The notes under the pieces: generated by a model
Database searches by the model: none
Told to the model about the DNA's origin: nothing
The model's input: only the letters and a program-made list of their open reading frames with translations
Source: Exiguobacterium sp. Helios
GTDB lineage: Bacteria; Bacillota; Bacilli; Exiguobacteriales; Exiguobacteriaceae
Assembly (NCBI RefSeq): GCF_014524545.1
Contig: NZ_CP053557.1
Span: 124,001 to 188,000, forward strand
Length of the DNA stretch: 64,000 bases
Direction: 5' to 3'
In this document: in pieces, positions 1-64,000 of the stretch
Layout of the letters: every line of letters starts with the position of its first letter
How positions within the stretch are numbered: the first letter of the stretch is position 1
Made by a program: the position numbers and the translations under genes

Positions 1-198
1 GATCACGGAATCGGCATTCCATCGGAAAATCACGATAAGATATTTGAACGGTTCTTCCGCGGTGACCACTCTCGCCATGGTACCGGAACCGGGCTCGCCA
101 TCGCCAAATCGATTGCCGATACACATCAAGCCGCTATCTTGGTTGAATCCACACCCGAAACCGGAACACGCTTCACGATTCTTTTTCCACTTTCTTAA
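1..198 (+). CDS. Sensor histidine kinase, C-terminal fragment
   Basis: The reading frame is open from the first base and stops with TAA at 196-198, giving the last 65 residues of a protein whose start lies outside the window. It shows the ATP-binding hallmarks of a HATPase_c domain: a G1 box (DHGIGIP), an F box (FERFFR) and a G2 box (GTGTGLAIAK), followed by the usual final beta strand. This is the kinase half of a two-component system; the response regulator is expected upstream, outside the window. The sensed signal cannot be inferred from this part. Confidence 0.9.
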   Translation, partial: DHGIGIPSENHDKIFERFFRGDHSRHGTGTGLAIAKSIADTHQAAILVESTPETGTRFTILFPLS

Positions 199-273
199 TG
201 ACCGTCAGCTAACTGTCAGATAACCCGGTTAAAGTAACAGTATGTTCTTATTACTTATCAAGGAGGTTATCTT

Positions 274-687
274 ATGTTAGGTGGCGTACCACTTCATCCC
301 CTGCTCGTTCATGCACCGATCGCTCTTTTACTGTTCGCAACACTCTTATTACTATTCAGTTTGAAATGGGTCCAGTTAAAATTATTTGTCCTCATCACTT
401 TATTTGCCGGCCTGTTGTCCGGCGTCGCAGCGTATTTATCCGGTGACGGAGCAGAAGAATATGCAGAAACCAACCTGAGCAGTGCAACACACGCTGCCAT
501 CTCGAATCATGAAAATTTCGCCTTGTTCAGTCTCGTTGCCTTTGGAATTGCCTTTGTTCTCCTGTTGCTCGGCTACCGTTCCAACAAAAAAACAATGCTT
601 ATGCTGAGCCTGATTGTTGCTGTTGTCGGAAGCGGTTTACTCGCTTATACCGGTCATCTCGGCGGACAGATGGTGTACGCCAAATAA
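274..687 (+). CDS. DUF2231 family integral membrane protein
   Basis: A 137-residue protein with four hydrophobic segments. The N-terminus GGVPLHPLLVHAPIALL matches the DUF2231 pattern, in which a conserved His-Pro-x-x-V-H lies at the start of the first helix. The family is sometimes proposed to bind heme or metal through these histidines, but no reaction is established. The start is fixed by AAGGAGGT at 260-267, seven bases before the ATG. It stands alone after the kinase fragment and ends in a strong terminator. Family call is good; function is unknown. Confidence 0.8.
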   Translation: MLGGVPLHPLLVHAPIALLLFATLLLLFSLKWVQLKLFVLITLFAGLLSGVAAYLSGDGAEEYAETNLSSATHAAISNHENFALFSLVAFGIAFVLLLLGYRSNKKTMLMLSLIVAVVGSGLLAYTGHLGGQMVYAK

Positions 688-733
688 AAAATCCCCTTTC
701 CTCCAAAAGATCCATGGAGAAAAGGGGATTTTT
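686..733. terminator. Bidirectional intrinsic terminator
   Basis: The arms AAAAATCCCCTTT and AAAGGGGATTTTT form an A/T-flanked hairpin between two convergent genes, so it can stop the DUF2231 gene on the plus strand and the DEAD-box helicase gene on the minus strand. Confidence 0.85.
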
Positions 734-739
734 ACTTAC

Positions 740-1972
740 TTATTTATGGTGATCACGGCCTGGACGACGGTTGCTCGAGCGGCGTGTGTTACCGCGACCT
801 TCCGCCGGTTTTTTCGTTCCTTTACTTTGATCGTGCTGTGCACGAATCATTTCATCCGAAAGTTCGACGACAATCGGCGTCACTTCGACACCCAGTTCGC
901 GTTCCATATCACGGAAACTGCGACCGTCACGTGGTGTGACGATTGAAATCGCTACGCCGTCGTTTCCGGCACGACCTGTCCGACCGATCCGGTGAACATA
1001 ACTTTCCGCATCGTCCGGTAAATCGTAGTTGAAGACGTGCGTGACACCAGTCACGTCAAGACCACGTGATGCAACGTCTGTCGCAATCAGGAATGGTGTT
1101 TTTCCTTGATAGAACTTCGCCATCGCCTTTTCACGTTTCCCTTGCGTCAAACCACCGTGCAATTCATCCGTCGGATACCCTTGCATCTGTAATTCTTCAT
1201 TCAGCTTGCTGACACGGCGTTGTGTCCGGCAGAAGATGATGGCGGCATAAGGACGCATCTCGTCAAGCATCGTCCGGAGTGTCGCCTGTTTCCGACGGTC
1301 CGTCGTCTCGACGACGAACTGTTCGATTGCATCGACCGTTACTTTTTCTGCCTCGACTTGGACTTCAATCGGATCACGCAAATACGTTTTCGCGAGTTGC
1401 TCGACTTTTTCCGGCATCGTCGCTGATAACATGACGAACTGACGATCAACTGGTGCTGCTGCAATGATATCTTCGATTTCCGGTAAGAATCCGATTTGCA
1501 GCATCTGATCCGCTTCATCTAAAACAAGCGTCTTCAATTCACTCAAATCAAGTGTTCCGCGACCAACGTGATCCAAAATCCGCCCCGGCGTCCCGATGAT
1601 GATTTGTGGCATGCGACCGAGACGTTGGATTTGTTTGAAGACATCCTGTCCACCGTATACAGCCAGCGCACGGATATCTTCCATGTTCCGGATTAACTTG
1701 TGTGTTTCATCTGCAATCTGACGTGCGAGTTCACGTGTCGGTGCGACGATCAACGCTTGGACCGTTTTGCTGTCTAAATCGATTTGTTCGAGAATCGGCA
1801 GAAGAAACGCCAGCGTCTTCCCTGTTCCGGTTTGTGCTTTTCCTATTAAATCACGACCGGCGAGCAAATGCGGAATCGCCTGCTCTTGAATCGGCGTTGG
1901 TTGTTTGATGCCTTGTTTTTGTAATTTCTTTACCCATTGTTCTTGAATGTGTAGTGCTTCAAATGTTGACAT
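740..1972 (-). CDS. DEAD-box ATP-dependent RNA helicase
   Basis: A 410-residue SF2 helicase with all core motifs: Q motif near residue 25 (TPIQEQAIP), motif I AQTGTGKT, PTRELA, TPGR, motif II DEAD, motif III SAT, and HRIGRTGRAG (motif VI). The C-terminus is a short Arg/Lys-rich tail of about 40 residues, typical of helicases that touch rRNA or mRNA non-specifically. It lacks the DbpA RNA-binding domain seen in the paralogue at 42679-44124. The start is set by AGGAGG just before the ATG. DnaA boxes lie directly upstream. Role in ribosome assembly or RNA decay is inference; I do not assign a Csh name. Confidence 0.92.
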   Translation of the reverse strand: MSTFEALHIQEQWVKKLQKQGIKQPTPIQEQAIPHLLAGRDLIGKAQTGTGKTLAFLLPILEQIDLDSKTVQALIVAPTRELARQIADETHKLIRNMEDIRALAVYGGQDVFKQIQRLGRMPQIIIGTPGRILDHVGRGTLDLSELKTLVLDEADQMLQIGFLPEIEDIIAAAPVDRQFVMLSATMPEKVEQLAKTYLRDPIEVQVEAEKVTVDAIEQFVVETTDRRKQATLRTMLDEMRPYAAIIFCRTQRRVSKLNEELQMQGYPTDELHGGLTQGKREKAMAKFYQGKTPFLIATDVASRGLDVTGVTHVFNYDLPDDAESYVHRIGRTGRAGNDGVAISIVTPRDGRSFRDMERELGVEVTPIVVELSDEMIRAQHDQSKGTKKPAEGRGNTRRSSNRRPGRDHHK

Positions 1973-1988
1973 AGTATCCTCCTAAAAA

Positions 1989-2048
1989 TTATCCACAGAA
2001 AAAAGCTGTGGATAACCTGCTTCGAATCGACAAAAACAGTTATCCACA
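1989..2048. promoter_or_regulatory. Cluster of three perfect DnaA boxes
   Basis: The 9-mer TTATCCACA occurs at 1989-1997 (plus), 2007-2015 (minus) and 2040-2048 (plus), all without mismatch. The first two form an inverted repeat with arms of 10 bases. Read on the minus strand this is also a hairpin followed by TTTTT, so it may double as the terminator of the DUF3817 gene. It lies in the 102-base gap between that gene and the helicase start. DnaA binding is inferred from the perfect consensus and clustering. Confidence 0.7.
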
Positions 2049-2074
2049 GCCGTGCTTTTTCTAGTATACACAAT

Positions 2075-2374
2075 TTACGCGTTTGTTGCTTCCTGTTTTA
2101 ACTTTCGATCGAGTACAAATGTCCCGAATGGAATGAACGAAGCGATAAAGGCGATCCCTGCTTTTACAAACGACCAACGGTATTTGAATTTAACAACAGC
2201 AAGCCATAGTGCATACATGACGAATAACACACCGTGCATGGCTCCGACGACTGAAACGGCTTCCGGAATATCTGCCATATACTTTAAGGGCATGGCAATC
2301 AACAGTAAGACTAAAAATGAAATACCTTCTAAAATCGCAATCAATCGAAATTGACCTAACGTAGTTCCTAACAT
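2075..2374 (-). CDS. DUF3817 family membrane protein
   Basis: A 99-residue protein with three hydrophobic segments. It has the DUF3817 layout: an N-terminal FRLIAILEGISFLVLL helix, a central GAMHGVLFVMYALW segment, and a helix before a short charged C-terminus. The family includes the helical region of some membrane fusions with permeases; no biochemical role is known. The start follows AAAAAGGAG in the usual position. It is transcribed in the same direction as the downstream DEAD-box gene, separated by the DnaA-box region. Confidence 0.8.
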   Translation of the reverse strand: MLGTTLGQFRLIAILEGISFLVLLLIAMPLKYMADIPEAVSVVGAMHGVLFVMYALWLAVVKFKYRWSFVKAGIAFIASFIPFGTFVLDRKLKQEATNA

Positions 2375-2451
2375 CCCGTCACTCCTTTTTCCTGGTTCCT
2401 GTCTTTAGTATACGGGACGCCCGTCAGTCTGTGACCTGTGTCACAGGATTG

Positions 2452-3417
2452 TCAGATTTCGAGTGGGCGGAGACGGGCTTCGATTTGCTCCCGTTGCGGT
2501 TCGAGAAATGGCGGCAGAGCTAATGTCTCACCGAGGGTTTCGACTGATTCATCCGTTGCAAATCCCGGTGTATCCGTCGATAATTCAAACAAAATATGAT
2601 TCGGTTCGCGGAAATAGAGCGCCTGGAAATAGTGACGGTCGACTTTCCCTGAGTTTGGCAGACGGTATTCTTTCAATCGTTTCACCCATAAGTCATACTC
2701 TTCACTGTTCGGTACACGGAACGCTACATGGTGGACGCCGCCACGGCCGAGCCGTTCCCGGTCGAGATCCGGGCGAGCTTCGAGATGAACTTCTGCCCCG
2801 ATTCCACCTTGTCCCGTCGAGTAGACGTCAATCTCCGCAAAATCACCGGCCAGCGATGGATAACTGCCGATTTTCTTAAAGCCAAGAACTTCGGTTAAGA
2901 CAAGAGCGGTCGGTTCCGGATCATTGACGGTCAGCGTCACGGCACCTAAGCCGACGATTGCATGTTCAGCCGGAATTTCATCGTGTTTCCACGGCACGCC
3001 TCCTGCAACACCTTGTTCCCCGTCTTCTGCGACAAGAATCAACCGGGTTCCTTCTTGATCACGAAACGCCAGCGTCTGACGCCCCGCCCGTTCGACAATC
3101 GAATCATGATCGACGCCTTGTTGCGTAAAGCGCTCTACCCAAAACTGAAGGGATGCTGTTGTTTTGACCCGGAGTGATGTCGACGAGATGCTTGACGCAC
3201 CGGGTACACCGGTCCCTAAATGGGGAATATCAAAAAAAGTCAGATCCGTTCCCGGATTCCCTTCTGCATCTCCATAAAACAGATGATACGATGTCGTATC
3301 GTCCTGATTGACCGTCTTTTTGATCAGACGCATCCCAAGAACCTGTGTATAGAATTGATAGTTCCGTTCCGCCATTCCCGTTAAAATCGATACGTGATGA
3401 ATACCAAGTAATTCCAT
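2452..3417 (-). CDS. VOC-family ring-cleaving dioxygenase (MhqO/MhqA type)
   Basis: A 321-residue protein of two glyoxalase/VOC modules, each holding paired beta-alpha-beta-beta-beta units. The N-terminus MELLGIHHVSILTG carries the first metal-ligand His; a later GGVHHVAF repeats it in the second module, and a Glu near FREPNHILFELS completes the site. Relatives open catechol- or hydroquinone-derived rings and protect against quinones. An ATG 69 bases further upstream is open, but AAAAGGACG sits just before 3417 and that ATG would overlap the promoter, so 3417 is chosen. A palindromic operator overlaps its promoter. Confidence 0.88.
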   Translation of the reverse strand: MELLGIHHVSILTGMAERNYQFYTQVLGMRLIKKTVNQDDTTSYHLFYGDAEGNPGTDLTFFDIPHLGTGVPGASSISSTSLRVKTTASLQFWVERFTQQGVDHDSIVERAGRQTLAFRDQEGTRLILVAEDGEQGVAGGVPWKHDEIPAEHAIVGLGAVTLTVNDPEPTALVLTEVLGFKKIGSYPSLAGDFAEIDVYSTGQGGIGAEVHLEARPDLDRERLGRGGVHHVAFRVPNSEEYDLWVKRLKEYRLPNSGKVDRHYFQALYFREPNHILFELSTDTPGFATDESVETLGETLALPPFLEPQREQIEARLRPLEI

Positions 3418-3457
3418 GTTTGCCACGTCCTTTTCTGAATGAATAGTTTGTACCGTC

Positions 3458-3490
3458 AGTATAGCGCATATATATCTTGAATTCAAGATA
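3458..3490 (-). promoter_or_regulatory. SigA-type promoter with MhqR-like palindromic operator
   Basis: On the minus strand TTGAAT (3486-3481) and TATACT (3463-3458) are 17 bases apart, a good vegetative promoter for the dioxygenase gene. The 18-base perfect palindrome TATCTTGAATTCAAGATA at 3473-3490 covers the -35 box. It closely resembles the MhqR operator of B. subtilis (ATCTcgaAtTCgAGAT core), so repression by a MarR-type quinone sensor is likely. The regulator is not obvious in this window. Confidence 0.75.
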
Positions 3491-3500
3491 TTAACTCATT

Positions 3501-3531
3501 AAAAAAATCGCCCTTTCGAAAAAGGACGATT
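3501..3531 (-). terminator. Intrinsic terminator of the cold-shock gene
   Basis: The arms AATCGCCCTTT and AAAGGACGATT form a hairpin with a mismatch, and the minus strand then runs into seven T residues (A run at 3501-3507). It lies just after the cold-shock gene stop. Confidence 0.75.
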
Positions 3532-3543
3532 GAAAAGTTAAGA

Positions 3544-3744
3544 TTAAAGTTTTACGACGTTAGCAGCTTGTGCTCCACGTGCGCCTTCAGTGATTTCGAA
3601 TTCAACTTCTTGACCTTCGTCAAGTGATTTGAAACCTTCACCAGTGATTGCTGAGAAATGTACGAATACGTCTTCTCCGCCTTCAACTTCGATGAAACCG
3701 AAACCTTTTTCTGCGTTAAACCATTTTACTTTACCTGTGTTCAT
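3544..3744 (-). CDS. Cold-shock protein, CspA/CspB family
   Basis: A 66-residue single cold-shock domain, the normal family length. Both RNA-binding motifs are present: RNP1 (KGFGFIEV) and RNP2 (VFVHFSAI), with aromatic residues for base stacking. These proteins bind single-stranded RNA and act as RNA chaperones, often with DEAD-box helicases such as those in this window. An in-frame start 42 bases upstream exists, but the family N-terminus [10 protein letters not shown] and GGAGG in the right place set the start at 3744. A long untranslated leader precedes it. Confidence 0.95.
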
Positions 3745-3893
3745 GGGAACAACCTCCAAAAATAAATTACTTAATACATATGCCACGCATATGAAAGAAA
3801 TTCATTATTGTCCCGAAATACATGGAGCGACGAAAAGATTGTTCGTGACGCAATGTGAATCAGTAGTGACAATAACAATATTAAGCTAACGTC
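3745..3893 (-). promoter_or_regulatory. Long 5' leader of the cold-shock gene
   Basis: With the promoter at 3894-3923 the transcript would start near 3887, leaving about 140 untranslated bases. Leaders of this length are typical of cold-inducible csp genes, where temperature-dependent folding controls translation. No reading frame or known aptamer is visible in it. Regulation by folding is inference. Confidence 0.5.
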
Positions 3894-3923
3894 AGTATAA
3901 AATGATTGCGCTTTAAAAGTCAA
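3894..3923 (-). promoter_or_regulatory. SigA-type promoter of the cold-shock gene
   Basis: On the minus strand TTGACT (3923-3918) and TATACT (3899-3894) are separated by 18 bases. Both hexamers are one mismatch from consensus. Confidence 0.7.
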
Positions 3924-3974
3924 GTTGTCTGACCAATAATTTACCAATTGATTCCACTTTTCGAACTAAAAAAA

Positions 3975-4002
3975 AGCAGATTCGGATTGCTCCGAACCTG
4001 CT
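3975..4002 (-). terminator. Intrinsic terminator of the M6 protease gene
   Basis: The arms AGCAGATTCGGA and TCCGAACCTGCT pair around TTGC with one mismatch. The minus strand then runs into a T tract of eight (A run at 3968-3975). Confidence 0.8.
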
Positions 4003-4010
4003 CCTTTTTC

Positions 4011-6395
4011 TTAACGGTGGATCCAGACTGCTCCAGCAGAGTTATCTTTCGCTTCACCGATGACTTGTACTTTAAGACCGTTGTTCGGGAGCAGTTTTCC
4101 TGCATCCGGAATCAATTGATCGATATACGATTTAGAATCATCAAACTTCGTTACGCCAGAAAGTCCTTTGTAATCGTAAAGACCACGTGATGGCGAGTCG
4201 ATGAGCCATGCTGGTGCTTTGTCGAAGCTGAAAGCCGCATCCGCGATTTGGTAACGTGTGCTTCCTGTGACGACTGGTTGTCCTTTGAGTGTTCCAACGA
4301 TTGCTTTTGGATGTGAATCGACGACACCGAGGAATCCTTCACCCGGGTGAACGCCAACCCAGTTGTCTGTGAAGCTGCTATCGGCATGCCAAACGACGAG
4401 ACCCGTGTTGTATTTCACGCCACGTGCATGCTCAAGTGCTTTATCTGAGCCTGCATAGTTCCGCCATTCGAGGTAGTATGCGTTGTCCGCATAGCTGAAA
4501 CCATCTGAAGCCACGAAACCGTCCAATTTAAATTTCGGAGTACCTTCTGCATCGTCTTCAAAGACGACTTTTCCGTCGACTGTCAATTTTGCGTTATCAA
4601 GCGCAAAACCATCGAGGGCAAGACCGGCATCCCCTGTGTAGTCGAACGTCAATGTAACCTTTTTACCGGCAAATTCGCTGAGGTCATATGATTTGTCGAC
4701 CCATGCACCTTTTGAAGATTCAGCGCGTTGATCGCCGTCCGTATCCTCGTCACCGATGACATCGATTACTTTTGATACGCCGCCAGCTGTTGCTGTGACT
4801 TTCAAGAAGTCATAATCGAATTCAACATCGAAGTATGCTTTGTAGTCAAACTTCGCAGATGTCGCAGCCGTCAAATCAAACTCTGGTGATGTCATTGACG
4901 TGTGGAGATCATTTCCTTTTGTGCTGTAGTAATACTTTTTACCGAAAGCTGGAGCGATTCCTTTAACCGGCTTTTTCGGTAAGTTAACTTTGATAATTCC
5001 AGGATTTTTTGATTTCGTGACACTTTGATCGAGGTACGAAGCCGTTCCCGCTTTTGAAAGTGAATCGAAATCAACGTTCTGGATGTTCGCCCAGTTTCCG
5101 CCCATGACGTTCTGGAAGAACTCTTTATTTTGTGGTGAGAAGCTTGTCGGTTCTGCTCCGGCAATTTTACCGTTCCAGCTACCGCCACTCATGATCGACC
5201 ATGAAGCAACCGGCTCACCTTGACCTGTATACTGTGTATCGTACTCATCCGGAAGTCCAAGATCGTGTCCGAATTCGTGAGCGAAGACGCCGACTGCACC
5301 GTCTTCCGGTTGAACCGTATAATCGAAGGCTGCCATCTTGCCGCCCCAGTTTGTAGAATTTGAAGTTGTATTCGCAACAGGATAAACTCCATCGAGTGTC
5401 CAACGGTGCGACCAGATTGCGTCGTCGCCGAGCGTTCCGCCGCCTGCTTCTTGTCCTGTTCCGGCATGAAGAATCATCAGGTGATCGACGAGACCGTCCG
5501 GCTCATTCTGGTTGCCGTCACCATCTAAATCGTACTGATCAAATTGATCATACTCTGCAAGGTTAATGCCGGATTTTACCGCTGCATTCAATGAATCTTT
5601 AACAAGACCGCGTGGTCCTTTTGCGCCCGGAAGGTTATCATTGCCGCCTTTCGGATTGTCTGAACCATAATCTTTTGCCGTACCCGGTACTGTTAACCAG
5701 TTCGATACTTTCCCATCGACTGAGTAGCTGCCACCGGATTGTTCTTCATAATATTGTTTGAACGTCTTGACCTTATCGCCGTTGAACAGCTCGAATTCTT
5801 TATCTCCGAACATCAAGTCTTGATAATGTTTTTGGTTAAAGTCCTTCGAATACATGTATCCCGGTTCTTGGACGACATTGTTATGCTTAAAGTCGCTGTA
5901 TTCGACAAGTAAGACGAGTACTTTGTCTGTCCGGGTAGCACCGTTGTAAGCTGCTTGTTTGGCTTTATCGACTTTGACAAACCCATCTTTTTTACCTTTT
6001 TTGTAGTTATTGTGATTTTTAGCGAGTTGTTTCGCCAGTTGATCTTTTTGTTTCGTCAAGAAATCCTTTGTTTTTTGATCAAATTTCGCTTCTTTTTCCG
6101 TCTCATGATCATGATCGGCTTCCGGTTTCCCGTTCGCCTTTTTATCAAGATACTTTTGAACGGCTTTTTGTTTTTCTGCTGCAGATGCAGCTTTTGAGAC
6201 GACCCCACGTTTTTCAAGCACTTTCAATAGACGTTCCTGATCAACCGTGTTTAAATCCATCGGTGCACCGGCTACTGCTTTTTCAGCAGCTTCAACAGAT
6301 TTTACCTTCCCACCAGGTAAAACTGGACCAACGGCAAATGCGGCTGCCGTGATTCCGGATAAGACGGCTAAGCTAAGCTGTTTCTTTTTTCCCAC
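4011..6395 (-). CDS. Secreted immune inhibitor A-type metalloprotease (peptidase M6)
   Basis: A 794-residue exported zinc protease. Residues 1-36 form a signal peptide (KKK, hydrophobic core, cleavage after VEA). A charged propeptide rich in Lys/Glu follows to about residue 130. The catalytic domain has HEFGH at 373-377, the zinc motif, and an acidic [11 protein letters not shown] stretch near 291 that looks calcium-binding. The C-terminal half contains VEG/MAM-like beta domains typical of InhA. Homologues degrade host antimicrobial peptides and matrix proteins; in an environmental bacterium it more likely feeds on protein. AGGGGGT precedes the ATG. It is monocistronic. Confidence 0.93.
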
Positions 6396-6676
6396 GTGAA
6401 CTGACCCCCTATGTAGTAGTGAAAAGCATGACCGAGATAACTTTTCTGAATATTCAAATCATATATTGTTTTAGTTGCTTAATCAATTACTTTTAGAACA
6501 ATTAGTACTTTGTAACTATACCTATTTTTGGAATTTAGTTCATTTTTACGGAAATTGACCGATATTAATAATAAACCGTTCATCAATCGTTCCCCTCATT
6601 TTTTAAAAGAGAACAGATTGTCGGTTACGTATCGCGATACGCTACATACATGACTTAATTCAAAAGGAGGCAACTC
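6396..6676. promoter_or_regulatory. Divergent AT-rich control region with a perfect palindrome
   Basis: This 281-base gap separates the divergent M6 protease and HD-GYP genes. The half near the protease is very AT-rich with phased A/T tracts. On the other side, CGTATCGCGATACG at 6628-6641 is a perfect 14-base palindrome, 36 bases before the HD-GYP start, placed as an operator would be. I do not recognise the cognate regulator. No reading frame is visible. Confidence 0.45.
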
Positions 6677-8170
6677 ATGACACCTCTCCAAAAATTCGAA
6701 CGACAACTTTTGAAGAATTACTTGATTGGATCCTTTGTCGCTGTGTTCGGTGTCGGCTGTCTATTTATTTTCGAAACGTTGACATTCGATGCACGAGAAC
6801 GTGTAATTTTGCTGACAATCATGTTTCTCTCTGTTGTTTTAATGTTTAGCTTCGAATATACGATCTATCGAAAACATATGCGTCCGCTCTATCAATTCTT
6901 TCAGACATCGACTCCGAGCCAAGCACAACTTACTGCTGCTTTTCGGACGACTCACCGTTTTCCGTTACTGACCATTAAACGTATTCTCGGACCTCATTTC
7001 CTTGGATTATCGATTCCGTCTTCTTCCTTAACGGCACTCGCCATTCATTTCAACTGGCTCGAAATGCCGTATTATCTGATCGGTCTTGCTTGCTTTGGTG
7101 CCATTCTCGTTGCCATCTTGCATGCTTTAATCGAATTTTTCTTAACGTATCGTGTCACGGAATCCATGTTGGCAGAATTAACGGTTCAATCGCAACAATA
7201 TGGTCATGGTGAGCTTATCTTGACCAAAAAGGACTTCATCAGCCTCCGGCAAAAAATGTTAATCAGTACACTGATCATTGGTGTCTTCCCGATTTTATTG
7301 TTCGTTCTCGCTTCTGCCGTCCAGTTGACAGAGAACGAGAGCCTGCGCTCCTACTGGAGTTGGTCGACCTTAATCTTAATCGTCATCCTTTGTCTTGCGA
7401 CATTTTGCAGTTTGCTTCTATATGAAAATATTCAAAAACCGATCCTGGCTTTGCAAGAAGGAGTTGCCCAGATTGAATCGGGTCAGTTGAACACGATCAA
7501 CAATCCTTTTTCCGATGAATTCTCTCAATTAGTCGGCGGCTTCAACTTGATGGTCGAAGGTATCCAAGGCCGCGATCAGGAAAACGAACAGTTGCTCGAC
7601 AGTTTGTTTACCTTGTTTGCTGCGACACTTGATGCCCGGGATCCGTATACCGCCGGACACTCATTACGCGTCGCGGAATATTCGGTTGAGATTGCCCGCG
7701 CTGCCGGCTTGACCGATGATTCAGTCGAGCTGTTGCGTAAATCCGCCCTTTTACATGACATTGGAAAAATCGGAATCCGGGATGATGTGTTATTGAAGGA
7801 AGGACGCTTGACCGATGACGAGTTCGACAAAATCAAACAACACCCCGTCATCGGCGTGCATATTTTATCGCAAGTTCATCTCCCGGAGAAGTTACAACCG
7901 ATTCTTCCCGGGGTAAAGTACCATCACGAGCGTTACGATGGGAAAGGTTATCCAGAAGGTTTGGCGGGAGAATCGATTCCTGTCTTCGGACGGATCATGG
8001 CGATTGCTGATGCCTATGACGCGATGACATCCGATCGCCCTTACCGGAAAGGAATGCCCGTTGCAAAAGCACTCGCCATTTTGGAAGAAGGCAGCGGGAC
8101 ACAATGGGATGCTTCCTTTACACAACTGTTTCTTGATTTGAAGAGACCTCCTGTTATCAGCGCCTCTTGA
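6677..8170 (+). CDS. Membrane-bound HD-GYP domain signalling phosphodiesterase
   Basis: A 497-residue protein. Residues 1-250 hold about six hydrophobic segments; 251-300 look like a HAMP linker (NIQKPILALQEGVAQIESGQ). From about 310 comes an HD-GYP domain with the metal residues HD at 360-361 in LLHDIGKIGI and the diagnostic GYP at 424-426 in DGKGYP, then DAYDAMTSDRPYR. HD-GYP enzymes hydrolyse cyclic di-GMP or related dinucleotides, so this is a membrane sensor lowering such a signal. AAAGGAGG precedes the ATG. A small GyrI-like gene follows after 21 bases, probably in the same operon. Confidence 0.92.
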   Translation: MTPLQKFERQLLKNYLIGSFVAVFGVGCLFIFETLTFDARERVILLTIMFLSVVLMFSFEYTIYRKHMRPLYQFFQTSTPSQAQLTAAFRTTHRFPLLTIKRILGPHFLGLSIPSSSLTALAIHFNWLEMPYYLIGLACFGAILVAILHALIEFFLTYRVTESMLAELTVQSQQYGHGELILTKKDFISLRQKMLISTLIIGVFPILLFVLASAVQLTENESLRSYWSWSTLILIVILCLATFCSLLLYENIQKPILALQEGVAQIESGQLNTINNPFSDEFSQLVGGFNLMVEGIQGRDQENEQLLDSLFTLFAATLDARDPYTAGHSLRVAEYSVEIARAAGLTDDSVELLRKSALLHDIGKIGIRDDVLLKEGRLTDDEFDKIKQHPVIGVHILSQVHLPEKLQPILPGVKYHHERYDGKGYPEGLAGESIPVFGRIMAIADAYDAMTSDRPYRKGMPVAKALAILEEGSGTQWDASFTQLFLDLKRPPVISAS

Positions 8171-8191
8171 TTTTCATGAAAGGAGTTTCTT

Positions 8192-8623
8192 ATGCACCCT
8201 AAAATTGTCGATCGTCACGAATTATATGTTGTCGGACTTGGTTTGACATGCGAAGAAAATGAATTACATGCACTTATGCCGGAACTGTGGCGTGAATTTT
8301 CACGACGCTCGCATGAAATTCCCGCTGAACCGGGAAGTTATCCACTTGATTTGTCACTTGGACAACGCGGGACAAAACATATGCAGTGTATCGGTCTTCC
8401 GGTAGAATCGCTTGAGCATATTCCTAAAGGGATGAAAGGACATCACATTCCTCCGGCCCGTTATATTTTTTGGAAACATGAAGGGTCTGACATTGAGATT
8501 TGGAAATCGTTTGAGAAGATGCAGCGCTTTGCGCAGAAGCATGGTATTACACTGGATCCGCTGAATTTTAAAATTGACGAGACACGTGACAATACACATC
8601 ATCTCTATCAACGTATCCTTTAA
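8192..8623 (+). CDS. GyrI-like / AraC effector-binding domain protein
   Basis: A 143-residue single-domain protein of the GyrI-like small-molecule-binding fold (also called bacterial transcription activator effector-binding domain). The pattern fits: an N-terminal beta strand VDRHELYVVGLG, a helix with LWREF, and a C-terminal strand before a helix. It has no DNA-binding domain, so it may bind hydrophobic ligands or act as a stand-alone cyclopropanoid hydrolase or gyrase-inhibitor relative. AAAGGAG precedes the ATG. It follows the HD-GYP gene and ends in a terminator, suggesting a two-gene unit. Confidence 0.75.
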   Translation: MHPKIVDRHELYVVGLGLTCEENELHALMPELWREFSRRSHEIPAEPGSYPLDLSLGQRGTKHMQCIGLPVESLEHIPKGMKGHHIPPARYIFWKHEGSDIEIWKSFEKMQRFAQKHGITLDPLNFKIDETRDNTHHLYQRIL

Positions 8624-8650
8624 AACCGCTATCTTAAGCGGTTTTTTTAT
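8624..8650 (+). terminator. Intrinsic terminator after the GyrI-like gene
   Basis: AAACCGCT and AGCGGTTT pair around a short loop and are followed by seven T residues. Confidence 0.85.
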
Positions 8651-8767
8651 GTTCTCTTAACTTTTTTTATGTCACTTAACTATTCAGTCAGGGTATTAAG
8701 TACTATATTCAGAAAATTCTAATTAATACGAACGCCTTATTCTCGCTTTTCCTTTTCTTTGGCATAG

Positions 8768-10336
<1,569 letters not shown>

Positions 10337-10361
10337 GAAAACTTCCTCCCAAGGATTTTCG

Positions 10362-10397
10362 ACCTCCTGAGTCCATGACTCGGGAGGTTTTTTTTAC
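10362..10397. terminator. Intrinsic terminator after the M4 protease gene
   Basis: ACCTCCTGAGT and ACTCGGGAGGT pair around CCATG with one mismatch and are followed by a T tract. The next gene is convergent and reads toward it. Confidence 0.85.
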
Positions 10398-10434
10398 GAA
10401 AAAAAACGATCTGTCAAAGACAGACCGTTCCGGT

Positions 10435-11301
10435 TTATTTCCCTGGGTCACGCGCGAGACGAAGTCGCGTTGATCCATTGTCCGGGAAAGCTTTCAATTG
10501 TAATTTCTCACCCTGGTACCATGTACCGTAACTCGTTTCAACGACAGGTTCCCCTAAAGCCGACAGACCGGAGGCTGATGCATTCGTCCAGTCGATCGCT
10601 TCGACGATTCCGTCGGATACGACAAGCAGATAACCCGCATTTGAGAAGTGATACGTGTTGACGGCATCTTTTTGCGTATTCCCGAGCTTACCGTACTTCG
10701 CTTCGAATTTTTCGAGCGGCTGCCCGAGGTATTGTTCCGGCTTCTCGATCGGTTGATTGGCAACGACTTGTGATAATGTCTCAAGCAATGTCTTGTCTTT
10801 TACGGACGACGGAACATCCATCCGGACATCCGTTTCCGGAATATAACCTTCGATAGCATCACTCAATTTCAAGTGAACCATCCCGTTCTCCGCATCTAAA
10901 ATTTCATAGACATCCCCTAAATCAGCTTTATAGATAACGCTACTCCGATTGGCATCCTGATAGACATCCGCAAAAGGACGTGTGACCCATGCAGCTTGGC
11001 TGATTTCTGGTTTATCTGTCTTTTTCTTGGCTTTCTTCTCTTTTTTCTTTTGCTCGGCCGACGCTGATTTTTTCGTATCTTTCGCTTCTTTCTCTTGTTC
11101 GCCTCCGGTCGTTTTAGGTGACTCGACGGTCGACGTCGCTTGGCTGGCATCATTCGTCGACACCATATAACCCCATCCGCCGACAATCAGGACAGTCGCC
11201 AAAATACCGCCCAACGCAACGCTCCGGCGATTCCGCTTTTGCTTCCGGCGTTCTTTCCGGGATAACCGTTCTTGTTCTTTCTGTTGTTCATTTTGACTCA
11301 T
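10435..11301 (-). CDS. Membrane-anchored protein with SH3-like domain, function unknown
   Basis: A 288-residue protein with a strongly charged cytoplasmic N-terminus (1-27), one transmembrane helix (about 28-46), and a Lys/Glu/Ala-rich low-complexity linker to residue 105. Residues 108-165 (TRPFADVYQDANRSSVIYKA onward) resemble a bacterial SH3 fold, which often binds cell wall. The rest, from about 185, looks like a compact alpha/beta module. The topology suggests an outside-facing sensor or wall-binding factor. AGGAGGAAC precedes the ATG. It stands alone between two terminators. I do not recognise a named family beyond the SH3-like part. Confidence 0.65.
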   Translation of the reverse strand: MSQNEQQKEQERLSRKERRKQKRNRRSVALGGILATVLIVGGWGYMVSTNDASQATSTVESPKTTGGEQEKEAKDTKKSASAEQKKKEKKAKKKTDKPEISQAAWVTRPFADVYQDANRSSVIYKADLGDVYEILDAENGMVHLKLSDAIEGYIPETDVRMDVPSSVKDKTLLETLSQVVANQPIEKPEQYLGQPLEKFEAKYGKLGNTQKDAVNTYHFSNAGYLLVVSDGIVEAIDWTNASASGLSALGEPVVETSYGTWYQGEKLQLKAFPDNGSTRLRLARDPGK

Positions 11302-11372
11302 CTATTGTTCCTCCTGAATTGACCTAGACACTTTTTTAATCACTATACCACCGAATGCTGTGCCGGCAGTGG

Positions 11373-12356
11373 TTAAATTTCGATGACAGTTCTGCCTTGA
11401 TGGGTTCCGTCAAGAAGTGACGCGACGACGTTTGAAATCTCACTCAGGCTTTTTGTATCGACCCACTCCCGAATCGGCAGTTTCCAGTCATTCGCCAGTT
11501 GATGCCACAGACGCACCCGTTCAGCAATCGGAAGTTGAACAGCATCAATCCCGATCAACCGAACCCCTCGCAAGATAAACGGATACACCGTCAACGTCAT
11601 CTCAGCTCCTCCGACATTCCCGCATGTCGTAACCAGTCCACCGTATTGAACATACCGAATGACGGAGGCAAGCAACGGTCCTCCGACCGTATCGATGATG
11701 CCGGCATACGTACCTTTTTTCAACGGACGGGTCGTCTCATCCAAAAACGATTGCCGGGACAAGACTTCTGCCACGCCTTCTCGTTTCAAACGATCAGTTT
11801 CCGCCGCTTTGCCGGTGACTGCATGGACGACGAACCCCAAATTCAGAAGGAGTGCGACCGCAATACTACCGACACCACCTGTTGCACCGGTCACGAGAAC
11901 CGGTCCGTCCTCCGGCTTGACCCGTTGCAAAAGTTCGTCGATGGATTGAGCGGCCGTTAATCCTGCTGTACCGTAAGCCATTGCTTCAAAGGTCGTGAAT
12001 CCGTCCGGCAATGGTGTGATCCAGTCCCCCGGAACACGTATGTATTCTTGAAAACCACCGGACGTATTCATCCCGAAATCAAAACCGTTGACGACAACCG
12101 CTTCCCCTTCTTGAAACCGCGGATCAGTTGACGTGACGACATGTCCTGCTGCATCCACTCCCGGTATATGCGGATATTCTTTCGTCACTCCCCGGTTGCC
12201 CGTAACCGACAGTGCATCCTTATAATTGATGCAGGAATAGTCGACGCGGATCAAGACATCTCCTTCGGGCAAGTCGGCAATGTGCTTCGTTTCCAGTGTT
12301 CCTGTAAATTCCCCATCCTGTTCCCGAATAACAAATGCTTTAAATGTATCTTTCAT
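11373..12356 (-). CDS. AcuI/YhdH-type NADPH-dependent quinone or acryloyl-CoA reductase (MDR family)
   Basis: A 327-residue medium-chain dehydrogenase/reductase without the catalytic zinc cysteines. The N-terminus has the YhdH pattern EVLIRVDYSCINYKDAL-like followed by HIPGVDAAGHV, and the nucleotide-binding fold starts at VLVTGATGGVGSIAV. E. coli YhdH and AcuI reduce acryloyl-CoA, a toxic intermediate. The longer open frame begins 108 bases upstream, but AAGGGG and the family N-terminus MKDTFKAFVI place the start at 12356. It is monocistronic and lies downstream of the possible structured RNA. Confidence 0.88.
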   Translation of the reverse strand: MKDTFKAFVIREQDGEFTGTLETKHIADLPEGDVLIRVDYSCINYKDALSVTGNRGVTKEYPHIPGVDAAGHVVTSTDPRFQEGEAVVVNGFDFGMNTSGGFQEYIRVPGDWITPLPDGFTTFEAMAYGTAGLTAAQSIDELLQRVKPEDGPVLVTGATGGVGSIAVALLLNLGFVVHAVTGKAAETDRLKREGVAEVLSRQSFLDETTRPLKKGTYAGIIDTVGGPLLASVIRYVQYGGLVTTCGNVGGAEMTLTVYPFILRGVRLIGIDAVQLPIAERVRLWHQLANDWKLPIREWVDTKSLSEISNVVASLLDGTHQGRTVIEI

Positions 12357-12441
12357 ATCCAAGTCCCCTTCCATGAATGACTTCCAGTAAGCTATACCCG
12401 AACACTGTCCCCGGCATACCTGTTCTTGTCCGATTCCCATG

Positions 12442-12475
12442 AAAAAACCGCGATGCCGAAGCATTCGCGGTTTTT
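12442..12475 (-). terminator. Intrinsic terminator downstream of the possible structured RNA
   Basis: AAAAACCGCGA and TTCGCGGTTTTT pair with an inner TGC/GCA step and a CGAA loop (TTCG on the minus strand). The minus strand ends in six T residues (A run 12442-12447). It is also T-rich on the plus strand, so it may act both ways. Confidence 0.8.
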
Positions 12476-12640
12476 GGCGTCTGACGAAAAGAAACTGGTT
12501 TTCCGCAGGTAGTCACGGGTGACAGGTAAACATGTCATCGGTCATGGGTCATTGGTGTGCCGTGGCCGTCGAGATTCCCGATTGGAAGAGGTTTGTGTCA
12601 GAAGCGCCGTCCTTGATCAGGAGTCTCACCTGATCAAGGC
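12476..12640 (-). ncRNA. Candidate structured RNA or 3' UTR element
   Basis: This stretch after the DIP1984 gene has no plausible coding frame but has closing pairing over about 130 bases. On the minus strand GGCGCTTCTGAC near 12608 can pair with GTCAGACGCC near 12476, and AAAC/GTTT extends the stem. A separate perfect 11-base hairpin (12611-12639, CCTTGATCAGG arms) precedes it, and an intrinsic terminator follows directly. That order suits a small RNA or a processed 3' UTR. It does not match the RNA families I can recall, such as 6S, SRP or RNase P. Expression is not shown. Confidence 0.35.
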
Positions 12641-13147
12641 TTACATATAACGTGTACCGTCAAAATCAATCTCCGTCCGGTAATTGGCAGCATTGATCGC
12701 ATTCGAGATCCGGTGCGCTGACCGCTCGATTTCCTGCGCTTTAATCCGGTACGCATCCGGATCGTACAGGGAATGCCGAATGACGGTCGTTCCTTCAAAT
12801 CCGTATTGGAATTCGCGTTTCGGACGAGCAGCAAGTTCTTGGAATTGTGTTGCCTTTGCCCGGAGTTGCGTTGCCAGTTCAATCGCTTCGACGAGCGGCA
12901 TTTCACCTTCCGTCGTCTCGATCATCGTCGATAAATTTGCCGCATAGACTAACCGGTCGAGTGTCCGCATATCCCGCCGGACTTCATCCATCGCTGACTC
13001 GACATCCAGTAGCGTCCGTTCCTGAGCGGTCGGTAAAGCCTCACCTTTTTCAAGATCAACAAACGCAATCCGGTCCACTTCCTCGACCAGCTGTTCGAGT
13101 TGTTTCCGTAAGATACTTTTTAATTTCACGGCATCTGCTAAATACAT
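12641..13147 (-). CDS. DIP1984 family protein (septicolysin-like)
   Basis: A 168-residue, mostly helical soluble protein. The N-terminus MYLADAVKLKSILRKQLEQL, the long heptad-like helices and the ending INAANYRTEIDFDG fit the DIP1984 family, some of whose members are annotated as septicolysin. No signal peptide is present and no activity is proven. GGGGGA precedes the ATG. The upstream DUF4129 gene ends 65 bases before it in the same direction, so both may share a transcript. A perfect hairpin and a possible structured RNA follow its stop. Confidence 0.8.
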   Translation of the reverse strand: MYLADAVKLKSILRKQLEQLVEEVDRIAFVDLEKGEALPTAQERTLLDVESAMDEVRRDMRTLDRLVYAANLSTMIETTEGEMPLVEAIELATQLRAKATQFQELAARPKREFQYGFEGTTVIRHSLYDPDAYRIKAQEIERSAHRISNAINAANYRTEIDFDGTRYM

Positions 13148-13212
13148 CTCTTCAATCCCCCGTTTCCTGATAACGTTCTTTTAACCTGTACGCCTGTCCG
13201 TCCGAAAAGGTT

Positions 13213-13971
13213 TCATTTGAATCGTCCGAGATAATCGGAAAAGTCCTGTTCGATGTCTGTCAGCACCGTCTTCGTCACATCAGACGATTGATTTGGATCA
13301 TAGCGGACCGCCTCATACAGCTGTCGCAACTCAGGGGATGGTTGAAAACCGATCCGTGCAAACCATTCCCGGAATGACTCGGTTTCGCGACGCTTCAGTT
13401 TTTGGGGAAGATGACGGTTAAACAAGACAACCTGTTGCCGGACCTGTTCGACCGGTAATGGCGGCAGTTCGTCTTTTGGTTCCGTTTCTTCCAGGCGTTT
13501 TTTTATTCGAACCGAACGTGGTACTAACTCGTTTTCAGTATTGTCCCATTTCTTTCGTTTTCGGAAACGCCGAACAATCAGAAATAGTCCGGTCAAACCG
13601 GCGAGACTAATCGCGATCAATAGATAGGGAAAGCCACTTTCGCCTTCTTTGCCTTCGCCTTTTGAAAACGAATGAGATCCAAGTGAAATGAATTTTTCTT
13701 TTCGTGGTTCACCCCCACCATCACCTTTTTCATCCGTCTCATATCCATATTTAACTTGTCCGGGCGGCAATTCTTTTTTCTTAAATAAGTATGACCACCA
13801 AAACGTCAACGGTTCAGATTCACAGTTGCTTACACAACTCGGCTGACCGCCACCCGGAAACACTTCGATCTTTTGCGCAGCACTGTACCCTGCCTCAGCC
13901 AACGGTTTTATAATACCAAGTCCTAAAATGACCACACCTATCAAAATAAGCAATCGACTTCGAAAACGCAT
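13213..13971 (-). CDS. DUF4129-like membrane protein
   Basis: A 252-residue protein with an N-terminal signal-anchor (8-25), an extracellular loop with two cysteines in CVSNCESE, a second transmembrane helix (about 120-138), and a cytoplasmic C-terminal domain. The last 70 residues (FREWFARIGF, LYEAVRYDPNQSSD) fit the DUF4129 pattern, found next to transglutaminase-like and DUF58/MoxR genes in many Bacillota. Those partners are not adjacent here. GAGGTGGGGAC lies just before the ATG. Role unknown; wall or protease-associated assembly has been suggested for the family only by context. Confidence 0.6.
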   Translation of the reverse strand: MRFRSRLLILIGVVILGLGIIKPLAEAGYSAAQKIEVFPGGGQPSCVSNCESEPLTFWWSYLFKKKELPPGQVKYGYETDEKGDGGGEPRKEKFISLGSHSFSKGEGKEGESGFPYLLIAISLAGLTGLFLIVRRFRKRKKWDNTENELVPRSVRIKKRLEETEPKDELPPLPVEQVRQQVVLFNRHLPQKLKRRETESFREWFARIGFQPSPELRQLYEAVRYDPNQSSDVTKTVLTDIEQDFSDYLGRFK

Positions 13972-14116
13972 GTCCCCACCTCGTTAATGTCATTTTTATC
14001 CATTATAAACGAGTTCAACCCTAATTATCGGAATTTTTTGTTTTTTAGAGAAAAGAGCTTTAATCCTAAACGGGACGGGAAAAGGAAAAGAGTGATTTTT
14101 AGAGAGGGGTTTCTAC

Positions 14117-15754
14117 ATGTTGAGATTAGATGAAACACATGATCCGTATCAGAATGGTCAACTGATTGCAGAATATACCGAAACAAAATCAAACGGCGAG
14201 GCCGTCTTCCGGGCGGAACAACTGATGAAAGACAGTCCGTTTGTCGCGCCGCGCCGCACACCTCATCCGAGCCGGTATCTCCGGTCCTTGATTTCACCGC
14301 TCTTTTTGACGGATCGGGATAAACACATCCTTCCGTTGACGAAAGCGTTCGTCAGTGAACAGGATGAAATCCGGCCCAGCTGGTTCGGACGGCTGACGTA
14401 TGAATTCGAGCAATTGATCAGCAACGTCCAAAAAGTCGATGTCAAAGACTATGGGGCGATTGGTGACGGCGTGACCGACGATACGCTCGCTTTTAAGGAA
14501 GCACTCGCGGACGGACACCGGCAAGTCCACGTTCCGGCCGGCACGTATCTTGTCCGCGGCATCCGCCTGCCGAGTTATACGATTTTGACCGGGGACGGAA
14601 AAGGACAGACGATTTTAAAACTGCATGACGCGGCACCGAAAGGACGCCGGTTGATTACGAATCAAAACTACTTACTCGGCAATCATCATCTGCTCGTCGA
14701 ACGGATGACGCTGGATTGGAACATCGAGCGGATCGGTGACGCCAAAAAAAGCAGTACGTGGGGCAATCATTCCAGTTGCTTGACCTATGCGCACGTGACG
14801 TACGGGTGGGTCTTTGACGTGGATGCGGTGAATCCGGGATTACACTGCTTTGATATTTCAACTCCGTACTACAACTATAACGGCGACGGGGCACGGGCCA
14901 ATCTCAGCAGTTCGTTCATCTGGTTCGACGGTCTGACCGGATCCGGATTTGGTGACGACGGGATTACGACCCATCACAGTGACCATCTGTTCATCTCGAA
15001 CTGTTTCATGCATGACCCGAGCGGTCGTGCCCATGCGGTCGGCTTCTCGAACTCAAACGGGATTGAGATCGATGACGGTTCCCGGGATGTCTGGTTATTT
15101 AACAATGCGACGACCCGCTGCTTCGGTGGTCTTGAAATCAAGGCGCACGCGACATCATCCGCCGCATCGACTGTTAAAATCGTCGGGCATCTGTCTGTCG
15201 ATGATCACCGGTCATTTAACTTCCGTCATATCGGTCATCATCAAGCGACGGATCCGACATCACAAACGGCATACAATATCATTGCGACCCGACTGATTGC
15301 CCAGACACCACAATATACGCCGCTGTATCAAAACTCGAAGCCACGGGCTCTTATCGTCTCTGCCTATCGAAATGTTGTCATTCATGATTTCACGGTGCTC
15401 GGTGATCCGTATTATGATTATCAGGAACAGCCGATGATCGGGATTCAATATAAAGCACGGAATGTCACGCTGAGCCAGGTCAAGATGAGCGGATTCCGAC
15501 AAGCCAAAACGGATATTCAGATATTCGGGGGCGATAACCGGGCCGAAGATGTCCGATTAATCGATGTCCGGATTGAAGATTCGGCCAAACACGGCATCAC
15601 GATCGGTCCGAACATCGAGCGGATCCGTCTGGCGAATGTCGCCATCAAAGGGGACGGAACAGTCGGTCTGAACGCCAAGTCTGAGCCAGAACTCGAACGG
15701 TTTATTGCGACCGGCTACAAAGTACCGGTCCGGACGCATGCCACATCTGGCTGA
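14117..15754 (+). CDS. Right-handed beta-helix protein, pectate-lyase-3 / GH28-like
   Basis: A 545-residue protein. The first 110 residues form a separate N-terminal region with no signal peptide. From VDVKDYGAIGDGVTDDTLAF (about 113) it has the classic pectate_lyase_3 entry motif seen in GH28-like enzymes and phage tailspikes, then repeated short beta turns to about residue 530. Such proteins bind or cut acidic polysaccharides. A clear GH28 catalytic Asp pair is not obvious to me. GAGAGGGG precedes the ATG. By eye the gene is richer in G+C than its neighbours. It stands alone and ends in a terminator. Cytoplasmic location is odd for a polysaccharide enzyme. Confidence 0.75.
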   Translation: MLRLDETHDPYQNGQLIAEYTETKSNGEAVFRAEQLMKDSPFVAPRRTPHPSRYLRSLISPLFLTDRDKHILPLTKAFVSEQDEIRPSWFGRLTYEFEQLISNVQKVDVKDYGAIGDGVTDDTLAFKEALADGHRQVHVPAGTYLVRGIRLPSYTILTGDGKGQTILKLHDAAPKGRRLITNQNYLLGNHHLLVERMTLDWNIERIGDAKKSSTWGNHSSCLTYAHVTYGWVFDVDAVNPGLHCFDISTPYYNYNGDGARANLSSSFIWFDGLTGSGFGDDGITTHHSDHLFISNCFMHDPSGRAHAVGFSNSNGIEIDDGSRDVWLFNNATTRCFGGLEIKAHATSSAASTVKIVGHLSVDDHRSFNFRHIGHHQATDPTSQTAYNIIATRLIAQTPQYTPLYQNSKPRALIVSAYRNVVIHDFTVLGDPYYDYQEQPMIGIQYKARNVTLSQVKMSGFRQAKTDIQIFGGDNRAEDVRLIDVRIEDSAKHGITIGPNIERIRLANVAIKGDGTVGLNAKSEPELERFIATGYKVPVRTHATSG

Positions 15755-15760
15755 TGAACG

Positions 15761-15800
15761 AAAAGAAGCGGCTTCGACAACAGTCAAAGCCGCTTCTTTT
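15761..15800. terminator. Bidirectional intrinsic terminator
   Basis: AAAAGAAGCGGCTT and AAAGCCGCTTCTTTT pair between two convergent genes; A and T tracts on the two sides allow use in both directions. Confidence 0.9.
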
Positions 15801-16621
15801 TATTGTGCCCGGAGATAAGCCAGAACGCGTGTATCGATCGATCGATCCGTCTGTTCCCGCATCTCGAAGTTTTCTGTATGCAGATATGTCCGGAACGCTT
15901 CCGCAAACGAACCACGGTATCCGAGTTCAAGCAGCTTATCCATCAACTCCGATTCGAGCGCATCATCAATCGGTTTGATTTCTTCCGGCTTGCTTGGTTG
16001 TAAATAGAGTGTATGCAACTGATAAATCCGCTCCAGTTCCTGAATCGGGCTCGCATGATCATCGACGCGCAAATCAATGTACCGGTCATTAAAACCACCG
16101 TAACCGCCGCCTTCTTTGACGACTAACAATGCTGCAGACTGCATGCCCCGTGAATCTCCACCTGCTGCCTGACCGGCCGCAAGTGCCCGAAGCAACCGTT
16201 CTGCCAGTGGTCCTTCTGTCGTCTCGAACACACGCGCCATTTCTTTGACCGTATTGCTGTCGACAAGGATGTTTCCTTGTGCCGCGAAGTGTTTTCCCGC
16301 AATCCCGCCTGCCCAATCGTTACATCCTTCTCCCGTGAACGTCGCACTTTTACCTGACGCATCCACGATTCCGACTTGGCGATCGGCCCATCCTTCATCG
16401 GCTTCCGTCAAACGTTTCAGGACTTCGTCGGCTGATTTTCCCTCTTCAATCATCCGTAATCCTTCCGGACCGTATGTCGTGTTTGCAAACGACTGGGTCG
16501 CAATCGCTCCGACACCGGCTTTCGCAAAAGGTACGGCACTGCCGACCGCTAAAAATTTCGACTGAACCGCTACACCCCACGCCTGCTCTTTTTCACAATA
16601 CCCAACGATTGAATAAGTCAT
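15800..16621 (-). CDS. DUF1028 family Ntn-hydrolase-like protein
   Basis: A 273-residue protein that starts MTYSIVGYCEKEQAWGVAVQSKFLAVG, the DUF1028 signature, with the downstream GAIATQSFANTTYG block. The family has the Ntn-hydrolase fold related to proteasome-like amidases, but no substrate is established; some members occur with peptide-catabolic genes. An open frame starts 27 bases upstream, but GAGGGGGA fits the ATG at 16621. It follows the YfcC transporter gene, though a hairpin lies between, so an operon is uncertain. Pairing with a peptide or amino-acid transporter would suit an amidase. Confidence 0.85.
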   Translation of the reverse strand: MTYSIVGYCEKEQAWGVAVQSKFLAVGSAVPFAKAGVGAIATQSFANTTYGPEGLRMIEEGKSADEVLKRLTEADEGWADRQVGIVDASGKSATFTGEGCNDWAGGIAGKHFAAQGNILVDSNTVKEMARVFETTEGPLAERLLRALAAGQAAGGDSRGMQSAALLVVKEGGGYGGFNDRYIDLRVDDHASPIQELERIYQLHTLYLQPSKPEEIKPIDDALESELMDKLLELGYRGSFAEAFRTYLHTENFEMREQTDRSIDTRVLAYLRAQ

Positions 16622-16692
16622 CTGTCTAAAATCCCCCTCGATTATCATACATACCCGTTCGTCGTAAGAATTCCCGTTTCCTGCATATGAAA

Positions 16693-16720
16693 AACCTTCC
16701 GTTCACTTCGAACGAAAGGT
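16693..16720 (-). terminator. Intrinsic terminator after the YfcC-type transporter gene
   Basis: ACCTTCCGTTC and GAACGAAAGGT pair around ACTTC with one mismatch; the minus strand then has a short T run. Confidence 0.65.
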
Positions 16721-16729
16721 CGGGTTTGA

Positions 16730-18136
16730 TTATTGAATTCCGAGAACTACTGCGAGCAGTAATGCACCACACGCAAGAACAATCCAGATCGCAAACAGTT
16801 TCCAGACAAACCGCAGCCATTTTTCATATGGAATACCGGCAATCGCCAGGAACGCCATTAAGTGGGCACTCGTCGGGAAAATCATATTCGTCAATCCATC
16901 GCCGTACTGAAAGGCGAGGACCGCGACTTGCCGCTCAATTCCGAGCAAATCAGCCAGTGGCGCCATGATCGGCATCGTTGTCGCCGCCTGTCCGCTTCCC
17001 GATGGAATAAAGAAGTTCGTAATCAACTGGACGATGTACATACCAATGACAGCTAAAGAAGTCGGTAACTGACCGACGGCATTCGACAAACCGTAAATCA
17101 CGGTATCAATGACCCGTCCGTCTTCTAGGATGACAACAATCGCCCGGGCAAAACCGACGATCAAGGCACCGAATGTGACCGCCTTGGCTCCGTCAATTAA
17201 ACTTTCGAATGTCCGGTTGACGCCCATCGTAACGATACCGGCAAGTAGACCTATGATCAGGAACGATGCCGTCAGTTCCGTCAAATACCAACCCCATTCA
17301 AAAATACCGATGACATTCAGCGTGATTCCGCCGACAAGCACCACTAGAACAAACAGATGTTTTTTCGAAAATCGGGAAAAAGTGGTCGCCGTTTCTTGTT
17401 TTCGGTGTTTCTCAAGATCATGCACAAGACTCTGTTCCGGATTTTTTTTGACCTTCTGTGCATAGTTCATGACATATAGAATCGTGACGACTAAAAAGAC
17501 AAGATAAACTGCAGTCCGGTAACCGAGCCCACTAAATAACGGTACTTCAGCAATCGACTGCGCGACACCGACCGTAAACGGATTCAGCATGCCTCCGGCA
17601 AAACCGACGGCTGCCCCGAGGCTGACAATCGCCGCCCCTGTCATCGCATCATAGCCAAGTGCCCGTGCCAACATAATGCCGATTGGGACGAAGATGATGG
17701 TTTCTTCCGCCATTCCGATTGTCGCACCGGCGACTGAAAAGACAAACATCGTCATCGGGATCATAATATGTCCTTTTTGACCAAAACGATTGATCAGTTG
17801 ATTGATGCCGGATTCGATAGCACCCGTTTGCCGGATGATACCAAAAACACCACCAACCAAAAAGATATAAAAGATGATGGCGGCACCTGCCTCCATCCCC
17901 TTTGGAATGGCTTCAAACAAACCAAAGAAGTTGACAGGCGCGGATTCGACTGCACGATACGTCCCGTCAATGACGACCGTTTGTCCGTCCTGTTTTTCCC
18001 GGTCAAACTGACCTGCTGGTAATGTATACGTCAAAATGACCGCAATCAGTAGAATCCCCATGATAATCGCGTACGTGTGAGGCATCTTGAAGAAGGAGCG
18101 CTCCGAAGCATCTGCCTGTGGTTTCCGTTCATTCAT
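16730..18136 (-). CDS. YfcC family transporter (DcuC/ArsB-like)
   Basis: A 468-residue integral membrane protein with about 12 hydrophobic segments. It starts MNERKPQADASERSFFKMP, then a first helix ending LPAGQF, the YfcC signature. Other family landmarks are GMAEETIIFVPIGI, LGAAVGFAGGMLNPFTVGVAQ and the inverted repeat NFFIPSGSGQAATTMPIMAPL. Members of this family carry basic or short peptide-like amino acids or C4-dicarboxylates; the substrate is not clear here. CAGGAGG precedes the ATG. A DUF1028 gene follows. A 12-base palindrome TCTCTTAAGAGA lies at 18171-18182, in the leader. Confidence 0.88.
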   Translation of the reverse strand: MNERKPQADASERSFFKMPHTYAIIMGILLIAVILTYTLPAGQFDREKQDGQTVVIDGTYRAVESAPVNFFGLFEAIPKGMEAGAAIIFYIFLVGGVFGIIRQTGAIESGINQLINRFGQKGHIMIPMTMFVFSVAGATIGMAEETIIFVPIGIMLARALGYDAMTGAAIVSLGAAVGFAGGMLNPFTVGVAQSIAEVPLFSGLGYRTAVYLVFLVVTILYVMNYAQKVKKNPEQSLVHDLEKHRKQETATTFSRFSKKHLFVLVVLVGGITLNVIGIFEWGWYLTELTASFLIIGLLAGIVTMGVNRTFESLIDGAKAVTFGALIVGFARAIVVILEDGRVIDTVIYGLSNAVGQLPTSLAVIGMYIVQLITNFFIPSGSGQAATTMPIMAPLADLLGIERQVAVLAFQYGDGLTNMIFPTSAHLMAFLAIAGIPYEKWLRFVWKLFAIWIVLACGALLLAVVLGIQ

Positions 18137-18170
18137 CCATTTGCCTCCTGACCTACCTTTAAATTTTGAC

Positions 18171-18182
18171 TCTCTTAAGAGA
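18171..18182. promoter_or_regulatory. Perfect 12-base palindrome upstream of the YfcC-type gene
   Basis: TCTCTTAAGAGA lies 35 bases before the transporter start, in the likely leader or promoter. It could be an operator. I do not recognise the binding protein. Confidence 0.3.
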
Positions 18183-18261
18183 TAATGCCCTATTTATGGA
18201 AAAAATAACAGTCTATTTCATCATTTAATTTTTTTGTAATATATTAAAACTGTAAGAAAAA

Positions 18262-18289
18262 TAAAAAACCCGACCGTAGTCAGGTTTTT
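18262..18289 (-). terminator. Intrinsic terminator of the monooxygenase gene
   Basis: The stem arms AAAAACCCGAC and GTCAGGTTTTT pair around CGTA, located just after the stop of the 18300-18581 gene; it could also stop plus-strand reading. Confidence 0.7.
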
Positions 18290-18299
18290 CGAGTCTTAC

Positions 18300-18581
18300 T
18301 CACGCATTAAATGATTGAACGTCTAATGGTTTCGCAAGTGCTGTTTGGGCAAATGCCACGAACTGACCGAAATGGGCACTTGTGTTGTGCGTTTCGATTG
18401 CTGCTTGATCTTCCCATTTCTCAATCATCATGAAGATATTCTCGTCTTCGATGCTTTGGAATAAATCATAACTGATGTTACCTGCTTCTAACCGTGACCC
18501 TTCAATCAATGTTTTTGTAGCTTCTAAAAACTCTTGACGTTTTGCAGGTTGTACTTCTAATTTTGCTTCAATGGCGATCAT
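18300..18581 (-). CDS. Antibiotic-biosynthesis-monooxygenase (ABM) domain protein
   Basis: A 93-residue single ABM domain, the usual size of putative quinol monooxygenases (YgiN-like). Recognisable are IAIEAKLEVQPAKRQEFLEA at the start, SRLEAGNISYDLFQS in the middle, and FMMIEKWEDQAAIETHNTSAHF, which contributes active-site His residues. These dimers oxidise quinols or aromatic compounds without a cofactor. GAGGAGG precedes the ATG. It is monocistronic and could belong with the other redox-defence genes nearby. Confidence 0.85.
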   Translation of the reverse strand: MIAIEAKLEVQPAKRQEFLEATKTLIEGSRLEAGNISYDLFQSIEDENIFMMIEKWEDQAAIETHNTSAHFGQFVAFAQTALAKPLDVQSFNA

Positions 18582-18724
18582 TGGAAGGCCTCCTCTAAAA
18601 TTTCATTAACTCAAGTATCGTAGCACCTTCCTTTCCCATTCTCCATTAAGATGCTTGGACGATTAAGGAAGTTATATTCCGGGTAAAAAAATGTATCATT
18701 TTGACATCAGAGAGGAGTTCATCT

Positions 18725-19210
18725 ATGAACGTCGAGACTTTTTATTTCGAGGATGATGGCGAAATCCCCAATAATCCTAATTTACCTGTACTTATTTATC
18801 GACATGCTTTTGACGATCCTTCTTCTATTGAAGAGACTTTTAATATGCACAACTGGAAAAACAGCTGGGTGGATGGGATTTTTGATTTTCACCATTATCA
18901 CAGTGTCGCCCACGAAGTCATCGGCATTCTTGAAGGACACGCCAGCATTCAGCTCGGCGGACCGCTTGGAAAAACATTTACGTTAACCGCCGGCGATGTC
19001 GTCGTCCTGCCTGCCGGTACGGGCCACAGGGCTTTACACACAAGCCAGAAGTTTCAAGTCGTCGGTGCCTATCCAAAGGGCCAAGACTACGATACCTTAA
19101 CCGGTGATCCGTGTGAACGACCGGATAACTTGAAGCGGATTGCTCAGGTTGAACGTCCCGAGACGGATCCCGTTTACGGACGACAAGGACCGTTACTCGA
19201 GCATTGGTAA
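18725..19210 (+). CDS. Cupin domain protein, YjlB-like
   Basis: A 161-residue protein with a single cupin barrel. The metal-site motifs are FDFHHYHSVAHEVIGILEG and, in the second motif, PAGTGHRAL. The start MNVETFYFEDDGEIPNNP and the ending GPLLEHW match YjlB of B. subtilis, whose function is unknown. AGAGAGGAG fits the ATG at 18725, not the open frame 24 bases earlier. It has its own terminator before the aldo/keto reductase pair, so it is probably transcribed separately. Confidence 0.85.
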   Translation: MNVETFYFEDDGEIPNNPNLPVLIYRHAFDDPSSIEETFNMHNWKNSWVDGIFDFHHYHSVAHEVIGILEGHASIQLGGPLGKTFTLTAGDVVVLPAGTGHRALHTSQKFQVVGAYPKGQDYDTLTGDPCERPDNLKRIAQVERPETDPVYGRQGPLLEHW

Positions 19211-19212
19211 TG

Positions 19213-19252
19213 GCGTCTGCTTTCCTTTCATTTGGAAAGCAGACGTTTTTTT
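19213..19252 (+). terminator. Intrinsic terminator after the cupin gene
   Basis: CGTCTGCTTTCC and GGAAAGCAGACG form a perfect 12-base stem followed by seven T residues. Confidence 0.95.
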
Positions 19253-19305
19253 CTGTCACATCAGTGGTAAACCCTACTATTGTGCTTTTTAAAGGAGGAA
19301 CTGAG

Positions 19306-20196
19306 ATGAATGAGACAGAACGGACCGTCATACTGGCGGCACTGAAACAAAAGACCGTAACACTTCCGGATCAGACGCATGTTCGTGCACTTGGCCAAGG
19401 GACATGGCGTATGGGAGAAGACCAAAGTAAGCGTCAGGCTGAAATCGAAGCCTTGCATGTCGGACTCGACAGCGGGATGGAATTGATTGATACGGCTGAA
19501 ATGTACGGAGAAGGCGCTTCTGAAAAGCTGATTCGAGAAGTGCTGAAAGAACGACGTGATGAAGTGTTCCTCGTCTCAAAAGTTTACCCGCATAATGCCG
19601 GCGGCGAAAAACTGCGTGCAGCATGTGAACAGACACTTGAAAATCTTGGTACTGATTACTTGGATCTTTATCTATTGCACTGGCGCGGCAGCATCCCGCT
19701 TCAGGAAACGGTCGACGGCCTCGAGCAATTAAAAGCAGAAGGTAAAATCCGCCGGTGGGGTGTCTCAAACTTTGATGTCAAAGATATGAAAGAACTCCTC
19801 GCTCTTGATAAAGGCGATCAATGCGCCGTCAACCAGGTGCTGTACCATCTCGGTTCGCGTGGTATCGAGTATGAATTGATTCCGCTCTTAAAACAACACG
19901 GCATTCCGGTCATGGCCTATTGCCCACTCGCAGAAGGCGGCAGCTTACGGGAGCAGTTGCTGGATCATCCGACCGTCGAACGTCTTGCGGAAGAACATGG
20001 CGTCAAACCGGCACAAATTCTACTGGCCTGGGCGATTCGTAGCGGTGACGTCATCGCCATCCCGAAAGCCGGGCAGGCACAACACGTGGAAGAAAACGGG
20101 AAAGCCGCGTTAGTCGAGTTAACCGACGAAGAATATACAGCACTCGATGAAGCATTCCCGGCACCAACTAAAAAAGAAGCACTTGATATCGTCTAA
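19306..20196 (+). CDS. Aldo/keto reductase
   Basis: A 296-residue NADPH-dependent TIM-barrel oxidoreductase. Catalytic tetrad residues are visible: Asp and Tyr in DTAEMYGEG, Lys in VSKVYP, and His in LYLLHW. The phosphate-binding [14 protein letters not shown] segment lies near the C-terminus. It reduces aldehydes or ketones; substrate not predictable. AAAGGAGG selects the ATG at 19306 from a longer frame. A second aldo/keto reductase follows after 16 bases, so the two form an operon, probably for carbonyl detoxification. Confidence 0.93.
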
Positions 20197-20212
20197 GGAG
20201 GAATCATCAGTC

Positions 20213-21145
20213 ATGAACAAATCAGTCAAACTCGGAAAATCCAATTTAACAGTCAACCCTATCGGTCTTGGAACGAATGCCGTCGGTGGACACAACCTCT
20301 ATCCGAACCTCGATGAGCAGGCCGGTCGTGATCTTGTCCGCGTCGCTTTGATGAATGGCATTAATTTCCTCGATACAGCCTATATTTATGGTCCGGAACG
20401 TTCGGAAGAATTGGTTGGTGAAGTGTGGAGTGAAACCGTGGAACGTGAAGAAGTCATTCTCGCGACAAAAGGAGCCCACCAACTAGTTGACGGAAAAGTC
20501 GTCATGAACAACTCACCCGATTTTTTAAAACAAGCGGTCGAAGACAGTCTGAAACGTTTGCGGACAGATTATATCGATCTGTATTACATTCATTTTCCAG
20601 ACGAGACGACACCAAAAGACGAAGCCGTCGCAGCGCTTGCTGAGCTGAAAGCAGAAGGTAAAATCCGGGCAATCGGTGTCTCGAACTTCTCACTCGAACA
20701 ATTAAAGGAAGCGAATAAAGACGGTCACGTCGACGTTTATCAAGGAGAATACAATCTCTTTAAACGCGATGCCGAAAAAGAGATTTTACCGTACATCCGC
20801 GAACACGGCATTTCATTCGTACCGTACTTCCCGCTTGCTGCCGGTCTGCTTGCCGGAAAATACGATGCCGAAACGAAATTTGATGATCTTCGGAAAAACG
20901 ATCCACTGTTCCAGGAGGATGTCTTTAAAGATAATCTGGCAAAAGTCGACTTGTTGCGTCCGATTGCAGAAGCAAAAGATGCCGAAGTCGCGCATATCGT
21001 CCTCGCCTGGTATTTGGCACAGGACGGCATCGATGCCATCATTCCGGGGGCGAAACGGGCCGAACAGGTTACGGATACAATCCGGACACTCGATGTCGAA
21101 TTAACGGAAGACGAAATTCGTCAAATCGATCAAATCTTCAGCTGA
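20213..21145 (+). CDS. Aldo/keto reductase, second of pair
   Basis: A 310-residue aldo/keto reductase of a different subgroup from its neighbour, so this is not a recent duplication. Tetrad residues are Asp and Tyr in [11 protein letters not shown], Lys in ATKGAH, and His in LYYIHFPD. The C-terminus has [16 protein letters not shown] for the cofactor phosphate. TAAGGAGG just before the ATG overlaps the stop of the upstream gene, which implies coupled translation. The longer open frame overlaps that gene and is rejected. Confidence 0.93.
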
Positions 21146-21151
21146 GACCAA

Positions 21152-21184
21152 AACACCACGCCAGGAGGACTTGGCGTGGTGTTG
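21152..21184 (+). terminator. Hairpin, probable terminator, after the aldo/keto reductase operon
   Basis: AACACCACGCCA and TGGCGTGGTGTT form a near-perfect 12-base stem. The following T run is broken (GCTTTG), so efficiency is uncertain. Confidence 0.6.
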
Positions 21185-21250
21185 CTTTGAGCAGATTAAG
21201 CGAAAATCTTCGGCAAGGTCCGTATGATAAAGAAACAGGAGGCGATTCAT

Positions 21251-21697
21251 ATGAAACATCATTTTCACCTGACAGCAGACTGGCCTGGCAACCGCAACGA
21301 CGTCGGACAAATCGAAACCGGCGAATTAAAAACCAAGATTTCAATTCCGGACGCAATGGACGGTCCCGGTGTCGGTACCAATCCGGACGAGATGTTACTT
21401 GGCGCAGCAGCAACCTGTTACATCATTACACTTGCTGCCATGCTGGAACGGAACAACATTCCGAAAGTGTCACTGACGATGGAATCGGAAGGAATCGTTG
21501 ACGTCACGAATGGTGTCTTCACGTATGATGCGATCATTCACCGCCCGACACTGATTCTGCCGGCAGAGACCACCGAAGCGAACTTGATAAAAGCACGCCG
21601 TCTGGCTGAAAAAGCAGAAGGATCGTGTATGATTACGCGCGCACTGGCCGGTAATGTGAAGGTTTCGTTAGAGGCGGTCGTGGAGTTGGAAGGCTGA
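21251..21697 (+). CDS. OsmC/Ohr family protein
   Basis: A 148-residue OsmC-like protein. Two redox cysteines in the right positions are seen: Cys in GAAATCYIITLAAML and Cys in AEGSCMITRAL. Members reduce organic hydroperoxides or other small thiol-reactive molecules using dithiols. AGGAGGCGATTCAT sets the ATG at 21251. It sits after two aldo/keto reductases but behind a hairpin, so a separate transcript is likely. Fits the local redox-defence theme. Confidence 0.9.
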   Translation: MKHHFHLTADWPGNRNDVGQIETGELKTKISIPDAMDGPGVGTNPDEMLLGAAATCYIITLAAMLERNNIPKVSLTMESEGIVDVTNGVFTYDAIIHRPTLILPAETTEANLIKARRLAEKAEGSCMITRALAGNVKVSLEAVVELEG

Positions 21698-21728
21698 GGA
21701 TTCTTTTCGATGTATGCTGATACAGTAC

Positions 21729-21767
21729 GACTTCATTTCTTTATTGAAATGAGGTCTTTTATTTTTG
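21729..21767 (+). terminator. Intrinsic terminator after the OsmC gene
   Basis: GACTTCATTTC and GAAATGAGGTC pair around TTTATT with one G:U-type step, followed by a T-rich tract. Confidence 0.85.
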
Positions 21768-21841
21768 ATTAGATTCTTGCTGCACAATTTTCAGTTCCTT
21801 CGTATACTGAACTTAGTTTGGAATTTATTGGAGGTCATCAG

Positions 21842-24800
21842 ATGTCATCGTTTCAAGAAAAATTACGCAGTCAAAATACTGAATCTCATCCTTTTGAAAA
21901 AAGCTCTCCGATTCAACCGGCAGATTATACCGCCGAATTACTAACACACTTAAATGAACTCTTCTATAAATCGATTGTTGAACTTCAACACAATCAACTG
22001 ACCGGGGAAATGATTGAAACCACAAACCGTTGGCTCTCTGCATTAGATGAACCGCTTTTGGCTACGCCCTTGCATCGTGAATTAATATCTTCTACTGCGA
22101 CACCTGTACATTATGAAAAATCATTAAGAGCTTGGGATTTAATTGCACCGGGACAGGAAAATCAGGAAAAACTGTTACATCACTTGATTGATGAATTATC
22201 AACAGCCCAATCTGCCGACTGGATGGTCAGCTTTACACGCCATTCCGGAATTCAAACACTCGTCCCTTCATTTCAAGAAGCGGAACGGATCAATAAACCG
22301 ATTCGTATCTTAACTTCATTTTATATGAACATTACGGAAGCCAAAGCATTACGTACCCTGATGCAGTTTAAAAATATCGAGATTAAAATTTACGAACCGA
22401 TCAAAAAAAATCAGGCTTTCCATCCAAAAGCTTATTTATTTACGCGGGAAACTAATTTACATAGTGCGATTATCGGTTCATCCAATTTATCAAAGTCTGC
22501 TTTAACCAACGGACTGGAGTGGAATGTTCGAATTCCCCATTCTCCTCTCACGTCTTTAGTTTCTCAAGCGCAAACTCTGTTTAATAATCTTTGGAACAGT
22601 AACGAAGCCATTCCCTGCACCTCAGCAATTTTAGATCAATATGAACAACACCATTTAGACGCTCCGAAAATCAAACAGTTTATCGTCAATGACCGCGTTG
22701 CAGAGCCTCCTGTTGAATACGAAGTAATTCAGCCAAATGAGATGCAGCTTCCGGCTTTGGAACAATTACACCGTTTACGGTTAAAGCAACAAACAAAAGC
22801 CATGGTCATTGCAGCAACGGGAACAGGAAAAACTTATTTGGCTGCCTTTGATGTGAAACAGTTTGATGCCAAACGTGTTCTATTCGTTGCCCATCGTGGA
22901 AAACTGTTATCTCAAGCTGAAGAAACATTCAAAAAGATTTTCACAGATGGCGATGCTACTTTTGGTCGTTATCAAGCAAATCAAAAAGATCTTGATAAAC
23001 AATTTATCTTTGCGACCATTCAAACGTTTTCAAAAGAAATTCATTTGGAACAATTCGATCCAAACACTTTTGATTACATCATCATCGATGAGTTTCACCA
23101 TGCTGCTTCCGAGTCTTACCAAAAAATCCTCAACTACTTTACATCGCAATTTTTACTCGGCATTACAGCAACACCGGAACGAATGGACGGATTAAATATC
23201 TTTAAGTTAGTGGACCACAATATTGCATACGAAATTCGATTGTACGATGCATTGGCCCAAGACTTATTAACACCGTTCCATTACTTTGGTATTCAAGATG
23301 ATGAAGCGATTGATTATGAAGCCATTCCACAAAAAAACGGTTTATACATTGAAAAAGATTTAGTGGAAGCACTCGAACGTTCATCTCGAACAGAGTATAT
23401 TCTTGAGATGATGACTAAGTTTGGTCACAGCGGCGCAAATCAAGTCGGTCTCGGCTTTTGTGTCAATATTGATCATGCCGAATACATGGCTGCTGAGTTT
23501 AACAAGCACCAAATCGAGTCACTGGCTATCACAAGTAAACAAACGGAAGCAGAACGGGAACACGCCATTCAACGGCTGGAAGATGACCGGGATCCGCTAT
23601 CGTTTATCTTTACCGTTGATCTTTTCAATGAAGGTGTCGATATCCCTAAAATCAACGTCATGCTGTTTTTACGTCCTACGGAATCGCCGACGATTTTTAT
23701 CCAGCAACTCGGTCGCGGTTTGCGTAAACATGAATCTAAAGAATACGTTACGATTTTAGACTTCATCGGCAACAGCCAACGCGCTTTTGTCGCACCACTT
23801 GTCTTATCCGGTCAGCAATCTTTCCATTCCATCGACCGTTATCATGTCGCCAATGCGGTTCAAAACCATTTCCCGATTTTGCCTGAAGGTTCCTTGGCGA
23901 TTTTGGATCGTGTGACAGAGACCTTCATCATTGAACAAATGAAAAAAATCGAGTTCTCAGCCAGTAAACAGTTACGCGAAAGTTATCAGCGGCTTATGAC
24001 AATGATCGGCGACACACCATCATTAAACGATTTGGTCACGCATCCGGACGCACCGGCAATCGAAACCATTATTCAGCAGTGGAAAAGTGTCCTGCGATTA
24101 AAACAACTGGAAAAAGTAGCGACCGATGAAGAAGTGGCTTTATTGCTTAATCCGGATACACGACGTGTTCTTCAACATATCGAAAGTTGGTTCCCGATCC
24201 GCGAACCGTTCAGCTTGTTGATGATTCAATTACTATTCAACCAACAAACCATTTCAGCTGATGATGTCATTCAATCGACAGCAATCCGTTTTGCCGTTTC
24301 AGCGGAAGCCTTAACACATCGTTTGCCTTTGATTCAGCATTTGTTTAATCGCTGGTCTACTTCTTTAAAACACGATCGGATTATTTTGCTCGTTGAATCT
24401 GCCACTAGTGAATATGCCTTCTCGGAAGAGATGACCCGGGTTTTAGCATCGTCACCAGAGTTAGTCGACTATTTGCAGGAGTTGATCCAGGCAGGCCTCC
24501 ACTCATTTGAGCAACTTTCCGGAGGCGAAAACTGGTTGACTAGCTCTCAATCGCTGATTTCGAGAATGACATACAGTCGTTCTGTCATCCAACGATTATT
24601 ACAATCTCCAAGCCAGGAAGGTTCATGGCGTGAAGGAGTCGCACAAGCCGGAGACGATTATGTATTATTCGTGAATTTACACAAAAATGAATCGATTGAA
24701 GATCAGTTGAATTATCAAGACTACTTTATTGATAAAGACCATTTCCACTGGCAATCGCAAAGTATCGCTACAGCAACCGGAAAATCTGGTGAACTCTACC

Positions 24801-25000
24801 GCCACCACGAAGCACGCGGAATCAAAATTCATCTCTTTATTCGAAAAGCTGAAAAGGAGCAAGGTCGTTCCCTGCCCTTTACGTACTTCGGTGAACTGAT
24901 TCACAAAAGCAGTCACGGATCAAAACCGATTAATGTGGAGTGGATTTTAAAAGAACCTCTAACAAGCGAAGAATTTATTTCGTGGAAAAAGCTTTCATGA
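21842..25000 (+). CDS. PLD-like nuclease / SF2 helicase / DUF3427 fusion protein
   Basis: A 1052-residue protein of three parts. Residues about 90-260 form a phospholipase-D-like nuclease with HPKAYLF near 194 and GSSNLS near 212, the HxK half-site. Residues about 300-640 are an SF2 translocase: ATGTGKT near 325, DEFHH near 416, GITATPER, and QLGRGLRKHE (motif VI). The remainder fits the DUF3427 C-terminal region. Such proteins are thought to act on DNA, in repair or phage defence; this is inference. TTGGAGG selects 21842. Codon use is visibly more A/T-rich than the neighbours, suggesting transfer. Its last 26 bases overlap a convergent Nudix gene. Confidence 0.88.
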   Translation: MSSFQEKLRSQNTESHPFEKSSPIQPADYTAELLTHLNELFYKSIVELQHNQLTGEMIETTNRWLSALDEPLLATPLHRELISSTATPVHYEKSLRAWDLIAPGQENQEKLLHHLIDELSTAQSADWMVSFTRHSGIQTLVPSFQEAERINKPIRILTSFYMNITEAKALRTLMQFKNIEIKIYEPIKKNQAFHPKAYLFTRETNLHSAIIGSSNLSKSALTNGLEWNVRIPHSPLTSLVSQAQTLFNNLWNSNEAIPCTSAILDQYEQHHLDAPKIKQFIVNDRVAEPPVEYEVIQPNEMQLPALEQLHRLRLKQQTKAMVIAATGTGKTYLAAFDVKQFDAKRVLFVAHRGKLLSQAEETFKKIFTDGDATFGRYQANQKDLDKQFIFATIQTFSKEIHLEQFDPNTFDYIIIDEFHHAASESYQKILNYFTSQFLLGITATPERMDGLNIFKLVDHNIAYEIRLYDALAQDLLTPFHYFGIQDDEAIDYEAIPQKNGLYIEKDLVEALERSSRTEYILEMMTKFGHSGANQVGLGFCVNIDHAEYMAAEFNKHQIESLAITSKQTEAEREHAIQRLEDDRDPLSFIFTVDLFNEGVDIPKINVMLFLRPTESPTIFIQQLGRGLRKHESKEYVTILDFIGNSQRAFVAPLVLSGQQSFHSIDRYHVANAVQNHFPILPEGSLAILDRVTETFIIEQMKKIEFSASKQLRESYQRLMTMIGDTPSLNDLVTHPDAPAIETIIQQWKSVLRLKQLEKVATDEEVALLLNPDTRRVLQHIESWFPIREPFSLLMIQLLFNQQTISADDVIQSTAIRFAVSAEALTHRLPLIQHLFNRWSTSLKHDRIILLVESATSEYAFSEEMTRVLASSPELVDYLQELIQAGLHSFEQLSGGENWLTSSQSLISRMTYSRSVIQRLLQSPSQEGSWREGVAQAGDDYVLFVNLHKNESIEDQLNYQDYFIDKDHFHWQSQSIATATGKSGELYRHHEARGIKIHLFIRKAEKEQGRSLPFTYFGELIHKSSHGSKPINVEWILKEPLTSEEFISWKKLS

Positions 25001-25382
25001 TTTTTTGAACAGCTGGAATGTCTGCCGGAGCCCAGTCTAAAGAATCTAACTGTTTGACGGGTACCCATCGTAATTCGGCATGTTCCAGTGCTTGAGGTTC
25101 ACCTGATACAATCGTTGATTGAAAAGTCGATAACTCAACAATTACTTTGTCGTATTCATGTCGTGTCGTTTCGATGTGATTACCTACTTGAATCGTACAA
25201 TTTAACTCTTCCTGAATTTCGCGGCGGAGAGACTCTTCCGGACGTTCACCCAGTTCGATTTTCCCGCCCGGAAACTCCCATAAGTTTGGTAATGACATGA
25301 CAGGACTGCGAAGAGCACACAGAATTTCGTTTTTTGAATTAGTAACTACTGCACCTACAACGGAAATTGTCTTTTTTGACAT
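24975..25382 (-). CDS. MutT/Nudix (deoxy)nucleoside triphosphate pyrophosphohydrolase
   Basis: A 135-residue Nudix protein with an intact Nudix box GKIELGERPEESLRREIQEE. The N-terminal SVVGAVVTNSKNEILCALRS and PNLWEFPGG resemble NudG/MutT enzymes that remove modified CTP or 8-oxo-dGTP. AGAGG places the start at 25382, not 25406. It converges on and overlaps the helicase-nuclease gene by 26 bases at the 3' ends. From memory, similar helicase/DUF3427 genes often lie next to or are fused with such Nudix enzymes, so a functional link is plausible but not shown. Confidence 0.9.
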   Translation of the reverse strand: MSKKTISVVGAVVTNSKNEILCALRSPVMSLPNLWEFPGGKIELGERPEESLRREIQEELNCTIQVGNHIETTRHEYDKVIVELSTFQSTIVSGEPQALEHAELRWVPVKQLDSLDWAPADIPAVQKIMKAFSTK

Positions 25383-25459
25383 GCTATTCATCCTCTCTTT
25401 AGTCAATCATTTATGTTTATCCTAAACTACGACTCATGAAAAAGGATCACTTCTTTCAT

Positions 25460-25590
25460 GCGACTCCTACAGGAAAAAGCGCAGGAATCTGCGCTGTCAG
25501 AGACAAATAAGACCCGATGCTCGATTCCATGGAATTGAGCATTCTGGCTTATGTCTCGCCTGAGGAAAGCGCATGGAAAAGAGGTGACTC
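25460..25590. repeat. Intergenic palindromic repeat element
   Basis: A composite palindromic stretch in the largest gap of this part of the window. It opens GCGACTCCTACAGGAAAAAG and ends GAAAAGAGGTGACTC. Inside are a perfect hairpin at 25478-25495 (AGCGCAG/CTGCGCT) and a 58-base imperfect inverted repeat at 25500-25557 centred on ATGG. The layout recalls the short palindromic intergenic repeats common in Bacillus genomes. It has no coding frame of its own. Only one copy is seen here. Confidence 0.5.
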
Positions 25591-25604
25591 TTTTTTTACA
25601 AAAG

Positions 25605-25702
25605 TTATCCACACCAACAGCTATTTGCCTCAATCATTTTTTATTCAAATTATCCACATGTGGATAACTTTCCATATGCTATACTTTTACTACTTATCCA
25701 CA
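25605..25702. promoter_or_regulatory. Cluster of four perfect DnaA boxes
   Basis: TTATCCACA is found at 25605-25613, 25650-25658 and 25694-25702 on the plus strand and at 25659-25667 on the minus strand, all exact. The middle two form a perfect 18-base palindrome. A TATACT -10-like hexamer at 25680-25685 lies between boxes, 38 bases before the methyltransferase start, so bound DnaA would sit over the promoter. Four exact 9-mers in 98 bases are far more than chance. Function as a DnaA-titrating or DnaA-responsive site is inference. Confidence 0.75.
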
Positions 25703-25722
25703 ATTAGAAATGAGGAAATCGT

Positions 25723-26910
25723 GTGCCACGTGAAATTTATCCGGTTGTCGTTAAAACGACAGCCCTTGAACAAATTAAAGACGGACAACCGCTTCTGTAT
25801 AAAGAACTGTTCCAAAAAACCAACCATCTTAAAGAAGCCGGTGCCTTGCTCCGGTTGACAACAGAAGATAAAGAATACCTTGCAACCGGTTATTTTGGCA
25901 AGCAGGAAAAAGGGATCGGTTGGTTACTGACGACTGATGAACTGCAAGACATCGACGAAACCTTCTTCAAAGAAAAAATCGAGGCTGCCCTCGATCGTCG
26001 AAATGATTTTTTTGAGAATGATTTAATTGATACGTTCCGTGTGTTCAACGGTTCAGGAGACGGAATCGGCGGTCTGACGATCGATTGTTTTGATCACCAT
26101 TATCTGATTACGTTTGAAAACGAAGGTATCTACTCGTTTAAAGCCGATATCGTATCGGCGCTCGAATCACTTATCCATTTTAAGAGCATTTATGAAAAAC
26201 GGGCTTTCCAGATTGATGGACAACCGGTCAAAGGTGACGATTTCTTAGCCGGTGAACGCGGTGATTTCCCGGAAGTCTTGCAGGAAAACGGAATCCCTCT
26301 GCTGTATCATCTCGATGCCGGCATGCGCACCGGTCTTGATATTCAGCAGCGTGAACTCCGTTCCGTCGTCAAACAACATGCTGCAGACCGGCGTGTCCTG
26401 AATCTGTTTTCTGACACCGGTACGTTAACAGCGGCTGCCCTGCTCGGTGGTGCAACCGAGACGACAAGCGTTGATTTTTCAACACGAAGCCGTAACAAGA
26501 CCATCGAACAATTGGAATTGCATCAACTCGATCCCGCAACACAGACCATTCTTGTGCAAGATGCTTTTGACTATATCGATCAAGCCGACAAAAAAACACG
26601 CTTTGATTTCGTCATCGTTCATCCGCCGATTCTTGTCAAAACACAGGCTCGTCATTTCCGGGCTGAGGTCGACTTACCCGCTTTGATTCAACAAACGATC
26701 CACATGACCCATCGTGGCGGTTTATTGCTGATCACGACAGACTGTCCTTTATTTGACCAAGCCCGCTTCATGAAGATGGTCGATCAAGCATTTAAAAAAT
26801 TACGTCAAACATACGAAATCATTTGGGAAAGTACTCCTTTAGAAGACTTCCCGGAACATGCTTCTTTAAAAGAAACAGCTTCAAAATCTGTGTTGGTCCG
26901 TCGTAAATAA
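25723..26910 (+). CDS. Class I SAM-dependent rRNA methyltransferase, RlmI/YwbD-like
   Basis: A 395-residue protein with an N-terminal PUA-like region, a central EEHGLRFxVNLxxxxxTGxFLDQR-equivalent (here GIPLLYHLDAGMRTGLDIQQRE) and a Rossmann methyltransferase domain: VLNLFSDTGTLTAAALLGG is motif I and DFVIVHPP is motif IV. The PP of NPP-type motif IV suggests cytosine or guanine methylation in 23S rRNA. The start is GTG at 25723, with TGAGGA six bases before. Note that the Gly-rich motif I and the PxF motifs deviate (FSDTGT instead of FxYTGG), so activity should be viewed as probable. DnaA boxes precede it. Confidence 0.85.
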   Translation: MPREIYPVVVKTTALEQIKDGQPLLYKELFQKTNHLKEAGALLRLTTEDKEYLATGYFGKQEKGIGWLLTTDELQDIDETFFKEKIEAALDRRNDFFENDLIDTFRVFNGSGDGIGGLTIDCFDHHYLITFENEGIYSFKADIVSALESLIHFKSIYEKRAFQIDGQPVKGDDFLAGERGDFPEVLQENGIPLLYHLDAGMRTGLDIQQRELRSVVKQHAADRRVLNLFSDTGTLTAAALLGGATETTSVDFSTRSRNKTIEQLELHQLDPATQTILVQDAFDYIDQADKKTRFDFVIVHPPILVKTQARHFRAEVDLPALIQQTIHMTHRGGLLLITTDCPLFDQARFMKMVDQAFKKLRQTYEIIWESTPLEDFPEHASLKETASKSVLVRRK

Positions 26911-26926
26911 GCATATGATTCATGAT

Positions 26927-26962
26927 TCTGCTGATGATTTTTTCATCAGCAGATTTTTTTTT
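26927..26962 (+). terminator. Intrinsic terminator after the rRNA methyltransferase gene
   Basis: TCTGCTGATGA and TCATCAGCAGA form a perfect 11-base stem followed by nine T residues. Confidence 0.95.
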
Positions 26963-27024
26963 GGGATTAAAAGGAAAAGTAAAATGAATATCGAATCATT
27001 ATTCTTAGGAAAATGAGCTTCCCT

Positions 27025-28008
27025 TTAAAGGACACTTATCTTTCCGAAATGTGACCGCTGATCAAAGGTTTGATAGGCCGCATTCAATGCATCAAGCTGA
27101 CGCGGCACCTGCTCTTCGATGACAAGATCGATGACTCCATCCGCGACGAGTTGTGCGACTTCCGCCAGATGCTGCTGTTGACGTACCATTTCTTCCTTTT
27201 TCCCTTTCAGTAATGGAAGAGCAACAAAGACGGCTTCGAGCGTCAGTGCTTTACTGTGCATCGGTGTCAAATCCTGTGTCGTCCGGGTGGCGATGGAAAT
27301 AATTTTCCCGCGTTCCTTCGCAAGGATGAACGACTCCTGCAAATGATCTCCGCCGACGGTATCAACGATGACATCGAATCCATCATGACCGAGACGCGCT
27401 AATAATTGTTCGGCTGATTCATCCCGGTACCGGTGCGGACGAATACCGTGTTGTTCTAACCACGTTGCTTTCTCATCATTTGAAGCACTCGCTGTCACGT
27501 CACATCCATAATGTTTAGCCAGTTGTCCGACAAGGTGTCCGACTCCACCCGTTCCACCTGCTACATATAAGCGCATCCCCTGATGAACAGCTGCCCGTTC
27601 CTTCAACACTTCCATCGCTGTCAGACTGATGACCGGCAGACAACCTGCTGTTGCAATATCCAGATTCTCTGGTCTGAGTACGGCCATCTTTTCAGGAACC
27701 AACATCTGCTCCGCCAGTGCCCCGGACCGGTTACCGAGTCCGCCGCCAAATGCGATGACGTGATCGCCGATAGAAAAAGACGTCACACTCTCTCCGATTT
27801 CAATGATTTTCCCCGTAACATCTCCCTGGAGAATTCCAGTTGCAGGAGCTGCCGCCACATGACCAAAAAACATTTTTGTGTCCAGTGGATTCAGGCTCGT
27901 ACCTTCCACTTTAATCTTCAAATCATAGTTCCCCATTTGTTCGAGTGTGACGTCTTTTTCTGTTAGTGCAGCGTCTTTTCCATACTGTTCTACCACATAG
28001 GCTTTCAT
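27025..28008 (-). CDS. Zinc-independent MDR oxidoreductase (quinone reductase-like)
   Basis: A 327-residue medium-chain reductase with the quinone-oxidoreductase layout: N-terminal MKAYVVEQYGKDAAL, GTSLNPLDTKM substrate loop, and the NADPH fold beginning LYVAGGTGGVGHLVGQLAKHYG. The zinc-ligand cysteines of alcohol dehydrogenases are absent. It probably reduces quinones or enones with NADPH. AAGGGGGA precedes the ATG. It is divergent from pepT and has no partner gene. It is a paralogue type different from the AcuI-like enzyme at 11373-12356. Confidence 0.88.
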   Translation of the reverse strand: MKAYVVEQYGKDAALTEKDVTLEQMGNYDLKIKVEGTSLNPLDTKMFFGHVAAAPATGILQGDVTGKIIEIGESVTSFSIGDHVIAFGGGLGNRSGALAEQMLVPEKMAVLRPENLDIATAGCLPVISLTAMEVLKERAAVHQGMRLYVAGGTGGVGHLVGQLAKHYGCDVTASASNDEKATWLEQHGIRPHRYRDESAEQLLARLGHDGFDVIVDTVGGDHLQESFILAKERGKIISIATRTTQDLTPMHSKALTLEAVFVALPLLKGKKEEMVRQQQHLAEVAQLVADGVIDLVIEEQVPRQLDALNAAYQTFDQRSHFGKISVL

Positions 28009-28117
28009 AAAAAATCCCCCTTTTTTTTCAAATCAGCTTATCCTGTTTCAGAATACTCTAACATTCCTACTTCGTGCTATGATGAAGCTACCTTAACTCA
28101 GAAAGGACGTTTTTTCT

Positions 28118-29353
28118 TTGAAACATGATTTGATTCGTCGTTTGACTACATATGCGAAAATCGATACACAGTCTGACTACGCAAGTACGACCGTTCCGAC
28201 AACAGACGGGCAATGGACGCTCGCTCGTCTGCTTGTTGACGAACTGAAGGAAATTGGCATGAGTGATGTGACCGTCGATGAAAACGGATATGTCATGGCG
28301 ACCCTTCCTGCCAATACCGATGCGGACATTCCGACAATCGGATTTTTAGCCCACTTGGATACGGCGACTGATTTCACGGGTACAAACGTCAATCCGCAAA
28401 TCGTCGAAGGATATGATGGAGAAGACCTGGTGCTTAACCCAACCATTCCTGTCATCCTGTCACCAAAGGATTTTCCTGCACTTAAAAACTACGTCGGGCA
28501 TACGTTGATGACAACAGATGGCACGACATTGCTCGGCGCAGACAATAAGGCCGGAATCGCCGAAATCATGACCGCGATGCATCATCTCCTCACGCACCCT
28601 GAAATCAAACATGGCCGGATTCGTGTCGCCTTCACACCGGATGAAGAAATCGGACGTGGTCCGCATCATTTTGACGTCGCTGCTTTTGATGCGAAATTCG
28701 CTTATACGGTTGACGGTGGTCCGCTCGGTGAACTTGAATATGAAAGTTTCAACGCAGCTGCTGCCGAAATCGTCTTCCACGGAACAAACGTCCACCCAGG
28801 GACGGCGAAAGACAAGATGGTCAACTCGCAAAAACATGCGATGGCTTTTCAGAACCGGTTACCGGGTGATGAAGCACCTGAATTTACAGACGGTTTCGAA
28901 GGATTCTACCACTTGATTTCGTTTGAAGGTTCGGTCGAAAAAACAACGGCCCAGTACATCATCCGTGATTTTGACCGGACTAAGTTCGAAGCCCGGAAAC
29001 ACTTCCTGACGGCTTTAGTCGAAGAATGGAACAAGAAATATGGCGCAGGAAGCGTTGAAATCAAACTAAATGATCAATATTACAACATGCGTGAAAAAAT
29101 CGAACCGCATATGGAAATCGTTGATATCGCGCATGCGGCGATGGAGTCACGTGGTATCACACCTATTATCAAACCAATCCGTGGCGGGACGGACGGTTCG
29201 CAACTGTCGTACATGGGACTCCCGACACCAAACATCTTCACAGGTGGCGAAAACTACCACGGGAAGTTCGAGTTCATCTCTGTCGACAATATGGTGAAGG
29301 CAACGGAAGTCGTTGTGGCCATTGCTGAACGATTTGCTCAGTCAACCAAATAA
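28118..29353 (+). CDS. pepT: Peptidase T (tripeptide aminopeptidase)
   Basis: A 411-residue M20B metallopeptidase. The N-terminus [29 protein letters not shown], the bridging-Asp block [13 protein letters not shown], catalytic [10 protein letters not shown] and the zinc-ligand TVDGG are all PepT hallmarks, as is [15 protein letters not shown] near the C-terminus. It releases the N-terminal residue of tripeptides in the cytoplasm. The start codon is TTG, selected by GAAAGGACG and by the family N-terminus. It ends in a strong terminator. It would complete degradation of peptides made by the secreted proteases. Confidence 0.96.
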
Positions 29354-29365
29354 GACAATAAAACG

Positions 29366-29399
29366 AAAGCAGATTCTCGCTATGAGAATCTGCTTTTTT
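29366..29399 (+). terminator. Intrinsic terminator of pepT
   Basis: AAAGCAGATTCTC and GAGAATCTGCTTTTTT pair around GCTAT, with a six-T tail. Confidence 0.95.
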
Positions 29400-29454
29400 C
29401 ATGATCTATATGGTTTCTCCAGACGATAGATACGCGTTATCAAACCAAATGGAT

Positions 29455-30327
29455 TTACTTTTCTTCTGTTGTTGTTTGCTGATCTGGAATCGGCAATTGG
29501 ACCATACTGCCCGATCCGCTGACGAGTGGTGATTTCCCGTCCCACTTCTTGACGGCTTCATACTGAATCATTTCTTCCGTTAATGTTTTTTGTAATTCTT
29601 TTTGCGCTTTCGCAAGACCCTGCGCTTCAATGAGTCGGGCATCCGCTGCCCCTTTCGCTTCTACCCGCAGACGTTCTGCTTCTGCTTTCGCAATCGCAAG
29701 ATCCGTCTTCTTTTTATCGAGTTCTTGTGAGGCTTTCACCCGCGCATCAATCGCTTCCTGTGTTTTCGCATCCGGTTTAGGTGCTCCGAGTGCGACGTCC
29801 TCGATGATAAATCCAATCTTTTTGACGTCTTCGGCAAACTGTGTCTGAATACTCGTCGAGACGTTTCCGGACTGTTCCCCGAATAACTCGAGAACGGTAA
29901 CTTTCGAAATCTGTTCGCGTGACGCATCATAAAGACGTTGTTTTAAGTAACCGGCTGCAATCTCATCAATTTCAATCGGACCAAATTTATTAAAGACTTC
30001 CGTCACCTGGTCAGGTGAAACCGAAAAACTGTACGTAAAGTCGACAACGATATTTTTCCCGTCTTTTGTCGCCAGTGTCATATTGTCGAGTGATTTCGTC
30101 TGTGTCCGGATCGGATACTCGGTGACGCGTGTGATTGGCGAAACGATATGCCAACCTTGAGAGAGTGTCTCGTCCTGGACACCGCTTGACGGTTTATAGA
30201 CGACACCGACCTGTCCCGGTTCGATTTGTTCGACGATAAATGGTGTCATCGCAAGAAGTGCGACGACAATCACACCTGCGATGATCATCGACGGCCTGAT
30301 ACGTTTTTTTGGTTTGATTTCTCTCAT
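29455..30327 (-). CDS. SPFH/Band-7 (prohibitin-like) membrane protein
   Basis: A 290-residue protein with a single N-terminal membrane helix (about 14-32), then an SPFH domain: EPGQVGVVYKPSSG, SQGWHIVSPITRVTEYPIR, VVDFTYSFSVSPDQV and LELFGEQSG. From about 190 there is a charged coiled coil rich in Ala/Glu/Lys typical of the prohibitin subgroup, then a short tail ending TTTEEK. Such proteins form membrane-scaffold rings and affect protease or lipid domains. Its ATG overlaps the stop of a 34-codon membrane peptide gene by four bases, so the two are translationally coupled. Confidence 0.88.
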   Translation of the reverse strand: MREIKPKKRIRPSMIIAGVIVVALLAMTPFIVEQIEPGQVGVVYKPSSGVQDETLSQGWHIVSPITRVTEYPIRTQTKSLDNMTLATKDGKNIVVDFTYSFSVSPDQVTEVFNKFGPIEIDEIAAGYLKQRLYDASREQISKVTVLELFGEQSGNVSTSIQTQFAEDVKKIGFIIEDVALGAPKPDAKTQEAIDARVKASQELDKKKTDLAIAKAEAERLRVEAKGAADARLIEAQGLAKAQKELQKTLTEEMIQYEAVKKWDGKSPLVSGSGSMVQLPIPDQQTTTEEK

Positions 30328-30428
30328 TTTGAGTCTCCTTTATCAATTTTATCCTGAATATACTTATACAGTTCAATGGCCAGCAAGACGATCAGTGCAA
30401 AAAATAATAACGTAAAAAGTGTTGCCAC
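30324..30428 (-). CDS. 34-residue single-pass membrane peptide coupled to the SPFH gene
   Basis: On the minus strand a GTG at 30428-30426 starts a 34-residue frame that ends with TGA at 30326-30324. AAGGAGGAGG precedes it at standard distance. The product begins MATLFTLLFFALIVLLAIEL, one clear transmembrane helix, and then has a short charged tail (YKYIQDKIDKGDSK). Its stop overlaps the SPFH start as ATGA. Spacing, coupling and the strong ribosome site make it a real gene in my view. A role as a small partner of the SPFH ring is inference. I do not recognise a named family. Confidence 0.75.
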   Translation of the reverse strand: MATLFTLLFFALIVLLAIELYKYIQDKIDKGDSK

Positions 30429-30628
30429 GCCGTCCTCCTCCTTCATGAATGTTGTACCTACTCTTACGCTTCAGATTGGAAAATGTTTCATTTTGTTTAA
30501 AAGCATGGTTGCTAAATTGCGCAATCCGGTCTAAGATGTAAAGAACTTTGTCCTTGAAACGAGACGTATCATTTTGTGGTACACTCGTAACAGCACATCA
30601 CACACTAGAAACGAGGGTTCATCTCTAT

Positions 30629-32254
30629 ATGATTACAGTACAAAACGTCGGTCTCCGCTTTGCGGACCGTAAATTATTCGAAGACGTCAACATCAAGTTC
30701 ACACCGGGCAACTGCTACGGTCTCATCGGTGCAAACGGTGCCGGTAAATCAACATTCCTTAAAATTCTTGCCGGTGATATCGAAGCCCAGCAAGGAGACG
30801 TCATCATCACGCCGGGCGAACGCCTTGGTGTCCTTCGCCAGAACCACTATGAATATGAAGAATTCCAAGTCATCGAAACGGTCATGATGGGGCATAAGCG
30901 CCTTTATGAAGTCATGAAAGAAAAAGATGCTATCTATATGAAAGAAAACTTCTCGGACGAAGACGGCATGCGTGCTGCCGAGCTCGAAGGTGAGTTCGCA
31001 GAAATGAACGGATGGGAAGCAGAGTCGGAAGCGGCAATGCTTTTACAAGGTCTTGGTATTAAAGAAAACCTGCATACGAAAACAATGGCTGAATTAACAG
31101 GCGGAGAGAAAGTTAAAGTATTGCTTGCCCAAGCCTTGTTCGGTAAACCAGACATTCTGTTGCTCGATGAGCCTACCAATGGTCTTGATCTGAAAGCCGT
31201 TAAATGGCTTGAAGAGTTCTTGATCGGGTTTGAAAATACGGTCATCGTCATTTCCCACGACCGTCACTTCCTCAACAACGTGTGTACGCATATGGCCGAT
31301 CTCGATTACGGGAAAATCCAACTGTATATCGGAAACTATGATTTCTGGTATGAGTCAAGTCAGCTCGCTTCACGTATGGCAGGCGATCAAAACAAGAAAA
31401 AAGAAGAAAAAATCAAAGAACTTCAAGCCTTCATCGCCCGTTTCAGCTCGAACGCTTCCAAAGCGAAACAGGCGACATCACGGAAAAAGTTGCTTGATAA
31501 AATTACACTCGACGACATCCGTCCGTCGTCACGCCGTTATCCGTTCGTCGGCTTCACACCGGAACGTGAAATCGGAAACGATCTGTTGATCGTCGACGGC
31601 ATTTCGAAAACAATCGATGGTGTCAAAGTCCTTGATAATGTCCGTTTCTCGTTAAACAAAACGGATAAAGCCGTCTTTATCAGCCAAAATGACATCGCGA
31701 TCACGACACTCTTCAAAATTCTGATGGGTGAGATGGAAGCGGACAGCGGAACATTCAAATGGGGCGTCACGACGTCACAATCTTATCTGCCAAAAGATAA
31801 CTCCGCTTTCTTCGAAGGTTCGGACAAAACGATTCTCGATTGGTTGCGCCAGTATTCGCCGGCTGACGAGAGCGATACGTTCCTCCGTGGTTTCCTCGGC
31901 CGGATGCTCTTCTCCGGTGAAGAAGTCATGAAAAAAGCGTCTGTCTTATCCGGGGGAGAAAAAGTCCGTTGTATGTTATCAAAAGCGATGCTCAGCGGCT
32001 CAAACGTTCTTGTCCTCGACGATCCGACGAACCACTTGGATCTCGAATCGATCACGGCACTTAACGATGGTTTGATCGCTTACAAAGGCGCGATGCTCTT
32101 CAGTTCGCATGACCATCAGTTCGTTGAAACGATTGCAAACCGGATCATCGAATTGACACCAAACGGTATCGTCGATAAAGAAACAACATACGATGAATAC
32201 CTCAACAACGAGTCTGTTCAACAACAATTGTCTACGTTGTACGCAACAAACTAA
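30629..32254 (+). CDS. ykpA: ABC-F family ATPase, YkpA/YbiT type
   Basis: A 541-residue soluble protein with two nucleotide-binding domains and no membrane part, the ABC-F arrangement. Domain 1 has GANGAGKST (34-42), LTGGEK and LLLDEPTNGLD. The linker holds YDFWYESSQ and SNASKAKQATSR typical of YbiT/YkpA. Domain 2 has LSGGEK but its Walker A is lost (ISQNDIAITTL around 351) and the catalytic Glu is Asp465 in LDDPTNHLD. ABC-F proteins bind ribosomes and tune translation. GAGGG fits the ATG at 30629. It is monocistronic. Confidence 0.92.
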   Translation: MITVQNVGLRFADRKLFEDVNIKFTPGNCYGLIGANGAGKSTFLKILAGDIEAQQGDVIITPGERLGVLRQNHYEYEEFQVIETVMMGHKRLYEVMKEKDAIYMKENFSDEDGMRAAELEGEFAEMNGWEAESEAAMLLQGLGIKENLHTKTMAELTGGEKVKVLLAQALFGKPDILLLDEPTNGLDLKAVKWLEEFLIGFENTVIVISHDRHFLNNVCTHMADLDYGKIQLYIGNYDFWYESSQLASRMAGDQNKKKEEKIKELQAFIARFSSNASKAKQATSRKKLLDKITLDDIRPSSRRYPFVGFTPEREIGNDLLIVDGISKTIDGVKVLDNVRFSLNKTDKAVFISQNDIAITTLFKILMGEMEADSGTFKWGVTTSQSYLPKDNSAFFEGSDKTILDWLRQYSPADESDTFLRGFLGRMLFSGEEVMKKASVLSGGEKVRCMLSKAMLSGSNVLVLDDPTNHLDLESITALNDGLIAYKGAMLFSSHDHQFVETIANRIIELTPNGIVDKETTYDEYLNNESVQQQLSTLYATN

Positions 32255-32264
32255 TTCAATCTAC

Positions 32265-32299
32265 AAGAGACCTGTCCTAGCGGATTGGGTCTCTTTTTT
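32265..32299 (+). terminator. Intrinsic terminator after the ABC-F gene
   Basis: AAGAGACC and GGGTCTCTT pair around a 14-base loop and are followed by T residues. Confidence 0.85.
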
Positions 32300-32339
32300 G
32301 TACACTAAACGTATGAATCGGAACAGAGGAGGAAATCAT

Positions 32340-32720
32340 GTGCGTCACCGTGCCTGCGCAGCTTTGATTAAGAACAATCAGATTTTGATGGTCCGTCTTG
32401 AGACAAACGATCGAAGTTTCTGGACATTACCCGGAGGGGGGCTCGAGGAAAATGAAACCTTCGAACAAGCGGTCATTCGGGAGGTGCAAGAGGAAGTGAA
32501 TCTCGCCATCCGCATCATCAAACCTCTTTACTCAGAAACTCACGCAAACGGACAAGAGATCTGCTTTTTAGTCAGACAGATCGATTCACGCGAACCGATT
32601 TTGGGATATGATCCAGAGCGCCCGGAGGGAGACCAAGTTCTGACCGGAGTGAGATGGATGCTACTTTCGGAGATGACCGCCGATCGACAAGTCGCAAAAA
32701 TTTTAACAGCTTTAGGATAA
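32340..32720 (+). CDS. Nudix hydrolase
   Basis: A 126-residue Nudix protein with the complete box GGLEENETFEQAVIREVQEE. The start is a GTG at 32340: GAGGAGG ends seven bases before it, and the upstream in-frame ATG would translate the ribosome site. The first residues MRHRACAALIKNNQILMVRL are a normal beta strand for the fold. It removes a nucleoside diphosphate linked to some group X; the substrate is unknown. It follows the terminator of the ABC-F gene and stands alone. Confidence 0.88.
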   Translation: MRHRACAALIKNNQILMVRLETNDRSFWTLPGGGLEENETFEQAVIREVQEEVNLAIRIIKPLYSETHANGQEICFLVRQIDSREPILGYDPERPEGDQVLTGVRWMLLSEMTADRQVAKILTALG

Positions 32721-32786
32721 GACATACTCTTTTTTGTAAAACCAAACGAAAGGCATCTGCTCCAGTCGAGTAGATGCCTTTATTGA

Positions 32787-33245
32787 TCATGTACGCATTT
32801 GACTTGCCTCTTCTTCCACACGACGGAGTAACCCTTGCACGATTTTTTCCGTTTCCCGTTCGCCGCCAAGCGACAGCAGGCTTCGTCCGACGAAATTCGC
32901 CCCTTCGTTTTTCCCGGTATAAATCAGCTGACAACTTTTTTCGTCGAGCCGCTTCAACGTAAAGGTCATCTCGAGCTTAAAGATTTTGGCAAGCGTAAAT
33001 CCAATCGTATTTTGTTTGAAATCCGGTTGATTTGTATAGGCAAAATCCGTCACGATATATGTCTCGAGGCGATTCCCCTGCATATACGTTTGCCGGTATG
33101 TCGAACCGACGACACCCGGTTTCCGTTCGATCACATCGTGCTGGACGACACCTGGAATCAGGCGTTGTAACCGATCGTGATCAAAGATATGCCAGGCTTC
33201 CTCGATTGGAACATCCAGTCTCTTTTCTTCATGCCACGTTACCAT
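32787..33245 (-). CDS. SRPBCC (START/polyketide-cyclase-like) protein
   Basis: A 152-residue protein with the SRPBCC helix-grip fold: an opening beta strand VTWHEEKRLDVPIEEAWHIF, a curved sheet, and a long C-terminal helix RETEKIVQGLLRRVEEEASQ. Residues such as LIPGVVQHDVIERKPGVVGS are typical of the ligand-pocket strands. Function could be binding of hydrophobic ligands or cyclase/coupling to a reductase; not predictable. AAAGGAGG selects 33245. It follows the S-box controlled operon behind a terminator, so it is separately transcribed. Confidence 0.8.
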   Translation of the reverse strand: MVTWHEEKRLDVPIEEAWHIFDHDRLQRLIPGVVQHDVIERKPGVVGSTYRQTYMQGNRLETYIVTDFAYTNQPDFKQNTIGFTLAKIFKLEMTFTLKRLDEKSCQLIYTGKNEGANFVGRSLLSLGGERETEKIVQGLLRRVEEEASQMRT

Positions 33246-33267
33246 CCCAACACCTCCTTTTACTGAA

Positions 33268-33321
33268 AAATACCCTGATGTGTGCAGTTCTAACTTCAGA
33301 CTACACACATGCAGGGTATTT
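33268..33321 (-). terminator. Hairpin, terminator of the S-box operon
   Basis: AAATACCCTG and CAGGGTATTT pair, and ATGTGTG/CACACAT extends the stem with one bulge. The minus strand ends in TTTTT (A run 33266-33270). It separates the ATP-grasp gene from the SRPBCC gene. Confidence 0.8.
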
Positions 33322-33347
33322 GGCTTATTTTAATCGGTCCGTGATGA

Positions 33348-34295
33348 TTATTTTACAGTCTGACGTTCAAGGGCCGCACCGAGGAACTTCGCCAGTTCGA
33401 GCATGCCGAACTTACCGGCAGCTGCTTCCGCGTCTGAATTGTAATTCGTATTCGTATTGACGTCATACGTATAGATTGTTCCATCCGCATCCTTGATGAA
33501 CTCGATGCCGGCGACCGCGATCTGGTTCGCTTGCAGGAAGGCTTCATACTTTTGAATGATCGGATCATTAAATCCGTCGACGACTTTAAACTTCATCGGT
33601 GTTTGTGGGGCATCTTCCCCGACCGGGCAGAACAAGTCGTCAATGACACAGGCATCTGCCGGGCACAGTTCAAATCCTTCTGATGTGTCGACCTGGACAG
33701 CATAAACAAACTTCCCGCCGACGAACTCACAGCGCGTGATGTACGGTTCCGGTGCCTGGATATATTCTTGAATCAGCGTGATCCCGTCGACCGGTTCATC
33801 AAACGTTGGTCCATCAAGATATGTCTCAAGTGCTTCGATCGAATGGAACAACTGGACACCAAGTCCTTTTCCGGCACGGTTGTGTTTCGTGATAAACGAG
33901 GACACGCCGATGTTTTTCGCCGCTTCGACGATTTGATCACGCCCGACGGCAGCTGTCGTTTTCGGAACCCGGATACCGGCTTTTCGAAGGGCCGTATACT
34001 GATTGATTTTACTCACTTCAAGACGCAAGGCACGTGTTCCGTTAAAGACAGTCCGGTCGTGTTCCTCTAGCCACGCGAGTACCCCTTCCGTCAGTTCCGG
34101 GGCGTAGCGGTGCCCGCGCGTATGCGACGACGCACTCATCCGGCTGTAGAAGACGCCTTCTGGCGGGACTTCATCAAGCGGGACCTGTCCTTCATCGAGA
34201 TGCCACTGTTCATACGGCAACTCCAGTTCCTCGAGTCGTTTAATTAAATGGTCCGTCCATTCCTGGTTTTCGTGTAAGATATGAATTTTTGTCAT
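33348..34295 (-). CDS. RimK-like ATP-grasp ligase
   Basis: A 315-residue ATP-grasp protein. N-terminal Rossmann-like part (about 1-100) includes FYSRMSASSHTRGHRYAPE; the ATP-grasp domain has ITKHNRAGKGLGVQLF, ALRLEVSKINQY and the metal-binding ending YTYDVNTNTNYNSDAE. Relatives join an amino acid or peptide to a carboxylate with ATP. Its ATG overlaps the stop of the upstream flavin monooxygenase by four bases, so the two are coupled. Both are under an S-box leader, which links this ligase to sulfur metabolism. The actual substrate is unknown. Confidence 0.85.
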   Translation of the reverse strand: MTKIHILHENQEWTDHLIKRLEELELPYEQWHLDEGQVPLDEVPPEGVFYSRMSASSHTRGHRYAPELTEGVLAWLEEHDRTVFNGTRALRLEVSKINQYTALRKAGIRVPKTTAAVGRDQIVEAAKNIGVSSFITKHNRAGKGLGVQLFHSIEALETYLDGPTFDEPVDGITLIQEYIQAPEPYITRCEFVGGKFVYAVQVDTSEGFELCPADACVIDDLFCPVGEDAPQTPMKFKVVDGFNDPIIQKYEAFLQANQIAVAGIEFIKDADGTIYTYDVNTNTNYNSDAEAAAGKFGMLELAKFLGAALERQTVK

Positions 34296-35350
34296 TTGGT
34301 TTGACCTACCTTTCGTTTTTCTTCGACAAGCGGCATGACGTCGCGCGCGAAGCGTTCCATTTCTTCCAGTTGTGGTGAAAATTGAAGTAATAATAAGGAG
34401 ACACCCACCTGCTCAAACGCAAGAATCCGTTCGGCAATCTGTTCCGGTGTTCCAATCAAATCAGGACGGAGTCCGCGGTTCGAGACCGAATAATCGTTCC
34501 GTTTTACCTGCTGTTCGAGTTGTGATTTGCTGACGAAGTCGTCGTACCCGGCGTATCCGGCACTGTCTTCCTTGACGTCCGTAATTCGTTGCCATTCTTG
34601 AATAGCCTCTTCTTCCGTATCGCGGCAGATGATATAAGCAGCCAATCCAAAACTTTCAAGCGGCGGTTGCCCTGTCGCTTGTCGGCGCGCCTTCATATCC
34701 TCAATCTTAACGGACACTTCTTCCACTGTTCCGCCGTGCATGACATAAGCGTCACAATGATTGACGATGGTTTGTTTGCCGGCTTCACTTTCCCCGCCTG
34801 CGTACAACTTGATGCCCGGTCGTTGAACCGGCTTCGGATGCAGTTGCGTCTTCTCGAGCGTATAGTAGTTCCCGTCGAAGCTGTACGGCGAAGCATCTGC
34901 CCATAATCCTTTCATGATCGTGACAAACTCTTCCGTCCGCGCGTAGCGTTCGTCGTGAGCTGTGAAGATCCCGTTGTATTGCCGCGCTTCTTCTTCCCAC
35001 CAGGCAGAGACGACGTTTAACGTAAAGCGCCCGTGGCTAAGTTGATCGATGTTTGCTGCCATCTTCGCGGTCGTCGCCGGATTATGGAACCCCGGACGGA
35101 CCGCTGTCATGATTTCCAGTCGTTCCGTCGTCGCGGCAATCGCCGCTGCCGTCGTCCAGGCTTCAAGACTTGGTGCTTCAAGTCCTTTGATGTCATTTAA
35201 GTTCAATTCCGCAATCAAGGTCGTTGAAAACCCGATTTGTTCAGCCGTTTGTGCGACCTGTTTCGCATAATCGAATGTCGCCGGCATCTGTTCGTCCTCG
35301 ACATTCCGTAACCATCCGCCAAAAATCGGTAACCAAAATCCATACTCCAT
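34292..35350 (-). CDS. LLM-class flavin-dependent monooxygenase (SsuD/SfnG-like)
   Basis: A 352-residue bacterial-luciferase-like (LLM) enzyme. It begins MEYGFWLPIFGGWLRNVEDE, has the flavin-binding strand LNVVSAWWEEEARQYNG and the family block GIKLYAGGESEAGKQT, and ends with a helix of the TIM barrel. Its best look-alikes are FMNH2-dependent sulfonate or sulfone monooxygenases (SsuD, SfnG), which release sulfite for Cys/Met synthesis. AAGGGGGA precedes the ATG. Control by a SAM riboswitch supports a sulfur-scavenging role. The flavin reductase partner is not in this operon. Confidence 0.88.
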   Translation of the reverse strand: MEYGFWLPIFGGWLRNVEDEQMPATFDYAKQVAQTAEQIGFSTTLIAELNLNDIKGLEAPSLEAWTTAAAIAATTERLEIMTAVRPGFHNPATTAKMAANIDQLSHGRFTLNVVSAWWEEEARQYNGIFTAHDERYARTEEFVTIMKGLWADASPYSFDGNYYTLEKTQLHPKPVQRPGIKLYAGGESEAGKQTIVNHCDAYVMHGGTVEEVSVKIEDMKARRQATGQPPLESFGLAAYIICRDTEEEAIQEWQRITDVKEDSAGYAGYDDFVSKSQLEQQVKRNDYSVSNRGLRPDLIGTPEQIAERILAFEQVGVSLLLLQFSPQLEEMERFARDVMPLVEEKRKVGQTK

Positions 35351-35376
35351 CCGTCATATCCCCCTTGTAAAAAAAA

Positions 35377-35407
35377 GTCGCTCTTCTCGAAAATCGAAAA
35401 GAGCGAC
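35377..35407 (-). terminator. S-box terminator hairpin
   Basis: GTCGCTCTTCTCGA and TCGAAAAGAGCGAC form a 14-base stem with one mismatch. The minus strand then has a T tract (A run 35368-35376). It lies between the SAM riboswitch and the monooxygenase start and is the expression platform. Confidence 0.9.
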
Positions 35408-35422
35408 GGATTAATCATGTCT

Positions 35423-35528
35423 GCTCTTATCTGTAAAGGAAAAGATTCCTTTAGGAAGTAGCACCTTCCGCTGCTAGCGGGGTTGCTGAAGTGTCTTCGG
35501 GCCATTCCCTCGACTTCTCTTGATAAGA
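35423..35528 (-). promoter_or_regulatory. SAM-I riboswitch (S-box)
   Basis: On the minus strand the core S-box blocks occur in order: CTTATCAAGAG, GAGGGAATGGCCCGAAGACA, CAGCAACC, GGTGCTACTTCC and GATAAGAG. The first and last close the P1 stem, and a terminator follows. S-box leaders switch transcription off when S-adenosylmethionine is abundant. It controls the flavin monooxygenase and ATP-grasp genes, so these are induced under methionine or sulfur starvation. Confidence 0.95.
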
Positions 35529-35617
35529 ATTATTGGAATTATCGTACACTTTTTAGCAGAGTAAAGCAATCATTAAACCTTGTTTTCCAATCGGAATTAA
35601 AAAGATATTCAAAAAAA

Positions 35618-35640
35618 GGACGAGAGCTAAGCTCTCATCC
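35618..35640 (-). terminator. Intrinsic terminator of the DUF975 gene
   Basis: GGACGAGAGC and GCTCTCATCC pair around TAA with one mismatch; the minus strand then has seven T residues (A run 35611-35617). Confidence 0.85.
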
Positions 35641-35648
35641 TCCTCGTC

Positions 35649-36287
35649 TTAATATGGGGCAACAAACGTCGATTGTTCGACGGGTGCTTCTTCGCCGCGG
35701 ATCCGATCATAGAATTTTGCAAGCGTGACGCTGACGTAAGGAATAATCCACAAGAATCCGATTCCGATCGTAATCAATCCAAGGAAAAACCAGCCGATGA
35801 ACGATAGAATCAACAGGAAAGCTTCCATTTTGTGTCCATCCATCATTTGACGTGACCGGGTGATTGCTTCCAATACACCAATCGAAGGTTCATCCCGCAA
35901 AATGTAGTAAGTTAACATATACGAAAATGATTTGATAATGGCCGGTACAACCAATAACAATGCCCATAGGAACAAGAATACAAATTGGACGATTGAAAGC
36001 AGGACAACTTTTATGAAATATTTATAGGGCTCAAATAAATCACTGATTTTTGTTTGTTCTCCCCGTGCGATAGAAAGTGAGAACCAGACCCATCCTGCAC
36101 CAAGTGGGAGTAATAAGATCGTTGCAATCAATCCGAGGAAGTCAATCGTCTGGAAAGGTTCGTCATAATCAGACGACAGTAGTTCCGGAATGACTTGCAG
36201 AATTGCGAATAATAAAAACATCAAGACCGTAAAGCCCCAACGACCGCTTAATGCTTCCTTTGCTGATTTTTTTAATTGTGATGACAT
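35649..36287 (-). CDS. DUF975 family membrane protein
   Basis: A 212-residue integral membrane protein with about six hydrophobic segments. The opening SSQLKKSAKEALSGRWGFTVLMFLLF and the later SRQMMDGHKMEAFLL block fit the DUF975 family. Its members are uncharacterised. GAGGAGG sets the ATG at 36287; the track-length frame six codons upstream lacks a ribosome site. It stands between the S-box region and the DUF2325 gene, all on the minus strand, with its own terminator. Confidence 0.8.
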   Translation of the reverse strand: MSSQLKKSAKEALSGRWGFTVLMFLLFAILQVIPELLSSDYDEPFQTIDFLGLIATILLLPLGAGWVWFSLSIARGEQTKISDLFEPYKYFIKVVLLSIVQFVFLFLWALLLVVPAIIKSFSYMLTYYILRDEPSIGVLEAITRSRQMMDGHKMEAFLLILSFIGWFFLGLITIGIGFLWIIPYVSVTLAKFYDRIRGEEAPVEQSTFVAPY

Positions 36288-36357
36288 GAATATGATCCTC
36301 CTCAAAATAAGTTCTATCTCTATTTACGGCTCATGAAGAGAGGAGTTTCACCTTTTT

Positions 36358-37623
36358 TCAGGATTTTCCTGTTTTTAACTGATTTAAGCGTGCTTTTTCA
36401 AGTTGGCGCTGGCATGCCGTATACAACGAACGTCGTCCGTCGAGCCGCTCCATCGCAAACGGAATATCATGTTTCTTCGCCTGCGCGATGACGTGTGCTG
36501 AAGCCGCATGGGATACACGGCTCGTGATGACGACAATCGCATCGGTCTTTTTCGCGAGACTGGCAATCTTCTTCGCTGATTGGGCATCACCCGACAGATG
36601 GATCAACTCGATACCTGTTTTTTCGAAAAATGTCCGATAGACCGGTGCTTGCTGTTCATTGCCGACGATGACCAGCCGCATGCTTTCAAATGGTGCAAAA
36701 TCAAGTGGTTCCTTATCGAGGAAGTCGATGGGCTGCCCCGGTACGGACGTCGTGACGAGTGGTGTCAACGGTCGGGATTTCTTTTCACGAATCCGGCGCG
36801 TTTTCTGTTCCTGTTTTACTTTCGATTTTCGTTTCATTTGCTTCAGATAGCATCCCGACTTTTTGACGGCTGATTCGTGAGTCGGTTCAACTGACGAAGG
36901 CCCTGGTGCTGTTGGATCGTTTGACGTCTCTAACAGTTGTACTGTCGGCTCTTGATATTGGAACGCATATTTCCAGGCAATCGTCAGTGTTTCAGGACGA
37001 CCTTTCCACATGACGAGATCGACGAGCTGTCCTTCTTTCAGATGGAAGAAGCGCATGTCTTCAAGTGGTGTCGCATAGTAAAAAGGTTTTCCCGTCTCAT
37101 CCTTTAATGCTCCTTCGACCGTCGATTCAATGATACCGTGATTTTTAACGATACATTTTTCAAAAACGATTCGTTCCGACAGTGGCTTCATCCGGTCAGT
37201 CGCGACAACAGCCATCACTTCAAGTGTCGTCCGGCGGGAGTCCTGATGTACGACTTGGACACGGATTTCCATTCCATGTTCGAGATTCCATTGCCGGATT
37301 TCTGTTTCCGAGATATGACTGTTCGGCCATTCCCGTAAAGAACCATCTTTTAATTCACGGACAAACGTATAGGCGTAACGTTGTTCGATGACAGGATTGA
37401 TCTGTGCTGGAGGAATGACAGATTGTTCGAATGTGACGTCTTCTTCTGTTTCGTTCCACGTGAAGTCCAACTTTTCAGAAGGTGTATAGTAACGCGACAT
37501 CTGCACCCATTCATCGATTCCCCGGATTTCCTCGAGCAGTAAATCCCATTCTTCCGCCGTTTCGACTACTTGCATTTTACCGGCGACCAACGCCTTCGCC
37601 CGTTCCACGATTTGTTGCATCAT
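36358..37623 (-). CDS. DUF2325 domain protein with long N-terminal region
   Basis: A 421-residue soluble protein. The last 85 residues, from RLVIVGNEQQAPVYRTFFEK, carry the DUF2325 Rossmann-like pattern ending with ITSRVSHAASAHVIAQAKKHDIPF. The preceding 60 residues are basic and low-complexity (KRKSKVKQEQKTRRIREKK), which suggests nucleic-acid contact. The N-terminal 250 residues look like repeated beta-rich modules that I cannot name. DUF2325 proteins are uncharacterised. The true start is one of the two adjacent ATGs (37623 chosen; AAAGGGG nine bases before). Confidence 0.65.
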   Translation of the reverse strand: MMQQIVERAKALVAGKMQVVETAEEWDLLLEEIRGIDEWVQMSRYYTPSEKLDFTWNETEEDVTFEQSVIPPAQINPVIEQRYAYTFVRELKDGSLREWPNSHISETEIRQWNLEHGMEIRVQVVHQDSRRTTLEVMAVVATDRMKPLSERIVFEKCIVKNHGIIESTVEGALKDETGKPFYYATPLEDMRFFHLKEGQLVDLVMWKGRPETLTIAWKYAFQYQEPTVQLLETSNDPTAPGPSSVEPTHESAVKKSGCYLKQMKRKSKVKQEQKTRRIREKKSRPLTPLVTTSVPGQPIDFLDKEPLDFAPFESMRLVIVGNEQQAPVYRTFFEKTGIELIHLSGDAQSAKKIASLAKKTDAIVVITSRVSHAASAHVIAQAKKHDIPFAMERLDGRRSLYTACQRQLEKARLNQLKTGKS

Positions 37624-37713
37624 CTTCAACAACCCCTTTGCTTTTTTTCAACTATAGCAAGGGACTTTCGTGTAGGTTGGTCAAAAAAAGACCGGGTTAT
37701 TTTTTTGATAAGG

Positions 37714-38493
37714 TTATGATTTGATTTCGATTGACGGATCACCGAGCCGGTATTTTTCGACGGAAACAATCAAAATCGTGATGATGACAAGTAAAAACCA
37801 GGACGATAATTTCCCGAAGTCGACCAGCTCCCATCCATCCTGCTGATTCGGATACACCCAACCCTTAAAAAAGGTCACGATATTTTCCGCCAGCCAGATA
37901 AACCAGGCAATCAGACCAAACGAAAGAACGAGCGGCATCCGGTAGACAGTCTCATCCAGACGAAAATAGACCCAGGACTTATAAAAGATGAGAGCGACAA
38001 TCCCCATCAAAATCCAACGAAAATCAAACAACCAATGATGGGTAAAAAAGTTAGCGTACACGAGCAGACCAGTCGCTAAAGCAAACAGCGGCCGGGGAAA
38101 CTGTGTAATGCGGAGATCAAAACGACGAAATGCCTGACAGATGTAACTGGCGACACTTGCATACATGAAGCCGGCATAGAGCGGAACACCCAACACTTTG
38201 CTGAAGGCATCCTCCGGATAACTCCAGGAGCCGACCTGGACTTTAAACAGCTCAAGTCCGAGTCCAATCGCATGGAATATTAAAATCAATTTAAACTCTT
38301 CCTTTGTTTCATAACGCGTGACAAGTAAAACGATTTGTACGAGGAGACACCAAATTAAAAGCAAATCATAGCGGGCAATCGGCTCCGCCGGCAGATAGCG
38401 GGATGTCGCAAGCGCCAAGAAAATCGCGACCGGGAACACACAACAGATGGCTTCAAGATATGTAAAACGGATCAAATGGCGGATTTTTCTCAT
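37714..38493 (-). CDS. DUF817 family membrane protein
   Basis: A 259-residue membrane protein with seven or eight hydrophobic segments, matching DUF817 by length and by VGSWSYPEDAFSKVLGVPLYAGFMYASVASYICQ-type centre. The family is uncharacterised; carotenoid- or retinal-like roles have been guessed from fold only. GGAGGTCAG selects 38493, not the longer frame. It is upstream of the DUF2325 gene with a 90-base gap and divergent from the YczE gene. Confidence 0.8.
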   Translation of the reverse strand: MRKIRHLIRFTYLEAICCVFPVAIFLALATSRYLPAEPIARYDLLLIWCLLVQIVLLVTRYETKEEFKLILIFHAIGLGLELFKVQVGSWSYPEDAFSKVLGVPLYAGFMYASVASYICQAFRRFDLRITQFPRPLFALATGLLVYANFFTHHWLFDFRWILMGIVALIFYKSWVYFRLDETVYRMPLVLSFGLIAWFIWLAENIVTFFKGWVYPNQQDGWELVDFGKLSSWFLLVIITILIVSVEKYRLGDPSIEIKS

Positions 38494-38644
38494 CGACTGA
38501 CCTCCTTTTTTATCAGTATACGGATAAGCAGGACGGATTCCCTCCATCTCAGGATGGAAAATATCGGATTTCCTTTAGTTTCCTCCATCAAACATGGTAC
38601 AGTTAATGAATCAATTTGATTTTGAAACGAGGTGTCTTCCATTC

Positions 38645-39313
38645 ATGAAGCAGACCATTCACACGTCTTGGCTGTTACGTTCTTTCCTGAAATGGGCATT
38701 ATTTTTATTTGGCCTTTTTTTACTCGCTGTCGGTTCATCGATGATGATCACGGCACAACTCGGCGTCTCGACCTGGGACGTTCTTCACCTTGGTCTTCAA
38801 AATAAAACACCGTTTTCCGTCGGTACAATCATCCTTCTTGTCGGATTGTTATTGGTGTTCGTCAAATACTTGCTCGACCGGATCACACCCCAGGTCGGCA
38901 CACTCGTCAACGCGATTTTCGTCGGGGTGTTCATGAATCTCGTTCTTGGTTCAGGTCTCCTGCCCTCATTTTCTTCCCTGTGGCAGAACACGTTTTGGCT
39001 GATTGCCGGCATCTTCATCATCGGGATGGGAGCGGGTCTGTATGTTGCTGTCGGGTACGGTGCCGGGCCGCGGGACGGACTGACACTGACGCTCGCTGAA
39101 CGGTTCGGTACGTCCATCCGGATGATGCGGACATTCATGGAAATCACCGCTTGCGGCATCGGTTGGCTGCTCGGAGGACCCGTGTTCTTCGGAACGATCT
39201 TATCGATTTTCCTGATCGGCCCGTTCCTTCAATTTTGGTTGGGGCATTTCCGTCGGATGATTGCTGCGATTGATGCCGGAACGATTCCCCGGAAACAACA
39301 AAAAATCAGTTAA
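38645..39313 (+). CDS. YczE/YitT-like membrane protein
   Basis: A 222-residue membrane protein with five or six transmembrane helices. It has the YczE pattern: SSMMITAQLGVSTWDVLHLGL in the first helix pair, GYGAGPRDGLTLTLAERFG in the middle and FFGTILSIFLIGPFLQFWLG near the end. Function is unknown; the family is linked by context with surfactin loci in B. subtilis. GAGGTG fits the ATG at 38645. It ends with a strong terminator and is divergent from the DUF817 gene. Confidence 0.82.
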   Translation: MKQTIHTSWLLRSFLKWALFLFGLFLLAVGSSMMITAQLGVSTWDVLHLGLQNKTPFSVGTIILLVGLLLVFVKYLLDRITPQVGTLVNAIFVGVFMNLVLGSGLLPSFSSLWQNTFWLIAGIFIIGMGAGLYVAVGYGAGPRDGLTLTLAERFGTSIRMMRTFMEITACGIGWLLGGPVFFGTILSIFLIGPFLQFWLGHFRRMIAAIDAGTIPRKQQKIS

Positions 39314-39325
39314 GTCGTCTGACTC

Positions 39326-39358
39326 GATACCATTTCACAGGAAATGGTATCTTTTTTT
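39326..39358 (+). terminator. Intrinsic terminator after the YczE-like gene
   Basis: GATACCATTTC and GAAATGGTATC form a perfect 11-base stem around ACAG, followed by seven T residues. Confidence 0.95.
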
Positions 39359-39376
39359 GTGGATGAAGCATATTAG

Positions 39377-39405
39377 TTGCGTCATGAAAGTAGACACGTT
39401 ATATT
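39377..39405 (+). promoter_or_regulatory. SigA-type promoter of the MarR/nitroreductase operon
   Basis: TTGCGT (39377-39382) and TATATT (39400-39405) are 17 bases apart. Downstream, TTGATGCGTCAA at 39423-39434 is an inverted repeat in the leader and could bind the MarR product. Confidence 0.55.
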
Positions 39406-39462
39406 CGTTTACATATCAATCTTTGATGCGTCAAGGATTTTTCGAACGAAGGGAAGGATGTG

Positions 39463-39918
39463 ATGAACTTGAGTATTTCCTGTACTGAAAAAGGACGACT
39501 GATTTATGCACTCGTCTCTGTCAATAAGACGATTGCTCAAAAATTTGACCTCTGTACGGACGGCTTCAGCCAAACCCGGATGGACCTATTAGCCCAACTC
39601 GAGGTCGATGCGACCATTAGTCAAAAAGAGTTGCAACAACGGGTTAACGTTGATAATGCAGCGGTAACACGACACTTAAAACATCTCGAAACGAACGGGA
39701 TGATTGAACGGGTCCGTTCTGCAACAGATAACCGCGTCATTCTCGTTTCACTGACGCCAGAAGGTGCGACCCGGATTACCCGGTTACGTCAGCAAAAAGA
39801 TGAATTCCTCGAACAGCTGCTTGAAGGATTCACGGCAGACGAACAACACCAGCTGGCACAGATGATCCAACGGATTGAAACAAATGCCCTCACCTTACCT
39901 AAAACAACCGTTAACTAA
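39463..39918 (+). CDS. MarR family transcriptional regulator
   Basis: A 151-residue winged-helix regulator. Residues about 50-100 hold the helix-turn-helix (ISQKELQQRVNVDNAAVTRHLKHLE) and the wing (NRVILVSLTPEG). It has Cys residues in the N-terminal dimer part (SISCTEKG, FDLCTDG), as in redox-sensing MarR proteins such as YodB and OhrR. The ATG at 39463 follows GGAAGG by five bases. Two nitroreductase genes follow at once, and it probably represses them until quinones or electrophiles oxidise it. That is inference. Confidence 0.9.
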   Translation: MNLSISCTEKGRLIYALVSVNKTIAQKFDLCTDGFSQTRMDLLAQLEVDATISQKELQQRVNVDNAAVTRHLKHLETNGMIERVRSATDNRVILVSLTPEGATRITRLRQQKDEFLEQLLEGFTADEQHQLAQMIQRIETNALTLPKTTVN

Positions 39919-39933
39919 AAAGGAGATTTTCAA

Positions 39934-40569
39934 ATGACTACACAAACTACGACTGATTTCATGGAAATCGTTAAAGGACGCCGCTCGATCCGTAACTACG
40001 ACACAAACGTCAAGATTTCAAAAGAAGAAATGACACAGATCCTTGAAGAAGCGACACTCGCTCCGTCTTCTGTCAACATGCAGCCATGGCGTTTCCTCGT
40101 CATCGACAGTGCAGAAGGGAAAGCGACGCTTGCTCCACTCGCTAAGTTCAACCAGGTTCAAGTTGAATCATCATCTGCTGTCATCGCAGTTTTCGGTGAC
40201 ATGAAGGCGATTGATCAACTTGAAAATATCTACGATACAGCAGTCGCACAAGGACTCATGCCGCAAGAAGTCCGCGATCGTCAAGTACCGGCGATTCAAG
40301 GTATGTACGAAAGCGTACCGGCCAGCGCACTCAAAGACAGCATCTTGATCGACTCAGGTCTCGTCTCGATGCAATTAATGCTCGTTGCCCGGGCGCATGG
40401 TTACGACACGAACCCAATCGGCGGTTACGAAAAAGATCAAATCGCTGAAGCGTTTGGCATGGAAAAAGACCGTTACGTACCAGTTATGCTGTTATCAATC
40501 GGAAAAGCAGTCGACACAGGATACCCGTCGGTTCGCCTGCCGATCAACGACATCGCAGACTGGAAATAA
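39934..40569 (+). CDS. Nitroreductase family protein, first tandem copy
   Basis: A 211-residue FMN-dependent oxidoreductase. The FMN-binding Arg/Ser in GRRSIRNYD and the APSSVNMQPWRF block are typical, as is the C-terminal GGYEKDQIAEAFGM helix. Members reduce nitro groups, quinones or related compounds with NAD(P)H. AAAAAGGAG precedes the ATG, 15 bases after the MarR stop, so the genes are in one operon. It is nearly identical to the next gene except in residues about 90-130. Likely target of the MarR regulator. Confidence 0.93.
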   Translation: MTTQTTTDFMEIVKGRRSIRNYDTNVKISKEEMTQILEEATLAPSSVNMQPWRFLVIDSAEGKATLAPLAKFNQVQVESSSAVIAVFGDMKAIDQLENIYDTAVAQGLMPQEVRDRQVPAIQGMYESVPASALKDSILIDSGLVSMQLMLVARAHGYDTNPIGGYEKDQIAEAFGMEKDRYVPVMLLSIGKAVDTGYPSVRLPINDIADWK

Positions 40570-40623
40570 GTAGTACCCGTACTAACCAAAAATAGAGAAC
40601 AAACAAAAAGGGAGATTATTACT

Positions 40624-41259
40624 ATGACAACTCAAACAACTACAGACTTTATGGAAATCGTTAAAGGACGCCGCTCAATCCGCAACTACGACACAAACGT
40701 CAAGATTTCAAAAGAAGAAATGACACAAATCCTTGAAGAAGCAACACTTGCTCCGTCTTCTGTCAACATGCAACCATGGCGTTTCCTTGTCATCGACAGT
40801 GCAGAAGGAAAAGCGACGCTTGCTCCACTCGCTAAATTCAATCAAGTCCAAGTCGAGACATCATCTGCTGTCATCGCGGTCTTTGGTGATATGAATGCAG
40901 TCGACAGCATCGATACAATCTATGATATGGCTGTTGAAAAAGGCTTGATGCCGCTAGAAGTCCGTGACCGCCAAGTCCCTGCCATCAAAGGCTTCTACAG
41001 CCCGGAAGATACAGATACACTTCGGGACAGCATCTTGATTGATTCAGGTCTCGTCTCAATGCAATTGATGCTTGTGGCACGTGCACACGGTTATGACACG
41101 AACCCGATTGGTGGCTACGAAAAAGACCAAATCGCGGAAGCATTCGGTATGGATAAAGACCGTTACCTCCCTGTCATGCTCCTTTCAATTGGAAAAGCAG
41201 TTGACGCCGGTTACCCATCGGTCCGTCTACCGATCAACGACATCACAGACTGGAAATAA
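40624..41259 (+). CDS. Nitroreductase family protein, second tandem copy
   Basis: A 211-residue paralogue of the preceding gene. The first 90 residues differ by one substitution and the last 60 by a few. Residues about 91-135, the region over the active site that in this family forms the substrate-capping helices, differ strongly. At the DNA level most differences in the shared parts are synonymous. It has its own ribosome site (AAAGGGAG) after 54 bases. A tandem duplication with new substrate range is the simplest explanation. Confidence 0.93.
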   Translation: MTTQTTTDFMEIVKGRRSIRNYDTNVKISKEEMTQILEEATLAPSSVNMQPWRFLVIDSAEGKATLAPLAKFNQVQVETSSAVIAVFGDMNAVDSIDTIYDMAVEKGLMPLEVRDRQVPAIKGFYSPEDTDTLRDSILIDSGLVSMQLMLVARAHGYDTNPIGGYEKDQIAEAFGMDKDRYLPVMLLSIGKAVDAGYPSVRLPINDITDWK

Positions 41260-41272
41260 TCGTTTTCGAGTT

Positions 41273-41303
41273 CCGGATTCCTCAACAGGAATCCGGTTTT
41301 TTT
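41273..41303 (+). terminator. Intrinsic terminator of the nitroreductase operon
   Basis: CCGGATTCCT and AGGAATCCGG form a perfect 10-base stem around CAAC, followed by seven T residues. Confidence 0.95.
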
Positions 41304-41333
41304 GTATACTAACAAAAAGGAGCTGGTCAAACG

Positions 41334-42653
41334 ATGTATGATGTGACGATTATCGGTGCCGGCGTCGCCGGCATCTTTTTGGCCCATGAACTGATGGAAC
41401 ACGGTCAGACCGTCTTAGTGATTGATGCCGGAAAACCGCTTGGCCAACGTACACTGCAAGAAACCTATCTTGGTTTTGGCGGACTCGGAAAATCGGAAGG
41501 AAAATACAACTATTCTGCCGGATTCGGCGGCGAACTCGCCGGGAAGCTAGGAACGGAGAAAACGCTCCACCTGATGCAACAGGTCGATGCCCTCTTGTGT
41601 CGTTACGGCGCGGATGAAGTCGAATCGTATTCGACGGCAAATTTTGTGCTAGCAACCCGGGCAAAAGCAGCCGGTCTTGAAACAATCGAAACGACGGTCC
41701 GGCATTTAGGGACATCACTATCGGAACGGATTTTAAGACAGCTCGAAGCCGCACTTCACCAATACGTTACCTTTCGTTTTGAGACGGCTGTTGCGACAAT
41801 CGAACAGCAAGCGGACGGATTTCTGCTCACGACTGAACACGAAACATTTTCGAGTCAACGCGTCGTCTTCGCGACCGGACGTTCCGGTACGACCTGGATG
41901 CAGCAACAACTGCAAACGCTTGGATTAGTTCAAAATAAAACCCGTCTCGACCTCGGCATCCGGATCGAGATGGAGGAAACGGCATTCCGGACACTGTTAC
42001 AGGATACATTCGAAACAAAATTGGCCTATGCGTCAGCAGCCGGAACGGCGGTCACGTACTGCATGAATCCGAAAGGACGAATCATCCGCAAACATCAGGA
42101 GGGTCTCGTCATGCCGGACGGTCAGAATTTTCGCGAACAGGAGTCCGGAACGACCAACTTGAACTTCACGCTGTTTTTACCGCGTTATTTTGCGACACTC
42201 GGAGAAGCGAATCACTATGCCGCTTCCGTCATCGGACGCATCAACCAAGGGACGGACCGGATTGTCGTGCAACGGCTTGATGATTTGCGTGCCGGTCACT
42301 CTACACAGCCACATGCTCTCGTTGAAAATAAAGTCAGACCGACCCTGGAAGCGACACCCGGAAATCTGATCGAGGAAGTGCCCGATACCGACATCACGGT
42401 CTTGTTGGAATTTCTGGACCGACTTGAACACCTCCTCGAGACGCCACTCTCTCCGGATACGTTACTGTACGGTGTGGATGGAAAATTTTATGCCCCGGTG
42501 TTGTCGACGTCTCCGGTCTTTGAAACGGATCTTCCGGGACTGTATGCCATCGGCGATTGCTCCGGTGTGACGCACTCCCTGTCACAAGCAGCTGCAAGCG
42601 GTCTTTATCTCGGACAGCACCTGACACAAAAAACAGCCGTCTTAAGAGAGTGA
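41334..42653 (+). CDS. FAD-dependent dehydrogenase-like flavoprotein
   Basis: A 439-residue flavoprotein. It has the N-terminal dinucleotide motif GAGVAGIFLAHEL, a central GRSGTTWMQQQLQTLGL with DLGIRIEM, and the C-terminal FAD motif GLYAIGDCSGVTHSLSQAAASGL. This is the pattern of an uncharacterised family of FAD dehydrogenases. It may reduce or oxidise a small metabolite. AAAAAGGAG precedes the ATG. It starts after the terminator of the nitroreductase operon, so it has its own transcript. A convergent helicase gene follows. Confidence 0.8.
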   Translation: MYDVTIIGAGVAGIFLAHELMEHGQTVLVIDAGKPLGQRTLQETYLGFGGLGKSEGKYNYSAGFGGELAGKLGTEKTLHLMQQVDALLCRYGADEVESYSTANFVLATRAKAAGLETIETTVRHLGTSLSERILRQLEAALHQYVTFRFETAVATIEQQADGFLLTTEHETFSSQRVVFATGRSGTTWMQQQLQTLGLVQNKTRLDLGIRIEMEETAFRTLLQDTFETKLAYASAAGTAVTYCMNPKGRIIRKHQEGLVMPDGQNFREQESGTTNLNFTLFLPRYFATLGEANHYAASVIGRINQGTDRIVVQRLDDLRAGHSTQPHALVENKVRPTLEATPGNLIEEVPDTDITVLLEFLDRLEHLLETPLSPDTLLYGVDGKFYAPVLSTSPVFETDLPGLYAIGDCSGVTHSLSQAAASGLYLGQHLTQKTAVLRE

Positions 42654-42671
42654 TGTCTCTTGAGACGGCTG
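42634..42671. terminator. Terminator hairpin between convergent genes
   Basis: CAGCCGTCTTAAGAGA and TCTCTTGAGACGGCTG form a 16-base stem with one G:U pair around GTGATG. It overlaps the last codons of the flavoprotein gene and is followed on the minus strand by an A/T-rich tract. Confidence 0.8.
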
Positions 42672-42678
42672 CTGCCAT

Positions 42679-44124
42679 TTATTTTTTGAACGCTTCGTAC
42701 ACTTTCAACTGTTTACCTTTGACTTTTGTTGTCTTCATCGCCCGCAAGACGAGCGGACCTTTTCCGTTCAGGATTTCCACGTACGTGACGGTATCCTGAA
42801 TCGTGATGATTCCGATGTCTTGCGCGGTCATGCCTTCGATTTTCGCAATCGTTCCGACGAAATCAACGGCACGCAGTTTCTTTTTCTTCCCGCCGTTAAA
42901 ATAGAGCTTCATGATATCGGCATTCAGCTGTTCCGTTTTCGAAGCCCGGACATCAGCCGTCGTAATTTTCTCTTCAAACGCATCCGCTGTCCGAATCAGT
43001 TCCTTTTCAGTCGGTGCCTGGCGTCTTTCAATGGCCTCACCACGGTACTGTTCGACTTCACGCAGACGGCGCATATCGGACTCGGTCACTAAACTGATTG
43101 CTTTTCCGAGCGCTCCTGCCCGTCCCGTCCGGCCTGTCCGGTGCACATAACTTTCTTTTTCGACCGGCATGTCGTACTGGATGACGTGTGTGATGTTTTC
43201 AATATCGATGCCACGTGCTGCGACGTCTGTCGCGACGAGATAACGGAACTCACCTGCCCGGAAGGCTTTCATGACAGCAAGACGCTCATCCTGTTCCATT
43301 CCGCCGTGAATTTTTTCGACCGGATAATCCATTGATGCCAACCCTTGGGCGACGAAATCGACATGTTCTTTCGTCCGGCAGAAAATCATGCACCGGTCCG
43401 GATTTTCGACGACCGTGACATCTTTGAGGACCGCAAATTTCGTTTTATCGGTTACCGTAATATAACTGTGTTCGATTTCTGCAATTTCCGTTGCCTTTGT
43501 CAGGATTTCGACTTCCTTCGGTGACTGCATGTAACGGTCACTCAGCTGATGGATGTCCTGTGGGAACGTCGCAGAGAACAGCATGGTCGTCCGCTGTTTC
43601 GGCAATTGTTTTAAGATCGTATCCACTTGATCGAGGAAGCCCATGTTGAGCATCTCGTCTGCCTCGTCAAGAACCAGGTATTTCACTTTTTCAAGTGATA
43701 ACGTGCCGCGCTCCAGATGATCGAGCACCCGTCCCGGTGTTCCGACGACGATGTGTGTTTTTTGCTTGAGTTCTGCAACTTGACCCCGGAATGGCTGTTT
43801 GCCGAAAACGGCTGTTGCTTTGATCCGTTTATAACGACCGATGTTCATGACATCTTCCGTGACTTGCAGGGCCAGTTCGCGCGTCGGTGTCAAGATCAAC
43901 GCCTGTGGTTTGTTTTCTTCCCACTCGACGAGCTCACAGAGCGGAATCCCGAACGATGCCGTCTTCCCGCTGCCGGTCCGTGATTTGACGATGATATCTT
44001 TTTCCGACAAAGCGACCGGAATAACTGCTTGTTGGACATCGGTCGGTGTATGGTAGCCGAGCTGTTCGATCGCTTCTAGAATCGGTGTACTGAGCTGAAA
44101 ATCAGTGAATGGTTTTTTAGACAT
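42679..44124 (-). CDS. dbpA: DbpA/YxiN-type ATP-dependent RNA helicase
   Basis: A 481-residue DEAD-box helicase. Core motifs are [21 protein letters not shown] and [10 protein letters not shown]. The last 75 residues hold the DbpA RNA-binding domain: [21 protein letters not shown] and [17 protein letters not shown], close to B. subtilis YxiN. That domain targets the 23S rRNA hairpin 92 in the peptidyl-transferase centre, so the protein works in 50S assembly. AATGAGG precedes the ATG. It is monocistronic and is convergent with the flavoprotein gene. Confidence 0.96.
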
Positions 44125-44221
44125 AAGAATACCTCATTTATTTTTATAGTTTATGTGTTGGTTCGATGAATGAATCAGACGTGACCTCTCATTATGCGCT
44201 ACTTTCAACAGAACGTCAAAA

Positions 44222-44250
44222 GAGCTTCCCGTCAGAGTGACAGGAAGCTC
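44222..44250 (-). terminator. Terminator hairpin after rlmN
   Basis: GAGCTTCCCGTCA and TGACAGGAAGCTC pair around GAG with one mismatch. The U tract on the minus strand is weak, so termination may be partial. Confidence 0.55.
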
Positions 44251-44257
44251 CACTTGC

Positions 44258-45331
44258 TTATTTTGCTGCGACTGTATCTTTTTTGATTTGTTTACTGCGG
44301 AGCTGACCACATGCGGCATCGATATCCGTACCGTGTTCAAGACGGACACCACAGTTGAGACCGTTCTTTTTCAACGTGTCGTAGAACGTTGAAATATCTT
44401 CTGACGTACTGCGTTGATATTGACCGTGCTCGTCGACCGGATTGTACGGAATCAAGTTGACGTACGTCAAATGACGTTTGTCTTCGAACAATTTCGCAAG
44501 CTCGATCGCTTGGGCTTTCTGGTCGTTGACGCCACGTAAAAGGATGTACTCGATCGTGATTTTCCGGTTCGTCGTCTTGACGTAGTAATCGATGGCAGGC
44601 ATCAATTTCTCGAGCGGAATCGCACGGTTGATTTTCATGATTTGTGTCCGGAGTTCGTTGTTTGGCGCATGTAATGAAATCGCCAGGTTGACTTGAAGTT
44701 TTAAATCTGCGAATTTGTAGATTTTATCTGCGAGTCCACTTGTCGAAACCGTGATGTGACGCGCACCGATTGCAAGACCGTTGTGATCTTTGATGACGTT
44801 CAAGAAATCGACCATGTTGTCGAAGTTATCAAACGGCTCACCGATACCCATGACGACGACGTGGCTGACACGCTCTTCTTTACCGACAGCATCGAGGTGA
44901 TGCTGAACGTTCATGATTTGCTCGACGATTTCTCCAGCAGAGAGATCACGGCTCTTCTTAATCAAGCCACTTGCGCAGAAGCTACAGCCGATGTTACACC
45001 CGACTTGTGTCGTGACACAGACAGACAGACCGTACTTATGACGCATCAAGACCGTTTCGATCAAGCTGCCGTCATATAATTTGAAGAGGAACTTGATTGT
45101 TCCATCTGCCGATTCCTGTTTCACGGCTTCTGTCATCGAATTAATCGCAAAACTCTGATCTAACAACTCAAGGCAATCCTTGTTGACATTCGTCATTTCT
45201 GCGAAAGTAGTGACACGTTTACGATACAACCAATCCCAAACTTGTTTTGCTCGGAACGGTTTGTGACCTTGATGCGATAACCATTCAGTCATCTGCTCAA
45301 GTGTTAATCCATAAATGGACGGTTTATTCAT
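44258..45331 (-). CDS. rlmN: 23S rRNA (adenine-2503-C2)-methyltransferase
   Basis: A 357-residue radical-SAM enzyme. The cluster motif CNIGCSFC gives Cys at 112, 116 and 119. The [13 protein letters not shown] loop, [10 protein letters not shown] strand and a C-terminal Cys in [12 protein letters not shown] fit RlmN. It methylates A2503 of 23S rRNA and A37 of some tRNAs, improving translation accuracy. The longer open frame is rejected because TGAGG sits just before the ATG at 45331. It lies next to dbpA in the same orientation but behind a 134-base gap. Confidence 0.96.
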
Positions 45332-45475
45332 TAGAGAGACCTCATTTCTTTTTCCAGAACTATAACATTCCTTTATCTTAGTAAAAATCAGCCGCTTACG
45401 CAACGTTCAAATCCTAAATGTTCACTTTCTGTAAATTTCCACGTCCGCTTTGGCTTATTTTACGGTCCAGTTGTG

Positions 45476-46282
45476 TCAAATCGACAAACTGCGCTTACGG
45501 AAACTTATAAACGCACCGATACGGAACAATACACTGATACCCACTAATATCAGGAGATGCCAAAAGAAGTGACGGGTTCCTTCTAATAATTGCTGGGTGT
45601 TAAACAGACTGAAAATCGAGCCGTAACGCATCCAGTCCGTTTTTTCACTGAGACCGGCTCCAATCGTCAGGACAATCGACAGCACAAGGACACTGCCAGC
45701 GATCGAAAAGGCACGCCGTTCGTCATCAAATAAGGTGGCGATACACAACGTGAACCCACCGATGGCATACAGTAGGAAGAGTGCATTCACTTGAAAGCGG
45801 ACGAGTGTCATACCGTCAATCGAAACCCCGGAAACAAACCAGTCAGCCATTACTAAAACAAACGTATTGCATAACACCAGGCATGTACTGGCGAGTAGCA
45901 TTACAATCATTGCCGATGCCGTATATTGATGACGCGTAATCGGAGCAGCCAAGTATAAAATCAGTTCACCGTTATCAATTGGCCGTGCCAGTAAGCGCGC
46001 AGCAAGTGACAATAAAAATAAAGACGCGATGATTTGAAAAATCAGTCCGTAATAATTTCCGCCGAGTAAGTCGAGAACGTTATCAAAACCGGTCACTTTA
46101 TCGTATTGGAAAGCTTTTAAAACTTCCGGTGGCAGTGCCTGGAGCTTCGCTTCCAGCAACCCCGTCTTCATCATCGACGGATAGAGTGCGGCAAGCATCA
46201 ATAAATACAGACTCGTCCCGACTGCATAGGCCGTGATCGGCTTCCCGTTATGCTTGAGTAACGACCAAATGATCGTCATCAT
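45476..46282 (-). CDS. ABC transporter permease (ABC-2 type)
   Basis: A 268-residue membrane protein with six hydrophobic segments. It lacks a signal peptide and has the ABC-2 exporter layout, with a long periplasm-like loop after the first helix. Its start overlaps the stop of the ATPase gene (ATGA), so it is coupled. Two adjacent ATGs are possible; 46282 gives the overlap. The pair probably exports a lipid-like compound or antibiotic; the substrate is unknown. Confidence 0.85.
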   Translation of the reverse strand: MMTIIWSLLKHNGKPITAYAVGTSLYLLMLAALYPSMMKTGLLEAKLQALPPEVLKAFQYDKVTGFDNVLDLLGGNYYGLIFQIIASLFLLSLAARLLARPIDNGELILYLAAPITRHQYTASAMIVMLLASTCLVLCNTFVLVMADWFVSGVSIDGMTLVRFQVNALFLLYAIGGFTLCIATLFDDERRAFSIAGSVLVLSIVLTIGAGLSEKTDWMRYGSIFSLFNTQQLLEGTRHFFWHLLILVGISVLFRIGAFISFRKRSLSI

Positions 46283-47160
46283 GGTGATTCCTCCTCACTA
46301 TAATAATGTAAGAAGACATGCTCTAAGTCATCTGCCGAAGTTTGAATCGCCCGGACATCATATTCGGTTAAAAGACGGATGATTTGATTCAACGTCCGTT
46401 CGTTGCTTGTGAAAAAGGAAACATGATTTTGAACGCGTTGACTTCCAATTTGAAGTGCAAACCGTTCAGCATGTGCTTCGAGACCAAATTCAATCGTGTA
46501 CTGTTTTCGGCTCGAACGGACCAGCTCATGGATATCCGACTCGATGATGATTCGTCCTTCTTTAATCAATGCGGCCCGGTCACACGATTTTTCCATCTCC
46601 GGAAAATGATGTGAACTCATCAAAATGGCTTTCCCGCGTTGCCGTTCGTTGTCAATCAAGCTTAAAAAACGTTCCTGCATCAAGGGATCAAGTCCACTGG
46701 TCGGTTCGTCAAGCAGATAGACCGGGGCATCCTTCATGAAGCAGCCGACTAATGCCAACTTTTGTTTCATCCCTTTCGACATCTTCCGGATTTTCGTTTT
46801 CGTTTCGAAGGGAAACTGTTCCAGCAACGCCGATTGACGTTCCGGTTTGCTTTGATGGAGTTGCTGCATCAAATGCAGGACCTGTTCACCCGTAAAATCA
46901 CCCGGTAAATTAATCTCACCCGGTAAATAACCGACAATTCGTTTTACCTCCTGTGATTGGTTCCAACAGTCATATCCACCGATGGTCGCATGACCGGAGT
47001 CTGCTTGAATCAGCCCCATCAATTGCCGGATTGCCGTTGATTTCCCGGCTCCGTTCGGTCCGATAAAGCCGAACACCATACCCGGTTCGACCGTAAAACT
47101 GACATCAAATAAACCTCGTTTCGGCGCAAATTCTTTCGTCACGTGTTGCAAATGAATCAT
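46279..47160 (-). CDS. ABC transporter ATP-binding protein
   Basis: A 293-residue nucleotide-binding subunit. Motifs: GPNGAGKST, Q-loop, SKGMKQKLALV as signature, YLLDEPTSGLDP and an H-loop SSHHFPEMEKSCDR. The C-terminal 70 residues are an accessory domain common in ABC-2 drug and bacteriocin exporters. GTGAGGC precedes the ATG. It is the first gene of a two-gene operon with the permease and lies just after a methyltransferase gene on the same strand, with a 40-base gap, so a three-gene unit is possible. Confidence 0.92.
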   Translation of the reverse strand: MIHLQHVTKEFAPKRGLFDVSFTVEPGMVFGFIGPNGAGKSTAIRQLMGLIQADSGHATIGGYDCWNQSQEVKRIVGYLPGEINLPGDFTGEQVLHLMQQLHQSKPERQSALLEQFPFETKTKIRKMSKGMKQKLALVGCFMKDAPVYLLDEPTSGLDPLMQERFLSLIDNERQRGKAILMSSHHFPEMEKSCDRAALIKEGRIIIESDIHELVRSSRKQYTIEFGLEAHAERFALQIGSQRVQNHVSFFTSNERTLNQIIRLLTEYDVRAIQTSADDLEHVFLHYYSEEESP

Positions 47161-47199
47161 CCGAATCGCCTCACTTTTCTGGTGATTGCCGTTAGTACC

Positions 47200-47832
47200 T
47201 TATACCCGTTTTGGTACTTCTTGGGACAAATCCACCCGATAAATCACGAATCGTTCGTCGTGATTTTTTTGGAAAAGTTCTTTCAGACGGACTTCTTCCA
47301 CCTGTTCGAAAATCGTCTGATGCTCTAAATAATACCGGTATTCGTCTGCCGGGTAATACAAAATCAAATCGAGCGGACGCGGACGCCGTTCAACGGATGC
47401 TAAGATTTGATCGACAACCTTCATGAAAATTTGGACGGAAAACGGATTAAAAAAGTAACATTTCGTGACATCATCCGGAATCGGATAAGCTTCCGCATAC
47501 GTATGTTCAAAACGGATGCTGCCTTGACGTCGCTTCATCTTTTTCATGTAAGTTGCTTGATTCATAAGGGCATCTTCATAAAATTGTCCATTCATCTCAA
47601 CACCGATGACGGAACAATCAAACCGATCATGCAGATAAAAGTTCAACCGTCCTTTTCCGCAGCCGAAATCAATGACCGTATCCGTATAATCGAAGGGATA
47701 GACGGCACATAATTCCTCCAGCGCTGCATAAGGCGTCGGTTCGTACCGGTTATAATGGCTGAATGCATTATAAAGATGCTGAATATCAATCGTCTCGATG
47801 CGTAGCCGTTCTTCGTACTCTTTTTCATTCAT
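47200..47832 (-). CDS. Class I SAM-dependent methyltransferase
   Basis: A 210-residue methyltransferase with motif I DTVIDFGCGKGRLNFYL and a motif IV like FFNPFS. The N-terminus YNAFSHYNRYEPTPYAALEEL is a helical lid seen in small-molecule or lipid methyltransferases. The substrate is unknown. GAAGGAATC lies before the ATG. It is divergent from the heme monooxygenase gene and may be co-transcribed with the ABC exporter genes downstream. Confidence 0.85.
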   Translation of the reverse strand: MNEKEYEERLRIETIDIQHLYNAFSHYNRYEPTPYAALEELCAVYPFDYTDTVIDFGCGKGRLNFYLHDRFDCSVIGVEMNGQFYEDALMNQATYMKKMKRRQGSIRFEHTYAEAYPIPDDVTKCYFFNPFSVQIFMKVVDQILASVERRPRPLDLILYYPADEYRYYLEHQTIFEQVEEVRLKELFQKNHDERFVIYRVDLSQEVPKRV

Positions 47833-47917
47833 ATTTGATTCCTTCTTTCAAGCATTGTTGGTTTCATCGTACTATACTATGGATGTAAGCATTTCATTCT
47901 ATAAGGGGGACTATCCA

Positions 47918-48250
47918 ATGATCGTTGTTACGAATCGGATTAAAGTCAAAAAAGGAATGGCAGCAGCACTCGCACCACGCTTTACCCGTCCGAGTGGTCT
48001 TGACTCGATGAAGGGATTTGTTCGTGTCGAAGTTTTACTGACACAAGGTCTCGAAGAACACGATGAAATGAACGTCAACATGTACTGGGAAGACATGAAG
48101 GATTTTGAAGTATGGCGGAACAGTGATGATTTTAAAGAGTCACATAAGCGTCCGGCACCGTCAGACGGCAAACAAGAAGAATCTCCAATGCTTGGAAGTG
48201 AAATCATCACGTATGAAGTGGCTTCTGTCAAAGAACGAACTTCTTTATAA
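47918..48250 (+). CDS. hmoA: Heme-degrading monooxygenase, HmoA-like
   Basis: A 110-residue ABM-fold protein that starts MIVVTNRIKVKKGMAAALAPRF and has VRVEVLLTQGLEEHDE and YWEDMKDFEVWRNSDDFKESH, very like HmoA of B. subtilis. Such IsdG-type enzymes open heme and release iron. The active-site Trp and His are present (WEDMKDFEVW and SHKRP). AAGGGGGA selects the ATG at 47918. It has its own terminator and is divergent from the methyltransferase gene. A Fur box was not seen. Confidence 0.85.
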   Translation: MIVVTNRIKVKKGMAAALAPRFTRPSGLDSMKGFVRVEVLLTQGLEEHDEMNVNMYWEDMKDFEVWRNSDDFKESHKRPAPSDGKQEESPMLGSEIITYEVASVKERTSL

Positions 48251-48265
48251 TTCATGTCAGAACCG

Positions 48266-48297
48266 CCTTGCCTCCAATTTGGTCGCAAGGTTTTTTT
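48266..48297 (+). terminator. Intrinsic terminator of the heme monooxygenase gene
   Basis: CCTTGC and GCAAGG pair around CTCCAATTTGGTC and are followed by seven T residues. Confidence 0.85.
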
Positions 48298-48337
48298 ATT
48301 CTTAAGAGACCCCTCACTATATTGATATGGGTTTAAA

Positions 48338-48366
48338 TTGTATGTAATACCATTATTTGTTATCAT
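48338..48366 (+). promoter_or_regulatory. SigA-type promoter of the UDG-fold gene
   Basis: TTGTAT (48338-48343) and TATCAT (48361-48366) are 17 bases apart and lie 31 bases before the start codon. Confidence 0.6.
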
Positions 48367-48397
48367 AGGTCCAATACAGAAAGAGAGAGGACTTATC

Positions 48398-49138
48398 ATG
48401 CTGAATTCATTATCGATTTTTGAACAGGCCATCCGCGCCTTACCGATTGATCGGTCCTTGACGCGCCAGGACTTGTTCACAGACGGTTTCCTATTACAAC
48501 AGGAACAGGAATTATCCGTTTACTACTCACCAATCGGAGAATATATCAATCGCTCTGCCAAAATAGTCTTCATTGGCATCACACCAGGATTTGAACAAAT
48601 GCGCATTGCTTATGAAGAAGCGGCTGATGCCTTCCACCATGGTGCAACAATCGAAGAAGCATCGAAAATCGTCAAATACAGTGCCAGTTTCGCCGGTCCC
48701 ATGCGGCGTAATTTGACAATAATGTTAGATGAACTCGAATTAAATCGTCTGCTGAATATTCCTTCAACAGCCACCTTATTTCATGCAAATCAGAATCTGT
48801 TGCACACGACTTCGATTCTGAGACATCCTGTTTTTTACCGGGACAAAAATTATACGGGACATCAACCAAAGATTGACCGAACACCGTTGCTGCAACATTA
48901 CGCGTATGAGCACTTCGCAGCGGAATTGAATCAGTTACCCGCCCCTGTCATTTTGGTCCCGTTCGGACGTGTCGTCGAGTCAACTGTCCGGACATTGCTT
49001 CATCAGGGACGAATTAAAAAACATACTGTATTATTTGGTTTCCCGCATCCTTCTGGTGCAAATGGACACCGGAAGCGACAGTTTGAAGAAAATAAAGACT
49101 ATTTGATGAAGCAGTTAACTTCCTACTTCGATACTTAA
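48398..49138 (+). CDS. Uracil-DNA-glycosylase-fold protein, function unknown
   Basis: A 246-residue soluble protein. IVFIGITPGFEQM resembles motif A of the UDG superfamily (G-x-x-P-G), and LFGFPHPSGANGHR resembles motif B (HPSxxN). Between are long helices. These are the two loops that hold the uracil-recognition pocket, though the catalytic Asp or Asn is not clearly placed. It could act in DNA repair or be a repurposed binding protein. GAGAGAGG sets the start at 48398. It is monocistronic. A possibly related protein is encoded at 53101-53973. Confidence 0.65.
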   Translation: MLNSLSIFEQAIRALPIDRSLTRQDLFTDGFLLQQEQELSVYYSPIGEYINRSAKIVFIGITPGFEQMRIAYEEAADAFHHGATIEEASKIVKYSASFAGPMRRNLTIMLDELELNRLLNIPSTATLFHANQNLLHTTSILRHPVFYRDKNYTGHQPKIDRTPLLQHYAYEHFAAELNQLPAPVILVPFGRVVESTVRTLLHQGRIKKHTVLFGFPHPSGANGHRKRQFEENKDYLMKQLTSYFDT

Positions 49139-49204
49139 CAAACAGCCTTAATTTTTTAAAAGAAATAGGATAAGATTTTCCTATAAAAAGAATATGACTA
49201 TTCT

Positions 49205-49398
49205 ATCGATGAGGTAGAGGCGCGGTGTTGATGAGTATTTGGTCTGAGGATGACAACGAAGACGATCAAAGAAAGGTGATGCCGCCGAAGTATCGTCACG
49301 TGTCAGACGTGACCATGCTGGTCGAATCGGGAAAGACCCGTTCGATTGCCATACGCATGTTGTATGGAGCGCTCCAATTCGGCTAAGAAAGACGCATC
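49205..49398 (+). promoter_or_regulatory. Lysine riboswitch (L-box)
   Basis: The leader has the L-box signature blocks in order: GTAGAGGCGCGG, ATGAGTATTTGG, GAGGATGA, AAAGGTGATGCCGCCGAAG and TGCTGG, then two hairpin loops and the P5 pair CCATAC/GTATGG. The order and spacing match the lysC leader of B. subtilis. A strong terminator follows, then the NhaC-type transporter gene. When lysine is abundant the transporter is switched off. The 52- and 33-codon frames inside this leader are not genes. Confidence 0.9.
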
Positions 49399-49399
49399 C

Positions 49400-49440
49400 A
49401 GCAAGGGTGTCGGCTTTGTTGCCGGTGCCCTTGCTTTTTT
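49400..49440 (+). terminator. L-box terminator hairpin
   Basis: AGCAAGGG and CCCTTGCT pair, extended by TCGGC/GCCGG, and are followed by TTTTTT. It is the expression platform of the lysine riboswitch. Confidence 0.9.
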
Positions 49441-49487
49441 CTGTGCAACGGGTCTCATCTTCTAAAAAAGGAGGAGGAACCACAACA

Positions 49488-51071
49488 ATGGTCAACTATT
49501 CAGATTCTATCGTTGCGCTTGTCCCGGCAATCGTTGCCATCGTTTTAGCAATTGTCACACGAAAAGTCGTCATTTCACTTGGTGTCGGCATTTTGATTGG
49601 TGCCTTACTGCTTCACAGCTTCAATCCGGTGGATACCGTTGTTTATCTCGGAAAAAACATCTTCAGTCTGTTTTGGGCAGACGGTGCGTTAAATGAATGG
49701 AATGTCTTATTACTCGTTTTCTTACTGTTACTCGGTGTCTTGTCTACACTGATACAAACATCCGGCGGTGCCCGTGCTTTCGGCGAATGGGCGACGACAC
49801 ATGTCAAGACGGCACGTGGTGCAAGGCTTGCCGCTTTCGGATTAGGTATTTTGATTTTCATCGATGATTACTTTAACAGTCTGGCCGTCGGAAATGTCAG
49901 TCGTCCGTTAACGGATCGTCGCGGTGTCTCGCGCGCCAAACTGGCGTATATCATCGATTCCACCGCTGCACCGGTCTGTGTCATCAGTCCATTATCGAGC
50001 TGGGGTGCCTTCATCATCTCGATTATCGCAGGAATCTTGACGACCCATTCAATCACTGATTACTCGGCGTTCAGTGCGTTCCTGATGATTGTGCCGTTAA
50101 ACTTCTACGCCATCTTCGCTTTGTTACTGACACTCTACATCGCCTATACGGGAATTGCCGTTGGACCGATGCGGACGCACGAGTTGCGGGCCTTACAAGG
50201 TGAATTGTTTGACGCCAACAAAGGGACACCAATGGGGATGGCAGAAGAAGTCAAGGAACACGATGGCGGTAAAGTCCGTGACTTGGTTGTTCCAATCGTC
50301 GTGTTAGTCATTGCGACCATCACAGCCCTTCTTTGGACAGGTGCCCAGGCACTTGCGGCTGACGATCGGCCTTTTTCGTTAATCGGCGCCTTTGAAGCAA
50401 CAGACGTGACGCGCTCACTTGTTTCTGGTGTCATCATCAGTTTAGTCGTTGCGTTCCTGATGATGATCGGTCGGAAAATTCCGGCACGTGATTACCGCAT
50501 CAGTATCTGGGCGGGCATGAAATCGATGTGGCCCGCTGTCGTTATTCTGTTGTTTGCCTGGACGATCATCGCGGTCATCGGTGACATGAAGACCGGGGAT
50601 TATCTCGCAAGTTTCATCAGCAAATCGATTCCCGCTTCTTATCTGCCGTTCCTTCTATTCTTGATTGCCAGTATCATGGCATTCTCGACCGGAACGAGTT
50701 GGGGGACGTTCGGAATCATGTTACCGATCGGAGCCGATTTGATCATGGCGGTTGATCCAAGTCTGTTGTTACCAACACTTGCTGCTGTTCTTGCCGGATC
50801 TGTCTTCGGGGACCATTGTTCACCGATTTCCGATACGACGATTCTCAGTTCGACCGGTGCCGGTTCGCATCATATTGATCACGTCACGACCCAGTTGCCA
50901 TATGCCTTGATTGGTGCAGTGACGTCGGCTGTCGGATATCTCGTACTCGGTGTCACCGGTTCGTCCCTATTCGGCTTCATCGGTGCCCTGATCGCCTTCG
51001 TGATTTTCCTCGTCATGCTGAACGTCCTGTCACGACGCGGCGAAGTCCCGTCGCAGCTACGTTCGGAGTAA
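49488..51071 (+). CDS. NhaC-type transporter, probable lysine transporter (LysW-like)
   Basis: A 527-residue integral membrane protein of the NhaC Na+/H+ antiporter superfamily with about 12 hydrophobic segments. Landmarks are FIDDYFNSLAVGNVSRPLTD, STAAPVCVISPLSSWGAFI, GTSWGTFGIMLPIGADL and GDHCSPISDTTILSSTGAG. Members of this superfamily under L-box control are known or predicted lysine importers. The position directly after the riboswitch terminator makes this the most likely role. AAAAAGGAGGAGG precedes the ATG. A strong terminator follows. Confidence 0.9.
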   Translation: MVNYSDSIVALVPAIVAIVLAIVTRKVVISLGVGILIGALLLHSFNPVDTVVYLGKNIFSLFWADGALNEWNVLLLVFLLLLGVLSTLIQTSGGARAFGEWATTHVKTARGARLAAFGLGILIFIDDYFNSLAVGNVSRPLTDRRGVSRAKLAYIIDSTAAPVCVISPLSSWGAFIISIIAGILTTHSITDYSAFSAFLMIVPLNFYAIFALLLTLYIAYTGIAVGPMRTHELRALQGELFDANKGTPMGMAEEVKEHDGGKVRDLVVPIVVLVIATITALLWTGAQALAADDRPFSLIGAFEATDVTRSLVSGVIISLVVAFLMMIGRKIPARDYRISIWAGMKSMWPAVVILLFAWTIIAVIGDMKTGDYLASFISKSIPASYLPFLLFLIASIMAFSTGTSWGTFGIMLPIGADLIMAVDPSLLLPTLAAVLAGSVFGDHCSPISDTTILSSTGAGSHHIDHVTTQLPYALIGAVTSAVGYLVLGVTGSSLFGFIGALIAFVIFLVMLNVLSRRGEVPSQLRSE

Positions 51072-51094
51072 GATGCAGTAAACACACCATCCAA

Positions 51095-51130
51095 AAAGCC
51101 GGACCTGATGAATTCATCGGGTCCGGCTTT
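51095..51130. terminator. Intrinsic terminator between convergent genes
   Basis: AAAGCCGGACC and GGTCCGGCTTT pair with further pairing of TGATGA/TCATCG around AAT, followed by T-rich tracts; it can serve the transporter and htpG. Confidence 0.9.
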
Positions 51131-51152
51131 CTTTATACGATTTTTTTTAATT

Positions 51153-53018
51153 TCAGACCATTAATGCGCAGACTTCGTTCGCAAACGCGACCGGATCTTC
51201 GATTGGTAGTCCCTCCATCAATAATGCTTGTTGATACATCAACTTCGTGTACCGCTCAAATTTCGGACGGTCTTCAACGTACGCTGATTCAATCGCCCGG
51301 AACACATCATGTGATGTATTTAATTCCAGGATTTTGACGGCGGCGACGTCCTGGTTGTTCGGCATCGCTTTGAGGATTTTCTCCATCTCGATCGATACTG
51401 CACCATCCGTTGCAAAGCAGACCGGATGTGATTTTAAGCGGGTCGAGGCTTTGACTTCTTTGACTTGTCCTGCCAGTACCTCCTGCATCGCTTTAAACAT
51501 CTCGGCTTGTGTCTCGGTCGTTTCCGCCTGTTCCGTCTGTTCAATTCCGAGGTCGCTGCTCGTGACAGACTTAAACTCTTTTCCTTCATAGTTAAGAAGC
51601 ATTTGAATGGCAAACTCATCGATTTCTTCCGTAAAGTACAGAATATCGAAGCCTTTATCTTTCACGAGCTCTGATTGCGGCAACTTATCCAACCGGTCCG
51701 TGCTTTCGCCTGACGCGTAATAGATATACTTTTGATCTTCCGGCATCGCGGCGACATACTCTGCAAGCGTCACTAATTTTTTCTCTTTAGCCGAATGGAA
51801 CAGAACAAGGTCTTTCACCGTGTCCTTTTGCATCCCGTAATCGTTATAGATACCGAACTTTAATTGACGGCCGAATGCTTGGTAAAACGTCTCATATTTT
51901 TCGCGGTCGTCACGCAACAAGGCTTCGAGCTGCGTCTTGATCTTGCTTTGAATATTCTTCGCAATCAACTTCAACTGACGGTCGTGTTGCAACATTTCAC
52001 GCGAAATGTTGAGCGATAAGTCTTCCGAATCGACCATTCCTTTGACGAAGCTGAAGTGATCCGGTAAGAGATCGCTGCATTTTTCCATGATTAAGACACC
52101 GTTCGCATACAGTTCGAGTCCTTTTTCGAACTCTTTTGAATAATAATCAAACGACGGTTGCTCGGGAATGAACAAAATGGACTGATAACGGACGGCTCCG
52201 TCAGCACTGATATGAATGTGTTTGATCGGTGCGTCAAATCCGTATCGTTTTTCCTGATAGAAGTTGCGGTAATCGTCATCCGTCAGCTCCCGTTTGTTTT
52301 TTCGCCAAATCGGCACCATGCTGTTGACCGTCTTCATGACCGTAACGGACTCAGTTTCGTCTGATCCGTCGACCGGACGCTGTTCCGTCTCCGCCATCTC
52401 AATCGGATAGCGGATGAAGTCGGAGTATTTCTTGATGATGGTCCGGAGGCGGTACGGTTCTAAATATTCATCGTAGTTCTCTTCTTCTTCGTTGGCTTTA
52501 ATATGAAGTGTGATGTCTGTTCCGACCGTCTCTTTTTCGACCTCTTCAATCGTATACCCGTCGACTCCGCGTGACTCCCACTTGTAGGCGACATCACTGC
52601 CAAAGGGTTTCGTCACGACCGTAACGGTATCGGCGACCATAAAGGCGGAATAGAAACCAACACCGAACTGTCCGATGATGTCATGGCCGTCCTTTAATTC
52701 ATTCTCCGCTTTAAAGGCGAGCGATCCGCTTTTCGCGATCGTTCCGAGGTTTTCTTCAAGTTCTTCTTTTGTCATCCCGATTCCCGTATCGCGCAAAATC
52801 AGTTGACGTGTTTCTTTATTCGGTTCAATCGTAATTTTGTAGGCTTCCTTGTCGAACGTGATTGTCTCGTCCGTCAACGCTTTATAATAAATTTTATCGA
52901 TGGCGTCACTGGCGTTCGAAATCAACTCACGTAAAAAGATTTCCTTGTGTGTATAGATGGAATGAATCATCATTTCGAGCAATCGTTTCGATTCGGCTTT
53001 AAATTGTTTCGTTTCCAT
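51153..53018 (-). CDS. htpG: Hsp90-type chaperone HtpG
   Basis: A 621-residue bacterial Hsp90. The N-terminal GHKL ATPase has [15 protein letters not shown] (with the catalytic Glu), [12 protein letters not shown] and [11 protein letters not shown]. The middle and C-terminal dimer domains are complete. HtpG folds and remodels client proteins with ATP and helps survival under heat. It is preceded by a CIRCE element and a good promoter, so HrcA probably represses it. GGGGGTATCGAAA precedes the ATG. The terminator after it is shared with the transporter gene. Confidence 0.98.
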
Positions 53019-53039
53019 TTTCGATACCCCCTTTTACTT

Positions 53040-53066
53040 TTAGCACTCTATACAATAGAGTGCTAA
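53040..53066 (-). promoter_or_regulatory. CIRCE operator for HrcA
   Basis: TTAGCACTC, nine bases, GAGTGCTAA: a perfect CIRCE element, 22 bases upstream of htpG and just downstream of the promoter. In B. subtilis HrcA controls groE and dnaK, while htpG is in another class, so HrcA control of htpG here is a difference. Confidence 0.97.
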
Positions 53067-53075
53067 TTCATTTCC

Positions 53076-53104
53076 ATTATTACGGATATGAAAACGACTG
53101 TCAA
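53076..53104 (-). promoter_or_regulatory. SigA-type promoter of htpG
   Basis: On the minus strand TTGACA (53104-53099) and AATAAT (53081-53076) are 17 bases apart. Transcription would start near 53069, directly before the CIRCE. The -35 box overlaps the stop of the upstream gene. Confidence 0.75.
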
Positions 53105-53973
53105 TCCTCTACTGGGTAGAATTCAGCGAGTTTTTTCCGGACATGCTCTCCGATTTCCCGCAGTCCATTCGCCGAGCCGTATGTCCCATGACTTCGCCCA
53201 TTTTCATCGACGCGGCTGCCGAGACCAAGGAACTGTTCGCTCGGTTTAAAATGAAGTCCGATAATCGGCAGATTCAGTTCAGCCGAATAACCAAATTCGA
53301 CGACAGCATCCGGATAATCGGTTAGTGGAACGGGTTCTTGCCACGCAACACTCGGATCAAGCTTCCGAAAACGGTCCGTGTGCTCCCGTCCAAGCAAGAT
53401 AATCCCGTGTAATGAAAACAATGGCACCAGTTTCAAAAAAAAGGTTTGTCCAAAAACGGTTTCTTCCAGTTCGTGCCGCATCGAAATCTTTCCCATATAC
53501 CGTTTCGTCGGAAGTGGAAAGAAGTCCGTGTGAATGACAGACTGCAGAGAACCATCATACAAGGATGCACCCAGTCCGTTTAAGAACCCTTCCAGCTTCC
53601 CGCCCTGTTCTTTTCCGAACCATGTTTTATAGACATCCTTTTGTTGAAAATAGTCATTGAATTTACGGATGCTTTGTTCCAAGTGGATGTCTGTCAGATA
53701 TGCCTCCAACGACATGCCCGGATTCAGTAAAAAGAACGGTCCGGTCGAGTCAAACCGCAGCGTTCCATCCTTTTTTAAAAACTGTCCGGCTGACGGATTC
53801 GTCGCCACTGTCAGCCAACTCTTTTTTGCGGCATCACCGAACCATAAGACAGGTGTCGTTCTTTCTATCAATTCCTCTTTCATCGGTCCATTCGTTAACT
53901 CGATTTGATGCTGAACGGCTTCGGTTAAGAGTTTTTTTGCTGATTTCCGTTGTTCTGATGTCAGCGTTCTCAT
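53101..53973 (-). CDS. Conserved hypothetical protein, possibly UDG-fold
   Basis: A 290-residue soluble protein with no signal or membrane helix. LTVATNPSAGQFL and GLHFKPSEQFLGLG recall the two loop motifs of UDG-like proteins, but weakly. The C-terminal half has IHTDFFPLPTK and a Gly/Ser-rich GLGSRVDENGRSHGTYGSANG. The start is uncertain: AAAGGA is almost adjacent to the ATG, so a nearby CTG could be used. It lies upstream of htpG on the same strand but separated by the htpG promoter. Function unknown. Confidence 0.6.
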   Translation of the reverse strand: MRTLTSEQRKSAKKLLTEAVQHQIELTNGPMKEELIERTTPVLWFGDAAKKSWLTVATNPSAGQFLKKDGTLRFDSTGPFFLLNPGMSLEAYLTDIHLEQSIRKFNDYFQQKDVYKTWFGKEQGGKLEGFLNGLGASLYDGSLQSVIHTDFFPLPTKRYMGKISMRHELEETVFGQTFFLKLVPLFSLHGIILLGREHTDRFRKLDPSVAWQEPVPLTDYPDAVVEFGYSAELNLPIIGLHFKPSEQFLGLGSRVDENGRSHGTYGSANGLREIGEHVRKKLAEFYPVED

Positions 53974-54119
53974 TCCTTTCGTGTTGCGCTTTCCTGTTTG
54001 AGTTATTCCCGTTCCTTAAAAACGTTAGACAGTTCGATGGGTTTAGCCCGATTGATGCAGGGAATGATTCGTAAGGTAAGCTACACCATCGGATATTATT
54101 TTTTAGGAGGAGATTTTTG

Positions 54120-54941
54120 ATGAAACGACTTGAAAACAAAGTGGCCGTCATTACCGGCTCAGCGACAGGAATCGGGCAGGCAACGGCACTTGTCTTTGCC
54201 GAGCAGGGAGCGACAGTCGTCTGCGCGGACGTCGAGCTTGAAAAAGCACAAGCAACGGTAGAGAAAATCAAGGAAGCCGGCGGGAAGGCAGAAGCCGTTC
54301 ATGTCGATGTCTCACAAGTCGACAGCGTCAAACAACTCGCCGACCATCTAGAGTCTACATACGGAACGGTCGACGTCTTGTTTAACAATGCTGGAATTGA
54401 TCAACAGGGAGGAAAGGTGCATGAATACCCGATCGAACTGTTTGATCAAATCATCGCCGTCGATTTACGCGGAACGTTCTTAACGAGTAAATTCGTCATT
54501 CCATTGATGCTGAAGAACGGCGGATCCATCATCAATACATCATCGATGTCGGGGCGTGCAGCCGACTTGAACCGTTCCGGCTACAATGCTGCAAAAGGCG
54601 GCATTGCCAACTTCACACGGGCGATGGCAATTGATTATGCCCGCGATGGCATCCGCGTCAACTCGCTTTCCCCAGGGACGATTGAAACACCGCTCATCGA
54701 TACACTCGTCGGTGGAAAAGAAGAACAACAAGGTAAACAGTTCCGCGATGCCAACGCCTGGATTACTCCACTCGGCCGTCTCGGCAAACCGCGTGAGATG
54801 GCGACGGTCGCCCTGTTCCTTGCGTCAGATGACAGCTCTTACGTCACCGGTGAAGACATTACGGCCGACGGCGGCATCATGGCGTACACGTGGCCGGGCG
54901 AAATGTTAATCGACGACAAATGGAAAACAGATGCTGAATAA
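54120..54941 (+). CDS. Short-chain dehydrogenase/reductase
   Basis: A 273-residue SDR. Cofactor motif TGSATGIGQA near 12-21, structural NNAG at 89-92, and catalytic Ser about 142, Tyr155 and Lys159 in YNAAKG. An Asp after the second strand (ADVELEK) suggests NAD rather than NADP. It oxidises or reduces an alcohol or sugar; substrate unknown. TAGGAGGAGA places the ATG at 54120, just after an in-frame TTG. It is divergent from the 53101-53973 gene and ends in a terminator. Confidence 0.92.
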   Translation: MKRLENKVAVITGSATGIGQATALVFAEQGATVVCADVELEKAQATVEKIKEAGGKAEAVHVDVSQVDSVKQLADHLESTYGTVDVLFNNAGIDQQGGKVHEYPIELFDQIIAVDLRGTFLTSKFVIPLMLKNGGSIINTSSMSGRAADLNRSGYNAAKGGIANFTRAMAIDYARDGIRVNSLSPGTIETPLIDTLVGGKEEQQGKQFRDANAWITPLGRLGKPREMATVALFLASDDSSYVTGEDITADGGIMAYTWPGEMLIDDKWKTDAE

Positions 54942-54962
54942 CGGCTTTGATTTTCTGTTCAG

Positions 54963-54994
54963 CACGATTCCTGATTCAGGAATCGTGTTTTTTT
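54963..54994 (+). terminator. Intrinsic terminator of the SDR gene
   Basis: CACGATTCCTGA and TCAGGAATCGTG form a 12-base stem with a minimal loop and are followed by seven T residues. Confidence 0.95.
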
Positions 54995-55110
54995 GTTCAT
55001 TTTCAAACGGTTTGAGCCTAAGAAATTCGGTGCGCTTAAATGTTTTGGCCATTCGTTCACCTCACGCAACTACCTGAAAACGGGAACAAGACAGTAAAGG
55101 AGGAGAAATT

Positions 55111-56268
55111 ATGCTTACAGAACCGATTACTTATTTGCAACGCTGTTTACAAATTCCAAGCACTAATCCACACGACGGGGAAGAGAACGTCGCAACCTAT
55201 GTCTATGAATTACTGACCTCTCATGGTGTCCAGACAGACTGGATTGAAGTCTCTCCGAAACGGATTTGTCTTGTCGCCACGGTCGAGGCCGGTGCTGCTG
55301 CCGTTCATCCGAAAACAATTGGCTTCTCCGGTCATCTCGATACGGTACCGGTTAAAATCAGTGAATGGACAAAAGATCCGTTCGGCGGTGTCATCGAGGA
55401 CGGACGGATTTACGGACGTGGTGCCTCCGATATGAAGTCCGGTGTCATGGCGATGGTCAGTATGATGATCGAATTAAATCAACGTGATGACTTGCCGAAC
55501 CGTCTAAAATTGTTGATTACATCCGATGAAGAAAACGGTATGACCGGCGCCCGTCATTTGACAGAACGTGGTGACGCCGATGATTTAGACGCGCTGCTGA
55601 TTACAGAACCGACGAGCGGTTTTCTCGGTTATTCGCAAAAAGGGGTCGTCGGTGTCGAAGTATCCTGCACCGGAAAAAGTGCGCACAGCTCTTCACCACA
55701 GCTCGGTCAAAACGCCATCGATGATTTGTATCGTGTCATCCGTGAAATCAAATCCGGCCGGTTTACGATGACCGATCAAAGTCACCCGGATCTTGGTCCG
55801 GTCATCGCTTCCATCACGTCGATTACAGGCGGCGAAGGTCCGAACGTCATTCCGAGTAAAGCCGCGTTTTATATGGACATCCGAACGATTCCGGGATTTG
55901 GACGGGAACAGGTCTTACAAGCACTGGAAGAAGTGAACCAACGTCTGTCTCAACAGGACGATAGCTTTTCGATGGAGGTGACAGTCATTAAGGATATTCC
56001 GTCCTGCGAAACAGACCGTGACGATCCGTTCTTACAGATTGTCGCAGATACGATGGAATCCATCCGGCAACAGCCGACAACACGCGTCGCGATTCCGGGC
56101 GGAACAGACGGTGCGATGTTCAGTCAGGCGGCCCGAAGCTTTCCGATTGCGGTCGCTTCGTTCCACGATTTCCGGCTGGCACATCAAATCGATGAGTCAA
56201 TCCCGCTGTCAGAGTATGCGGAAACGATTGAGTTGTGTACGCGTCTTGCGCTGCACTCCTCTACCTGA
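55111..56268 (+). CDS. M20 family peptidase/deacylase (ArgE/DapE-like)
   Basis: A 385-residue di-zinc hydrolase. Motifs: GHLDTVP with His75 and Asp77, RGASDMKSG with Asp107, and catalytic TSDEENG at about 138-143, then a metal ligand in PGGTDG. The dimerisation domain (about 180-290) has GKSAHSSSP. Relatives remove acyl or succinyl groups from amino acids or cut dipeptides; exact substrate unknown. AAAGGAGGAG precedes the ATG. It has its own terminator. Like pepT it suits a peptide-using lifestyle. Confidence 0.92.
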   Translation: MLTEPITYLQRCLQIPSTNPHDGEENVATYVYELLTSHGVQTDWIEVSPKRICLVATVEAGAAAVHPKTIGFSGHLDTVPVKISEWTKDPFGGVIEDGRIYGRGASDMKSGVMAMVSMMIELNQRDDLPNRLKLLITSDEENGMTGARHLTERGDADDLDALLITEPTSGFLGYSQKGVVGVEVSCTGKSAHSSSPQLGQNAIDDLYRVIREIKSGRFTMTDQSHPDLGPVIASITSITGGEGPNVIPSKAAFYMDIRTIPGFGREQVLQALEEVNQRLSQQDDSFSMEVTVIKDIPSCETDRDDPFLQIVADTMESIRQQPTTRVAIPGGTDGAMFSQAARSFPIAVASFHDFRLAHQIDESIPLSEYAETIELCTRLALHSST

Positions 56269-56305
56269 AAAATCCTCCATCTGTTCCCAGACAGATGGAG
56301 GATTT
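56269..56305. terminator. Bidirectional intrinsic terminator
   Basis: AAATCCTCCATCTGT and ACAGATGGAGGATTT form a perfect 15-base stem between convergent genes. Confidence 0.9.
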
Positions 56306-56662
56306 CTACATATAAACGCCGATTGAAGCCAGGGCCTGTCCGATATAACTTTGATCGGACGCCAGAACGTGTGTCGCTTCACCGGCAAGACTCCATTTAA
56401 TCCGGACGTGCCCCAGCCGGTCGTACGTCAGCTCCAATGTAAAGTCTCCTTTTTCGAACGAGATACTTCCCGGAAACTGTTCATGTACCTTAAGAAATTC
56501 ATGCGCAAACCGGTCATACTCCGAAAAGCTTACCGTCATCTGATGTACTTTTTCCGCTTGATACCAGACATGAATGAGTAGCGCAGCGTGTGCCGGATCG
56601 ACTTCCATGATGTGCCACGCCAACGTTTCGTCATATCCTGCAAACGAGATTGTATGTTTCAA
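56306..56662 (-). CDS. Conserved hypothetical protein (118 residues)
   Basis: A small, soluble, mixed alpha/beta protein with MKHTISFAGYDETLAWHIM at the N-terminus and SLAGEATHVLASDQSYIG near the end. I do not recognise the family. The start is uncertain: AGAGGTG suits a TTG at 56662 six bases away; the GTG at 56671 would overlap that ribosome site. It converges on the M20 peptidase gene and is divergent from the DUF1801 gene. It could be a small stress or immunity-type protein, but there is no direct evidence. Confidence 0.55.
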   Translation of the reverse strand: MKHTISFAGYDETLAWHIMEVDPAHAALLIHVWYQAEKVHQMTVSFSEYDRFAHEFLKVHEQFPGSISFEKGDFTLELTYDRLGHVRIKWSLAGEATHVLASDQSYIGQALASIGVYM

Positions 56663-56760
56663 CAGAATCACCTCTTTTTGAATGAATGCCTGTCAGACAG
56701 GGAATCGTTTACTATCGAATTGAAAATGAGTGTTGCCATCCTGCGAAGGGAGACTTCCGA

Positions 56761-57183
56761 ATGAGTGATTCACAAAAAACGTTACCGACCACTCAGAGTG
56801 TCGATACCTTTTTGAGTACGATTACGCCATTGTCAAAACGGACGGACTGCGAGCAATTGCGGCAGATTTTTGAAGAAATGACGGGGGAACCAGCCGTCAT
56901 GTGGGGAGAAAACATCGTTGGCTGTGGACATTACCAGTATCGTTATCCTTCCGGTCATCAGGGAGAATCGTTCCTGGTCGGATTTTCTCCGAGAAAAACG
57001 ACAATCAGTCTCTATCTTGCGACCGGTGTCGATCGGGAGCAGTATCTCGCACGTCTCGGGACACATAAGAGCGGAAAAAGCTGTATCTCTATCACTAAAC
57101 TAGCAGATGTTGATCTGCTTGTCTTAAGAGAACTGATTGTCCATTCGGTCGCTTTCCTCGAAAAGACGTATCCGAAGTTCTGA
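56761..57183 (+). CDS. DUF1801 (YdhG-like) protein
   Basis: A 140-residue protein with the DUF1801 pattern: CEQLRQIFEEMTGEPAVMWGENIVGCGHYQYRYPSG, FLVGFSPRKTTISLYL and GKSCISITKLADVDLLVLRELI. The fold resembles a small YdhG domain; function unknown, with possible stress or iron association in some genomes. GAAGGGAG fits the ATG at 56761, not the longer frame. A bidirectional hairpin separates it from the convergent MFS gene. Confidence 0.82.
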   Translation: MSDSQKTLPTTQSVDTFLSTITPLSKRTDCEQLRQIFEEMTGEPAVMWGENIVGCGHYQYRYPSGHQGESFLVGFSPRKTTISLYLATGVDREQYLARLGTHKSGKSCISITKLADVDLLVLRELIVHSVAFLEKTYPKF

Positions 57184-57194
57184 TGTCACCAAAA

Positions 57195-57236
57195 AAACGT
57201 CCTTTCTTCCGCGGATTCAGCGAAGGAAAGGACGTT
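57195..57236. terminator. Bidirectional intrinsic terminator
   Basis: AAACGTCCTTTC and GAAAGGACGTTT pair around a loop between convergent genes, with A and T tracts outside. Confidence 0.85.
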
Positions 57237-57253
57237 TCGTTTACTGTTTAAAA

Positions 57254-58492
57254 TTAATGCCCGCTGTCTGTCGTATCGATATGACGAATGTGTTTGAGAT
57301 TGACCCCGATGATGACGACAGACAGTAAGACGAACGCACTGCCGACATAAAACGGCAGGTTAGCATTATAGATTTCAGACAATTTACCGGCCATGAATGG
57401 CGCGATAGCTGCCCCGAGAAAACGTAAGAAACTATATGCAGCGGATGCCGTCGAACGTTCGACCGGTGCTGCATCCATGACGGCTGTCGTAATCAAAGTG
57501 TTGTTATTCCCGAGAACTGCCCCGGCAAGAATGACACAGACGATGACAACAGCTGGTGTTTCCGTAAAGATCCCCATTAACAATAACAAGACGGCGAACA
57601 AGAGAAGCATCAGTACCATTGCTTTAATGGTGCCGAGCCATTGTTTTAATTTTGGTGCTGTTAACACGGATGTCAGAGCAAGCAACATCCCCCAACCGAG
57701 AAAGACGAAGCCGAGCCCTTTTGCCGGTAATTTCATGACGAACGGTGCATAGGCCATGATCGTAAAGAAGCCGACGTTATACAAGGCTGCAACGATTCCA
57801 AGTGTCAGTAAAGACCGGTGTTTCATGGCCTGGAACGGTGCAATCAATGAAATCTTTTTCGCTGGTGTCGCTGTTGCGACCGGTTTCGGCATCAGGAATA
57901 ACAACACGAGGAACGCGATGACCATGATCGTCGCAACACCCATGAAAGGCGCGCGCCATGTGATCGAACCGAGTGTTCCACCGAGCAGTGGACCGATTGA
58001 AATCCCGAGACCGACTGCCGCTTCATATAAGATGATCGCTTTTGCTGTTCCACCGGATGAAAGGGAAACAATCGCTGCGAGTGCTGTCGCGACGAACAGT
58101 GCATTCCCGAGTCCCCAACCGCCGCGTAACGCGACAAGTGTCCAAATACTGTCGGCCTGTGACGCAAAACCGGCAACAGTTGCGATAACCGCAATCCCGA
58201 GCATCAATGTCCCCTTTTGACCAATCCGTGAAGAAATCGCGCCGGTAATCAGCATCGCAAATGCCATGACGGCGTTATAACTTGTAAATAGTAGCGTAAC
58301 TTCACTTTTTGATGCTTCGAGGTTTTCGGCAATCGTCGGTAGGACCGGATTGACGAGCCCCATTCCCATGAATGCCGTGATACTGGCAAAGAATACCGCC
58401 CAAACAGCAATCGGTTGATGCAGTAAACCGTGTTTGCTTTCCGATAGAACTGTTTCAGGCGCAAGTGTCGTTGTTTTTTCCGCAAGAGCCAT
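57254..58492 (-). CDS. MFS drug:H+ antiporter-type efflux protein
   Basis: A 412-residue protein with 12 hydrophobic segments and the MFS loop motifs: GAISSRIGQKGTLMLGI (motif A) and GVGLGISIGPLLGG (motif C, drug-export antiporters). It probably exports toxic compounds. AAAGGATTT precedes the ATG. The CBS-domain gene lies 15 bases upstream on the same strand, so both form an operon. The operon is divergent from a MarR gene at 59150, which is likely its regulator. Confidence 0.9.
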   Translation of the reverse strand: MALAEKTTTLAPETVLSESKHGLLHQPIAVWAVFFASITAFMGMGLVNPVLPTIAENLEASKSEVTLLFTSYNAVMAFAMLITGAISSRIGQKGTLMLGIAVIATVAGFASQADSIWTLVALRGGWGLGNALFVATALAAIVSLSSGGTAKAIILYEAAVGLGISIGPLLGGTLGSITWRAPFMGVATIMVIAFLVLLFLMPKPVATATPAKKISLIAPFQAMKHRSLLTLGIVAALYNVGFFTIMAYAPFVMKLPAKGLGFVFLGWGMLLALTSVLTAPKLKQWLGTIKAMVLMLLLFAVLLLLMGIFTETPAVVIVCVILAGAVLGNNNTLITTAVMDAAPVERSTASAAYSFLRFLGAAIAPFMAGKLSEIYNANLPFYVGSAFVLLSVVIIGVNLKHIRHIDTTDSGH

Positions 58493-58507
58493 ATAAATCC
58501 TTCTTTC

Positions 58508-58963
58508 TTAAATAAACTGTTTAAACGAATGACGGATGACGTCACCGCGACTGATGATTCCGACGAGCTTGCCGTCTTTTAGAATCGGTAATTTTTTAAT
58601 TCGTTTTGAACCGAGTGTCGCTGCAATTTCTTCCATCTCGGTTTCTGTCGTCGCTGTCACGACTTTCCGGCGTGCCATGTCCATGACAGGACGCGTCAGG
58701 ATGTGACGGACGCGCTCTTCATAGTTTTCATCATCGCCTTTGATGACATCGACATATAAAAACGTATCGACAATGATGTCTTTATGTTTGCCGATGGCCC
58801 GCATGATATCGCCGTCGCTGATGTAGCCGACGACTTCCTGCTCTCCGTTGACGACCGGAACCCCACTGATACCGGATGTGATAAAACGTTCTACTACCGT
58901 CCGGATCGTATCCTGTTCATTGACCGTAATGACGGTTTCTTTCATCGATTGATAAGCTTTCAT
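58508..58963 (-). CDS. CBS-domain pair protein
   Basis: A 151-residue protein of two CBS domains. Domain 1 has VPVVNGEQEVVGYISDGDIMRAI and domain 2 has LPILKDGKLVGIISRGDVIRHSF. CBS pairs bind AMP, ATP or related adenosyl ligands and report energy status. AAGGAGAATTCTG precedes the ATG. Being in one operon with an MFS exporter gene (15-base gap) is unusual and suggests a nucleotide-responsive partner of the exporter. That link is inference. Confidence 0.88.
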   Translation of the reverse strand: MKAYQSMKETVITVNEQDTIRTVVERFITSGISGVPVVNGEQEVVGYISDGDIMRAIGKHKDIIVDTFLYVDVIKGDDENYEERVRHILTRPVMDMARRKVVTATTETEMEEIAATLGSKRIKKLPILKDGKLVGIISRGDVIRHSFKQFI

Positions 58964-59022
58964 CAGAATTCTCCTTCATCAGACGCTGTAATTAAAATAA
59001 GTTCATAACAACAAGTTTCACG

Positions 59023-59065
59023 ATACAATTAAATAACATTTATGATTGTATAATACAACTATAAT
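59023..59065. promoter_or_regulatory. Divergent control region with MarR-like operator
   Basis: In the gap between the CBS and MarR genes, TTGTATAATACAA at 59046-59058 is an inverted repeat with half-sites TTGTAT/ATACAA. A further ATACAAT lies at 59023-59029. It contains TATAAT, so binding would block the promoter. This is the expected arrangement of an autoregulating MarR locus. Confidence 0.55.
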
Positions 59066-59149
59066 CCTGTCAAGAAGCCTGCCTTTGATTGACAGAGGAC
59101 AGCCCGTGCGTAATGATGAGGGCAATGAATGCTAATGAGAGGTGACAAT

Positions 59150-59572
59150 ATGTCGAATCAATCCCTGGAAACAATTGAACTGGAACTGGCGATTCTTATT
59201 CGTCGTTTAACGACGGCAACGGCCGATAATCGGAACCTGGACCGTGCTTCCTATTTACTCTTGCGCCAGTTATCTGACTCCGGTCAAGTCGGTGTCAAAA
59301 CCCTTGCCCGTGAGTTGCAACTCGACGTCTCGACCGTCAGCCGACAAGCGGCTGCGCTCGATCAGAAAAAATTAGTCGAAAAAATAAAAGACCCGACAGA
59401 CGGCCGGGCCTTCTTTTACAACATCACAGATTACGGTCAACAAGAGCTCGAAACTTACCGGACAGCCCGTTTAACGAGCATCGAACGGTTATTACATGAC
59501 TGGCCGGATGAAGATGCCGAATCGTTCGGTCGGTTGCTGAAACAGTTCAACCAAGCGTTACGGGAACGGTGA
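59150..59572 (+). CDS. MarR family transcriptional regulator
   Basis: A 140-residue winged-helix regulator. The recognition region (VGVKTLARELQLDVSTVSRQAAALDQKKLVEK) and wing (DPTDGRAFFYNITDYG) are typical. It lacks Cys residues, so it is more likely to respond to ligands than to oxidants. GAGAGGTGA fits the ATG at 59150. It is divergent from the CBS and MFS genes and probably represses them. A terminator follows. Confidence 0.92.
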   Translation: MSNQSLETIELELAILIRRLTTATADNRNLDRASYLLLRQLSDSGQVGVKTLARELQLDVSTVSRQAAALDQKKLVEKIKDPTDGRAFFYNITDYGQQELETYRTARLTSIERLLHDWPDEDAESFGRLLKQFNQALRER

Positions 59573-59600
59573 GTTTCTGAAAATACGAAATATCAGTCTA

Positions 59601-59638
59601 AAAAGAGGACGGATGCAAAATTCCGCTCTCTTTTTTTG
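59601..59638. terminator. Terminator hairpin between convergent genes
   Basis: AGAGGACGGA and TCCGCTCTCT pair with an inner mismatch around TGCAAAAT and are flanked by A and T tracts. Confidence 0.75.
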
Positions 59639-59661
59639 TCCTTATTAGACATGACTTCCGG

Positions 59662-60594
59662 TTAACCGATTGTCACCTTCTGTTGAATCCGCTCAATCTG
59701 CTCGGGTGTCGTACGGCAACATCCGCCGATCAACCGGGCACCTGCGGCATACCATTCCGGAGCAATGTCTTCGAAAGCCGTACACACTGCTTCACCGGAC
59801 CAGGTCTTACTGACCGGATCATACTGCTCACCGGAATTCGGATAGACGATAATCGGTACATCGGTCAGTTGTTTTAATGTCGTGATGAACTCTGTCGCAA
59901 TCGATGCCGGAAAACAGTTCGCGCCGATTGCCGCCAGTTGCGGGTGCTCCCCTAATGCCTTGATACACTCACTCAACGGTGTTCCTTCACTGATGTGTGT
60001 TGCGTCACGCAGGGAAAAGGCAAGCCAGGCCGACTGATCCGGAAATTCTTCGAGCAGCCGGAACAGCACTTCGGCTTCCTGCAAGGAGGGAATCGTCTCA
60101 AATGCCAACACGTCCGCACCTGCCGCGATTAACGCTTCCAGACGAGGACGGTGGAAAGCTTCAAGTTGCGCATCGTCGACTCCGTAATGACCGATGTATT
60201 CGGATCCGTCCGAAAGATAGGCACCGTAAGGACCAATCGATCCCGCAATCAAAGCGTGATCCGCTGCCGGTCCGGTTTCCGCACGCGCCTGCTGTGCCAG
60301 ATAGACCGTTTGTTTCATCAGTTCAATCGCTTCCTCTTCTTTAATCCCCCGGCTGCTGAAGCCGGCGACACTCGCTTGGTAGCTGGACGTGATGGCACAA
60401 TCCGCCCCGATTTTAAAATAATCCGCATGGACGCGGTGAATCTGTTCCGGTTCTTCAAGCAGTACCCGGGCCGACCAAAGCGGATCATCGAGATTTCTCC
60501 CATGGCGTTCAAGTTCCGTCGCCAGTGCTCCGTCCAATAAAATATAGGGTTTTTCTTTTAACAGTTGTTCAACTGGATTGTTGTTCTTTGACAT
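59662..60594 (-). CDS. mmuM: Homocysteine S-methyltransferase
   Basis: A 310-residue zinc-dependent TIM-barrel enzyme with [12 protein letters not shown] at the N-terminus, ANCFPAS in the middle and GGCCRT near the C-terminus, the three Cys that bind zinc. It transfers a methyl group from S-methylmethionine (or SAM) to homocysteine, making methionine. The start at 60594 is chosen from the ribosome site GGAGTG; it overlaps the 3' end of mmuP by 26 bases, so translation is coupled. Both are downstream of an S-box. Confidence 0.95.
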
Positions 60595-61969
60595 CTTCCA
60601 CACTCCGTTTCCATGATGTTTTTGTCAGATGATGAACGATGTAACAGACCGCGATAAACGGAACCCCGAAATAGAGGGCGACCCGTTGCGTCGGATCAAA
60701 GGCGATTCCGATCAATGAAGCCAAACACATTAAAAACGACAGAATCGGTACAAACGGATACCAGGGCGTCCGGTAAACCAAATCGTTTAGATCATGCCCC
60801 TCTTGCAGATAGCGCTTGCGGAACATGAACTGTGAGGCGCTGATACTCATCCAGACAACGACGACTGCCAGTCCCGAGATCGAGACAAGCGCAATGTAGA
60901 CGGAACCCGGTGCATAGACGCTGGAGAACAGGGCAAGCAGACCACCGAGCATACTGAAGAGAACGGCACGTATCGGCACTCCGCTCGCATTTAATTTAGA
61001 AAAGTACGGCGTAATCATCCGTTGATCGGATAAAGACCAGAGCATCCGTGATGCGGCATACAGACCCGAGTTCGCTGCTGACAAAATCGCGGTCAGGATG
61101 ACGAAGTTCATGATGTCTGCTGCAAACGGAAGACCGATCCGTTCAAACACAGCAACGAATGGACTTTCAAGCACTCCTTTTGAATCATTTGGTAACAGAA
61201 TCGCAAGAACAATGATCGTCCCGACAAAAAATAAGACGAGCCGGAAGACTGTTGTTCGAATGGCGAGAGGAACCGTCCGTTTCGGATCGACCGCCTCACC
61301 TGCTGCAATCCCGATTAACTCTGTTCCGGAATAGGCAAAGTTAACGGCAAGCATCGTCATCAAGATCGCGAACGCTCCGTTCGGAAACAGGCCCCCCTCC
61401 GTCAACGGAGCGAGAAGCGGTGCTTGTGAGCCGTCCGCGAGGGGCAAGAATCCGACGATTGCTGCTGTTCCTAAGACGATGAACACTAAAATCGTCAGCA
61501 CCTTGACGGCAGAAAACCAAAATTCAACTTCCGCGAACAAGCGGACCGTCAAGACATTGATGCCTAAAATCATGACGACGAATAAAGCACTGAACAGCCA
61601 GACCGGAACATCCGGAAACCAGCGTTGCATCAATAAACCGGCTGCCGTAAATTCCGAACCGAGCGCGACCGTCCAAGTCAGCCAGTAAAGCCAGGCGACG
61701 GTATAGCCTGTTCCGGATCCAATATATTTCGTCGCGTAGCTGTGAAAGGCACCCGTCTCCGGCATATGTACCGCCAGCTCCCCTAGACAAAGCATTACCA
61801 GATAAACCGCCAGCGCTCCGACCAGGTAAGATAAAATCGTGCCGACCCGACCGGCCTGCTCGAGCGTATAGCCTGTACTTAAAAATAATCCGGTCCCGAT
61901 GACACCGCCGAGTGACAACATGACGATATGCCGGGATTCCATTTTCCGCCGAAACGTTCCTTCTTTCAT
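60569..61969 (-). CDS. mmuP: Amino-acid permease, S-methylmethionine permease-like
   Basis: A 466-residue APC-superfamily transporter with 12 helices. It has the N-terminal [21 protein letters not shown] and [26 protein letters not shown], like MmuP/YbgF and GabP. Its coupling to mmuM and the S-box leader point to S-methylmethionine import. GGAGGAGC precedes the ATG (minus strand). It is the first gene of the operon, with a long leader holding the riboswitch. Confidence 0.9.
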
Positions 61970-62011
61970 TGCTCCTCCACACTCCTCTTTTTCTCGTTAA
62001 ACTAAAAAAAA

Positions 62012-62035
62012 ACGCACCCACATGCATGGGTGCGT
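62012..62035 (-). terminator. S-box terminator hairpin of the mmuP-mmuM operon
   Basis: ACGCACCCA and TGGGTGCGT form a perfect 9-base stem around CATGCA; the minus strand then runs into nine T residues (A run 62004-62012). Confidence 0.92.
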
Positions 62036-62053
62036 CGGTCGACAATCAAAGGA

Positions 62054-62156
62054 AGCTTATCGATCGGGTACAACACCCGCAGGAATTAGCACAGTATCTT
62101 TCGACCTGTTGCTGAGGCTTCAAAGGGCCAGTCCCTCCACCTCTCTGGATAAGAAT
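62054..62156 (-). promoter_or_regulatory. SAM-I riboswitch (S-box)
   Basis: On the minus strand: CTTATCCAGAGAGGTGGAGG, GACTGGCCCTTTGAAGCC, CAGCAACAGG, GTGCTAATTCC and CGATAAGC. These are the S-box blocks in order, closing with P1. One change, CAACAGG for the usual CAACCGG/CC, is normal variation. A terminator follows before mmuP. SAM shortage should turn the methionine-forming operon on. Confidence 0.95.
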
Positions 62157-62228
62157 GTAATTTTTCATAACAGTACCAACCCTGTTTTGAATTGTCAACA
62201 CAATTCAGAATTTATCATGTAAAAAAAA

Positions 62229-62256
62229 ACGCCTTACACCAAAACGGTATAAGACG
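62229..62256 (-). terminator. Terminator hairpin after the pyruvyl transferase gene
   Basis: ACGCCTTACACC and GGTATAAGACGT pair imperfectly around AAAAC; the minus strand has a run of T residues after it (A run 62221-62229). Confidence 0.65.
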
Positions 62257-62264
62257 TCTGTCGC

Positions 62265-63683
62265 TTATTTCTTCGCAAACAAATCAGCTGTCTTCAATGC
62301 CATGCGAACCGCTTTCCGGTTCAATGTGCCTTGTTGATGCTTCATTTCTTTTGTTTGACTGTTCAACTTGCCTTGAAGTGATTTGATTTTCTTATCTTTT
62401 TCAGCCATTTTCGCTTTATCGCGTTTTTGAGCTGCCACGATTTTTTGTTCTTCTGCTGGGAAGTATGATTCAAAACGTGAAACAGCTTCTTCGATACTGA
62501 TTCCTGTGATCGGTTTAACGACCGGAAGCAACTCTGCTTTGGCCATTTCACGATCAAACGGAACGTTCTCCGGATAGTTCGTTTCTTTGTAGATGTGTTC
62601 TAGATCATTTGTATTCAGGAATTCCACGAAGTTATCAAAGTTACGTGCTTGAACACGTGTCGGACTTTGGAAGTCAGCCGACTCAATCACATCCGACAAG
62701 CGTGTGCTGTCTGTGATGTCATTTGCCCAAATGTGTGTCAATTGGTGATAATCCGTTAATTCGCGCATCCGTGCATCTTTCGGAATCAGGATACTTGGCG
62801 TTCCGGCAAGTGTTGCCGTGATGTTACCGTGAAGACGTGCTCCGAAGCTGAAGTCAGCTTCTTTCAAGAAGTCGATCCATGTCTGCGCGTTTAAGAAGAA
62901 GCGGACACGGTCGTTCATGTAAGTCGGATCCGACATCTTGACCGGATAGTTCGTGACGGATAAGTCAGCAATCGGATGTGTTCCTGTGTACGTCAAACGC
63001 AACTCTTTCATCCATTGCGGGATGAAGTAGTGGTTCGGGTACTCTTCCATTCCGCGTGTGATGAAGTTAAGGACGTTTTGCGGTGCAAGACGTGACGAGT
63101 TGACACCGATCATTGAATCTTTTGTGATATTCGTTTCACGAATTTTCAAATCACGACCAAACGCATACATCGATGGGCAACCGATGACTTTGTGATCGAT
63201 TCCTTCGCGGAAACCAAGACGCGTCAAATATTTTGATGTGATTTCGCCGCGAAGTCCAAGCATGCTTGAGCGCTCAAGAACTGCGCTGACAAACGCTTTA
63301 ACGTCTTCATCAAATGAGAAACCGTCGTTTAAATTCGCTTCAAACGGTGCGCGTAAACCGACACCGATGACGACGACCGGAATCTTTAGTTTTTTAATCA
63401 ATTTTGTATATTTACGAAGTGTCGGGACGAATTCTTTACGGAATGCATCAGCGAGTGGAATGACATATAAATCGAAGTTCGCATTGATTTCATCTGCACG
63501 CTCTTCTTCATAGTAGTAGTAATCCGGTGTGATCGTCGTGCCCTCTGTCATCAAGGTGCGGAAAATACTGTATTGATAAATCAGGTTTCCGACGTTCCCT
63601 CCGATTGAGTTATGCTTCATCAAATATTCTGCGTCGAACTGTTCAAACGGTGTCATACCCGCACGGATAATAATACGTTTCAT
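62265..63683 (-). CDS. Polysaccharide pyruvyl transferase family protein
   Basis: A 472-residue protein. The PS_pyruv_trans domain (about 20-340) has IIIRAGMTPFEQFDAEYLM, GNVGNLIYQYSIFRTL, VVVIGVGLR and FSFGARLHGNITATLAGTPSI. Such enzymes add pyruvate ketals or related groups to cell-surface sugars. The last 60 residues, from KDKAKMAEKDKKIKSLQ, form a basic coiled coil that is not part of the usual domain. GAGAGGGG and the family N-terminus select the ATG at 63683. A second, incomplete gene lies upstream, so it may be part of a surface-polysaccharide cluster. Confidence 0.85.
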   Translation of the reverse strand: MKRIIIRAGMTPFEQFDAEYLMKHNSIGGNVGNLIYQYSIFRTLMTEGTTITPDYYYYEEERADEINANFDLYVIPLADAFRKEFVPTLRKYTKLIKKLKIPVVVIGVGLRAPFEANLNDGFSFDEDVKAFVSAVLERSSMLGLRGEITSKYLTRLGFREGIDHKVIGCPSMYAFGRDLKIRETNITKDSMIGVNSSRLAPQNVLNFITRGMEEYPNHYFIPQWMKELRLTYTGTHPIADLSVTNYPVKMSDPTYMNDRVRFFLNAQTWIDFLKEADFSFGARLHGNITATLAGTPSILIPKDARMRELTDYHQLTHIWANDITDSTRLSDVIESADFQSPTRVQARNFDNFVEFLNTNDLEHIYKETNYPENVPFDREMAKAELLPVVKPITGISIEEAVSRFESYFPAEEQKIVAAQKRDKAKMAEKDKKIKSLQGKLNSQTKEMKHQQGTLNRKAVRMALKTADLFAKK

Positions 63684-63882
63684 GTAAAATAATTCCCCTC
63701 TCACTTCTGTTTTCATTTAAAAAATATAAAATATATTTTGCTTTTTTAACCATCTTGTCTTTTCAAGGATAGTTGAATGCAATTCAGCAAGTCAACGAAT
63801 AGCTGAAAACTACACATTATTGTGGATTATGAAAAATATAGGCTCAATACAACCTAACGAATATTCCCTATATAACAACTAG
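63684..63882. other. AT-rich gap upstream of the pyruvyl transferase gene
   Basis: This 199-base stretch is very A/T-rich with TATATTTTATAT-type runs on the minus strand that could be a -10 region, and a TTCAGC/GCTGAA hairpin near 63782-63805. No reading frame or known RNA is visible. Confidence 0.3.
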
Positions 63883-63999
63883 TTAAACATCTTTTCTCGA
63901 CATACGATAAATTTCGAGATTTGCATAAATCGCCGGCAACATCACTTGCGTCGCTTCATCTTTCGAAAGAAGTGTGCCGAACAAATGAGCTGACTCGAC
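63883..63999 (-). CDS. C-terminal fragment of an unknown protein
   Basis: The minus strand from the window end is open for 38 codons and stops with TAA at 63885-63883. The visible product is VESAHLFGTLLSKDEATQVM followed by LPAIYANLEIYRMSRKDV. That looks like the end of a folded soluble domain. The start and most of the gene lie outside the window, so no family is assigned. It is transcribed in the same direction as the pyruvyl transferase gene. Confidence 0.5.
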   Translation of the reverse strand, partial: VESAHLFGTLLSKDEATQVMLPAIYANLEIYRMSRKDV

Positions 64000-64000
64000 T

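Follow-up and report, generated by a model that had tools for sequence, protein, structure and literature searches.

On the reverse strand of the 64,000-nucleotide window (the whole stretch of Exiguobacterium sp. Helios DNA that was analysed), a gene for a predicted luciferase-like monooxygenase (LLM) is followed by a gene for an ATP-grasp ligase, and both stand behind a predicted SAM-I (S-box) riboswitch. From upstream to downstream, the features of the locus are:

35538-35565, minus strand, sigma-70-like promoter candidate (TTTACT, 16 nt, GATAAT), directly upstream of the S-box
35424-35529, minus strand, SAM-I (S-box) aptamer, RF00162, 90.4 bits, E 3.1e-20
35407-35377, minus strand, intrinsic terminator of the leader, 14-pair stem with a T8 tail
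34292-35350, minus strand, LLM gene (gene 1), 352 aa, PF00296
34292-34295, minus strand, ATGA stop/start overlap of the LLM and ligase genes, read from the sequence
33348-34295, minus strand, ATP-grasp ligase gene (gene 2), 315 aa, PF08443
33321-33268, minus strand, terminator-like hairpin closing the operon, with a T run after it

The S-box score of 90.4 bits compares with a gathering score of 44.4 for RF00162, and all 108 positions of the model (1-108) were covered. This S-box is one of 11 in the Exiguobacterium sp. Helios genome. The terminator stands between the aptamer and gene 1, where the expression platform of RF00162 is expected, and the fold of leader plus terminator had a free energy of -57.4 kcal/mol (z = -4.7). 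AAGAGC, on the 3' side of helix P1 of the S-box, is complementary to the 5' arm of the terminator (GCTCTT); judged from the nucleotides, this is the usual antiterminator arrangement. We predict that the operon is controlled by this switch. The promoter candidate matched the consensus at 9 of 12 positions only, and the scan gave five such sites against 2.9 in shuffled sequences. The position of the candidate agrees with the start of the S-box.

The LLM and the ligase look like a two-gene unit, because a hairpin (-34.3 kcal/mol, z = -5.2) stands right after the ligase gene. This hairpin came from folding, and was missed by both the terminator scan and the inverted-repeat finder. An ORF on the same strand (32787-33308) was considered as a third operon gene and rejected, since the closing hairpin intervenes and the ORF starts within or past it. 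Genes for a flavin reductase, a sulfonate transporter, a deacylase or a peptidase were absent from the operon. An earlier note on this DNA had described an S-box leader and terminator before a two-gene operon with an overlapping ATGA, free of flavin reductase and sulfonate transporter genes; the full-length RF00162 match, the 14-pair terminator, the overlap, the closing hairpin and the gene content all bear this description out.

The ligase passed the cut-off of PF08443 (RimK; 31.4 bits vs. 21) and missed that of NCBIfam TIGR00768, the RimK family alpha-L-glutamate ligase (55.9 bits vs. 143.4). By comparison of sequences, the ligase forms its own ATP-grasp subfamily near RimK, LysX and ArgX. 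It shares the fold and the metal ligands of these enzymes, which link a carboxylate to an amine through an acyl phosphate, and it differs from them in scoring under the RimK cut-off, in lacking the GSWGR motif and in having a Cys-containing loop of its own. Ligase relatives of 93-99% identity were from Exiguobacterium. If the ligase nevertheless worked as a LysX/ArgX or RimK enzyme, it would attach the substrate amino acid, or else glutamates, either to a carrier or to the C-terminus of a protein. The LLM would then act on substrate bound to the carrier, or would itself be the modified protein. We consider this unlikely. The loop peculiar to the ligase, CPADxC, lies in the active site and occupies what we take to be the position of the RimK substrate loop, and the operon leaves no room for a LysW-type carrier gene, as the two genes overlap and leader and terminator take up the flanks. 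In addition, the GSWGR motif, by which LysX and ArgX recognise the LysW tail (PMC10433800), was aligned to RAGKG in the ligase.

Pairing of the two genes was followed in two sets of genomes. Among the best 80 of 96 confirmed ligase relatives, the LLM adjoins the ligase in 45, with the order LLM-ligase in 43 and ligase-LLM in two, both Alicyclobacillus (L073 and L074). At L074 and at L088 the contig stops just before the ligase, and an upstream gene or S-box would be invisible there. Within Exiguobacterium the ligase was found in 18 of 19 genomes, and the LLM was adjacent at all 18 loci. The second set was a class sample of 299 genomes, from which six weak or fragmentary ligase matches and two LLM matches of at most 49% identity were dropped; genes with in-frame stops (two of the ligase, three of the LLM) were kept, as was one gene truncated at a contig end. 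Both genes were present in 44 of these genomes, the LLM only in two (one genus), the ligase only in 30 and neither in 223. The ligase thus occurs in 74 and the LLM in 46 genomes, 44 of which carry the ligase too (Fisher test by genome, p = 3e-30, n = 299). Common ancestry inflates such figures, and the count by genus is therefore safer: both genes in 18 genera, LLM only in one, ligase only in 13 and neither in 86 (p = 4e-12, n = 118). In 35 of the 44 genomes with both, the genes are same-strand neighbours (28 LLM-ligase, 7 ligase-LLM), in eight they lie apart, and in one they are split by contig ends. An unlinked pair in other genomes, which the earlier note named as grounds for rejecting its reading, is mostly not what was seen (adjacent in 45 of the best 80 of 96 relatives and in 35 of 44 class genomes), and a functional link is supported by the co-occurrence in 44 of 46 genomes and by the eight genomes that keep both genes apart.

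Since the pair exists in two gene orders, it was probably assembled on more than one occasion. The genes flanking it vary from lineage to lineage, and a ligase tree contained at least 11 switches between the adjacent and the alone state; this tree was quickly built from 83 rows and many of its forks were weak, with L074 omitted from it and four extra loci included. The LLM is seldom found alone, whereas a lone ligase is common, which suggests that it is the LLM that needs its partner. Each of the 14 ligase genomes sampled from the sister genus is among the 30 (of 74) that have the ligase only. Because of these genomes, and because an S-box is rare before a lone ligase, we conclude that the ligase has some function of its own.

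S-boxes in the relatives were searched for with a covariance model built from the genome's own 11 S-boxes. An S-box lies upstream in 29 of the 45 adjacent pairs (best 80 of 96 relatives), and the other 16, negative with this model, were all negative by Rfam too. The class sample has an S-box before the LLM operon at 28 of 46 LLM loci, the 28 coming from 10 of 19 genera, and none at the other 18; locus L253 in this count is cut by a contig end. Where LLM and ligase lie apart, the S-box is on the LLM side in 8/8 genomes, and a scan of five of their ligase loci (L168-L172) found none. Six of the eight are Tumebacillus-type genomes, in which an S-box, a gene for a bifunctional homocysteine S-methyltransferase/MTHFR and the LLM form one operon (order established by profile in three genomes and by tblastn in all six). 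A ligase without an adjacent LLM had an S-box in only 2/35 cases among the best 80 of 96 relatives. At one of these (L037) the S-box stands immediately before the ligase; at the other (L063) it precedes a metQ-like gene, the end of which lies about 350 bases upstream of the ligase. At 17 further ligase loci, two of them LLM pairs, no S-box was found. The pairs without an S-box include ten from Planococcus, Planomicrobium and Indiicoccus, and the three Planococcus genomes searched carry 10-14 S-boxes elsewhere and none at the pair. Control of the pair by SAM is therefore not universal. Upstream of the S-box-free pairs of these three genera we noted a dyad-like element, CCNAGTT..CT.GTA. Allowing up to two mismatches, it gave fewer matches in four genomes than a reversed control pattern, and beside 30 of its matches no sulfur gene was recognised except the pair itself. 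A regulator shared by the ten pairs is at most hypothetical.

An ATP-grasp ligase and a tailoring monooxygenase are a usual biosynthetic set, and the pair might build a small methionine-derived product such as a signal, a metallophore or a peptide, with the S-box merely matching its synthesis to methionine supply. The 30 of 74 ligase genomes in which the ligase is alone also speak for such a role. However, induction at low SAM would consume methionine when it is scarce, no additional gene follows closely behind the pair on its strand across lineages, and in the six Tumebacillus-type genomes the LLM shares its operon with a methionine-synthase-type gene. Biosynthesis of a product is, in our judgement, an improbable role.

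The other S-box-controlled genes of the host are mostly for methionine uptake, salvage and repair. They include three metN-like genes (356-429 bits, below the model cut-off of 499.7), an mmuP-like permease gene (712.9 bits vs. a cut-off of 716) with mmuM behind it (422.6 bits vs. 215), and mtnW, mtnK, msrA and metK. An NhaC-like transporter gene, an alpha/beta-hydrolase-like gene and the LLM-ligase pair complete the set of S-box-preceded genes. As a member of the SAM-I regulon of Bacillota the locus is conventional in its aptamer and terminator, and most other S-box genes of the host are textbook methionine members. A domain search found no MetE catalytic domain (PF01717) in the Exiguobacterium sp. 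Helios genome, and none in 38 genomes of the host's family (0/38; control genomes positive in 10/14). The sole PF02574 match of the genome is MmuM, so there is no PF02574-type MetH. Of five PF01053 matches one was strong and two more were just over the cut-off at 36-37 bits; the strong one is a cystathionine gamma-lyase/homocysteine desulfhydrase (679.9 bits vs. 594), its gene lying behind luxS. Judged by this gene content, the host probably imports or salvages its methionine and is able to draw cysteine from it. A search for a published link between Exiguobacterium and methionine auxotrophy found nothing that looked relevant.

The LLM matched PF00296 with 205.5 bits (cut-off 27.9) and shares its FMN-phosphate residues (H132, R135, Y136 and S188) with MsuD; it is predicted to be an FMN-dependent luciferase-like monooxygenase. 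Its closest solved structure is 3rao (640 bits over the whole length), which, compared by sequence only, belongs to the same orthologous family. The PDB name of 3rao is only "putative" luciferase-like monooxygenase, with no function in the name; the structure is mentioned in PMC5819316. The named families nearest to the LLM are SfnG and SsuD. The earlier note's "SsuD/SfnG-type" is accurate at the level of the superfamily, in that the LLM belongs with the group C FMN monooxygenases SsuD/MsuD and SfnG and retains their FMN-phosphate site, and it fails at the level of the family, where both curated cut-offs were missed (TIGR03565 SsuD, 188.6 bits vs. 518.2; TIGR04021 SfnG, 258.1 bits vs. 382.95).

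The sulfonate site of MsuD comprises Trp195, Arg225 and Arg296 (MsuD numbering) together with an RGGA loop, and W195 and R225 are among three residues whose alanine variants are reported to give no measurable sulfite (PMC8234197). In the alignment, W195 is replaced by H205 and R225 by A237 in the LLM, with H10 and H227 of MsuD replaced by F10 and Y239. Of 50 rows counted for the LLM family, 49 have A237 and the remaining one a gap (L167, a distant homologue, was left out of this count). The RGGA loop of MsuD/SsuD is absent from the aligned region of the LLM, where the loop alignment is uncertain. R292 of the LLM, present in 48/50 rows, lies near the missing loop. Conversely, E48 and L51-N-D-I-K-G56 are invariant in the LLM family (L167 and L065 left out), whereas SsuD and MsuD have an alignment gap there. 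We infer that the pocket would fit a polar, amino-acid-like substrate.

These residues bear on a reading close to that of the earlier note, in which alkanesulfonates or sulfones are desulfonated by the LLM to supply sulfite for cysteine and methionine, with the ligase recycling or storing a peptide-linked sulfur compound. The nearest named families, SfnG at 258 bits and SsuD at 189 bits, point this way, and so does locus L035, where the third gene downstream of the pair encodes a binding protein of the SsuA family (191.9 bits vs. a cut-off of 163.5). A permease-like ORF follows the SsuA-family gene at L035. Against desulfonation stand the replacement of W195, R225, H10 and H227, the absence of the RGGA loop and the two missed cut-offs, on which the LLM was rejected as an alkanesulfonate or dimethylsulfone monooxygenase. 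Moreover, sulfite could hardly relieve a shortage of SAM or methionine in this host, because neither MetE nor MetH was found and the one strong PF01053 protein is a cystathionine gamma-lyase; this argument concerns the gene content of this host, since methionine-synthase-type genes are present in L035 and in the Tumebacillus types. It is quite unlikely that the pair serves to release sulfite from sulfonates or sulfones.

RimK-fold ligases are known to act on archaeal pterins, and LLM methyl-sulfide monooxygenases to release formaldehyde and methanethiol. By analogy, the ligase could glutamylate a cofactor, folate or one like it, with the LLM providing one-carbon units as formaldehyde, or methanethiol, for methionine synthesis; the position of the Tumebacillus-type LLM behind a homocysteine methyltransferase/MTHFR gene would suit this. 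But the genome yielded neither MetE nor MetH as a user of methyl-folate, and its strong PF01053 match is a cystathionine gamma-lyase rather than an O-acetylhomoserine sulfhydrylase, which makes this role very unlikely. That two methionine-responsive genes without joint function became adjacent by chance, for which one could cite the two LLM-only and 30 ligase-only genomes, is scarcely credible given both gene orders, the different flanks in each lineage and the retention of both genes when unlinked.

The explanation we favour, tentatively and at somewhat less than an even chance, is a SAM-switched, ligase-dependent pathway of methionine salvage. When SAM is low, antitermination at the S-box would allow the LLM and the ligase to be made. 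The ligase would join a sulfur-containing amino acid or acid to an amino acid through an amide bond, thereby capping a reactive amine or carboxyl group. With FMNH2 provided by a general flavin reductase, the LLM would oxidise the carbon beside the sulfur (or nitrogen) of the capped compound and then split it, and a peptidase would hydrolyse the amide to free methionine or a direct precursor. The scheme starts from what was observed, namely the S-box switch, the classes of the two enzymes, their recurrent pairing in different genomes and the link to methionine genes; a methionine derivative as substrate, ligation before oxidation and an amino acid as the cap are the parts that we infer. Weighing against the scheme are the pairs and LLM loci that lack an S-box, the ligase-only genomes, a genome (G193) with S-box and LLM but neither kind of ligase, and the absence of deacylase and peptidase genes from the operon. 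A broader version, in which a new ATP-grasp subfamily widespread in Bacilli aminoacylates a methionine-type compound and an often SAM-switched LLM then oxidatively releases methionine, is possible and rather doubtful.

Capping before cleavage would resemble the N-acetylation logic of the Cmo and Yxe pathways of Bacillus. As described in PMC10863075, S-alkyl-cysteine is acetylated, oxidised, cleaved and deacetylated in the Cmo pathway, and the substrate of YxeK is N-acetyl-S-(2-succino)cysteine. In these pathways too the sulfur amino acid is N-capped when a group C FMN monooxygenase breaks its C-S bond. On that description Yxe and Cmo cap by N-acetylation and Cmo deacetylates last, whereas the operon of the pair has a ligase instead and neither of these genes. 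The pair also differs in having an S-box as its regulator, and as a two-gene operon only it does not belong to the Yxe/Cmo type.

In the literature covered, mainly open access, we found no published description of an FMN monooxygenase and an ATP-grasp ligase as a pair of the S-box regulon, in agreement with the earlier suggestion of an undescribed sulfur-salvage route; nor did we find an experiment on any member. The operon, often SAM-switched, would serve sulfur salvage by a flavin monooxygenase with a ligase as its unexpected partner. The pair gives the 3rao-type monooxygenase family and the ATP-grasp subfamily a joint biological setting with tractable regulation. Because it spans many lineages of Bacilli and the host's family shows no MetE, its substrate may be a natural source of methionine not so far recognised.

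Two genomes have the S-box and the LLM without an orthologue of the ligase. G193 also lacks an ATP-grasp gene of the kind seen in the second, G140, where a gene for a 425-aa ATP-grasp-like protein stands between S-box and LLM. This protein has weak ATP-grasp similarity, with NCBIfam matches at E 2e-11 and weaker, no Pfam match and one PDB match at 0.0047. A structure model from the single sequence was uninformative (pLDDT 36.7). Among the 41 genomes of its family there was a close match in G140 only, with three weak ones elsewhere. The arrangement suggests that in this single case the ligase may have been replaced by another ATP-grasp-like protein.

Two loci in the window's own genome place methionine genes under S-box (SAM-I riboswitch) control:

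62054-62155, reverse strand: second S-box of the window, 81.9 bits
59662-62155, reverse strand: unit led by that S-box, an S-methylmethionine-permease-like gene and mmuM
G000:C1:666655-669758 (locus L010): S-box upstream of msrA, a peptide-methionine sulfoxide reductase gene (198 bits, cut-off 108)

The permease-like gene scored 712.9 bits with the S-methylmethionine-permease model (cut-off 716). The homocysteine S-methyltransferase MmuM, also encoded behind the second S-box, was the sole PF02574 match in a domain search of this genome, and a search for the MetE catalytic domain found it in 0 of the 38 genomes of the family. Because of these two results, gene content makes methionine auxotrophy likely. 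Through the S-box ahead of msrA, SAM would control how oxidised methionine is repaired.

The luciferase-like monooxygenase (LLM) and the ATP-grasp ligase were found in variant arrangements in other genomes:

L165:5001-7574: S-box, 425-aa protein with weak ATP-grasp similarity, then LLM
L035:3127-11299: LLM-ligase pair with a second, divergent S-box ahead of a methionine-synthase-type gene
L021, L025, L026, L029, L031, L041, L042, L045, L046 and L052, about 60-110 bases upstream of LLM: dyad-like element CCNAGTT..CT.GTA

The first locus belongs to G140, a genome with LLM and no orthologue of the window's ligase; judged by sequence, the 425-aa protein may be a non-orthologous replacement of the ligase. 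At L035, the third gene downstream of the pair encodes an SsuA-family binding protein. In the Tumebacillus-type genomes (L157, L158, L159, L160, L161, L162) a single operon comprises the S-box, a homocysteine methyltransferase/MTHFR gene and LLM, and the ligase gene is sited elsewhere. The dyad-like element, located near the promoter, is common to the S-box-less pairs of Planococcus and near kin.

In the ligase itself (gene at 33348-34295, reverse strand), a loop at residues 208-231 carries an invariant C-P-A-D-x-C motif and a third, near-invariant cysteine, possibly serving as a metal site, a redox switch or in a covalent step.

The window also contains a different riboswitch:

49207-51071, forward strand: lysine riboswitch (106 bits) and the transporter gene directly behind it

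The 554-aa product of this gene is an Na+/H+ antiporter-type membrane transporter, whose substrate may be lysine.
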